From Spirochaetota bacterium (GTDB taxonomy: Bacteria; Spirochaetota; Spirochaetia; Treponematales; UBA12059): DNA of 36,104 nucleotides. Position 1 is the stretch's first letter, and each line of letters begins with the position of its first letter. Of the stretch, positions 1 through 36,104 are shown piece after piece. The stretch lies in the NCBI GenBank assembly GCA_003247225.1, contig QKAK01000218.1:1-36104 (forward strand), written 5' to 3'. The notes under the pieces were generated by a model. The model ran no database searches. It was not told where the DNA came from and worked only from the letters and a program-made list of their open reading frames with translations. A program made the position numbers and the translations under genes.

Positions 1-163
1 CCGCCTCTATGAAAGGCCGGGGGGCCGCGCCGAGCTCGCCGAGCAGGGCGGCGTAGCCGTCGTCGGCCGGCGGCGAGCCGGCGCAGCCCGCGGCGGCGGC
101 GATGAGCGACGCGGCGCAGGCGGCGAGCGCCGCCCGGCTCAGCCGAAGACGTACGGCGACCAT
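1..163 (-). CDS. Putative lipoprotein, N-terminal part only
   Basis: The reading frame opens at ATG 163 and runs off the left edge, giving 54 codons. The predicted protein starts with a basic n-region (MVAVRLRLSR), then an alanine-rich hydrophobic stretch to about residue 25, then AAGC with Cys27 as the likely lipidated residue. This is a type II signal peptide with a relaxed, spirochaete-like lipobox. The mature part begins AGSPPADDGYAALL, which I do not recognise. The start lies inside the last 25 bases of the upstream hydrolase gene in another frame, so the two genes are probably co-transcribed and coupled. An alternative LAAC lipobox at residues 13-16 would leave too short a signal peptide. 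The function is unknown. Confidence 0.6.
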   Translation of the reverse strand, partial: MVAVRLRLSRAALAACAASLIAAAAGCAGSPPADDGYAALLGELGAAPRPFIEA

Positions 164-1005
164 TGCCGGACGAAGCCCCTGAAGCCGAGCGCATCGGCCT
201 TGGCGGCGGCCGACTCGGCGGCGTCGCCGTAGTGCATCAGCCAGGTCTTAGCCCTGGTCTCCGGAGGCAGGGCGGCCAGCTCGTCGAGCGAGGCGTGCAC
301 GCCGCCGGTGAACAACTGGCAGTCGTGGAACGCGGCCTCGATGGCGTAGCGCTCCTCGACGAAGCGCAGCATGTCGGGGTCGAAGCGCGTGTCGCTCGTG
401 TACAGCACTCGGCCGTCTATCACGACGCCGTAGCTCGGAGCCGAGGAGCGCCAGCTGGGCGCCGAGTCGGGGATGTGCCTGGTCCTGAACATCGCCACCC
501 GTATGGACCCGACGCTCGCCTCGCAGAGCTGCCTGTCCGCGCCGGGCACCGGCTCGAGGTCGACCGCGTCCCAGAGATCCTCGAAGCGCAGGAAGCGGCC
601 CTCGCGACGCTCGTTGTAGGCCGCTCCGCCCTTCAGCGAGTGCTTCCAGAGGTACTTCCGGTAGGCCGCCGGGGCTACCATCGTCGGCCTCTTGCCTGCC
701 ATGTAGCGGTTGAGCAGCATGACCTCCTCGAGGCCGCCCACGTGGTCGGCGTGGGAGTGCGTTATGAGGTAGTTGCCGATATCGGTCACCGACAGTCCGA
801 GCCGCGCGAGCGCCTCGGGAGCCCGCGTGCCGCAGTCGATCAGCAGGTGGTCGTCGCCCTTAACCACGAGCGCGTTGTTCTGGTAATAGCGCTTGGTGAA
901 GGCGCTGCCGGCGCCGATAAAGAATATGGATAGACGGTCGTCCGACCTCGATAGCAAGGCCTTGCCCGAGTCCGGTTCGCGCGATTTTTCGCTTGCGTCG
1001 GTCAT
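139..1005 (-). CDS. Metallo-beta-lactamase fold hydrolase (RNase Z-like)
   Basis: This is a 288-residue cytoplasmic protein of the metallo-beta-lactamase superfamily. The zinc signature HSHADH lies at residues 83-88, preceded by the strand and loop LLIDCGT (54-60). Further likely ligands are in the TRHIPDS region, in YTSDTRF and in the C-terminal WLMHYGD. The overall pattern resembles the RNase Z and cyclic nucleotide phosphodiesterase branch more than glyoxalase II. The N-terminal 25 residues look like a disordered extension. No Shine-Dalgarno sequence precedes ATG 1005; a TATAGT box ends seven bases upstream, so the mRNA may be leaderless. The gene is divergent from the M23 peptidase gene. 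The substrate cannot be told from sequence: tRNA 3' processing is possible but the protein is not a clear RNase Z. Confidence 0.85.
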   Translation of the reverse strand: MTDASEKSREPDSGKALLSRSDDRLSIFFIGAGSAFTKRYYQNNALVVKGDDHLLIDCGTRAPEALARLGLSVTDIGNYLITHSHADHVGGLEEVMLLNRYMAGKRPTMVAPAAYRKYLWKHSLKGGAAYNERREGRFLRFEDLWDAVDLEPVPGADRQLCEASVGSIRVAMFRTRHIPDSAPSWRSSAPSYGVVIDGRVLYTSDTRFDPDMLRFVEERYAIEAAFHDCQLFTGGVHASLDELAALPPETRAKTWLMHYGDAAESAAAKADALGFRGFVRQWSPYVFG

Positions 1006-1012
1006 AAACCAT

Positions 1013-1042
1013 ACTATACTGTACGGTCGGAGCGATTTCCAA
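1013..1042 (-). promoter_or_regulatory. Promoter of the MBL hydrolase gene, probably leaderless
   Basis: On the minus strand TTGGAA (1042-1037), an 18-base spacer and TATAGT (1018-1013) form a sigma70-like promoter. Only seven bases separate the -10 box from the ATG at 1005, and they hold no Shine-Dalgarno sequence. The expected transcription start therefore falls at or next to the start codon. Confidence 0.5.
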
Positions 1043-1066
1043 ACGCGGCGCGCCGGAAGCCCCGGT

Positions 1067-1096
1067 TTGACAGCGATGGCCGCGCCGTGGTATCGT
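1067..1096 (+). promoter_or_regulatory. Promoter of the M23-bactofilin-yaaR-ricT cluster
   Basis: TTGACA (1067-1072), an 18-base spacer and TATCGT (1091-1096) form a plausible sigma70-like promoter. Transcription would start near 1103 and leave a leader of about 25 bases that carries the GGAGG at 1117-1121. Confidence 0.5.
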
Positions 1097-1127
1097 CGAA
1101 CGAATTTATAGAGACCGGAGGCCCGCG

Positions 1128-2159
1128 TTGGCGACGCTGAAACGATACAAGGATTTCGAGAAATCGGTGGCCAAGCGCGCGAGCGCCGCGGTCCGCCGCG
1201 GTTTCTCGTCCGTTATCGGCGCCGCGGCACGATTCTTCAAGGCCGGTAGGCAGAAGCTTACCATCATGCTGGTCCCCCATTCGGAAAAGCGCATCTTCAA
1301 CCTGCAGATCAGCGTCTTCGGCCTCGCGGCAGTGCTAGCCCTCGTGCTCGGCGCCGCGGGCTTCCTGGCGTATTCGTCCGTCGGCTACGGCGACGTGGTC
1401 GGCAAGCTGGCCGGCAAGACCGAGAGCCTCAAGGCCACCCAAGCCGACCTCGACGCCATCCGCGACAGCACGGCCAGGCTGGTCAAGTCGGCGCGCTCGT
1501 TCCAGGCGGCCCTCGACTCGACGCTGGCCGGCATCGGCATCAAGAGCCAGTCCGACGCGGCCTCGCGCGCCGACGGCGACCTGGCGGCGTTCTTCTCGCC
1601 CTCGGAGGCCGGCTCCGGCCGCCTGCGCGAGGCCGCCGAGATAGAGCGGGTCAGCGCCTACCTCGAGCGCAGCGTCAAGCCGCTCGACGAGCTCGGCGAC
1701 ACGATAGCCGCCCAGGGCGGCATCATGTCGGAGATACCGAACATCTGGCCGATCAAGGGCGGCATCGGCCATATATCGATGTACTACGGCCAGAACGAGA
1801 ACCCGATCTACGGCTCCTGGTACATCCACAAGGGCATCGACCTGTCCACCTTCCGCTCCGGCGACCCGATCCTGGCCACCGCGGACGGCAAGGTCGTCAC
1901 GGTCGCCTACGACATCAGCCTCGGCAACTACATCATCATAGAGCATAAGCACGGCTTCCTGACCCGCTACGCGCATATGTCGGCCTTCAAGGTCCAGAAG
2001 GGCGCGGTCGTCAAGCAGGGCCAGGTGATAGGCTATATCGGCAATACCGGCCTCTCGACCGGCCCCCACCTCCATTACGAGGTGCACCTCGGCACCGAGA
2101 CCATCGATCCGCTCCGCTTCCTCAATATCCGCTCCGGCTCGGCCGCGTTGACGCGGTAG
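1128..2159 (+). CDS. Membrane-anchored M23 family peptidase
   Basis: This is a 343-residue peptidoglycan endopeptidase of the LytM/M23 family, anchored in the inner membrane and facing the periplasm. A basic cytoplasmic segment (1-60) is followed by one membrane helix (about 62-84), a helical region likely to coil (90-200), and the peptidase domain (205-335). Zinc and catalytic residues are visible: H234 and D238 in HKGID, H283 in YAHM, and H314/H316 in HLHYE. All expected ligands are present, so an active enzyme is likely. The start is TTG 1128, chosen because GGAGG at 1117-1121 sits six bases upstream. The gene lies 23 bases before a bactofilin gene. M23-bactofilin pairs are widespread, and in several bacteria the bactofilin scaffold localises the peptidase to control cell shape; a role in helical shape here is an inference. 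Confidence 0.9.
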   Translation: MATLKRYKDFEKSVAKRASAAVRRGFSSVIGAAARFFKAGRQKLTIMLVPHSEKRIFNLQISVFGLAAVLALVLGAAGFLAYSSVGYGDVVGKLAGKTESLKATQADLDAIRDSTARLVKSARSFQAALDSTLAGIGIKSQSDAASRADGDLAAFFSPSEAGSGRLREAAEIERVSAYLERSVKPLDELGDTIAAQGGIMSEIPNIWPIKGGIGHISMYYGQNENPIYGSWYIHKGIDLSTFRSGDPILATADGKVVTVAYDISLGNYIIIEHKHGFLTRYAHMSAFKVQKGAVVKQGQVIGYIGNTGLSTGPHLHYEVHLGTETIDPLRFLNIRSGSAALTR

Positions 2160-2182
2160 CCGGCGCCGGGTAGGATACTGGC

Positions 2183-2653
2183 ATGCCGGCCCCTCGCGAC
2201 GTCCTCGTAAACACGCTCCTCGGCCCCGACAGCTCGTTCCGGGGCGACCTGGTCGTCGACGGCTTCGTACGCGTCGACGGCGACGTACGCGGCACCATAC
2301 GCAGCTCCGGCAAGATAGTGATCAGCGAGGCGGCCCGCTGCGACGCGTCGATCGTCGCCAGGTCCGCCGTCATAGGCGGGGTAGTGCGGGGCGACGTCTG
2401 CGTCACCGAGCGGCTGACCATCCTGGACGGCGGCGTCATCGTCGGCAACGTCTTCACCCCGAGGCTGGACGCGGACGGCGAGGTCATCATGCACGGCGAC
2501 GTCCAGGTCGCGCCGTCGGGCGACGGCGTCGAGGAGGCCATGCTGGCCTTCATCCGCGGGCACGGCTCGACGATAAGGCCGTTCGGCTTCGACGCGCCCT
2601 CCGACGAGCGCCGCGGCGAGGCCGTCTCCGCCGGGGCCGCATGGAAAAGGTAG
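2183..2653 (+). CDS. Bactofilin
   Basis: This 156-residue protein is a bactofilin, a nucleotide-free cytoskeletal protein that polymerises through a right-handed beta-helix. The core runs from about residue 12 to 115 and shows the regular alternation of short beta strands with glycine turns (for example FRGDLVVDGFVRVDGDV and VIGGVVRGDVCV). A short N-terminal tail (MPAPRDVLVNTLLG) and a C-terminal tail flank it, as is usual. There is no membrane segment; some bactofilins bind membrane through the N-terminal tail. The gene follows the M23 peptidase gene closely and overlaps the yaaR start by 13 bases, so the three are one transcription unit. The likely role is a scaffold for localised cell wall remodelling. 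Only a weak purine stretch precedes ATG 2183. Confidence 0.9.
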   Translation: MPAPRDVLVNTLLGPDSSFRGDLVVDGFVRVDGDVRGTIRSSGKIVISEAARCDASIVARSAVIGGVVRGDVCVTERLTILDGGVIVGNVFTPRLDADGEVIMHGDVQVAPSGDGVEEAMLAFIRGHGSTIRPFGFDAPSDERRGEAVSAGAAWKR

Positions 2654-3144
2654 GGCTCCCCGACAACCTGCTCTCGAGCCTCGTTCCCGGCCTGTCGGGC
2701 CAGAGGGCCGATAAGAAGAAAGAAGCCGCCAAGGCGTCGCCCAAGGCCCTGCGCTTCAGGTCGGCCCTGAAGGAGGCCGAGGAGATCGACCTGACGCCGG
2801 CCGCCGAGGGCCTGCCGTTCTCCGAGGCCGAGGCCGCCGAGCTGCTCGATTCGGTCCACGCCGCCGGCGAGGAGCTCAAGCGCGATCCCGACCCCGCCCG
2901 CGTCAAGGCCTACAAGTCGGCGGTACGCGATTTCGTCCACTACGTCGTCGGGCGCGCCTACGACGTGGTCGAGAAGAGCTCGGGCGGCAACATACTGAAA
3001 CGTAAGAAATTCACCACAGTCGTCGTGATAGACGAGAAGCTCGAGCGCCTCGCCGCCGAGGTGCTCTCGGCCCAGCGCGACAAGCTCGACATTCTACGGC
3101 GCTTAGACGAGATCCACGGCCTGCTCGTGGACCTCCTGCGCTGA
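2641..3144 (+). CDS. yaaR: YaaR family protein (DUF327)
   Basis: This 167-residue soluble protein belongs to the YaaR (DUF327) family. The diagnostic part is the C-terminal half: a conserved region around VKAYKSAVRDFVHYVV (about 98-113), then a KRKKFTTVVVIDEKLERLA segment, then a helical end. The first 60 residues are charged and probably disordered. The molecular function of YaaR is not established. In Bacillus subtilis yaaR lies near yaaT (ricT), and here too ricT follows 32 bases downstream, so the association is conserved over a very large distance. The ATG lies inside the bactofilin gene with a 13-base overlap and no strong Shine-Dalgarno sequence, which suggests coupling. Confidence 0.8.
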   Translation: MEKVGLPDNLLSSLVPGLSGQRADKKKEAAKASPKALRFRSALKEAEEIDLTPAAEGLPFSEAEAAELLDSVHAAGEELKRDPDPARVKAYKSAVRDFVHYVVGRAYDVVEKSSGGNILKRKKFTTVVVIDEKLERLAAEVLSAQRDKLDILRRLDEIHGLLVDLLR

Positions 3145-3176
3145 ACCGGCCGTCCTGGCCGCTAGGAGAGACGATC

Positions 3177-4118
3177 ATGGATGACGATATGGACTATATG
3201 CACGGGGACGAGGACCTCAGCCACCTCGAGGACGAGCACGTACCGGCCGCGGACGAAGGCGGCCATTGCGGCGAGCTGCCCGATCCGCTGTACCGGCTCC
3301 GGGCCGATCCGTACAACGAGTCGTACTACGCCTGCTTCGACTCGCCGCTCGAGCCGGGCGCGCGCGTCGTCGCGCCGACCCGCTACGGCAAGGATATCTG
3401 CACCGTGCTCGGCACGGTCAAGGCGCCGGGCTTCGTGCGCGTCGACGACATCGTCAGGATAGACCGCGTCTCGACGCCCGAGGACGAGGCGCGCAGGGCG
3501 GCCGACGAGCAGAAGGAGAAGAAGGCCTTCGAGCTCTGCCAGGAGAAGATCAAGGCCCATAACCTGCCGATGAAGCTCGTCTTCGCCCATTACCTGTTCG
3601 ACGAGCAGAAGGTGCTGTTCTTCTTCACCGCCGACTCGAGGGTCGACTTCCGCAACCTGGTCAAGGACCTGGTATCCATCTTCAAGATGCGGATCGAGCT
3701 GCGCCAGATCGGCGTGCGCGACGAGGCGCGGGTCGTCGGCGGCTGCGGGGTCTGCGGGCGGGTGCTGTGCTGCCACGGCGTCACCGACAAGCTCGTGCCC
3801 GTGTCGATCAAGATGGCCAAGGACCAGAACCTGTCGCTCAACTCGCTCAAGATATCGGGCCCGTGCGGCCGCCTGCTCTGCTGCCTCGCCTACGAGTACG
3901 GCTTCTATCGCGAGGCCAGGCGCGGCATGCCGAGCGAAGGCGTCAGGATCCCGTACGACGGGACGGTATTCAGGGTGGTCGAGGTCAACGTGCCGGCCGG
4001 GCGCCTACGCCTGTCGGGAGAGGACGGCCGCTACATCGAGGCCATGTCCACCAGGTTCGTACAGCGCGACGGCCGATGGGCGATGCTCGACGAGGAGTCG
4101 GCCGAGCCGGCCGACTGA
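3177..4118 (+). CDS. ricT: PSP1 domain protein RicT (YaaT)
   Basis: This 313-residue cytoplasmic protein carries the PSP1 domain. Two cysteine clusters, CGVCGRVLCC (Cys190, 193, 198, 199) and PCGRLLCC (Cys230, 235, 236), match the pattern in B. subtilis RicT, which binds iron-sulfur clusters together with RicA and RicF and modulates RNase Y-dependent mRNA processing. The first 35 residues are very acidic and non-conserved. The start at ATG 3177 follows an AGGAGAG sequence. No ricA or ricF gene is visible nearby, so the partner set may differ from Bacillus. It is the last gene of the M23-bactofilin-yaaR-ricT unit and is followed by a strong hairpin. Confidence 0.88.
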   Translation: MDDDMDYMHGDEDLSHLEDEHVPAADEGGHCGELPDPLYRLRADPYNESYYACFDSPLEPGARVVAPTRYGKDICTVLGTVKAPGFVRVDDIVRIDRVSTPEDEARRAADEQKEKKAFELCQEKIKAHNLPMKLVFAHYLFDEQKVLFFFTADSRVDFRNLVKDLVSIFKMRIELRQIGVRDEARVVGGCGVCGRVLCCHGVTDKLVPVSIKMAKDQNLSLNSLKISGPCGRLLCCLAYEYGFYREARRGMPSEGVRIPYDGTVFRVVEVNVPAGRLRLSGEDGRYIEAMSTRFVQRDGRWAMLDEESAEPAD

Positions 4119-4139
4119 CGCGCGTCCTCCGTACGCGAC

Positions 4140-4171
4140 GAGGCCCCGGATCCTGAAGGTTCCGGGGCCTC
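4140..4171. terminator. Bidirectional hairpin between convergent genes
   Basis: An 11-base perfect stem (GAGGCCCCGGA at 4140-4150 with its complement at 4161-4171) closes a 10-base loop between the ends of ricT and the immunophilin gene. There is no T-run on either side, so it may act as a bidirectional terminator of reduced strength or as a 3' end stabiliser. Confidence 0.65.
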
Positions 4172-4190
4172 GCCGTATCGTCGCCGCGGG

Positions 4191-5213
4191 CTATTCGGTG
4201 TAGCCGGTCACCTCGAGCTCGAAGACCAGGTACGAGTTCGGCGGTATCACGCCGCCGGCGCCCTGGGTACCGTAGGCCAGCTCGGGCGGTATGGCGACGA
4301 CGCGGCGCTCGCCCTTCCTCATCTGCTCGATGACCAGGTCCCAGCCGACGATCACCTGGCCGGTGCCGAGCTCGAACTCGATGGGGCCGCCGTGCAGTAT
4401 CGACTGGTCGAAGACGCGGCCGTCGGGCAGCATGCCCTTGTAGGATACGTTGACCAGGTAGCCCCTGAGCATCGTCGGCCCGGAGCCTTCCTCGAGCACC
4501 TTCGATAGGATCCCGCTCGGCTGGCGCTCGAGGCCGGGCCACTTCGCGAGGATCGCGTCGACGCTGGCCTGCCTCGAGGCCAGGGCGCGTAGCTTGGACG
4601 CCTCCGCCGCCGGTCCGTAGTAGCGGTTCCACGCGGCCTGGTCGGTCTCGAAGGCCTTCGCGGCGTCGCCGACGCGGCGTATCGTAACCTTGGTCATCAC
4701 GTCGCCGGCGGCTATCTTCTCGACGACGTCCATCCCGTCGACGACGCGGCCGAAGGCGGTATACGAGTCGTCGAGGAAGGGGGCGGCTTCGAGCGTTATG
4801 TAGAACTGGCTGCCGTTCGTGTCGGGCCCGTGGTTGGCCATAGCGACGACGCCCGGGGCGTCGTGCCTGACGGCCGGGTCGAATTCGTCGGGGAAGTTGT
4901 AGCCGGGGTCGCCGGAGCCGTCGCCGAGCGGATCGCCGCCCTGCACCACGAAGCCCGGCTCCACGCGGTGGAACGACAGGCCGTCGTAGAAGCGCTTGCC
5001 GGCGTTCGCGTCGAGGGTACCCTCGGCCAGCCCGACGAAGTTAGCGGCCGCGAGCGGCGCGTGCTCGTAGTCGAGCGATATGGTGAAAGAGCCCTTGACC
5101 GTCTCGACCACGGCGTAGAGGCCGTCGGGCAGTTTGGGGCCTTGCTGGCACGATACGACCGAGGCGGCGGATAGGAGAGCCGCCGCCAGGGCGCCGGTCT
5201 TGATGAAGCGCAT
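4191..5213 (-). CDS. Lipoprotein cyclophilin-FKBP fusion (dual prolyl isomerase)
   Basis: This 340-residue lipoprotein joins two unrelated peptidyl-prolyl isomerases. The signal peptide ends in VVSC with Cys22 as the lipid site. A cyclophilin domain follows (about 30-180) with [14 protein letters not shown] and NGSQFYITL, so the catalytic Arg, Phe and Gln are kept. A helical linker of about 70 residues leads to an FKBP domain (about 238-338) with VSYKG, FDQS, VIVGW and AYG. The start at ATG 5213 is chosen over an upstream ATG because GGAGGT lies eight bases before it and the signal peptide begins there. It is probably a periplasmic or membrane-tethered folding catalyst. Such dual immunophilins are rare; a cyclophilin-first form has been reported from Treponema denticola, which supports a spirochaete origin. 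Confidence 0.9.
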
Positions 5214-5276
5214 CGAAGTACCTCCGGAACGAGCTGAACGACGGTACCATAAATCCGCCGCGCGGGCAAGGTTCAT

Positions 5277-5308
5277 CGCCTCGCTCCGCTCGTCGCGCCT
5301 CGCTCCGC
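5277..5308. repeat. 13-base direct repeat in a divergent promoter region
   Basis: CGCCTCGCTCCGC occurs at 5277-5289 and again at 5296-5308, a 19-base period, in the intergenic region between the immunophilin and dCMP deaminase genes. The spacing is near two helical turns, which would suit a regulator, but low sequence complexity could also explain it. Confidence 0.45.
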
Positions 5309-5361
5309 CCGGCGCTGGCGCGATGCGCGCCGCGGCCGTATACTAGCTCCCGGAGGGAACC

Positions 5362-5853
5362 ATGTCCGAGACCGCGTATTCCAGGCCGACCTGGGACGAG
5401 TACTTCATGGAGGTGTGCCGCGCCATCGCGAAGCGCGCCACCTGCGACCGCGGCCGCTCCGGCTGCGTGATCGCGAAGGATAACCAGATCCTGGCCACCG
5501 GATACGTCGGTTCGCCGTCGGGGCTGCCCCATTGCGACGAGCTCGGCCACCAGTTCAGGAAGACCGTCCACGAGGACGGCTCGGAGTCGACCCATTGCGT
5601 GCGCAGCGTCCACGCCGAGCAGAACGCCATCTGCCAGGCCGCCCGCAGGGGTATAGCCATCGAGGGCGCGACGCTGTACTGCAAGATGACGCCGTGCCGC
5701 GCCTGCGCGATGATGATCATCAACTGCGGCGTAGTACGCGTCGTCTGCGAGCGCAAGTACCACGCCGGCGCCGAGAGCGAGGAGATGTTCTCGAAGGTCG
5801 GCATACGCGTCGAGTACGTCGAGGACGAGGTGGAGCGCTACGAGCGCCAATAG
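5362..5853 (+). CDS. Deoxycytidylate (dCMP) deaminase, ComEB type
   Basis: This 163-residue enzyme deaminates dCMP to dUMP, feeding thymidylate synthesis in the cytoplasm. The zinc-dependent deaminase signature is complete: HAE at 84-86 with the proton-shuttling Glu86, and PCRAC with Cys112 and Cys115. The extra cysteines and histidines in the insert (Cys28, Cys35, H57-C58, H78-C79) match the second, structural zinc site of the ComEB/dCMP deaminase branch. Length is normal. The start at ATG 5362 follows a strong GGAGGG, and a TATACT box at 5339-5344 gives a short leader; no convincing -35 box is seen. The gene may be co-transcribed with the YmdB-like gene 61 bases downstream. Confidence 0.92.
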   Translation: MSETAYSRPTWDEYFMEVCRAIAKRATCDRGRSGCVIAKDNQILATGYVGSPSGLPHCDELGHQFRKTVHEDGSESTHCVRSVHAEQNAICQAARRGIAIEGATLYCKMTPCRACAMMIINCGVVRVVCERKYHAGAESEEMFSKVGIRVEYVEDEVERYERQ

Positions 5854-5914
5854 GCGCCGCCGGCGGTAAGCGCGCCGGCTTGAACCCCGGTACCGTTTCA
5901 GGTACCTTGTAGCC

Positions 5915-6742
5915 GTGGGCATACGCATCCTGTACATCGGCGAGATAGTCGGCCGCGCCGGCGTCTTCGCCGTCAAGAAACTCCTGCCGGCGCTCAGGCG
6001 CGAGACGGGCGCCGACCTGGTCGTCGCGTGCGCCAACGGCGCCACGGGCGGCTCCGGCATAGGCAAGGCGCATTCGGTCTACCTGCGCAAGCTGGGCATA
6101 GACGTGCTGACGACCGGCGAGGCGGCGTTCTACAAGAAGGACATCGTCGAGGCGTTCCCCAAGTCGCCTTGGCTGCTGCGGCCGCTCAACTACCCGCCGG
6201 GCGTGCCGGGCAGGGGCTTCCGGGCGTACCGGACGCCGAAGGGCCCGGTCGTCGTCGCGCAGCTGCTCGGCCAGGCCGGCTTCCCGCGGGTGCACCTGGA
6301 GAATCCGTTCCACGTGCTCGACGCGGCGCTGCCGACCCTCCTGGAGGGCTCGCGGGCGGTGCTGCTCGACTTCCGCGCCGCGACGACGGCGGAGCGCCGC
6401 GCGATGGCCAGGTACGCCGACGGCAGGGTCGGCGCGGTGCTCGGCTCGTACGGGCGCGCGCTGAGCGCCGACGCCGAGGTGTCGCCCGCCGGCACCGCCA
6501 GCATGACCGATACCGGCCGGACCGGCAGCCTGATGTCGGTCGGCGGGATGGACGCCGCGACGAGGATCCACGAGTACCGGAGCGGGGTGCCCGTATGGGC
6601 CAAGGATTCGTCGGAGCGGCCCGAGCTGCAGGGCTGCGTCGTAGAGATAGGAACGGACGGGCGCGCCGCGTCGATCGAGACGCTGCGCGTGCCGTGCGAG
6701 GAGGAATTCGGTGAGGGAACGGGGAATAGTGACCAAGGTTGA
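5915..6742 (+). CDS. YmdB-family metallophosphoesterase homologue lacking the metal site (pseudoenzyme)
   Basis: The 275-residue protein aligns along its length with the YmdB/TIGR00282 phosphodiesterase family. It keeps the fold-defining segments LYIGEIVGRAG, LLRPLNYPPGVPG, YADGRVGAVLG and GTASMTDTGRTG with the later GGMD. Compared by eye with B. subtilis YmdB, the metal ligands are nearly all replaced: Asp8 is Glu10, Glu39 is Ala40, Asn67 is Glu69, His68 is Ala70, His150 is Arg154, His175 is Tyr179 and His177 is Arg181. Only Asn41 seems kept. A two-metal active site looks impossible, so this is probably a non-catalytic or re-purposed member. The reading frame is intact, which argues against simple decay. 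The start is GTG 5915, with no good Shine-Dalgarno sequence. The 3' end overlaps the RseC-like gene by 32 bases. Confidence 0.8.
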   Translation: MGIRILYIGEIVGRAGVFAVKKLLPALRRETGADLVVACANGATGGSGIGKAHSVYLRKLGIDVLTTGEAAFYKKDIVEAFPKSPWLLRPLNYPPGVPGRGFRAYRTPKGPVVVAQLLGQAGFPRVHLENPFHVLDAALPTLLEGSRAVLLDFRAATTAERRAMARYADGRVGAVLGSYGRALSADAEVSPAGTASMTDTGRTGSLMSVGGMDAATRIHEYRSGVPVWAKDSSERPELQGCVVEIGTDGRAASIETLRVPCEEEFGEGTGNSDQG

Positions 6743-7118
6743 CGGCGCGGCCGTCACCGTACGCATATCCGGCGGCGAGGGCTGCGCCTCCTGCACGTCC
6801 GGCCACGACTGCTCCATAGTCGGCAAGGAGCTGGTCGGCGACGCGCCCGCGGGCGTCTCCTTCGCCGCGGGCGACGAGGTCGAGCTGGTGGTGCCGGATT
6901 CGGCCAGCGCGGCCGGGGCGCTATGGCTGCTGGCGGTGCCGCTCGGGCTGTTCTTCGCCGGCTACGCCGCCGGCGCCGCGCTCTGGCCGGGCAGGGGCGA
7001 GGGGCCGCGCGCGCTGCTCGGGCTCGTGGCCATGGCTCTCGGCCTGCTGTTCGCCGCCGTCGTCGCGCGCCGCGGCCGCATGTCCAGGCGGCCGACGGTC
7101 GTGCCCCTCGTCTCCTAG
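6711..7118 (+). CDS. RseC/MucC-like membrane protein with cysteine cluster
   Basis: This 135-residue protein matches the SoxR-reducing system RseC family. A small N-terminal beta domain carries Cys25, Cys28 and Cys34 (CASC followed by HDC), and two membrane helices follow at about 64-88 and 98-118 with a basic C-terminus. In enterobacteria RseC works with the Rsx/Rnf electron transport complex, and family members elsewhere are thought to handle redox centres; the role here is inferred only. The GTG start at 6711 lies six bases after a GAGGAGG run and 32 bases inside the YmdB-like gene. Its TAG stop shares the palindrome CTAG with the stop codon of the convergent DJ-1 gene. Confidence 0.75.
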   Translation: MRERGIVTKVDGAAVTVRISGGEGCASCTSGHDCSIVGKELVGDAPAGVSFAAGDEVELVVPDSASAAGALWLLAVPLGLFFAGYAAGAALWPGRGEGPRALLGLVAMALGLLFAAVVARRGRMSRRPTVVPLVS

Positions 7119-7666
7119 CCCAATAGCGCCGCCGCGGCCAGCTCGTCGGCCTTCTCGTCGCCGACGAGGACCCTGGCTATCGCGACGGCGAATTCGCCGG
7201 CGCAGCCGGGGCCCCTGGCCGTGATCAGGTCACGGTCGACGACGACGCGGCTCGGCTCGAAGCGGCCCTCGGGCACCCGGCCCTCGAGCCCGGGGTAGCA
7301 TGTGAAGTAGCGCCCGGCCAGCAGCCCGCAGGCCTCGCCGAGCACCAGCGCCGGCGCGGCGCAGATCGCCGCGATCAGCCTGCCGGCGGCCGCCTGGCGC
7401 TTGAGCATCGCGGTCGCGACCTCGCTGCCGGCTATCGCCCGGGCTCCGCCCCCGCCTCCGGGCACGACGACGCAGTCGAATTCCTCGTCGTCGATGTCGT
7501 CTAGGGCGGCGTCGGCGCCGATGACGAGGCCGTGCCCCCCGACGGCCTCGCGGCCGTCCAGCCCGGCCGCCACGACCTCGACGCCGACCCTGCGCAGGTA
7601 GTCGATCGGGGTGACCGCCTCGACCTCCTCGCAGCCGTTGGCCAGGATCACGCAAGCCTTCTTCAT
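7115..7666 (-). CDS. DJ-1/PfpI family protein
   Basis: This 183-residue cytoplasmic protein belongs to the DJ-1/ThiJ/YajL group. Cys102 in the nucleophile elbow AAICAAP and the glutamates of GCEEVEA (11-17) form the characteristic reactive cysteine site; VVVPGGGGG (67-75) is the conserved loop. Related proteins act as chaperones, glyoxalases or deglycases, and the exact activity cannot be deduced. ATG 7666 is chosen over an in-frame ATG 78 bases upstream because GAGGAGGAG precedes it and homology begins there. It converges on the RseC-like gene, overlapping by four bases. Confidence 0.88.
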   Translation of the reverse strand: MKKACVILANGCEEVEAVTPIDYLRRVGVEVVAAGLDGREAVGGHGLVIGADAALDDIDDEEFDCVVVPGGGGGARAIAGSEVATAMLKRQAAAGRLIAAICAAPALVLGEACGLLAGRYFTCYPGLEGRVPEGRFEPSRVVVDRDLITARGPGCAGEFAVAIARVLVGDEKADELAAAALLG

Positions 7667-7703
7667 GCTCTCCTCCTCGGCGAGGCCCGGGCCTCGATCA
7701 AGA

Positions 7704-7732
7704 TGGACAATCGCTATCGGTCGGAGTATACT
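7704..7732 (+). promoter_or_regulatory. Strong sigma70-type promoter for the small membrane protein gene
   Basis: TGGACA (7704-7709), a 17-base spacer and TATACT (7727-7732) each match consensus at five of six positions. Transcription would start near 7739, giving a 35-base leader with an AGGAG ribosome binding site before ATG 7774. Confidence 0.7.
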
Positions 7733-7773
7733 ACGATCCGACATCTCCAGATACGTAAAAGGAGTCGATTGCC

Positions 7774-8055
7774 ATGGAAACCAGGAACGGCTTGATCAAT
7801 TTCACGCTATTCATCTTCATTTTCGTCTTCTCGTTCGTATTCTCGCTCGACGCCCTCGCCGCGCCTAATACGTTCTACGGCGTGCTGGCCCTGCTGGGAT
7901 TCGTCGTCTGCCTGGCCGGCTCCCTGTTCAACGGCCTGCTCTCCAAGCGCGACGGCGAGGCCTTGGCGATCTGGTACTTCTCCTACGCCGTCGTCGTCGG
8001 CATCGTCACCGTCTGGTACATGACCCGCTGCGGCACCGCCTTCGGCTGGTGGTAA
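7774..8055 (+). CDS. Small integral membrane protein of unknown function
   Basis: The 93-residue protein has three predicted membrane helices: residues 9-29 (very rich in Phe), about 35-54, and about 66-84, with a short basic loop (SKRDGE) between the last two. It ends in GTAFGWW. I do not recognise a family. It is probably real: it has a near-consensus promoter, an AGGAG ribosome binding site and its own Rho-independent terminator, so it forms a complete single-gene transcription unit. The topology suggests a small accessory or stress protein, but nothing in the sequence shows a role. Confidence 0.75.
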   Translation: METRNGLINFTLFIFIFVFSFVFSLDALAAPNTFYGVLALLGFVVCLAGSLFNGLLSKRDGEALAIWYFSYAVVVGIVTVWYMTRCGTAFGWW

Positions 8056-8081
8056 GCCGACGGCCCGCTCGGGGCTGACGT

Positions 8082-8114
8082 CCGTCGACGGTATCCCGCC
8101 GACGGATTTTTTTT
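8082..8114 (+). terminator. Rho-independent terminator
   Basis: A stem of six plus three base pairs with one mismatch and a TATC loop (8082-8105) is followed by a run of eight T (8107-8114). It closes the small membrane protein transcription unit. Confidence 0.88.
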
Positions 8115-8125
8115 ACCCCTATCGA

Positions 8126-9313
8126 TCAGCCTATCGAAACGACGGAGCCCACGGCCATCAGCGCGTACGCGACGCCGATGGCCCAGCCGGCCCACGGCCC
8201 GTCCAGCCAGCGGGGCAGGATCGCCGGCTCCGCTCGCGTACGGCGGTACCGGTAGAAGGCCGGCAGGAACAGCGCCGCTATCAGTATCGCGATGCCGCCG
8301 CCGGCCGTGCGCATGAAGTCCATGAAGCCGCCCAGGCCGGCGAGCGCCAGCGCTAGCGTCGGCAGGGTCGCGATGGCCCAGGAGGCTATCCTGGGCGTCT
8401 TGAGGCGCTGCTCGACTATGGTCGACAGGGCGAAGGATATCGACCAGTAGCTCGTGAGCATCGCCAGCAGCACGAACGCCGTGCCTGCTCCCTCGGCCCA
8501 GGGGCCGAGCGTCCTGGCCCAGCCTACCGTAGCTATCTCGGTCATCTCGTCCGACGCGACAAGCGACATGACGGTGACGAGGAAGATCAGCGAGGCGTTG
8601 ACGCCCAGCCCCGCCGCTATAGCCTTGACGACGAGCCCGGGGCGGTCGGAAAGGCCCGAGACGGCCTGCGGTACCGAGAAGAACGCGGCGAAGCAGAACA
8701 TGGACATGCCGAAGAGGGCGAGGGGCAGGCTCGCGCCGTCAGGCAAGGCCGTCATCGCCGCGCGCCAGGCGGCGGCGGGTGCGCCGGCTCGGGCGCGCGC
8801 TACGACGGTAGCGACGGTGAGCGCCGCGAACAGGACCGCCATGCCGATCACCGCCCACTTCTCGGCGACGCCGAGGGCCTTGAGCCCGAGCGCGGCCACC
8901 GCGGCGGCGATGACGTAGAACGCGAGCGCGCCCCACGGCGCCGGTACGCCGAGCCCCTGGGCGATCGCCTCGTTGCCGCCGGCCACGTAGGCCGCTAGGT
9001 TCGCCAGGAACACGACTCCCATCACGATGAAGAATACCCAGGTGAACGCCGCGCCGAACCTGCCGGTGAAGAGGTACTTGCGGTATAGCTCGACGATCTG
9101 GCTCCCGGCGCCGTCGCCGGCCGCCAGTTCGCCTATATAGAGGTGCAGGAGCAGGCTGGCGGCGTAGGCCGCCGCGATGACGAGGGCCGATACGGCGACG
9201 CCGTTGCGCGACGCCAGCCAGGGCAGCGCGAGGATGCCGCCGCCGATGCCGTATCCGGCGATGATGCTCGTCGCCTCGGCGAAGCTCAGGCGCGTCCCGC
9301 GCGATTCGCTCAT
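8126..9313 (-). CDS. Amino acid permease (APC superfamily, tryptophan/tyrosine-like)
   Basis: This is a 395-residue inner membrane transporter with about eleven helices. The first helix carries the GYGIGGGILALPWLA pattern typical of the APC superfamily, closest in feel to hydroxy/aromatic amino acid permeases (TyrP/Mtr/SdaC) and related AAAP carriers. It would import an amino acid by proton or sodium symport; the substrate is unknown. ATG 9313 overlaps the amidohydrolase stop in an ATGA and is preceded by TAGGAGGAG, so the two genes form a coupled operon with the permease second. An import-plus-hydrolysis pair for an amidated or N-acylated amino compound is a reasonable inference. Confidence 0.8.
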   Translation of the reverse strand: MSESRGTRLSFAEATSIIAGYGIGGGILALPWLASRNGVAVSALVIAAAYAASLLLHLYIGELAAGDGAGSQIVELYRKYLFTGRFGAAFTWVFFIVMGVVFLANLAAYVAGGNEAIAQGLGVPAPWGALAFYVIAAAVAALGLKALGVAEKWAVIGMAVLFAALTVATVVARARAGAPAAAWRAAMTALPDGASLPLALFGMSMFCFAAFFSVPQAVSGLSDRPGLVVKAIAAGLGVNASLIFLVTVMSLVASDEMTEIATVGWARTLGPWAEGAGTAFVLLAMLTSYWSISFALSTIVEQRLKTPRIASWAIATLPTLALALAGLGGFMDFMRTAGGGIAILIAALFLPAFYRYRRTRAEPAILPRWLDGPWAGWAIGVAYALMAVGSVVSIG

Positions 9314-10923
9314 AGTCTCCTCCTAGGCGTAGCCGCCGCCCGCGCGGCGAACCCGGCGAGGCCGGGCGGCGGCGCCGTGAGCGGCCGCCCCTCGTGCCAG
9401 GTTCCAGTCACCCGTATCTCATGGAGCGTATCCGGATCCGCGGCGAACGGGTCCGCGTCCAGCGCGGCGAAATCCGCGTACTTGCCGACGGCGAGCGTGC
9501 CGCGGTCCCGTTCCTCGAAGGCGGCGTAGGCGCCGGCCCATGAATAGGCTCGTAGCGCCTCGTATACGGATATACGCTCCGACCGCTCGGGGTGGCGGAC
9601 AGCGCCGGCGATCTGCACGAACGGATCGAGCGGCTGGACCGGGGCGTCCGTGGACAGGGCGACGACGCATCCGGCGTCCAGGAGCGAGCGGAGGGGGCAC
9701 TGGGCGGCGCGAACGGCCGGCGCGAGGGCTTCCTCGTACGTGTGCACGAACTTCTCGTCCATCCAGGCGAAACCCGGCTGGACGGGCAGGACGAGGCGCC
9801 GCTCGCCGGCGCGCACTATCTGGTCCGGCCGCGGGAATTCGAAATGGTCGATGCGGAGCCTGCGGCTGTTGCCGTCGTCGCCGTCGGCGTCCATCAGCCG
9901 CTCGTAGGCCGATAGGATCGACTCGATGCCCCTCGGCCCTATCGCGTGGGCGCTGGTCTGCCATCCCGCCTCGTAGAACGGCCTGACCAGCGCGAGCGCC
10001 TCGTCCGGCGTTCGGTACGGCCGGCCGGCGTCCGGCCGGTCCAGGTAGTCGACGTCGAAGGCGGCCGTCCTGGACGAGACGGAGCCGTCCATCTCCCAGG
10101 CCAGGCATCCGCCGACGCGCCTGCGCTCGAGCGCTCCCGCGTGCCGGCTCGCCCTGGCGAGGTCCGTGTACTGCATCCACAGCTTGAGCCTGAGCCCGAG
10201 CCTGCCCCCGACCAGCTTGAAGGCGGCGACGGCGGGATCGGTAGGCGCGTCCTCGGTGCCTTCGAGGCAATGGATCGACACGATCCCCGAAGCCGCGGCT
10301 TCCTCGACGGCCGCCGATAGGCCGCGGGCCAGTACGCCCGGGCCGAGGCCCCTCATGACGAACGCGGTGATCTTGCCCATGTTGAACTCGTGGGCCTCGC
10401 CGGAAAGGACGCCGTCGTCGGCCATGCTCCCGACGCCGAGCTTCCTCAGCGCGGGCGTCGAGTACGAGCTGGAATGCCCGTCCATGGACAGGACGATGAC
10501 CGGCCGGCGCGGGAACCACGCGTCGAGCTCGGAAGCGCGCGGCAGCCGGCGCTCGGCGACGGCGCCGAGGCATAGGCCGAAGCCGATGATAGGCCCGGCG
10601 CTCGCGGCGCCCCGCGCCTCGAGCGCTTCCCTGACCGCCTCGAGGCTATCGGGCACGATGCGGCCGTCCTCGAGCCTGGACAGGTTGACGGCCAGCGCGT
10701 CGAGGGCGGCCTTGCTCATGAAGTGGGCGTGGGCGTCGATGAACGCCGGCACGACGGCCGCGCCGCCCAGGTCGACGATGGCTACGCCGGCCGGGAGCGG
10801 GGCCCCCGTCGGGTATAGTTCCCGTATCCGGCCGTCGGCTCCGACGAGCATCGCGGCGAAGCGCTCGCCCTCGCGCTCCAGGCTATGGATCACTCCGTTG
10901 GCGAATACCGTCTCTTTCCGCAT
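9310..10923 (-). CDS. Amidohydrolase family 3 protein (YtcJ-like)
   Basis: This 537-residue metal-dependent hydrolase belongs to the amidohydrolase 3 branch (YtcJ-like). The family landmarks are present in order: PAFIDAHAHFM with the first two metal-binding histidines (about residues 63-67), SMDGHS, the AHAIGPRG segment, IDHFEFP, and the late STDAPVQPLDP with the catalytic Asp. The C-terminal part (GTLAVGKYADFAALD) is the usual composite beta-sandwich end. There is no signal peptide, so it acts in the cytoplasm. The substrate cannot be predicted within this broad family. The gene is first in a two-gene operon with the permease. A strong terminator separates it from transketolase upstream, so it needs its own promoter in the 40 bases before ATG 10923, where I see none convincing. 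Confidence 0.85.
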   Translation of the reverse strand: MRKETVFANGVIHSLEREGERFAAMLVGADGRIRELYPTGAPLPAGVAIVDLGGAAVVPAFIDAHAHFMSKAALDALAVNLSRLEDGRIVPDSLEAVREALEARGAASAGPIIGFGLCLGAVAERRLPRASELDAWFPRRPVIVLSMDGHSSSYSTPALRKLGVGSMADDGVLSGEAHEFNMGKITAFVMRGLGPGVLARGLSAAVEEAAASGIVSIHCLEGTEDAPTDPAVAAFKLVGGRLGLRLKLWMQYTDLARASRHAGALERRRVGGCLAWEMDGSVSSRTAAFDVDYLDRPDAGRPYRTPDEALALVRPFYEAGWQTSAHAIGPRGIESILSAYERLMDADGDDGNSRRLRIDHFEFPRPDQIVRAGERRLVLPVQPGFAWMDEKFVHTYEEALAPAVRAAQCPLRSLLDAGCVVALSTDAPVQPLDPFVQIAGAVRHPERSERISVYEALRAYSWAGAYAAFEERDRGTLAVGKYADFAALDADPFAADPDTLHEIRVTGTWHEGRPLTAPPPGLAGFAARAAATPRRRL

Positions 10924-10961
10924 CGTGCGGGAAGTATCGCCGGGAATTCTCCGGAAGGCAA

Positions 10962-10992
10962 GGCGGGAACCCGGGCCTGCCGGGTTCCCGCC
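10962..10992 (-). terminator. Strong hairpin terminator of transketolase
   Basis: A perfect 13-base-pair stem (10962-10974 with 10980-10992) closes a five-base loop just after the transketolase stop. Reading on the minus strand, it is followed by TTGCCTT. The other strand carries TTATTA after the stem. Confidence 0.8.
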
Positions 10993-10998
10993 TTATTA

Positions 10999-12957
10999 CT
11001 ACGCGTTGATCAGCGCGGCCAGGGCCTCGGGCGTCAGGCCGAGGTGAGCGGCGACCTTGGCTCCCGGGCCGGACTCGCCGAAGCGCTCGATGCCGAGGAA
11101 GCCGTCGGCCACGCCGTTCCACGGCATCGACCGGCCGGCCTCGCAGGCGACGATGCGGGCCTCGGGAGGAGCGAGCGTGTCGCGCAGGGCGTCGGGCTGG
11201 GCCAGGAAGGTCTCCAGCGACGGCACCGATACGACGCGCACCGACTTGGACGAGGCGAGCTCCGCCGCCTTGAGGGCCAGGTCGACCTCGCTGCCGGACG
11301 CGAGCACGACGACGTCCGGCTCGTCGCTGGTGTTGCGTACTACGTAGGCGCCGGTCCTGAAGGTGTCGCGCCACATCGGGTCGGCCTTCCCGAAGACCGG
11401 CAGGTTCTGCCTGGTCAGCGCGATGACGGTCGGGCCGTCGGTCTTGGCCATCGCCCAGGCCCAGGCCTCGGCCGTCTCCTCGGCGTCCGCCGGCCTGAGC
11501 ACCAGCACGTTCGGTATAGCTCGCAGCGACGCCAGGTGCTCGATGGGCTGGTGCGTCGGGCCGTCCTCGCCGACGAAGACCGAGTCGTGGGTCATCACGT
11601 AGACGACGGGCAGGCCCATCAGGGCGGCCAGCCTGAGGCTCGGCCGCAGGTAGTCGGCGAACACCAGGAAGGTGGCGCAGAACGGCCTGAAGCCGCCGTG
11701 CAGGGCCAGGCCGTTGGATATCGCGGCCATCGCGTGCTCGCGGATGCCGTAGTGGATCATCCTGCCCGAGCGGTCCGCCTTCGAGTACGGCGCGCCGGGC
11801 AGGGCGGTGACGTTCGGGCCGGTAAGGTCGGCCGAGCCGCCGACGAGGCCCGGCCACGCGGCGAAGGCCGCCTTGAGCGCGGCGCCGGAGGCGTTGCGCG
11901 TTGCCATAGAGTCGCCGACCTTGGCCTCGGGCCATACCGGCGCGGAAAGGGGCCGGCCGGCGAGCATCGCCTCGAGCTCGGCCGCCTTGCCCGGGTTCTC
12001 GGCCTTCCACGCGGAGAAATCGGCTTGCCACGCGGCGCGCCCGGCGGCGAGCTCCCCGCGCCTGGCCTCGAAGAACGCCTTGGCCTCGGGCGACACCCAG
12101 AACTCGGCGTCGGCCGGCAGGCCCATCGCGGCCTTGGCCTTGGCTATCTCTTCGGCGCCGAGCGGCGCGCCGTGCACCTTGTGCGAGCCCTGCATGGTCG
12201 GGGCGCCCTTGCCTATGACGCTCTTCAGGATGATCAGGCTCGGCTTGCCCGTCTCGGCCTTGGCGTCGGCGACCATGCGGCGCACGGCCGCGGCGTCGTA
12301 CATGTCGCCCTTCCGCACCTGCCAGCCGTAGGCCTCGAAGCGCGCGCCGACGTCCTCGCCGAACGACAGCGAGGTGCCGCCGTCTATGGTGATCGCGTTG
12401 TCGTCGTAGAAGACGATCAGCTTGCCGAGCCCCAGGTGGCCGGCCAGCGACGCCGCCTCGGCGGAGACGCCCTCCTGCATGCAGCCGTCGCCGGCGAGCG
12501 CCCAGGTATAGTGGTCGACGATGGTCCGGCCGGCGACGTTGAAGCGGGCGGCGAGCATCGTCTCGGCCACGGCCATGCCGACCGCGGTCGCCAGGCCCTG
12601 GCCGAGCGGGCCGGTCGTCGTCTCGATGCCGGGGGCCATGCCGTACTCCGGGTGCCCGGCGCACTTGGAGCCGATCTGCCTGAAGGACCGTATGTCGTCG
12701 AGCCCGATCCCGTAGCCGGAGAGGTGGAGCAGCGAGTAGAGCAGCATCGAGCCGTGGCCCGCCGACAGCACGAAGCGGTCGCGGTCGAGCCAGGCCGGGT
12801 CGGACGGGTCGTGCCGCATGAACTCGCCGTACAGCATCGCTCCGAGCTCGGCGCATCCGAGCGGCAGGCCGGGGTGGCCCGAATTGGCTTTCTGTATCGC
12901 GTCCATCGACAGGCACCTGATCGATTTGGCGGTCTCGTCTATGATGCGTTGATCCAT
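10999..12957 (-). CDS. tkt: Transketolase
   Basis: This 652-residue thiamine diphosphate enzyme moves two-carbon units between sugar phosphates in the pentose phosphate pathway. It shows the N-terminal NSGHPGLPLG (26-35, catalytic His28), SAGHGSMLLY, the TPP-binding GDGCMQEG motif with the later NAITIDG, the second-domain GIREHAM with its catalytic Glu, and FVGEDGPTHQPIEHLASLR, all in the usual order. Length is normal and all key residues are seen, so it should be active. ATG 12957 follows AAGGAG. A 16-base perfect palindrome lies 26 bases upstream. It is a single-gene unit ended by the hairpin at 10962-10992. Confidence 0.96.
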   Translation of the reverse strand: MDQRIIDETAKSIRCLSMDAIQKANSGHPGLPLGCAELGAMLYGEFMRHDPSDPAWLDRDRFVLSAGHGSMLLYSLLHLSGYGIGLDDIRSFRQIGSKCAGHPEYGMAPGIETTTGPLGQGLATAVGMAVAETMLAARFNVAGRTIVDHYTWALAGDGCMQEGVSAEAASLAGHLGLGKLIVFYDDNAITIDGGTSLSFGEDVGARFEAYGWQVRKGDMYDAAAVRRMVADAKAETGKPSLIILKSVIGKGAPTMQGSHKVHGAPLGAEEIAKAKAAMGLPADAEFWVSPEAKAFFEARRGELAAGRAAWQADFSAWKAENPGKAAELEAMLAGRPLSAPVWPEAKVGDSMATRNASGAALKAAFAAWPGLVGGSADLTGPNVTALPGAPYSKADRSGRMIHYGIREHAMAAISNGLALHGGFRPFCATFLVFADYLRPSLRLAALMGLPVVYVMTHDSVFVGEDGPTHQPIEHLASLRAIPNVLVLRPADAEETAEAWAWAMAKTDGPTVIALTRQNLPVFGKADPMWRDTFRTGAYVVRNTSDEPDVVVLASGSEVDLALKAAELASSKSVRVVSVPSLETFLAQPDALRDTLAPPEARIVACEAGRSMPWNGVADGFLGIERFGESGPGAKVAAHLGLTPEALAALINA

Positions 12958-12982
12958 TATAGGCTCCTTGCGGGGAATGATG

Positions 12983-12998
12983 GCGGACGATCGTCCGC
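12983..12998. repeat. 16-base perfect palindrome upstream of transketolase
   Basis: GCGGACGATCGTCCGC is a perfect palindrome, 26 bases before the transketolase ATG and about 95 bases before the divergent prsW-like start. It could be an operator for a dimeric regulator or, in the transketolase leader, a hairpin. No known box is matched. Confidence 0.5.
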
Positions 12999-13080
12999 GC
13001 TCTCAGGGCTCTAGACTACTACGGCCGGCCGAACGCGGCAACAGGCCTGAGCGGCTATCCACCGGGCGCTTGAATCGGTA

Positions 13081-13086
13081 TATACT
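13081..13086 (+). promoter_or_regulatory. -10 box of the prsW-like gene, probably leaderless
   Basis: TATACT ends seven bases before ATG 13094 and no Shine-Dalgarno sequence lies between. No good -35 box is present at 17 bases. The position predicts a leaderless mRNA if 13094 is the true start. Confidence 0.45.
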
Positions 13087-13093
13087 GGTACGC

Positions 13094-13798
13094 ATGCTCC
13101 ACCTTGCCGTGCTGATAGGCGGGGCGGCGTTGCCCGCCGCGATACTCATCCTCCTGTTCCGCCGCGCCGACCGCGCCAGGCCCGAGCCCGTCGGGCTGAT
13201 AGGCCGCAGCGTGCTGTACGGCTTCATCGCGACCGTGCCGGCCATCGCGCTCGAGCTGGTCGTCGGCATCCCGGCGGACTACCTGCCAGGGCTCGCGGGC
13301 GCCGCCTGGTCCGCCTTCGTCACCGCGGCCCTGGTCGAGGAGGGAGTCAAGTATTTCTTCCTCCGCCGCTACCTGATCCGGAACGAGGCGTTCGACGAGG
13401 TGATGGACGGCATCGTCTACGCCGCCTGCGTCAGCCTCGGCTTCGCGTTCGCGGAGAACCTCCTGTACGGCCTCGACGGCGGCTGGGTGCTGTTGTTCCG
13501 TGCGTTCACCGCGGTGCCGATGCACGCGGCCGCCACGGGCATCATGGGCTACTGGCTCGGCCTGTCTAAAAGCGAGCCCGATCCGGGGCGGGCGGCCTCC
13601 TACAGGCGCAAGGGCCTCTGGTCGGCCATCGCGGTACACGGGCTATACGACTTCTTCCTGTTCGCCGGAGCGCCGCTGGCGGTGGGGGCCATCGCGACGC
13701 TGTTCGTGGCCGTGCGGGTGCTCAGGCGGCAGGTACGTAGGGCCAAGGAGCTCGACGACGCGGCCGCCGAGACGCGGCGGGCCCTCGGCCTATCGTAG
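13094..13798 (+). CDS. PrsW-like intramembrane metalloprotease
   Basis: The 234-residue integral membrane protein resembles PrsW of the CPBP/Abi-related intramembrane protease group. It has about seven helices and the signature segments VEEGVKY (Glu82-Glu83), DEVMDGIVYA (101-110), GFAFAEN (Glu121), VPMHAAATGIMGY (His144) and AVHGLYDFFL (His near 180). These Glu and His residues form the presumed metal site. In B. subtilis PrsW cleaves an anti-sigma factor; no anti-sigma gene is visible here, so the target is unknown. I prefer ATG 13094 to an in-frame ATG at 12968, because the longer form adds 42 polar residues without homology. A hairpin at 13810-13840 follows. Confidence 0.82.
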   Translation: MLHLAVLIGGAALPAAILILLFRRADRARPEPVGLIGRSVLYGFIATVPAIALELVVGIPADYLPGLAGAAWSAFVTAALVEEGVKYFFLRRYLIRNEAFDEVMDGIVYAACVSLGFAFAENLLYGLDGGWVLLFRAFTAVPMHAAATGIMGYWLGLSKSEPDPGRAASYRRKGLWSAIAVHGLYDFFLFAGAPLAVGAIATLFVAVRVLRRQVRRAKELDDAAAETRRALGLS

Positions 13799-13809
13799 AT
13801 CGGGCCGGA

Positions 13810-13840
13810 CGCTCGATCGGGCGCGCCGAACGATCGAGCG
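13810..13840 (+). terminator. Hairpin after the prsW-like gene
   Basis: A perfect 10-base stem (CGCTCGATCG at 13810-13819 with its complement at 13831-13840) closes an 11-base loop 12 bases after the stop codon. There is no T-run, so termination strength is uncertain. Confidence 0.5.
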
Positions 13841-13891
13841 CGCATCGTCAAGGGATACGGTTCGTAGCGCCGCGGTATAGTCGCTTCTAGC

Positions 13892-13919
13892 TTGACAAAA
13901 AAACTAAAGATGTCATAAT
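13892..13919 (+). promoter_or_regulatory. Promoter of the YbhB-like gene
   Basis: A consensus TTGACA (13892-13897), a 16-base AT-rich spacer and CATAAT (13914-13919) make one of the best promoters in the window. Transcription would start near 13926, just before the GGAGG at 13932-13936. Confidence 0.72.
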
Positions 13920-13941
13920 GTGTGCCTGCATGGAGGTGCGC

Positions 13942-14460
13942 ATGATCTTGACGAGCCAGGGTTTCGCCGACGGATCCATCATGCCCTTCGACTGCGGCTA
14001 CGAGTCGATGAACCGCTCGCCGGCTCTCTCCTGGGCCGACGCGCCTATCGGCACGCGTTCGTTCGCCGTCGTCTGCCAGGACCGGAACGGCCCGGACGCG
14101 CGCCCTTGGACGCACTGGCTCATCTGGAACATCGGGCCGACCGAAACGAGGCTTTCTCCCGGCCTGCCGCAGTATCCGCGGCTCGAGGACGGTACGGAGC
14201 AGGGCCTGAACGACTACCTGGAATACGGTTGGAGCGGCCCCTGCCCGCCGATCGGGGTCCATGAGTACGTGTTCACGCTGTACGCGCTCGGTGAGGCGAT
14301 CCGGCCGGCCGGCCCGACCGGCCGGGCCGTGATAGCGGCCTTGTCCGCCGCCGCCATCGGGACGGCGAGGCTGAGCGGCCTCTACGATTCGGACGGGGCG
14401 AAGCCGGCGCTGGCGGTCCTCGGCATGGATGCCCGCGCGACCTTCAGGCGCACGGCGTAG
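13942..14460 (+). CDS. YbhB/YbcL family (PEBP-like) protein
   Basis: This 172-residue protein belongs to the phosphatidylethanolamine-binding protein superfamily, bacterial YbhB/YbcL branch. It shows the SPALSW segment, the ligand-pocket WTHWLIWNI, and GPCPPIGVHEYVFTLYAL, in the expected order. Length is normal. There is no signal peptide, so it is cytoplasmic like YbhB. The biological role of bacterial members is unclear. ATG 13942 is chosen over the earlier in-frame ATG at 13918 because GGAGG sits five bases upstream and the earlier ATG falls within the -10 box. Confidence 0.88.
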   Translation: MILTSQGFADGSIMPFDCGYESMNRSPALSWADAPIGTRSFAVVCQDRNGPDARPWTHWLIWNIGPTETRLSPGLPQYPRLEDGTEQGLNDYLEYGWSGPCPPIGVHEYVFTLYALGEAIRPAGPTGRAVIAALSAAAIGTARLSGLYDSDGAKPALAVLGMDARATFRRTA

Positions 14461-14472
14461 CCGCTCCGGCCG

Positions 14473-16455
<1,983 letters not shown>

Positions 16456-16459
16456 GGGG

Positions 16460-17824
16460 CTAGCGGTACCGCTTGAGGGCCGCGACCGGCTCGAGGCCGT
16501 CGGGGGCCTCAACTATGGCGTTGCGCGCGGAGCCCGGGGGCAGGTAGGCCAGGAGCAGCTCGTCGCCGTCCGTCGCGTAGGCGAACGACACCGCCGGCCG
16601 CTTCTCGCCGTCGAAGCGCAGCGTGAACGCGCCGTCCCAGTCGACGGATAGCTCCGGCGACAGGTACAGGTCCATCGAGACGGAGCCGATCTCGCCGGCG
16701 CCCTCGGGGATGACGTCCGGCGTCAGGGCGCCGTAGGCGGCCCAGGTGAAGCGGCCGGAGCGGGTGATGATCAGCGCGCCGTAGGCCTCGCTCTCGAAGC
16801 GCTCGCCGCCGGCGACGAATCCGGCCAGCGCCGACATGCGCCTGCGCTCCTCGGCGGCGACGACGGCCTGGACGTCCTGGGCGTGCCGGACGAATTCGTA
16901 GGACAGCTCCGCGTCCGGCCCCTTGTCCTCCCTGAGCCTGGCGGCCGCCTCGGGCGACAGGTCCGAAGCGGCCGGGACGAAGACGAGCCGGCCGGACTTC
17001 GTGAAGCGGAACGACGCGCCGCCGGGGAGTATCTCGAACGAGCCGTCCTCGCGGGCGTCGATGGAGTCGTAGCGGTAGATCCTCGAGAAGCCGGGCCTCT
17101 CGACGCGGATCTGGTTGCGCAGCGGGTCGGTGAAGATGCCGTAGCGCGGCTGGTAGGCCGCCAGGTCGAGCTTCCCGGAGGCGACCATCGCGTCGAAGTA
17201 GTCGGGGCGCCAGACGTTGTCGAACAGCGGCGACAGCGACTCGCTCGATACGGTCGAGCCGGCCGCCAGGTCGGGCATCGGCTCCTCCTCGGCGTTCCAT
17301 AGCGTCAGCTGGTTCGAGAACACGTAGCCGGTCGAGCCGTCGTCGGCGAGCGCCAGGTACCAGTCGCCCGCGAGCCGCTCGCCGCCGGTCTCGACCGCGG
17401 CGCCGTCGACCCGCCGGAGCAGCTTGACCGGCTGGCCGAGCCTGAGCCGGTAGACCTGCTCCGAGCCGACGTTCGACGGCTCGTCCCTGAGTATGAGCCC
17501 GTCGCGCATCGCTACGCCGAGCATCGGGGCCATCTCCGCGTATCCGGCGGCGGCCTCCCCGGCCTTCTTCCTGGACGGGTAGCGCTCTACCCTCCATAGC
17601 TCCAGCTCTTCCTTGGCGTCGGAGCCGGGAACGCCCACGGCGTAGGTCTTCGTTATATTCGACTTGAAGTGTATCGGCGCCACGTCGCCGTAGCCGAGGG
17701 CCGAGCCCTCGGGCGGCCAGAGCACGAGGGCCCAGCCCTCCCTGCCCGCGCAGGAGGAGGCGAGCGCGGCCATCAGGACGGCCGCGGCGATCGTCAGTCC
17801 GGTATGTCTATTCGTCAAAGCCAT
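16460..17824 (-). CDS. Lipoprotein with SH3-like domain, unknown function
   Basis: The 454-residue predicted lipoprotein has a signal peptide ending in ASSC with Cys25 as lipid site. Residues about 110-180 look like a bacterial SH3 domain (GLILRDEPSNVGSEQVYRL at the start, then LAGDWYLALADDGSTGYVFS). The rest is beta-rich with repeated aromatic residues and no motif I recognise; proteins of this build are common in treponemes. It is probably attached to the outer or inner membrane on the periplasmic side, possibly sensing wall or surface polymers, but that is an inference. ATG 17824 follows a TATATAAT box by only five to seven bases with GGAG directly against the start, so the mRNA is likely leaderless. 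The ABC-F gene follows at four bases. Confidence 0.8.
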   Translation of the reverse strand: MALTNRHTGLTIAAAVLMAALASSCAGREGWALVLWPPEGSALGYGDVAPIHFKSNITKTYAVGVPGSDAKEELELWRVERYPSRKKAGEAAAGYAEMAPMLGVAMRDGLILRDEPSNVGSEQVYRLRLGQPVKLLRRVDGAAVETGGERLAGDWYLALADDGSTGYVFSNQLTLWNAEEEPMPDLAAGSTVSSESLSPLFDNVWRPDYFDAMVASGKLDLAAYQPRYGIFTDPLRNQIRVERPGFSRIYRYDSIDAREDGSFEILPGGASFRFTKSGRLVFVPAASDLSPEAAARLREDKGPDAELSYEFVRHAQDVQAVVAAEERRRMSALAGFVAGGERFESEAYGALIITRSGRFTWAAYGALTPDVIPEGAGEIGSVSMDLYLSPELSVDWDGAFTLRFDGEKRPAVSFAYATDGDELLLAYLPPGSARNAIVEAPDGLEPVAALKRYR

Positions 17825-17829
17825 GCTCC

Positions 17830-17860
17830 ATTATATAACGAAGGGCGCCGGCCTTGTCAC
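17830..17860 (-). promoter_or_regulatory. Promoter of the SH3 lipoprotein / ABC-F operon
   Basis: Minus-strand GTGACA (17860-17855) is followed after 17 bases by TATATA, or after 19 by a perfect TATAAT (17835-17830). The -10 element ends five to seven bases before ATG 17824, again predicting a leaderless transcript. Confidence 0.6.
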
Positions 17861-17916
17861 GCCCGCCTTGCGCTACGGTCCGGGCTCGGGCATACTACAT
17901 GGCTCGGGGAGGTTCA

Positions 17917-19449
17917 GTGAGCGTCAGGACAGAGGCCGTCATCGAGATCGGCTCCACCGGCATCAGGGTCCTCGTCGCCAACGTATCGGACGACGGGACC
18001 TACGAGATCCTCGAACGGGCGGGCAAGCCCATCGCCCTCGGCCGCGACGTGTTCACCGCCGGCCTCGTCAGCCGCGACTCGGTGGGGGAGTGCATCGCGG
18101 TCCTGCGCTCGTTCCGCGAGCTCCTGCGCGCCTACGGGGTCGAGCCGGCCGACGCGCGCGTCGTCGCGACGAGCGCCCTGCGAGAGGCGGAGAACCGCGA
18201 CGCCTTCGTCGACCGGGTCGCGATGCGCACCGGCTTCCGCGTCGACGTCATCGAGGCGATCGAGGAGAGCCACTACATGTTCCTGGCGGTCCAGCGGGCC
18301 CTCGGCGGCGACGCCCGCTACTTCTCCAGGACCAACTCGATGATCATCGAGGTCGGCGGCGGCTCGACCGAGCTGATGCTGCTCCGCAGGGGGCGCATCG
18401 TCGCGGCCCACTCGCTCCGGCTCGGCACGGTCCGCGTCGACGAGCAGTCGAAGGCCGTGATGGGCTCGTCGGGCTACCTGATGCGCTTCCTCGCGGACAA
18501 CGTCAGGACCGCCTGCGACGGGCTGGAGGACGACCTGCCGCTGTCCGGCGTGCGGTCGTTCGTCGCGATCGGCAACGACGCTCGCTTCGCCGCCTCCGTC
18601 GCCGGGGCCGAGACGCGCTCCGACTACACGATCGTGCCGCGCGAGGCCTTCCTGGGCCTCGTCGACAGGCTCAAGGGCCTGACCGTCGACGACATCGTCG
18701 CGTCGTACCGCGTGCCGTACTCGGACGCCGAGGCGCTGCTGCCGGGCCTCGTGATCCTGTCGCTGTTCATCGAGCGTACCGGGGCCGAGGAGCTGATCGT
18801 GCCCAGGGTCAGCCTGCGCGACGGGCTCCTGATAGCGATGTCCGGCGGCTCGGGCGACGACATCCAGGCCGAGCTCCATAAGCAGATCATAGCGTCGGTC
18901 GTCGGCCTCGGCCGGCGCTACCGCTTCGACGAGGGCCACGCCTCGCACGTCGTCGAGCACGCGCTGTTCCTGTTCGACCGGCTCGGCGAGGCCCACGGCA
19001 TGGGCCGCCGCGAGCGCCTGCTGCTCGAGGCCGCCGCCTACCTGCACGACGTCGGCAACTTCATACGCACGAGCGGCCACCAGCGCCACTCGGAGTACAT
19101 CGTCCTCAACAGCGAGATATTCGGGCTGCAGCGCGACGAGCTGACCATCGTCGCCAACCTCGTCCGCTATCACCGGAAGGCCGGCCCGTCCCCGTCGCAC
19201 GCCAATTACATGAGCCTGCCGCGCGAGGACCGCGCCGTCGTGCTCAAGCTGGCCGCGATGCTGCGCATCGCCGACGCCCTCGACCGGGGCCATACGCAGC
19301 GGCTCAGGCTCGTGGACCTGGAGATGAAGGAGGACCACCTGGTCCTCCAGTCCGATAGCTCGGGCGACCTGTCGCTGGAGCGGCTGTCGCTCGCGGAGAA
19401 GGACGACATGTTCGAGGACGTATTCGGCCTCAAGGTGGTGCTGATATGA
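17917..19449 (+). CDS. ppx: Ppx/GppA family phosphatase with C-terminal HD domain
   Basis: The 510-residue protein combines an ASKHA-fold Ppx/GppA phosphatase (about 1-310) with an HD domain (about 330-490). The first phosphate loop is IEIGSTGIRVLV and the second EVGGGSTELML; both carry Glu where the family usually has Asp. The catalytic Glu region (IEAIEESHYM) is present. The HD part shows HVVEHALFLFDR and YLHDVGNF near residue 376. Members hydrolyse polyphosphate or (p)ppGpp 5' phosphate. GTG 17917 is chosen because GGGGAGG precedes it at the right distance. The stop overlaps the polyphosphate kinase start in ATGA, so the synthetic and degradative enzymes are co-expressed, which supports a polyphosphatase role. 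Confidence 0.87.
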   Translation: MSVRTEAVIEIGSTGIRVLVANVSDDGTYEILERAGKPIALGRDVFTAGLVSRDSVGECIAVLRSFRELLRAYGVEPADARVVATSALREAENRDAFVDRVAMRTGFRVDVIEAIEESHYMFLAVQRALGGDARYFSRTNSMIIEVGGGSTELMLLRRGRIVAAHSLRLGTVRVDEQSKAVMGSSGYLMRFLADNVRTACDGLEDDLPLSGVRSFVAIGNDARFAASVAGAETRSDYTIVPREAFLGLVDRLKGLTVDDIVASYRVPYSDAEALLPGLVILSLFIERTGAEELIVPRVSLRDGLLIAMSGGSGDDIQAELHKQIIASVVGLGRRYRFDEGHASHVVEHALFLFDRLGEAHGMGRRERLLLEAAAYLHDVGNFIRTSGHQRHSEYIVLNSEIFGLQRDELTIVANLVRYHRKAGPSPSHANYMSLPREDRAVVLKLAAMLRIADALDRGHTQRLRLVDLEMKEDHLVLQSDSSGDLSLERLSLAEKDDMFEDVFGLKVVLI

Positions 19450-21569
19450 GCCATAAGCCGGACCGTGAATTCTACCTGAGCCGCGAGCTGTCATGGCTGG
19501 AGTTCAACGCCCGCGTGCTCGAGGAGGGGCTCGACGGCGCGAACCCCCTCCTGGAGCGCCTTCGCTTCCTGTCGATCGTGTCGAGCAACTTCGACGAGTT
19601 CTTCATGGTGCGCGTCGCGGCCGTCAAGGCCAGGGTCAGGGCCGGCGACGCCGACCTGGACTACGCCGGGCTGGGGCCGGAGGAGCTGCTGTCGGCCATA
19701 TCGCGCAGGGCCCGCGAGATAGTCGGCAAGCAGTACGCGGCGCTGATCAACGAGCTGCTGCCGGCTCTGGCCGCCGAGGGCCTCTGGCTGATGCGGCCGA
19801 CCGAGTACGACGCCGAGTCGAGGCGCTGGCTCGAGGATTTCTTCATGGGCCAGGTGGCGCCGGCCCTGACGCCGCTCGCCGTGCCCGTCCCGGAGGAGGG
19901 CGCGCCCGCGGGCTTCCCGACGACCGGGAACCTGCGGATCCACGCGGCCTTCCTGCTGCGCTCGCCAGGCGGCGAGGACCGCCTCGCGATCGTCCAGGTG
20001 CCGCCCAACCTGGGGCGCTTCGTCAGGCTGCCGTCCGGGCCCGGCGCGCGCTACGCGCTGCTCGACGACCTGGTGATGGACTTCGGCCACCGGCTCTTCC
20101 CGGGCTACGCGGTGACCGAGCGATGCCTGTTCAAGGTGACCCGGGACGCCGACATCGGCGTAGACGAGGACCGCGACGACGACTTCGTCGCGGCGATGGA
20201 GGAGGTGCTCGTCAACCGGCAGAATTCGTGGCCGGTCAGGCTGACCATCTCCTCCGACTCCGAGGAGCTCGAGACGCGGCTCGGGGCGGCCCTCGGCCTC
20301 GGCCGGGACGACGTGTACGCGCTGTCCGGCCCCATAGACCTCAAGGGCTTCATGGAGATCGCCAACCTGAAGGGCTTCGACCGGCTGCGCTTCAAGTCCA
20401 GGAGCCATTTCTCGCCGCTGGCCCTGTCGGAGGACAACACCGTCTGGGACGAGATACGCAAGCGCGACCTGGTGCTGCACCTGCCCTACGAGTCGTTCCA
20501 GCCCATCGTCGACTTCGTCGAGGCCGCGGCGACCGATCCGGACGTGCTCGCGATCAAGGCCACCCTGTACCGGACCTCGGGCGACTCGCCGGTCGTCAAG
20601 GCGCTCACGCGCGCCGCCAGGGCGGGGAAGCAGGTAACGGCCGTCGTCGAGCTGAAGGCCCGCTTCGACGAGGAGCGCAACATCGCCTGGGCGTCCAGGC
20701 TGGAGCAGGCCGGCGCGATCGTCGTGTTCGGCGCGGCCCGGCTCAAGGTGCACGCCAAGGCGCTGCTGGTCGTCAGGCGCGAGGAGGACGGCCTGGTCAG
20801 GCGCTACGTGCACCTGTCGACCGGCAACTATAACGACAGGACCGCCAAGCTGTACGGCGACATGTCGCTGTTCACCGCGAACCCGACCATCTGCGCCGAG
20901 ACCGGCGCGTTCTTCAACATGATCACCGGGCTGTCGGCGCGCACCGAGCTGCGCAACCTGTCGATGGCGCCGTTCGACCTCAAGCGCCGCGTCGTCTCGA
21001 TGATAGAGCGCGAGGCCGAGCGCTCGAGCCCGGAGTCGCCGGGGCTGATAGCCGCGAAGATGAACTCGCTGTGCGACAAGGAGATCATCGACGCGCTCTA
21101 CAGGGCCTCCGCGGCCGGCGTGCGGGTGCTGCTCAACGTCCGGGGCATCTGCCAGCTCGTGCCCGGTCTCAAGGGGCTGTCCGAGAACATCACCGTCGTG
21201 TCGATCGTCGGGCGCTACCTGGAGCACGCGCGCGTCTGCTACTTCCGCAACGGCGGCGCCGAGGAGCTGTACCTGTCGAGCGCCGACTGGATGCCGCGCA
21301 ACCTCGAGAAGCGCATCGAGCTGCTGTTCCCCGTGTTCGGCGACGAGGCGCGCGAGCGGGTCTACGACGCGCTGATGTCGTATTTCCTGGACAACGTCAA
21401 GGCGAGGGCCCTCGGGCCCTCGGGGCATTGGCGCCGCGTCAAGGCGCTCGAGGGCGAGGCGCCCTTCTCCGTCCAGGACTACTTCTACGAGGACAGCATC
21501 AAGCGGCTGGAACGGGCGAGCGCGACGAGCGACGCCGCGATGATACAGGTCAGGCGCCGGGCGCCGTGA
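19446..21569 (+). CDS. ppk1: Polyphosphate kinase 1
   Basis: This 707-residue enzyme reversibly transfers the gamma phosphate of ATP onto polyphosphate. The N-terminal domain opens with the typical YLSRELSWLEFNARVLEE. The two catalytic histidines are in place: His436 in LKVHAKALL (autophosphorylated, E. coli His435) and His456 in VHLSTGNYND (E. coli His454). RTSGDSPVV and the ATP-contacting C-terminal segments are intact and length is normal, so it should be active. ATG 19446 overlaps the ppx stop by four bases. The 3' end overlaps the convergent glucanotransferase gene by 20 bases. Confidence 0.96.
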   Translation: MSHKPDREFYLSRELSWLEFNARVLEEGLDGANPLLERLRFLSIVSSNFDEFFMVRVAAVKARVRAGDADLDYAGLGPEELLSAISRRAREIVGKQYAALINELLPALAAEGLWLMRPTEYDAESRRWLEDFFMGQVAPALTPLAVPVPEEGAPAGFPTTGNLRIHAAFLLRSPGGEDRLAIVQVPPNLGRFVRLPSGPGARYALLDDLVMDFGHRLFPGYAVTERCLFKVTRDADIGVDEDRDDDFVAAMEEVLVNRQNSWPVRLTISSDSEELETRLGAALGLGRDDVYALSGPIDLKGFMEIANLKGFDRLRFKSRSHFSPLALSEDNTVWDEIRKRDLVLHLPYESFQPIVDFVEAAATDPDVLAIKATLYRTSGDSPVVKALTRAARAGKQVTAVVELKARFDEERNIAWASRLEQAGAIVVFGAARLKVHAKALLVVRREEDGLVRRYVHLSTGNYNDRTAKLYGDMSLFTANPTICAETGAFFNMITGLSARTELRNLSMAPFDLKRRVVSMIEREAERSSPESPGLIAAKMNSLCDKEIIDALYRASAAGVRVLLNVRGICQLVPGLKGLSENITVVSIVGRYLEHARVCYFRNGGAEELYLSSADWMPRNLEKRIELLFPVFGDEARERVYDALMSYFLDNVKARALGPSGHWRRVKALEGEAPFSVQDYFYEDSIKRLERASATSDAAMIQVRRRAP

Positions 21570-23136
21570 CGGCTCGCTCCGCGGCGGCCGAGGAGCCCGC
21601 CGGAGCCCGGTTGTAGAGCCGCGTCATCGCGCGCAGCCGGTCGGCCGCGCCGGGGCCGGGCAGGCTCCCGAGCCGCCAGGCCCAGTTGCCCTCGGTGGTG
21701 CCCGGGCGGTTCATCCTGGCCTCCGAGCCCAGGCCGAGCAGGTCCTGCATCGGAACCACGACGAGGCCGGCCGCGCTCTTCATCGCCTCGCGCACGAGCG
21801 CGCGCGCCGGGTCCGGCGGGTCGTAGCCCAGGTAGTCGATGATAAAGGCGCGCTCCTCGCGGCTGGCGGACGCCAGCCAGCCGGCCAGCGTGTCGTTGTC
21901 GTGGGTGCCCGTGTACGCGACGCAGCCCGGCGCGTAGTTGTGCGGCAGGAACGGGTTGCCCGGGTCCAGGCCGCGGCCGGACTCCCTAGCGTCGAAGCCG
22001 AACTGCAGTATCCTCATGCCCGGCAGCCCGAAGCGGTCGCGCAGCTCGACGACGTCCGGCGTGATGAAGCCGAGGTCCTCGGCCAGTATCGGCAGCTCGT
22101 CGCCGAGCCTGGCACGGAGGGCCGACAGCAGGGCCGTCCCGGGGGCCGCCTTCCATTCGCCGCGCCTGGCCGTCTTGCGGCCGGCGGGCACGGCCCAGCA
22201 CGCGGCCAGCCCCCTGAAGTGGTCGACGCGGACCAGGTCGTAGAGCGATAGCGCCGCCTCGACCCTGGCTATCCACCACTCGAAGCCCGTCGCCTCGTGG
22301 CGCTCCCAATCGTAGAGCGGGTTGCCCCAGAGCTGGCCGTCCCTCGAGAAGTAGTCGGGCGGCACGCCCGCGACCTCGATGGGCCTGCCGGAGGCGTCCA
22401 GCCTGAACAGCTCGGGATGGGCCCAGGCGTCGGCCGAGTCCATCGCCACGAAGATCGGCAGGTCGCCGACGATGGACACGCCGCGGCTAGCGGCGCGGGC
22501 GCGCAGCTCGTCCCACTGCCGGCGGAACAGGAACTGCTCGGCACCGATCAGGGCCAGCTCGCGTCCGCGCCCGGCGCGGAAGGCGGCGATCGCCTCGGGC
22601 TCGCGCCGGGCGAGGCCTCGCGGCCAGTACGCGTTCCACGACGAGTCCCGGACGCCGGCGGCCGCCGCGGCGGCGTCGCGCTCGCGCTTGATGGCGGTGA
22701 ACAGGCAGTAGTCGTCGAGCCAGCCCGCGTTCGCCCGCCCGAACGCGTCGAGCTCGGCGGCGTACCCGCCCGACGATAGGAGCCGCTCGGCCGCCAGCCG
22801 GGCCAGGCTCTCCTTGGCCGGGATGGCCCTGCCGTAGTCCACGCGGCCGCCTCGGCCGTCCCGCGCGCGTTCGAGCTCGGCGTCCGTCAGGAGCCCGTCG
22901 CGCCTCAGCAGCTCCGGCGACAGCAGGAGCGCGTCGCCGGCGAAGCTGGAGAACGGCGCGTACGGCGAGTCGCCGTAGCCGGTCGGCCCGAGCGGCAGGA
23001 CCTGCCAGACCGACTGGCCGGCGTCGGCGAGCCAATCGACGAAGCGGACGGCCTCGGGGCCGAGGTCGCCGATACCGTACGGCCCGGGCAACGAGGTGGG
23101 GTGAAGCAGTACGCCGCTCGATCGTCTCAGTCGCAT
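21550..23136 (-). CDS. malQ: 4-alpha-glucanotransferase (amylomaltase)
   Basis: The 528-residue cytoplasmic enzyme belongs to glycoside hydrolase family 77. It shows the N-terminal RRSSGVLLHPTSLPGPYGIGDLG, the nucleophile region LVRVDHFRGL (Asp near 305), the acid/base region LAEDLGFITPDVV (Glu near 353), and GTHDNDTLAGW. It moves alpha-1,4-glucan segments between maltooligosaccharides, so it acts in glycogen or maltodextrin turnover. ATG 23136 is chosen over an upstream in-frame ATG because GGAGGG precedes it and homology starts there. It is a single gene, convergent with ppk1. Confidence 0.95.
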   Translation of the reverse strand: MRLRRSSGVLLHPTSLPGPYGIGDLGPEAVRFVDWLADAGQSVWQVLPLGPTGYGDSPYAPFSSFAGDALLLSPELLRRDGLLTDAELERARDGRGGRVDYGRAIPAKESLARLAAERLLSSGGYAAELDAFGRANAGWLDDYCLFTAIKRERDAAAAAAGVRDSSWNAYWPRGLARREPEAIAAFRAGRGRELALIGAEQFLFRRQWDELRARAASRGVSIVGDLPIFVAMDSADAWAHPELFRLDASGRPIEVAGVPPDYFSRDGQLWGNPLYDWERHEATGFEWWIARVEAALSLYDLVRVDHFRGLAACWAVPAGRKTARRGEWKAAPGTALLSALRARLGDELPILAEDLGFITPDVVELRDRFGLPGMRILQFGFDARESGRGLDPGNPFLPHNYAPGCVAYTGTHDNDTLAGWLASASREERAFIIDYLGYDPPDPARALVREAMKSAAGLVVVPMQDLLGLGSEARMNRPGTTEGNWAWRLGSLPGPGAADRLRAMTRLYNRAPAGSSAAAERAVTAPGA

Positions 23137-23374
23137 CCGGCCCTCCGCGTTAGGTATAGGCCCGTCCGGGCCGCGTGTCAAAGGGGCCGCCCGCTCGCCG
23201 CGTCCCCCGGCCGGCTTCTTGAAATCCCGTTTTTAGCGATAAAACCGATTTACCGAAAAAATAGCTGGTCCGCTTGCGCCGAGCCCGATAGAGTGGTAGC
23301 ATTGATGGCCTGAACGGCGATCGTCGATCGCCGTTTTCCGTCCCATCACGGTCCTAAATCTTAAGGGAGGTTTT
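23137..23374 (+). promoter_or_regulatory. Upstream region of the nucleotidase gene with a terminator-like hairpin
   Basis: This 238-base intergenic region separates two divergent genes and holds an AT-rich stretch at 23217-23270, where promoters are likely. On the plus strand a near-perfect hairpin at 23313-23335 (AACGGCGATC paired with its complement around GTC) is followed by TTTTCC, which resembles a weak Rho-independent terminator or attenuator. A candidate promoter is TTGCGC with TAGCAT 17 bases later, ending just before the hairpin. A strong AAGGGAGGT ribosome binding site precedes ATG 23375. No known riboswitch motif is recognised. Confidence 0.45.
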
Positions 23375-24934
23375 ATGAAACGTTTCGCCCTAATCCTGGC
23401 GGTAGTCGCCGCGATCTTCGCGGTCGGCTGCGTCAGCCAGCCCGCGGCCCCGGCCGGCGGAGAGGTCAAGATAGCCGTTCTGCACGTGAACGACACGCAC
23501 GGTCACCCGATCGCGTTCGCGAACAGCCCGCACGTCGCCGTCGGCGGCCTGCCGGCCATGGCGATGCTCGTCGGACAGACCCGCGCCGAGTACGACAACG
23601 TGCTCGTGCTGGACGCCGGCGACTACAATACCGGGCTCTCCGAGTCCAACTTCTTCAAGGCCGAGCCGGACGTCGTCGGCCGTAACATGATCGGCTTCGA
23701 CGCCGTCGCCCTCGGAAACCACGAGTTCGACAACGAGATCTCGGTACTCGAGGCCCAGAAGGCCCTCGCCGAGTTCCCGCTGATCTCCGCCAACGTCAAG
23801 ACCAAGGACGGCGCCTACGTCGCCGACGCCCCCTACATCGTCAAGGAATACCAGGGCGTCAAGGTCGGCGTCTTCGGCCTGATCACCAAGGAGACCGAGA
23901 CCGTCGGCAACCCGGCCATCGTCAAGGACCTCGTGTTCGCCGACGAGATCGAGACCGCGAAGGAAATGGTCAAGGTGCTCCGCGAGCAGGAGAAGGTCGA
24001 CGTCGTGATCGCCCTCGTACACCTCGGCATGGACGACGTCTACGCCCCCGGTTCCAAGGGCCTCGCCGCCGCCGTCCCCGGCATCGACCTGATCGTCGAC
24101 GGCCACAGCCACACCCTGCCCGAGGCCCCGGTCGTGGTCAACGGCACCCCGATCGTCCAGGCCGGCCAGTGGGGCATGTACGTCGGCAAGGGCGTCCTGA
24201 CCGTCAAGGACGGCAAGGTCGCCGGCTTCGACTGGGAAGCCGTCTCGATCAACCATAACGACAAGGCCAAGCAGCCGGTCGGCCCGCAGTTCGAGCAGCA
24301 CCCGCTCATCCAGCCCGTGCTCTCCGACTACGCCGACAGGGTCGAGGGCATGCTCAAGGAGAAGATCGGCGTAGCCGCCGAGACCTTCCCGAACGCGATG
24401 ACCCGCAAGGCCGAGACCGCCATCGGCGACCTCGTCACCGACGCGATGAAGTTCGTCACCAAGGCCCAGGGCGTAGACTTCGCTATGAACAACGGCGGCG
24501 GCATCCGCGCCGACCTGCCCGCCGGCGACGTCACCCTCAAGTCGATCTATACGGTGCTGCCCTTCGACAACTCCGTGACGGTCATCAAGCTCAAGGGCTC
24601 CGACGTCCAGGCCATGTTCGACTACATCGCCACCACCATCGGCAAGGGCGCCTTCGCCCAGGTCTCCGACGGCGTCAGCTACACGATCAACGTGAAGGCC
24701 GGCAAGTGCGAGAACGTCCTCATCGGCGGCAAGCCCCTCGATCCCGCCAAGGTCTACACCATCGCCACTAACTCCTACCTGGCCACCGGCGGCGACGGCT
24801 ACGCCATGTTCAAGAACGCGCTGTCCTCCTACGAGACCAGCATGTTCCAGCGCGACGCCCTGATCGCCTACGTCCGCCAGCTCGGCAAGGACCTGGCCCC
24901 GGTAATCGCCGGCCGCGTCACCATCGTCGAGTAA
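23375..24934 (+). CDS. Lipoprotein 5'-nucleotidase / UDP-sugar hydrolase family
   Basis: This 519-residue lipoprotein belongs to the UshA/5'-nucleotidase family. The signal peptide ends in AVGC with Cys19 as the lipid site. The N-terminal metallophosphoesterase domain carries NDTHGH (39-44), DAGDYN, GNHEFD, ALVHLG and DGHSHT, so the two-metal site is complete. The C-terminal domain carries NNGGGIRADL and ATNSYLATGGDGY, the nucleotide-binding part. It would cleave extracellular nucleotides to nucleosides and phosphate on the periplasmic side. Codon use is strongly biased to C-ending and a few preferred codons (GTC, CTC, GCC, AAG), more than in neighbours, which suggests high expression. A strong ribosome binding site and terminator fit this. 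Confidence 0.93.
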   Translation: MKRFALILAVVAAIFAVGCVSQPAAPAGGEVKIAVLHVNDTHGHPIAFANSPHVAVGGLPAMAMLVGQTRAEYDNVLVLDAGDYNTGLSESNFFKAEPDVVGRNMIGFDAVALGNHEFDNEISVLEAQKALAEFPLISANVKTKDGAYVADAPYIVKEYQGVKVGVFGLITKETETVGNPAIVKDLVFADEIETAKEMVKVLREQEKVDVVIALVHLGMDDVYAPGSKGLAAAVPGIDLIVDGHSHTLPEAPVVVNGTPIVQAGQWGMYVGKGVLTVKDGKVAGFDWEAVSINHNDKAKQPVGPQFEQHPLIQPVLSDYADRVEGMLKEKIGVAAETFPNAMTRKAETAIGDLVTDAMKFVTKAQGVDFAMNNGGGIRADLPAGDVTLKSIYTVLPFDNSVTVIKLKGSDVQAMFDYIATTIGKGAFAQVSDGVSYTINVKAGKCENVLIGGKPLDPAKVYTIATNSYLATGGDGYAMFKNALSSYETSMFQRDALIAYVRQLGKDLAPVIAGRVTIVE

Positions 24935-24960
24935 TCCAAGGTCGACGATAGACTCGTAAT

Positions 24961-24993
24961 AAAGGCGGCCGCCCCTCGGGGCGGCCGCCTTTT
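24961..24993 (+). terminator. Rho-independent terminator of the nucleotidase gene
   Basis: A 14-base-pair perfect stem (24961-24974 with 24979-24992) closes a CTCG tetraloop and ends in TTTT. It lies 26 bases after the stop codon. Confidence 0.9.
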
Positions 24994-25108
24994 CGTCCAT
25001 GGCGCGGCGCCGGCTTCGTCGCTAGCCCGGCGCGCGCCTCGACATGCTCGGGCCTTCGGCGCTCCCCGGGCGCCGCTCCTCGCCATCATCCACGCCATGG
25101 ACGAAAAG
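24989..25108. repeat. Long inverted repeat in a 299-base convergent intergenic region
   Basis: CTTTTCGTCCATGGCG (24989-25004) recurs as its exact reverse complement at 25093-25108, 88 bases apart. The left arm includes the T-run of the nucleotidase terminator. The interior is GC-rich with smaller self-complementary parts. The rest of the gap up to the cobS stop at 25234 contains a second copy of GCCTCGACAT (near 25037 and 25129) and a pyrimidine-rich tract (25171-25197). No convincing gene is seen in the region. Confidence 0.6.
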
Positions 25109-25233
25109 CCGGGTGTGTCGGCGCGGCGAGCCTCGACATACGGGATGCGCGGGCGAAGATCCAGGCGCGTCTTCTCTTTCTTCCCTCTTCTATCTCGTAT
25201 GCTCTTATTCGCCTTGCCCGATACCGGCCCCGG

Positions 25234-26010
25234 CTAGTTAGCGACCGCGGCGGCCAGGAGCAGCGCGGCCAGCTCGCCGAGCTCGACGGCGGCCCCGAGC
25301 GCGTCGCCCGAGTAGCCGTCGAGGCGCTCGCCGTACCAATGGCCGACGAAGGCCGCCGTCGCGACGGCCGCGAGGCCGCCCGCGAGCATGGAGGCGGCCG
25401 CCCCGATCGGGCCGTAGGCCGCGCCGAACAGCAGCGCCGCCGGGGCCGCCGCTACCGCGTAGCCGACGGTAGACGACAAGGGCGACGGGCGTCCTATCAT
25501 GGCCGCCAGGCCGCCGCCCGGGTAGGGCTCGCAGAAGGCGGTCACGAGCATCGAGCCGAACCTTCCGGCGACCGGCGCCAGGCAGAGCGCGCCCCAGAAC
25601 GCCGGGCCGCCGCGCTCCGCCAGGGCGGCGACGGCGCCGAGCCTCGCGGCCAGCGCGGCGAAGCCGGCGAACAGCGCGAACGAGCCGACGCGCGGGTCCT
25701 TGAGCACCGAGCGCCTGCGCTCGGCGTCGCCGTTCACTCCCGCGGCGTCGGCCGTGTCGAGGAGCCCGTCCAGGTGGAACAGGTTGAAGGCCAGGTACTG
25801 GGCGACGATGGAGCCGAGCGCCGCCAGCGGCCCGGGGCCGAAGGCCAGTGAGCCGAGCCAGGCGCCGGCGCAGGCGACCGCGGCCGCGCAGAGGCCGACC
25901 ACGGGCATCCAGAATCCGAGCGCGCCATAGTCCGGCTCGGATCGGAGCGGGGCCGGGATCCTGGAGGCCAGGGTGAACGCGCTCAGGAAGCCGTGCAGGG
26001 CAGCCCTCAT
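25234..26010 (-). CDS. cobS: Adenosylcobinamide-GDP ribazoletransferase (cobalamin synthase)
   Basis: The 258-residue inner membrane enzyme joins adenosylcobinamide-GDP to alpha-ribazole or its phosphate, the last assembly step of cobamide formation. It shows the family signature FHLDGLLDTADA (aspartates for metal binding), DPRVGSF, RFGSMLV and the late DGYSGDALGA, with about six membrane helices. ATG 26010 overlaps the cbiR stop in ATGA; an in-frame extension upstream is out of frame with the real genes there and is Arg-rich, so it is rejected. It is the last gene of cobU-cbiR-cobS. No cobT or cobC is seen in the window. Confidence 0.93.
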   Translation of the reverse strand: MRAALHGFLSAFTLASRIPAPLRSEPDYGALGFWMPVVGLCAAAVACAGAWLGSLAFGPGPLAALGSIVAQYLAFNLFHLDGLLDTADAAGVNGDAERRRSVLKDPRVGSFALFAGFAALAARLGAVAALAERGGPAFWGALCLAPVAGRFGSMLVTAFCEPYPGGGLAAMIGRPSPLSSTVGYAVAAAPAALLFGAAYGPIGAAASMLAGGLAAVATAAFVGHWYGERLDGYSGDALGAAVELGELAALLLAAAVAN

Positions 26011-26708
26011 AGCGCGCCCCAGGCGTCCCGCAGGATGGCCGATCCGGCCTCCGCCTCGGCCCACGAGAACAGCTCCAGCTCGACGACGCCGTCGAAGCCG
26101 CGCGCGAACGGCGCGAGGGCCGCTATCCACGGTTCGCCGGCCGCGAAGCCCACGTGGTCGCGCGAGCCGTCGTAGCCGTGGACGTGCAGCTCGCCCACGC
26201 GCTCGGCCCGCCCGGCTACCCAGGCGGCCGGGTCGCGCCCCTCGGCGCGCAGGTGCCCGACGTCGGCGCAGATCCGCGGCGGGCCGTGCCTCGAGCCGGC
26301 GGTCGCCGCGTCGGCCGCGTCGAACCGGGCCAGCGTCGTGTTCTCGAGCAGGAAACGATCCGGTCCGTAGCGCCCCCGCCACTCGTCGAGCAGGGCCGCG
26401 AAGGCGCGCAGGCCGTCGTCGGCCCGCGGCGGGTGCACGACGAACGCCGACGCGTAGCCGGCCGTGCGCTCGAGCAGCTCCTCGTGCCGCGGCTCGATCG
26501 AGTCGGGCATATGCACCGTGAAGCCGAAGTCGGACGAGAACGACTCGATCTCCCGCGCCTCGCTCCGCAGCGTGGCGCGCGCGTCGTCGTCGTAGATGAA
26601 GAACAACAGCTCGACCTGGCGCTGTCCCGTACGCTCGCGGAGGAATCGCAGGTTCTCGGCGTAGCTCCCGGGTATCACGTAGGACGGCACCGATATGCGG
26701 GCGCTCAT
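26007..26708 (-). CDS. cbiR: Cobamide remodelling phosphodiesterase CbiR (TIM barrel)
   Basis: The 233-residue protein is a TIM barrel of the AP endonuclease 2/xylose isomerase-like superfamily. Candidate metal ligands are spread at strand ends: Glu34, His66 in VHMPDS, His92, Glu122 in LENT, Asp149 and His152 in CADVGHL, His175/His177 in ELHVHGYD, Asp184-His185 and a Glu in VELELF. Its position between cobU and cobS, with ATGA overlaps on both sides, points to CbiR, the enzyme first described in Akkermansia that cuts the lower ligand off imported cobamides so they can be rebuilt with another base. The assignment combines fold and context and has not been tested by alignment. An unrelated sugar-phosphate isomerase is the main alternative. 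Confidence 0.75.
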   Translation of the reverse strand: MSARISVPSYVIPGSYAENLRFLRERTGQRQVELLFFIYDDDARATLRSEAREIESFSSDFGFTVHMPDSIEPRHEELLERTAGYASAFVVHPPRADDGLRAFAALLDEWRGRYGPDRFLLENTTLARFDAADAATAGSRHGPPRICADVGHLRAEGRDPAAWVAGRAERVGELHVHGYDGSRDHVGFAAGEPWIAALAPFARGFDGVVELELFSWAEAEAGSAILRDAWGAL

Positions 26709-27187
26709 TTGACCTTGATCGGGATGCCGGCGACGAGGAGCTCGACGGAGTCCGCGGCGGCGGCCAGCTTGGCGTTCGCGCGCCCGAGGGCCATGCCGTA
26801 GCGGCGGCTCATCGGGTCGGCGGGGATCACGCCCATGCCTATCTCGTTGGTGACGATGACGATATCGCGCGGCAGCCGCGCGATGAACCGGTCGAGGATT
26901 GGCTCCCAGTCGTCCTCCCTGCCCGCGAAGAACAGGTTGTTGAGCCACATCGGCACGCAGTCGAGGACCATACGCTCGCGCGCGGCCCGGTCGATGTCTA
27001 TCGGCTCCTCGACGGTGACGAAGTCGGCGGCGCGCTCGGCCTTGTGCCTGCGGATGCGCTCGCGCATCTCGTCGTCGAACGGGGTCGCCGTCGCCAGGAA
27101 CCAGCGGTCCGGCGCGAAGGCCTCGGCCAGCTCGAGGGCCCGGCTCGACTTGCCCGATTTCACGCCGCCTGTCAGTAGTACTCGCAT
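26705..27187 (-). CDS. cobU: Adenosylcobinamide kinase / guanylyltransferase
   Basis: The 160-residue bifunctional enzyme phosphorylates adenosylcobinamide and then attaches GMP. It opens with the P-loop LLTGGVKSGKSS, then FLATATPFDDEM, RIRRHKAERA with the histidine likely guanylylated, the TVEEP segment and LDCVPMWLNN, all in family order. Length is slightly short but complete. ATG 27187 has no clear Shine-Dalgarno sequence; a TTGACG/TACTGT promoter ends six bases upstream. It starts the cobU-cbiR-cobS operon, which suits salvage of external corrinoids rather than full synthesis. Confidence 0.92.
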   Translation of the reverse strand: MRVLLTGGVKSGKSSRALELAEAFAPDRWFLATATPFDDEMRERIRRHKAERAADFVTVEEPIDIDRAARERMVLDCVPMWLNNLFFAGREDDWEPILDRFIARLPRDIVIVTNEIGMGVIPADPMSRRYGMALGRANAKLAAAADSVELLVAGIPIKVK

Positions 27188-27193
27188 GACTCG

Positions 27194-27222
27194 ACAGTAA
27201 CGGCCGCTCCCGGGCGCGTCAA
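27194..27222 (-). promoter_or_regulatory. Candidate promoter of the cob salvage operon
   Basis: Minus-strand TTGACG (27222-27217), a 17-base spacer and TACTGT (27199-27194) precede ATG 27187 by six bases. The -10 match is weak. The 73-base gap is too short for a cobalamin riboswitch, and none is recognised. Confidence 0.35.
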
Positions 27223-27260
27223 GCCGAAGGGCTCGGGCGGGTCGGGGGCGGCCGTACGGG

Positions 27261-27944
27261 TCAGCGCTTCTTGCCGGCGGCCTTGGCCTTGGCTGGCGCC
27301 TTGGGGGCCGGCGACGCGGCCGGGTCCGGGTTCCTGACGATCGCCAGGAAGGATCGGAAGGCCTTCATGCCGTCCTTACCGAGGCCGTAGCCCTCGACGT
27401 CGTCGGCCCAGGCGTCGAGTACCTGGTAGAAGAGGCCCAGGGCCGCGGCGGCCAGGGCCGCGGGGTCAGCCCCGGGCGGGAGGCTGCCGTCGGCCTTGGC
27501 GGCCTTGGCGCAGCCGGCGAAAGCGGCGGCTAGCGCGGCGCGCATGGCGGCGTTCTTTTCCTTAAGCTTGGGGTACTGCCTGAAGACCGGGTCGGGCTTG
27601 GCGACGATGTACGCGAAGTCCGCGTTGTCGGCCAGCGCGTCGAATATGCGGCCGACGCCGGCCTCGAGCCTGTCCATGCCCGTCGGCTCGTCGCCGGCGA
27701 GGCAGGCCTCGAAGCGCGCGTAGAACAGCGACGCCACGGCGTGCAGCGACTCGAACATGCCGTCGACGCCGTCGAAGTGCCTGAATATAGCGGGCTCGGT
27801 CACCCCGGCCCTGGCGGAGACGTTCTTCAGGGTGGCCGACCTGGGGCCCTGCTCCCTGATGACGATGGCCGCCGAACGTAGTAAGGACGACTTAGCCTTC
27901 GAATACGGCCAATCGTCGCCGAAAATAGTCTCTTCCTTGCTCAT
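27261..27944 (-). CDS. TetR/AcrR family transcriptional regulator
   Basis: The 227-residue protein has an N-terminal TetR-type helix-turn-helix at about 20-65, with TLKNVSARAGVTEPAIFRHF as the recognition region. The ligand-binding domain that follows is not recognisable by family. The last 20 residues are rich in Pro, Ala and Lys and probably disordered. The target is unknown. The gene lies between the cob operon and the liv operon in the same direction and is separated from liv by a hairpin. A perfect palindrome covers the start codon, which suggests autoregulation. No Shine-Dalgarno sequence is seen; a TATAGC box lies eight bases before ATG, so the mRNA may be leaderless. Confidence 0.87.
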   Translation of the reverse strand: MSKEETIFGDDWPYSKAKSSLLRSAAIVIREQGPRSATLKNVSARAGVTEPAIFRHFDGVDGMFESLHAVASLFYARFEACLAGDEPTGMDRLEAGVGRIFDALADNADFAYIVAKPDPVFRQYPKLKEKNAAMRAALAAAFAGCAKAAKADGSLPPGADPAALAAAALGLFYQVLDAWADDVEGYGLGKDGMKAFRSFLAIVRNPDPAASPAPKAPAKAKAAGKKR

Positions 27945-27953
27945 GTATACATG
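27942..27953. promoter_or_regulatory. Palindrome over the tetR start codon, possible auto-operator
   Basis: CATGTATACATG is a perfect 12-base palindrome whose left end is the start codon of the TetR gene. An imperfect palindrome (CTATAGCCATAG, 27954-27965) adjoins it over the -10 region. TetR proteins usually bind palindromes near their own promoters. Confidence 0.5.
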
Positions 27954-28068
27954 CTATAGCCATAGGCGCCGAAAGAGAAGCGAGATCGAAGCCGAGGCGG
28001 CGACAATTTACCGGTTCTTTACGAATATCATATTCCTATAGCAATAAAAATGAATGCCGCTAGCGACG

Positions 28069-28099
28069 CGACGCTCGGCCGGGACTCGGCCGAGCGTCG
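28069..28099 (-). terminator. Hairpin terminator after the liv operon
   Basis: A perfect 12-base-pair stem (CGACGCTCGGCC at 28069-28080 with its complement at 28088-28099) closes a seven-base loop, 49 bases beyond the livF stop. A T-run appears on the minus strand only about 20 bases later (28051-28045), so efficiency is uncertain. The remaining bases of this 203-base gap hold the tetR promoter region. Confidence 0.6.
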
Positions 28100-28147
28100 G
28101 AGCGCGGTCCCGGGGCGGCAGACCGGCGGCCCCGAGGCCGTCGGCGG

Positions 28148-28858
28148 CTAGAGGCCCTCCCCGAGATAGGCCTTGCGCACCCCGTCGTCGGCCAGCAGCT
28201 CGCGGCCCGGCCCCGACATCGTGATGCGCCCGGTCTCGAGCACGTAGCCGAAGTCGGCTATCTCGAGGGCCGCCTTGGCGTTCTGCTCGACGAGCAGGAT
28301 CGTCGTGCCCTCGGCGTTGATCGCCTTGACGATATCGAAGATCATCTTGACGATCAGCGGGGCCAGGCCGAGCGACGGCTCGTCCATCATCAGGAGCTTC
28401 GGGCGCGACATCAGCGCGCGAGCCACGGCGAGCATCTGCTGCTCGCCTCCGGACAGCGTGCCGGCCTTCTGCCTGCGGCGCTCCTCGAGCCGGGGGAACA
28501 GCGAGTACATGCGCCTCTTGTCCGCGGCGACGCCCGCCTTGTCGTCGCGCATGAAGGCGCCGAGCTCCAGGTTCTCCTCGGAAGTCAGGTCCGGGAAGAT
28601 CCTCCGGCCCTCGGGCGCGAGCACCACGCCGCGGCGCACGATGTCCCTGGTCGCCAGCCCGTCCACCCGGGCACCGTCCAGGCTGATCGATCCGCCGCTC
28701 GGCTTGACCAGGCCGACGACGGACTTGAGCGTCGTGCTCTTGCCCGCGCCGTTCGCGCCTATCAGCGTAACTATCTTGCCCTCGGGCACCTCGAACGAGA
28801 TGCCCTGCAGCGCGTGTATGCCGCCGTAGTGCACGGACAGGTCGTCTATCCTGAGCAT
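28148..28858 (-). CDS. livF: Branched-chain amino acid type ABC transporter ATPase LivF
   Basis: The 236-residue ATPase is one of the two nucleotide-binding subunits of a LivFGHM importer. It shows Walker A GANGAGKST, the signature LSGGEQQMLAVARAL and Walker B LLMMDEPSLGLAP, the last being typical of LivF. ATG 28858 overlaps the livG stop by one base (TGATG), so the subunits are translated together. It is the last gene of the operon. Confidence 0.95.
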   Translation of the reverse strand: MLRIDDLSVHYGGIHALQGISFEVPEGKIVTLIGANGAGKSTTLKSVVGLVKPSGGSISLDGARVDGLATRDIVRRGVVLAPEGRRIFPDLTSEENLELGAFMRDDKAGVAADKRRMYSLFPRLEERRRQKAGTLSGGEQQMLAVARALMSRPKLLMMDEPSLGLAPLIVKMIFDIVKAINAEGTTILLVEQNAKAALEIADFGYVLETGRITMSGPGRELLADDGVRKAYLGEGL

Positions 28859-29613
28859 CAGTCCACCCCCAGATAGGCTTCGATGACCTTGGGATCGCGG
28901 CGTATCTCGTCGGGAGTCCCGTGGGCTATCGTCACGCCGTAGTCGAGGACGTACATGCGCGAGCAGACGCCCATCACCACCTGCATGTGGTGCTCTATCA
29001 GCAGTATCGTCAGGTCGTAGCGGTCCCTGATCGACCCGATGAAGTCCATCAGCTCGAGCGACTCCTGCGGGTTCATGCCCGCCGCCGGTTCGTCGAGCAG
29101 CAGCAGCGCGGGCTCGGTGGCCAGCGCCCTGACTATCTCGAGCCTGCGCTGCTTGCCGTACGGCAGCGACGTGGCCGCCTCGCGCGCCTGGTCGGCGAGG
29201 CCGACGGACTCGAGCAGCGACATCGCGAACTCGCGCGAGCGCCGCTCCTTGGCGCGGTACCCGGGCAGGTGGAGCGTCGAGGCGGCCACGCCGACGTCCA
29301 TCCTGAGGTGGCAGGCGACGAGCACGTTCTCCAGCACGTCCATGTCCTTCCAGAGCCGGATGTTCTGGAAGGTCCTCGCTATGCCGAGCCTGGTGATCGC
29401 GTGGGGCTTCTGGCCGGTGATGTCGCGGCCCTTGAAGATCACCCTGCCCTCGGTCGGCTTGTACACGCCGGTGATCGTGTTGAACGCGGTGGTCTTGCCG
29501 GCGCCGTTCGGTCCGATCAGGCCGACGATCTCGTTCTTCTGGATCTCGATGTTCAGGTCCGACACGGCGGTCAGGCCGCCGAAGCGCATCGATACGTCCT
29601 TGGTGCTTATCAC
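28858..29613 (-). CDS. livG: Branched-chain amino acid type ABC transporter ATPase LivG
   Basis: The 251-residue ATPase carries Walker A GPNGAGKTT, the LivG-type signature LPYGKQRRLEIVRAL (Pro-Tyr in place of the usual Ser-Gly) and Walker B LLLLDEPAAGMNP. The C-terminal GTPDEIRRDPKVIEAYLG is the usual LivG end. It overlaps livM by four bases (ATGA) upstream and livF by one base downstream. It acts as the partner of LivF at the cytoplasmic face of LivHM. Confidence 0.95.
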   Translation of the reverse strand: MISTKDVSMRFGGLTAVSDLNIEIQKNEIVGLIGPNGAGKTTAFNTITGVYKPTEGRVIFKGRDITGQKPHAITRLGIARTFQNIRLWKDMDVLENVLVACHLRMDVGVAASTLHLPGYRAKERRSREFAMSLLESVGLADQAREAATSLPYGKQRRLEIVRALATEPALLLLDEPAAGMNPQESLELMDFIGSIRDRYDLTILLIEHHMQVVMGVCSRMYVLDYGVTIAHGTPDEIRRDPKVIEAYLGVD

Positions 29614-30668
29614 GAGCGGCCTCCCGCGCCGGACGCGCCCTTCCGCCTGAATATCCCGAGGAAATCGTCCCAGTTGAATTCCTTGTTCCCCATCAGCCCC
29701 CGCTGCCGGTACAGGACCACGATCATCAGCAGTATCGAGAAGATGACCATGCGGAGGCCGGGCAGCCCGTCCGTCTTGATGAACAGGAAGTTCATCGGCA
29801 TGTCCAGGAAGCGGAGCGCCTCCATCAGCACGGTGACGACTATCGCCCCGATCACCGAGCCGGTGATCGAGCCGTTGCCGCCGAGCACGACGATCAGCAG
29901 GATGTTGAAGGTCAGCGTCAGCGTGAACATCTTGGGGTCGATGGTCGTTATCATGTGCCCGAGCAGGGCGCCCCCGACGCCGGCCATGAAGCTGGAGATG
30001 ACGAAGCTCGTCGACTTGACCTTGAACACGTTGACGCCCATCGCCTCGGCGGCCACCTCGTCGTCGCGCACCGCCTTCATCGTGCGGCCGTAGCTCGATC
30101 GTACGAGGGCCAGCATGAACGCGACCGACAGGGCCGCCACCGACCAGACCACCCAGGTCGTCGAGTACTTGGTGATGGCCTTGAGGCCCTGCGCCCCGTT
30201 CGTCAGGCTCTGCGCGTTCGTTATGAGCACGCGGATGATCTCGGCGAAGCCGAGCGTCGCGATGGCCAGGTAGTCGTCCCTGAGCCGGAGCGCCGGGACG
30301 CCGATCACGACCGCGACCAGGCCGGCGCAGGCCCCGGCGGCCAGCAGCGCCAGCGGGAACGGCAGCTGGAGGTCGCGCAGGAACGGCACGATCGGCTCCA
30401 GGAAGAAGTTCATGTCCTTCTGCGCCGGGCTCATCGTCAGCAGCGCGCTGACGTACGCCCCGACGGCCATGAAGCCGGCGTGGCCGAGCGAGAAGAGGCC
30501 GGTGAACCCGTTGAGCAGGTTAAGCGACAGGGCCAGCACGATGTAGATGGCCGAGAGGTTGAGTATCCTGACCGAGAACCGGCCGAGCGTGGCGTCGGCG
30601 ACGGCGATGGCGCCGACCAGCAGCGCGATCCCGGCCAGCGATAGCAGCGTATTCCGTTTGATCTTCAT
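29610..30668 (-). CDS. livM: Branched-chain amino acid type ABC transporter permease LivM
   Basis: The 352-residue inner membrane permease has about nine helices. It shows LNLLNGFTGLFSLGHAGFMA near the N-terminus, the segment LRLRDDYLAIATLGFAEI that couples to the ATPase, and KAVRDDEVAAEAMGVN, all typical of LivM. It ends in a short basic tail after the last helix. ATG 30668 is four bases after the livH stop, with AAGGTG at the end of livH as the ribosome binding site. Confidence 0.95.
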   Translation of the reverse strand: MKIKRNTLLSLAGIALLVGAIAVADATLGRFSVRILNLSAIYIVLALSLNLLNGFTGLFSLGHAGFMAVGAYVSALLTMSPAQKDMNFFLEPIVPFLRDLQLPFPLALLAAGACAGLVAVVIGVPALRLRDDYLAIATLGFAEIIRVLITNAQSLTNGAQGLKAITKYSTTWVVWSVAALSVAFMLALVRSSYGRTMKAVRDDEVAAEAMGVNVFKVKSTSFVISSFMAGVGGALLGHMITTIDPKMFTLTLTFNILLIVVLGGNGSITGSVIGAIVVTVLMEALRFLDMPMNFLFIKTDGLPGLRMVIFSILLMIVVLYRQRGLMGNKEFNWDDFLGIFRRKGASGAGGRS

Positions 30669-30672
30669 ATCG

Positions 30673-31566
30673 TCACACCTTGACCGCTTGATGCTTGCCG
30701 AGCAGCCCCGACGGCTTGACGAGGAGCACGACGATCAGCAGCACGAACGCGAACGCGTCGCGGTAGCCGGTCAGCTCCGGCAGGAAGGCCACGATCATGA
30801 TCTCGAGCACGCCGAGCAGGAAGCCGCCGAGCACGGCTCCGGGGATGTTGCCTATGCCGCCTATCACGGCGGCGATGAAGCACTTGAGCCCCGGCATCAC
30901 GCCCATCAGCGGGTTCAGCTGGGGATACTTCATCGTCCACATGATGCCGCCGAGCCCGGCCAGCAGCGAGCCGATGCCGAAGGTCATCGATATCGTCCTG
31001 TTCACGTCGATGGCCATGAGCCTGGCGGCGTCCAGGTCGGTGGAGACGGCGCGCATCGCCAGGCCGGTCTTCGTGCCGTTGACTATCCAGAGCAGCGCGA
31101 CGAGTATCGCCGCGGTGATGACCGGGATGAACAGGCTGACCGACAGCACCGACACCGGGCCGAGGTGCACCACCGTGTCGAACAGCGGGATGCTCGGGAA
31201 GCTCTTGGGACGGCCGCCGAACACGACGATGCCGACGTTCTCGATCAGGAAGGACGCCCCGATCGCGCTGATCATCACCGATATCTTCGGCGAGTCCCGG
31301 AGCGGCCGGTACGCGACCCGCTCCAGGCCCATGCCGAACATCGCCGTCAGGCCGATGGCCACGATGAACGCGACCCACCACGGCATCGCGAGCGAGGTCG
31401 CCGCGTAGAACGCGAAGTAGGCGCCGAGCATGAACACGTCGCCGTGGGCGAAGTTGATCAGGCGCAGGATGCCGTAGACCATCGTGTAGCCTATCGCTAT
31501 CAGGGCGTAGAGGCTGCCGAGGCTGAGCGCGTTGGTCAATTGCTGGAAGAATGTCGATAGTTCCAT
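30673..31566 (-). CDS. livH: Branched-chain amino acid type ABC transporter permease LivH
   Basis: The 297-residue permease opens with LTNALSLGSLYALIAIGYTM, followed by LINFAHGDVFMLGAY, the standard LivH landmarks, and has about eight helices. GGIGNIPGAVLGGFLLGVLE near the C-terminal third is also conserved. It pairs with LivM to form the channel. It lies 138 bases downstream of livK, with a strong hairpin between, so it may be expressed below the level of the binding protein. Confidence 0.95.
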   Translation of the reverse strand: MELSTFFQQLTNALSLGSLYALIAIGYTMVYGILRLINFAHGDVFMLGAYFAFYAATSLAMPWWVAFIVAIGLTAMFGMGLERVAYRPLRDSPKISVMISAIGASFLIENVGIVVFGGRPKSFPSIPLFDTVVHLGPVSVLSVSLFIPVITAAILVALLWIVNGTKTGLAMRAVSTDLDAARLMAIDVNRTISMTFGIGSLLAGLGGIMWTMKYPQLNPLMGVMPGLKCFIAAVIGGIGNIPGAVLGGFLLGVLEIMIVAFLPELTGYRDAFAFVLLIVVLLVKPSGLLGKHQAVKV

Positions 31567-31610
31567 TGGTTCGGGTCCTCGGGCGCCGCGGTCGCGGCTT
31601 TAAACGAGGA

Positions 31611-31644
31611 CGGGCGCCCCCGTCTGCTTGGACGGCGGCGCCCG
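31611..31644 (-). terminator. Partial terminator or processing hairpin between livK and livH
   Basis: A stem of 14 positions with one mismatch (31611-31624 with 31631-31644) closes a TGCTTG loop in the livK-livH gap, with TCCTCGTTT after it on the minus strand. Such hairpins commonly let the binding protein be made in excess over the membrane subunits. Confidence 0.6.
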
Positions 31645-31704
31645 CCGCGCTCCCCGGGCCGCCGCGGGCGGCGACCGGGACGCGCTATCGATGGATGGCG
31701 GCCG

Positions 31705-32862
31705 TCAAGGGGCTACGGTCGTCTTGAACACGAACTTGCCGCCCTTCACTTCCTTGATGACGGCGCTCTTGATCGGGTCCCCGTTGGCGTCGAGCGTCAC
31801 GTAGCCGGCGGCGCCGGCGAAGTCCTTGGTGGCGGCGACGGCGTCGCGGATCTTGAGCGGATCGACGCTGTCGGCCCGCTTGATCGCGTCGATCGCGAGC
31901 AGGTAGCCGTCGAAGCCGAGCACCGCGGTGCCCGAGGGCAGCTTGCCGTACTTCTTCTGGTACGACTCGACGAAGACCTTGGACAGCGGGGTAAGCGGCG
32001 CGTCGTTGTCGAAGAACGCCGACATGACGGCGCCTTCCACGGCCTGCTTGCCGACGTTGATGAATTCGGCGATCTCCCAGGTATCCCCGCCGAGGAAGGG
32101 CGCGGCGATGCCGAGCTCGCGGGCCTGCTTGATGATCAGCGCGCTCTCGGTGTAGTTGCCGGGGGCGAAGATCACGTCCGGCTTGAGGCTCTTGACCTGG
32201 GTCAGCTGGGCCGAGAAGTCCTGGTCGTTGGTATTGTAGTTAAGCTCGGCGAGTATCGAGCCCTGGTCGCCGGTAAGCGCCTTGAAGCTGTCGGCGAAGA
32301 ATTTCGCCAGGCCGACCGAATAGTCGTTCGAGACCTCGCGGATGATGACCGCCTTACGGGCGCCGACGTCCTTATAGGCGTAGTTGGCCATGACGGTACC
32401 CTGGAACGGGTCGAGGAAGCAGACGCGGAAGTAGAACGGATTGTCCTTCGTGACGAGGGGGTTGGTGCACGACAGGCCGATGGCCGGTATCTGCGCGTCC
32501 TTGAAGACCGGGCCGGCGGCCATCGAGAGGCCGGAGCCCCACGAGCCGAGCACGACCTGGACCTTGTCGCTGTCGACCAGGCGCTGGCCGGCGTTCGCGG
32601 CCTCGACCTTGTCGGACTTGTTATCGGCTATCGCCAGCTCGATCTTATATTCCTTGCCGCCTACGGTGACCGTCGGATAGAGCTCCTGGGCCAGCCTGAT
32701 GCCGTCGAGCTCCTCGGCTCCTCCGGCCGCGTTAGCGCCGGTGAGGGGCTCGAAGACGCCGAACTTCACGACGTTCGCGTCCGTCTTCGTCTCTGCCTTG
32801 GAGCAGCCGACGACTGACGCGACGATCGCGATCGCGACGATGACCAGAATCGCTTTCTTCAT
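31705..32862 (-). CDS. livK: ABC transporter substrate-binding lipoprotein LivK
   Basis: The 385-residue lipoprotein has a signal peptide ending in VVGC (Cys20) and a type I periplasmic binding fold of the Leu/Ile/Val family. FGVFEPLTGANAAGG at the start of the mature domain, VLGSWGSGLSMAAGPVFKD and DVIFAPGNYTESALI follow the family pattern. It binds an amino acid or a similar small ligand outside the inner membrane and hands it to LivHM. The ligand cannot be assigned: this family also binds amides, urea and aromatic compounds. A consensus AAGGAGGA precedes ATG 32862. It is divergent from the IclR gene, with which it shares operator-like motifs. Confidence 0.93.
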   Translation of the reverse strand: MKKAILVIVAIAIVASVVGCSKAETKTDANVVKFGVFEPLTGANAAGGAEELDGIRLAQELYPTVTVGGKEYKIELAIADNKSDKVEAANAGQRLVDSDKVQVVLGSWGSGLSMAAGPVFKDAQIPAIGLSCTNPLVTKDNPFYFRVCFLDPFQGTVMANYAYKDVGARKAVIIREVSNDYSVGLAKFFADSFKALTGDQGSILAELNYNTNDQDFSAQLTQVKSLKPDVIFAPGNYTESALIIKQARELGIAAPFLGGDTWEIAEFINVGKQAVEGAVMSAFFDNDAPLTPLSKVFVESYQKKYGKLPSGTAVLGFDGYLLAIDAIKRADSVDPLKIRDAVAATKDFAGAAGYVTLDANGDPIKSAVIKEVKGGKFVFKTTVAP

Positions 32863-32919
32863 ACGTATTCCTCCTTGAACAGATGAGCGGCGGGGCCTTG
32901 ACGGCTCGAGCGTGCCTAC

Positions 32920-32948
32920 ATCGTAGGAACAGATATATCCGTTGTCAA
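32920..32948 (-). promoter_or_regulatory. livK promoter
   Basis: Minus-strand TTGACA (32948-32943, consensus), a 17-base spacer and TACGAT (32925-32920) give transcription from about 32913 and a leader of about 50 bases. A putative operator fills the spacer. Confidence 0.65.
32924..32940 (-). promoter_or_regulatory. Operator-like site O1 in the livK promoter
   Basis: Minus strand GGATATATCTGTTCCTA lies between the -35 and -10 boxes of livK. It resembles AATATCCTGTTTCTATAG in the opposite promoter, in the same orientation relative to its gene. A bound regulator would block RNA polymerase. Confidence 0.45.
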
Positions 32949-32975
32949 ATATTTTATCAAGAGAATTCTACAAAA

Positions 32976-32988
32976 AGAAACAAGGATC
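32976..32988 (-). promoter_or_regulatory. Operator-like site O2
   Basis: Minus strand GATCCTTGTTTCT is a third, looser copy of the ATATCCTGTTTC motif, midway between the two divergent promoters. Confidence 0.3.
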
Positions 32989-33006
32989 GATTGAGAATAG
33001 TGTCTA

Positions 33007-33036
33007 TTGACAATATCCTGTTTCTATAGGTACGTT
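33007..33036 (+). promoter_or_regulatory. iclR promoter with operator-like site O3
   Basis: TTGACA (33007-33012), an 18-base spacer and TACGTT (33031-33036) form a candidate promoter. AATATCCTGTTTCTATAG (33012-33029) occupies the spacer, as O1 does in the livK promoter. Autoregulation together with control of livK is the simplest reading. Confidence 0.5.
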
Positions 33037-33092
33037 ATAAGTTGCCGTTTCATTTTTAATCTATTCTATTTCGTCCTTAGAAACGTGGGGAT

Positions 33093-33920
33093 ATGAGCGA
33101 ATCAGCGATCAAGGCTTTCGATTTATTATTTCATCTATCACGGGCTGGTAGTTCGTCGCTGGCGAGACTGTCCCGCGAGACCGGCTGGGATAAGGCGACC
33201 GCGCTACGGTACCTGACCGCGATGGAGAAGCGCGGCGTCGTCGAGCGCAGGGAGGGCGACTGGACCCTCGGCCTGGCCCTGCTCGAGCTGGCCAGCCGGG
33301 TTCCCGTTACCGAGAATATCGCCAGCCGCGTCAAGCCGGTGCTGAACGAGCTGGCCAAGGCCACCGGCGAGACCGCGAACCTGTCCGCGCTGACCGGCTC
33401 CGAGCTGATGTACCTCGCCAAGGCCGACGGCGGCCGCGCGCTCCGGCTCAGGTCCAATCCGGGCGACCGCATGCCCCTCTATTGCACGGCGGCGGGCAAG
33501 TGCATCCTGTCCCGCTTCTCGGTCCCGCTGCGCGCGCAGTACCTGGCCGAGACGCACCTGTCGGCCGTCGCGCCCAAGACCATCGTCGATCCGGAGAAGC
33601 TGGCCGAGGATATCGAGCGGACCATACGCCGCGGCTGGGCGATAGACGACGAGGAGCTCGAGTCCGGCCTCATCTGCTACGCCATGCCGCTCGACCTGCC
33701 GCGCTACGGCTTCTCCGGCGCCATCAGCATCTCGGGGCCGTCGGGCAGGATGCTCCAGGCCCAGGAGGAAATACTCGCGTCGCTCCGCTGGGCGGTGATG
33801 ACGCTGCAGGAGGACCTGGGCGGAGGCGTCGGCGACGAGGGACCGCAGCTATTCAGCCCCGCCCGCGGCGGCTTCAAGAGCACCGACTGGCATAGGCCCG
33901 GCTCGGAAACCTACGAGTGA
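33093..33920 (+). CDS. IclR family transcriptional regulator
   Basis: The 275-residue regulator has an N-terminal winged helix (about 1-60) with SLARLSRETGWDKATALRYL, and a C-terminal IclR ligand domain (about 75-250) with MPLYCTAAGKCILS and RRGWAIDDEELESGLICYAMPL, the conserved effector pocket and dimer segments. About 25 further residues (after the GGGVGDEG stretch) form a tail not typical of the family. It is divergent from livK, so control of the importer by its substrate or a product is likely. A GGGG ribosome binding site precedes ATG 33093. The stop overlaps the ferredoxin start in GTGA. Confidence 0.92.
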   Translation: MSESAIKAFDLLFHLSRAGSSSLARLSRETGWDKATALRYLTAMEKRGVVERREGDWTLGLALLELASRVPVTENIASRVKPVLNELAKATGETANLSALTGSELMYLAKADGGRALRLRSNPGDRMPLYCTAAGKCILSRFSVPLRAQYLAETHLSAVAPKTIVDPEKLAEDIERTIRRGWAIDDEELESGLICYAMPLDLPRYGFSGAISISGPSGRMLQAQEEILASLRWAVMTLQEDLGGGVGDEGPQLFSPARGGFKSTDWHRPGSETYE

Positions 33921-34108
33921 TCCCGGCCCGCATCGAGCGGGCTAGGTGCGTCGCCTGCCGCCGATGCGTCGCGGCCTGCCCCGAGGGCGCCATATCGGTC
34001 GACGGCGACGCCTGCGTCGTCGACCCGTTGCGCTGCGTCGCCTGCGGCCGCTGCTTCGCGGCCTGCAGGACCGACGCCGTCAGGCTGGCGGAGGCGGCGG
34101 GGGCCTAG
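33917..34108 (+). CDS. 2[4Fe-4S] ferredoxin
   Basis: The 63-residue protein has two cluster motifs: CVACRRCVAACP (Cys11, 14, 17, 21) and CVACGRCFAACR (Cys40, 43, 46, 50). The spacing C-x2-C-x2-C-x3-C in each is that of bacterial 2[4Fe-4S] ferredoxins; the second lacks the usual Pro after the fourth Cys. It is a low-potential electron carrier in the cytoplasm. The GTG start at 33917 overlaps the iclR stop by four bases, so it is co-translated with the regulator, an unusual pairing. It may serve an oxidoreductase linked to the imported compound, or the next gene, which has been lost. Confidence 0.85.
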   Translation: MIPARIERARCVACRRCVAACPEGAISVDGDACVVDPLRCVACGRCFAACRTDAVRLAEAAGA

Positions 34109-34147
34109 GCCGGCGGCCGGCCTCGCGCGCCGGCCGCTCCCCGCGGG

Positions 34148-34258
34148 CTAGAAGACCGCCTCGGCCTCCGCGTCCTCCGCGACCATGGCCGCCGGCTTCG
34201 CCGGGCCGTCCTCGTCGTCGCGCTTGAACACCGGCTTGAATTCCACGTGCTCGGCGAC
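34148..34258 (-). pseudogene. 3' remnant of a host gene cut by the integrated element
   Basis: On the minus strand the last 37 or so codons before TAG 34148 have host-like GC-rich codons and encode VAEHVEFKPVFKRDDEDG followed by an acidic alanine-rich tail. Upstream of 34258 the frame continues into AT-rich element DNA (encoding residues such as NKSNK) and reaches an ATG inside the recombinase gene, which is unlikely to be a real start. The simplest reading is that the element inserted into this gene and separated its 5' part, which should lie beyond the other end. The parent family is not recognised; the acidic tail resembles the flexible ends of some chemotaxis receptors, but this is weak. 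Confidence 0.55.
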
Positions 34259-34275
34259 GATTTTATTTGATTTAT
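34240..34275. other. Probable attachment-site junction (attL or attR)
   Basis: Host sequence ending in CTCGGCGACGA meets AT-rich sequence beginning TTTTATTTGATT within this interval. Serine integrases exchange strands at a two-base core, so no long direct repeat is expected and the exact crossover cannot be set from one end. Confidence 0.5.
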
Positions 34276-34294
34276 TTTCTACATAGATTATACT
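34267..34294 (+). promoter_or_regulatory. Promoter of the serine recombinase gene, probably leaderless
   Basis: TTGATT (34267-34272), a 16-base spacer and TATACT (34289-34294) precede ATG 34302 by seven bases, with no Shine-Dalgarno sequence. The promoter lies within or next to the attachment junction. Confidence 0.55.
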
Positions 34295-34301
34295 GTCTCG
34301 T

Positions 34302-36017
34302 ATGGAAACACTCGGGGCGTATATCCGCGTATCGTCTACCTTGCAGTCGGAAAACGACTCGGTAGCCAATCAAAGGGCAAGGGCGGCGGATATAGCAAAG
34401 CGGCTTGGATGCACTATCAAACTATACGAGGATGTTGAATCGGGCGGCAAGGCTACCCGTTCCGCTTGGACAAGGTTAAAAAATGATATCGAAAATAAAA
34501 AAGTTTCGGTCGTTTGGGCAAACGAAAATGACCGGCTCGGGCGTAATCTACGCGAAGCGGCTACCTTTTGGGACTTGTGCCAATCAAGCGAATGCCGCTT
34601 GTTTGTTGGTAAGGACGAGGTAGACTTCAACAACGATTCGGATTTTTTGCAATATGGCTTTGCGTCTCTTATATCCGAAAGCGACAGACGAAAAATAATC
34701 CGAAAAACGCGAGAAACAAAAGCCGTAGTCATCAATGATGGACGCAATACCTACAGGCAGATATACGGATATGATTGCGAAGTCATAGGAGCCGAACGCG
34801 GACGACCAAAGCGGCGTTGGTTCCCTGTCGATACCGAGGTTGAAGCAATCAAAAAAATATATCATTGGTATCTTGTTGATAAAATGCCAGTTAAACGAAT
34901 ATGCAATCGATTAAACGATGCAGGATATCGAGCAAAGAATGGCGGATATTTTTTGCATCTATCCGTTTATCATATTTTGCATCAAATCGTTTATACCGGT
35001 TATACGCTCAACAAAGCGGGCGAACGGATACCATCAAAAATATATACTTTGCCGATTATATCGCTTGAAGATTATGACGAAGTGCAAAAGCGTTGGAAGC
35101 CGCAAACGAGTGATAAATCTTTTACTGTCGGGCGTCCTGTAAGTCATCTTGCAAGCGGCTTGTTAAAGTGCGGGCAGTGCGGGACAGGTTATTTTTTCCA
35201 CGCAAACAAGCCGCCAAATGGACATGCGTACTACCACAACAATAGTAAAGATTGCGAGCGGCAAAAAAACAAGACGCTATCATATCAGGTTATCAACTGG
35301 CACTTTGACAATATCTATCTATGGGCGATGTTGGAGGATGTTAAAGATATATACGCAAGGCTAAAAGCCGATGTTGATAGCGAACGGGACGAACTATCGG
35401 CGGCTATAGAAAACTTAAAGACGCAAATATCAGACGTAGATAAAAAAATAAAACGGTTAATAAATGCTATCGAAAAGGATGATGACGAGGACTTAGGCGA
35501 CAGGCTACGGCAACGACGGCAGGAAAAAAAGGAACTGCAAGCCAAGTTGGATAGTTTGTCCGCCAACATAGCCGCCGAAGAGAAAAAGCTATCGTCTATC
35601 GTCGCGGCTTTTTCTGCCGATAACGTGCAACTTTATCTTGGGGCAGACGAGCCGGATAAAATGCGGATGCTTAAACAAATAGTAAAGACAGCCACCATAA
35701 ACGATGGTATCATAACAACCGAACTAATCGACGGGCGGATAGACAAGTCAGACTATCAGGAACTTAAAAAGGATTTTAGGGCAGAACGAAAAGAAAACCG
35801 GATAGCCGAGGCAAAGATGACAAGGGAAACTACCTTGCCGATTGCCCGAACTATCGAAGCGTTGGCGAAAGCGGATGTTGCTGCAAAAGTAGACGGCAAG
35901 TCGCTTGGCGACGTAGACGCATGGTTTGAGATTTTAGATAGGGCAATAGACAGCCAACCATTGACGACAGCCGAGCAATCTATATTGACGATGTTGATAC
36001 AGACATACGGACAATAG
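34302..36017 (+). CDS. Large serine recombinase (integrase)
   Basis: The 571-residue protein has the full large serine recombinase layout. The N-terminal resolvase domain (1-145) shows YIRVSS with nucleophile Ser11 and Arg9, ENDRLGRN (75-82) and SESDRRKIIRKTRE (125-138). The recombinase domain follows (about 155-265), then a zinc ribbon with Cys290, Cys293 and a late Cys318, a long charged coiled coil (about 355-432) and a C-terminal helical part. All catalytic residues seem intact. It would integrate and excise the element at a short attachment site. AT-rich codons contrast with the host. No recombination directionality factor is recognisable in the short stretch available. Confidence 0.95.
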   Translation: METLGAYIRVSSTLQSENDSVANQRARAADIAKRLGCTIKLYEDVESGGKATRSAWTRLKNDIENKKVSVVWANENDRLGRNLREAATFWDLCQSSECRLFVGKDEVDFNNDSDFLQYGFASLISESDRRKIIRKTRETKAVVINDGRNTYRQIYGYDCEVIGAERGRPKRRWFPVDTEVEAIKKIYHWYLVDKMPVKRICNRLNDAGYRAKNGGYFLHLSVYHILHQIVYTGYTLNKAGERIPSKIYTLPIISLEDYDEVQKRWKPQTSDKSFTVGRPVSHLASGLLKCGQCGTGYFFHANKPPNGHAYYHNNSKDCERQKNKTLSYQVINWHFDNIYLWAMLEDVKDIYARLKADVDSERDELSAAIENLKTQISDVDKKIKRLINAIEKDDDEDLGDRLRQRRQEKKELQAKLDSLSANIAAEEKKLSSIVAAFSADNVQLYLGADEPDKMRMLKQIVKTATINDGIITTELIDGRIDKSDYQELKKDFRAERKENRIAEAKMTRETTLPIARTIEALAKADVAAKVDGKSLGDVDAWFEILDRAIDSQPLTTAEQSILTMLIQTYGQ

Positions 36018-36027
36018 GAGGGCAAAA

Positions 36028-36104
36028 ATGGATTGGAGTGATTTAATAGTTGCAGTTGTTAGCATTATTGGGACGCTTGTTATTACAAAAGTTGTATCGC
36101 ATTC
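36028..36104 (+). CDS. Small membrane protein, N-terminal part, possibly holin-like
   Basis: A reading frame opens at ATG 36028, 11 bases after the recombinase stop, behind a strong AGGAGGG, and runs off the edge after 25 codons. It begins MDWSDLIVAVVSIIGTL, a short acidic start and then a membrane helix. Phage holins and other small phage membrane proteins often look like this, but 25 residues cannot settle it. Confidence 0.55.
   Translation, partial: MDWSDLIVAVVSIIGTLVITKVVSH

Follow-up and report, generated by a model that had tools for sequence, protein, structure and literature searches.

A spirochaete-wide YmdB paralogue with stepwise loss of its two-metal site, probably a pseudo-phosphodiesterase

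Results

The YmdB-like gene and its neighbours

The DNA analysed here, referred to as the window, is a 36,104-nt stretch from a Spirochaetota bacterium (assembly GCA_003247225.1, contig QKAK01000218.1), and the window protein is the product of its open reading frame 5915-6742. The frame is intact and lies between two genes of the same strand:

5362..5853, forward strand: dCMP/cytidine deaminase-family gene (PF00383, 86 bits), upstream with a 61-base gap
5915..6742, forward strand: probable pseudo-YmdB, a degenerate YmdB paralogue of 275 residues with a GTG start and TGA stop (PF13277, AlphaFold2 model, match to 4b2o, clade support)
6711..7118, forward strand: RseC/MucC-family membrane protein with a CX2CX5C motif (PF04246, 67 bits; cut-off 24.4)

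The first 32 bases of the RseC gene lie within the 3′ end of the YmdB-like gene, preceded by a GGAGG Shine-Dalgarno-like site, and the RseC product carries both the family profile and the cysteine motif, here CASCTSGHDC. RseC is a cytoplasm-facing Fe-S membrane protein tied to Rnf, and in E. coli RseC CX2CX5C is described as an Fe-S site (PMC11729352). Of 92 testable loci across related genomes, 62 have RseC as the next gene downstream, with a CX2CX5C-like motif in most of the neighbouring RseC proteins; both genes are missing from two congeneric genomes. The upstream neighbour varies, being a deaminase in 16 loci and a TPR or Hsp20 gene elsewhere. An obligate link to RseC was rejected as a universal rule: Borrelia-like genomes hold the YmdB-like gene without RseC, and RseC is present in 7 of 11 tested genomes that lack the YmdB-like gene, several of them Treponema-like (both labels are inferred designations given to relatives' genomes). 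The coupling to an RseC-like protein proposed in an earlier, sequence-only reading of this DNA is thus borne out by the overlap and by the 62 loci, but is neither universal nor necessary. In the Borrelia-like family, with chromosomes of ~1 Mb, the gene order is ABC ATPase, laccase, NIF3, lspA, the YmdB-like gene, a murA-like gene and MatE.

Elsewhere in the window, positions 1128-4118 (forward strand) hold M23 peptidase, bactofilin, DUF327 and PSP1 genes in series, and clusters of this type recur in the same order beside the YmdB-like gene in related genomes. A lipoprotein-like fusion of cyclophilin and FKBP peptidyl-prolyl isomerases in one chain lies at 4191-5276 (reverse strand; PF00160, PF00254). 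The metallo-beta-lactamase-fold protein at 139-1005 (reverse strand) has Anti-Pycsar Apyc1 as its best Pfam match (PF23023, 143 bits versus a cut-off of 50), ahead of the general models for Lactamase_B, though the protein may be no more than an ordinary chromosomal relative.

The window protein has a full-length YmdB fold

The PF13277 (YmdB) profile matched the window protein with 231 bits, against a gathering cut-off of 27, over positions 1-252 of its 253. The NCBIfam equivalog TIGR00282 scored 157.6 bits, below its curated cut-off of 254.15; since the canonical YmdB of the same genome also falls short at 239.8 bits, this cut-off is not decisive in the window's genus. The nearest solved structures are B. 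subtilis YmdB (4b2o; E = 1.4e-35, ungapped across the first 120 residues) and the Thermus, Deinococcus and Mycoplasma homologues. An AlphaFold model of the window protein (pLDDT 92.2, pTM 0.91) aligned with 4b2o along the full length of the YmdB fold (VIA-align Z 38.6, rmsd 1.8 over 259 residues), the next-best matches being 5'-nucleotidases at Z 19. The view that the frame is intact and keeps the YmdB signatures was therefore confirmed.

All eight YmdB site residues are replaced

The metal ligands of YmdB are D8, E39, N40, N67, H150, H175 and H177, with His68 and Asp71 forming a catalytic dyad (PMC10406935). At the positions of D8, E39, N40, N67, H68, H150, H175 and H177 the window protein has E10, N41, G42, E69, A70, R154, Y179 and R181, and Y73 replaces D71. 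The replacements, numbered by window protein and compared with 99 paralogues and 66 canonical homologues, are as follows:

5942..5944, forward strand: Glu10 for metal-1 ligand Asp8 (E in 98/99 paralogues, D in 66/66 canonical)
6035..6040, forward strand: Asn41-Gly42 for bridging Glu39 and Asn40 (position 39 is D/E in 80/99 paralogues, N in 18)
6119..6124, forward strand: Glu69-Ala70 for metal-2 ligand Asn67 and catalytic His68 (position 67 acidic in 99/99 paralogues, Asn in 66/66 canonical)
6374..6376, forward strand: Arg154 for metal-2 ligand His150 (R in 11/11 of the window subclade; His in 88/99 paralogues)
6449..6451, forward strand: Tyr179 for metal-2 ligand His175 (Y in 10/10 of the subclade; His in 69/99 paralogues)
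6455..6457, forward strand: Arg181 for metal-1 ligand His177 (K/R in 98/99 paralogues)

The alignment thus keeps 0 of 8 site residues. The sequence-only reading had also seen an erased site but counted one Asn as kept; that residue, N41, aligns with Glu39 and not with Asn40, a register on which the ungapped alignment and the D/E found there in most paralogues agree. It had further taken all eight residues to be metal ligands, which is incorrect for His68, a residue of the catalytic dyad (PMC10406935). The window protein therefore has neither the two-metal ligands and catalytic His68 of YmdB nor the metal-2 set used by the epimerase MslH (equivalents of E39, N67, H150 and H175), where it shows N, E, R and Y; at the MslH dyad positions 68/71 and 177/8 it has A70/Y73 and R181/E10. 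A metal site rebuilt from other residues finds no footing at the eight aligned positions, where His, Cys and Asp are absent. Salt bridges E10-R181 and E69-R154 are plausible in the window protein.

A spirochaete-wide paralogue clade of single origin

On a different contig of the same genome, the gene just after that of RNase Y encodes another YmdB, in which every site residue is present (D E N N H H H H). Orthologues of the window protein occur in most of the 39 nearest relatives and throughout the class; beyond the class, three more families of the phylum have them. Among the matches listed, named records with the paralogue include Spirochaetae bacterium HGW-Spirochaetae-3 and many Treponema and Spirochaetaceae MAGs, and the non-spirochaete matches among the best 80 listed are all canonical YmdB. 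In trees of 99 non-redundant paralogues and 66 canonical proteins, built with the site columns left out, a single branch separated the two groups (SH-aLRT 98 and 99). The paralogue clade is therefore spirochaete-wide and has a single origin; on these trees the duplication may fall either inside the phylum or earlier. All eight site residues are kept in 66/66 canonical homologues and the D8/H177 pair is absent in 99/99 paralogues, which places the erased site beyond chance. Close relatives of the window protein have not retained the ligands, and the intact copy in the window's genome is a separate paralogue.

In one complete genome (G031:C1 3118824-3130077) only ~10 kb separate the canonical and degenerate paralogues, which are on opposite strands, and the distance is ~20 kb in Borrelia-like genomes; this proximity may be a trace of local duplication. 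In a ~2.6 Mb genome of family f22, the canonical ymdB consists of two overlapping frames instead of one (G168:C1 222988-223765). Our literature search found no paper relevantly pairing YmdB with spirochaetes and none bringing together pseudoenzyme and metallophosphoesterase. The Borrelia member of the clade may be BB0470, a name for which the same search found no paper.

Stepwise loss of the two metal sites

Three replacements are nearly fixed in the paralogues (E8 in 98/99, an acidic residue at 67 in 99/99, K/R177 in 98/99), and H68 is retained in only 1/99, with Cys the commonest residue at position 68 (39/99). On the tree, E8 and K/R177 each account for one change and acid67 for none, while the minimum number of changes is at least 4 for H150, at least 12 for H175, at least 9 for acid39 and at least 31 for position 68. 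Given this difference in counts, the metal-2 ligands are dispensable and the replacements are not. A one-metal set (D/E39, D/E67, H150, H175) is complete in 62/99 paralogues, and the AlphaFold model of one such member (pLDDT 93.7) has nearly the same elements as that of the window protein. The loss was thus stepwise: metal site 1 went when the paralogue arose, and metal site 2 disappeared repeatedly. This contradicts a single-step erasure within this gene, as loss of site 1 is older and a one-metal site 2 is plausible in 62 of the 99 members.

Where H150 was lost, it became Arg in the window subclade, Ser in a Treponema-like genus and Asp in the Borrelia-like family, and position 39 is Asn or Ala wherever this happened. 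Losses of acid39 and of the histidines run in the same direction whenever both differ, though the independent pairs are few. Within the window subclade the replacements are conserved (R154 in 11/11; Y179, R181 and E69 each in 10/10), against a background in which just 101 of 266 columns are invariant over the nine complete rows. In many members where H175, changed to Gly or Asn, is the sole histidine lost (L164, L168, L169, L172 and relatives), RseC lies elsewhere in the genome and not beside the gene.

A new conserved set under purifying selection

The paralogues have acquired a set of residues of their own: T44, G50, H53, Y56, K59, F123, R125, N130, R202, S205 and Q239 (window numbering) are fixed in them and variable or different in canonical YmdB. 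Some of these lie at:

6071..6091, forward strand: helix face His53-Tyr56-Lys59 (H in 90/93, Y in 80/93, K in 92/93 paralogues; variable in canonical YmdB)
6287..6289, forward strand: Arg125, a paralogue-specific conserved basic residue (R/K in 90/93)
6518..6529, forward strand: Arg202-Ser205, in a GRTGS motif (R in 89/93, S in 87/93)

At the places of Arg202 and Ser205, canonical YmdB has M (45/46) and P (37/46). H53, Y56 and K59 are predicted to share one face of helix 51-59. Members without H150 keep these paralogue-specific residues (H51 and K57 in 11/11, R198 in 9/11, S201 in 10/11, YmdB numbering), and H53, K59 and S205 (window numbering) persist in nearly all of them, the Borrelia-like included. 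Since metal site 2 was lost repeatedly while these other conserved features stayed, the shared function probably needs no metal-2 site.

The paralogue is under purifying selection, with dN/dS of 0.03-0.21 overall (0.03-0.15 against congeners and ~0.2 against neighbouring genera), no higher than the 0.12-0.27 of canonical YmdB; the values are rough, some dS being near or beyond saturation. The earlier judgement that this is not random decay therefore stands, on the same replacements across the subclade, the selection and the class-wide orthologues.

Co-retention with canonical YmdB

Among 266 near-complete genomes of the class, ~196 have at least two YmdB matches, 10 have one and 60 have none, those listed among the 60 belonging mostly to one Treponema-like family. 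The paralogue and canonical YmdB are thus mostly retained or lost together, and the paralogue tracks canonical YmdB more closely than it tracks RseC, a pattern that few independent losses may underlie. RNase Y is still present in the tested genomes without either paralogue; a tie to RNase Y loss was rejected, as the Treponema-like genomes lacking both keep it.

Discussion

We consider the window protein to be probably a pseudo-phosphodiesterase: a spirochaete-specific YmdB paralogue with the calcineurin-like fold and no two-metal site, which works by binding. At the origin of the paralogue, as read from the alignments, metal 1 gave way to a Glu8-Lys/Arg177 pair, presumably a salt bridge, with His68 lost and Asn67 turned into an acid. 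In the window's lineage metal 2 was replaced as well, the bridging acid becoming Asn41 and the histidines Arg154 and Tyr179, to leave a pocket of two acids and two arginines. This old pocket, or the new face formed by H53, Y56, K59, R125, R202, S205 and Q239, could be where an anionic ligand or a partner binds, and binding may regulate another protein. Candidates for that protein are the cell's own canonical YmdB and RseC, the Fe-S membrane protein encoded alongside. We infer the absence of catalysis, the ligand and the partner. The canonical YmdB beside RNase Y in the same genome would cover catalysis, which supports the pseudoenzyme reading. That reading, already offered from the sequence, gains from the fold, the selection and the conserved replacements, but its extension to other lineages is tempered by the possibility of a one-metal enzyme there.

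Such an enzyme would make the family mononuclear, like MslH, and the window subclade a further modified, possibly metal-independent form. The 62 of 99 members with acid39, acid67, H150 and H175, equivalents of MslH Glu44, Asn87, His259 and His261 (PMC10406935), could still bind one metal, so that the family may once have been enzymatic and some of it may still be so, and Cys68 is the commonest residue at its position. Against this, H150 and H175 changed repeatedly while the rest was conserved, position 68 is variable, both catalytic dyads of MslH (H68/D71 and D8/H177) are absent, and the window protein lacks the native metal-2 ligands; as an account of the whole family we find it improbable. 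A decaying gene, or a sequencing or assembly artefact, could explain why all known site residues are lost, yet 11 genomes of several genera share the replacements, dN/dS is far under 1, the frame is open and orthologues are class-wide. We regard this as extremely improbable, and decay of a single gene is rejected by the orthologues with the same replacements together with dN/dS.

Two special cases of the pseudo-phosphodiesterase explanation name the partner, and each is tentative. As a regulatory or structural subunit of canonical YmdB, in a hetero-oligomer or as a decoy for the same ligand, the protein would fit the near-constant joint presence or absence of the two paralogues in near-complete genomes of the class and their separate joint absences in the Treponema-like group, the small genome G032 and G387, where RNase Y stays. 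The two genes are, however, not neighbours in the window's genome, canonical YmdB is often alone outside the class, and the co-loss may reflect only few events. Possible to a like degree is that the protein works specifically with RseC, as a cytosolic subunit or sensor acting on RseC/Rnf electron transfer, which accords with the frequent adjacency or overlap, the mostly kept cysteine motif, the two congeneric genomes without both genes and the cytoplasm-facing, Rnf-tied nature of RseC; it is at odds with the Borrelia-like genomes that hold the paralogue without RseC, the several families that place RseC elsewhere, and the Treponema-like genomes with RseC alone.

A positive residue occupies a metal-1 ligand position in practically all paralogues, and a second arginine lies at a metal-2 position in the window protein. 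We speculate, while thinking it rather unlikely, that these arginines and the paralogue-specific basic residues form a metal-free sensor pocket for a nucleotide or phosphate ligand that signals to canonical YmdB or RseC. If so, a spirochaete-wide signalling pair, present also in Borrelia-like genomes, has been missed under a phosphodiesterase annotation.

On the pseudo-phosphodiesterase reading, what is new is a pseudoenzyme variant of the known YmdB family, older and wider than the sequence-only reading had it, whose function would lie in binding. Profile searches assign the gene to a metallophosphoesterase family though it has no place for metals. The paralogues form a natural series that runs from enzyme towards pseudoenzyme, for which the working enzyme present in the same cell provides the control. 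The series yields testable predictions on non-catalytic roles of YmdB folds, and the paralogue occurs in little-studied yet medically relevant bacteria.

Comparison with known systems

Calcineurin-like folds that have lost catalysis and serve as protein-binding subunits are known in Vps29 and in the B-subunits of archaeal and eukaryotic DNA polymerases. These are different families, Vps29 matching the window model weakly by Foldseek. The lasso-peptide epimerase MslH (8GQ9) has a calcineurin-like fold near that of YmdB and has lost one of the two metals, using only the site equivalent to E39/N67/H150/H175 (PMC10406935). Counterparts of D8, H68, D71 and H177 still form His/Asp dyads in MslH, whereas the window protein has neither these nor the metal ligands, and the two share only a remote fold similarity. 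Closest are B. subtilis YmdB (4B2O), Deinococcus DR1281 (1T70) and TTHA0625 (2CV9), which share the whole-length fold at ~30% identity; the window protein differs from them in keeping none of the eight site residues and in belonging to a separate paralogue clade.
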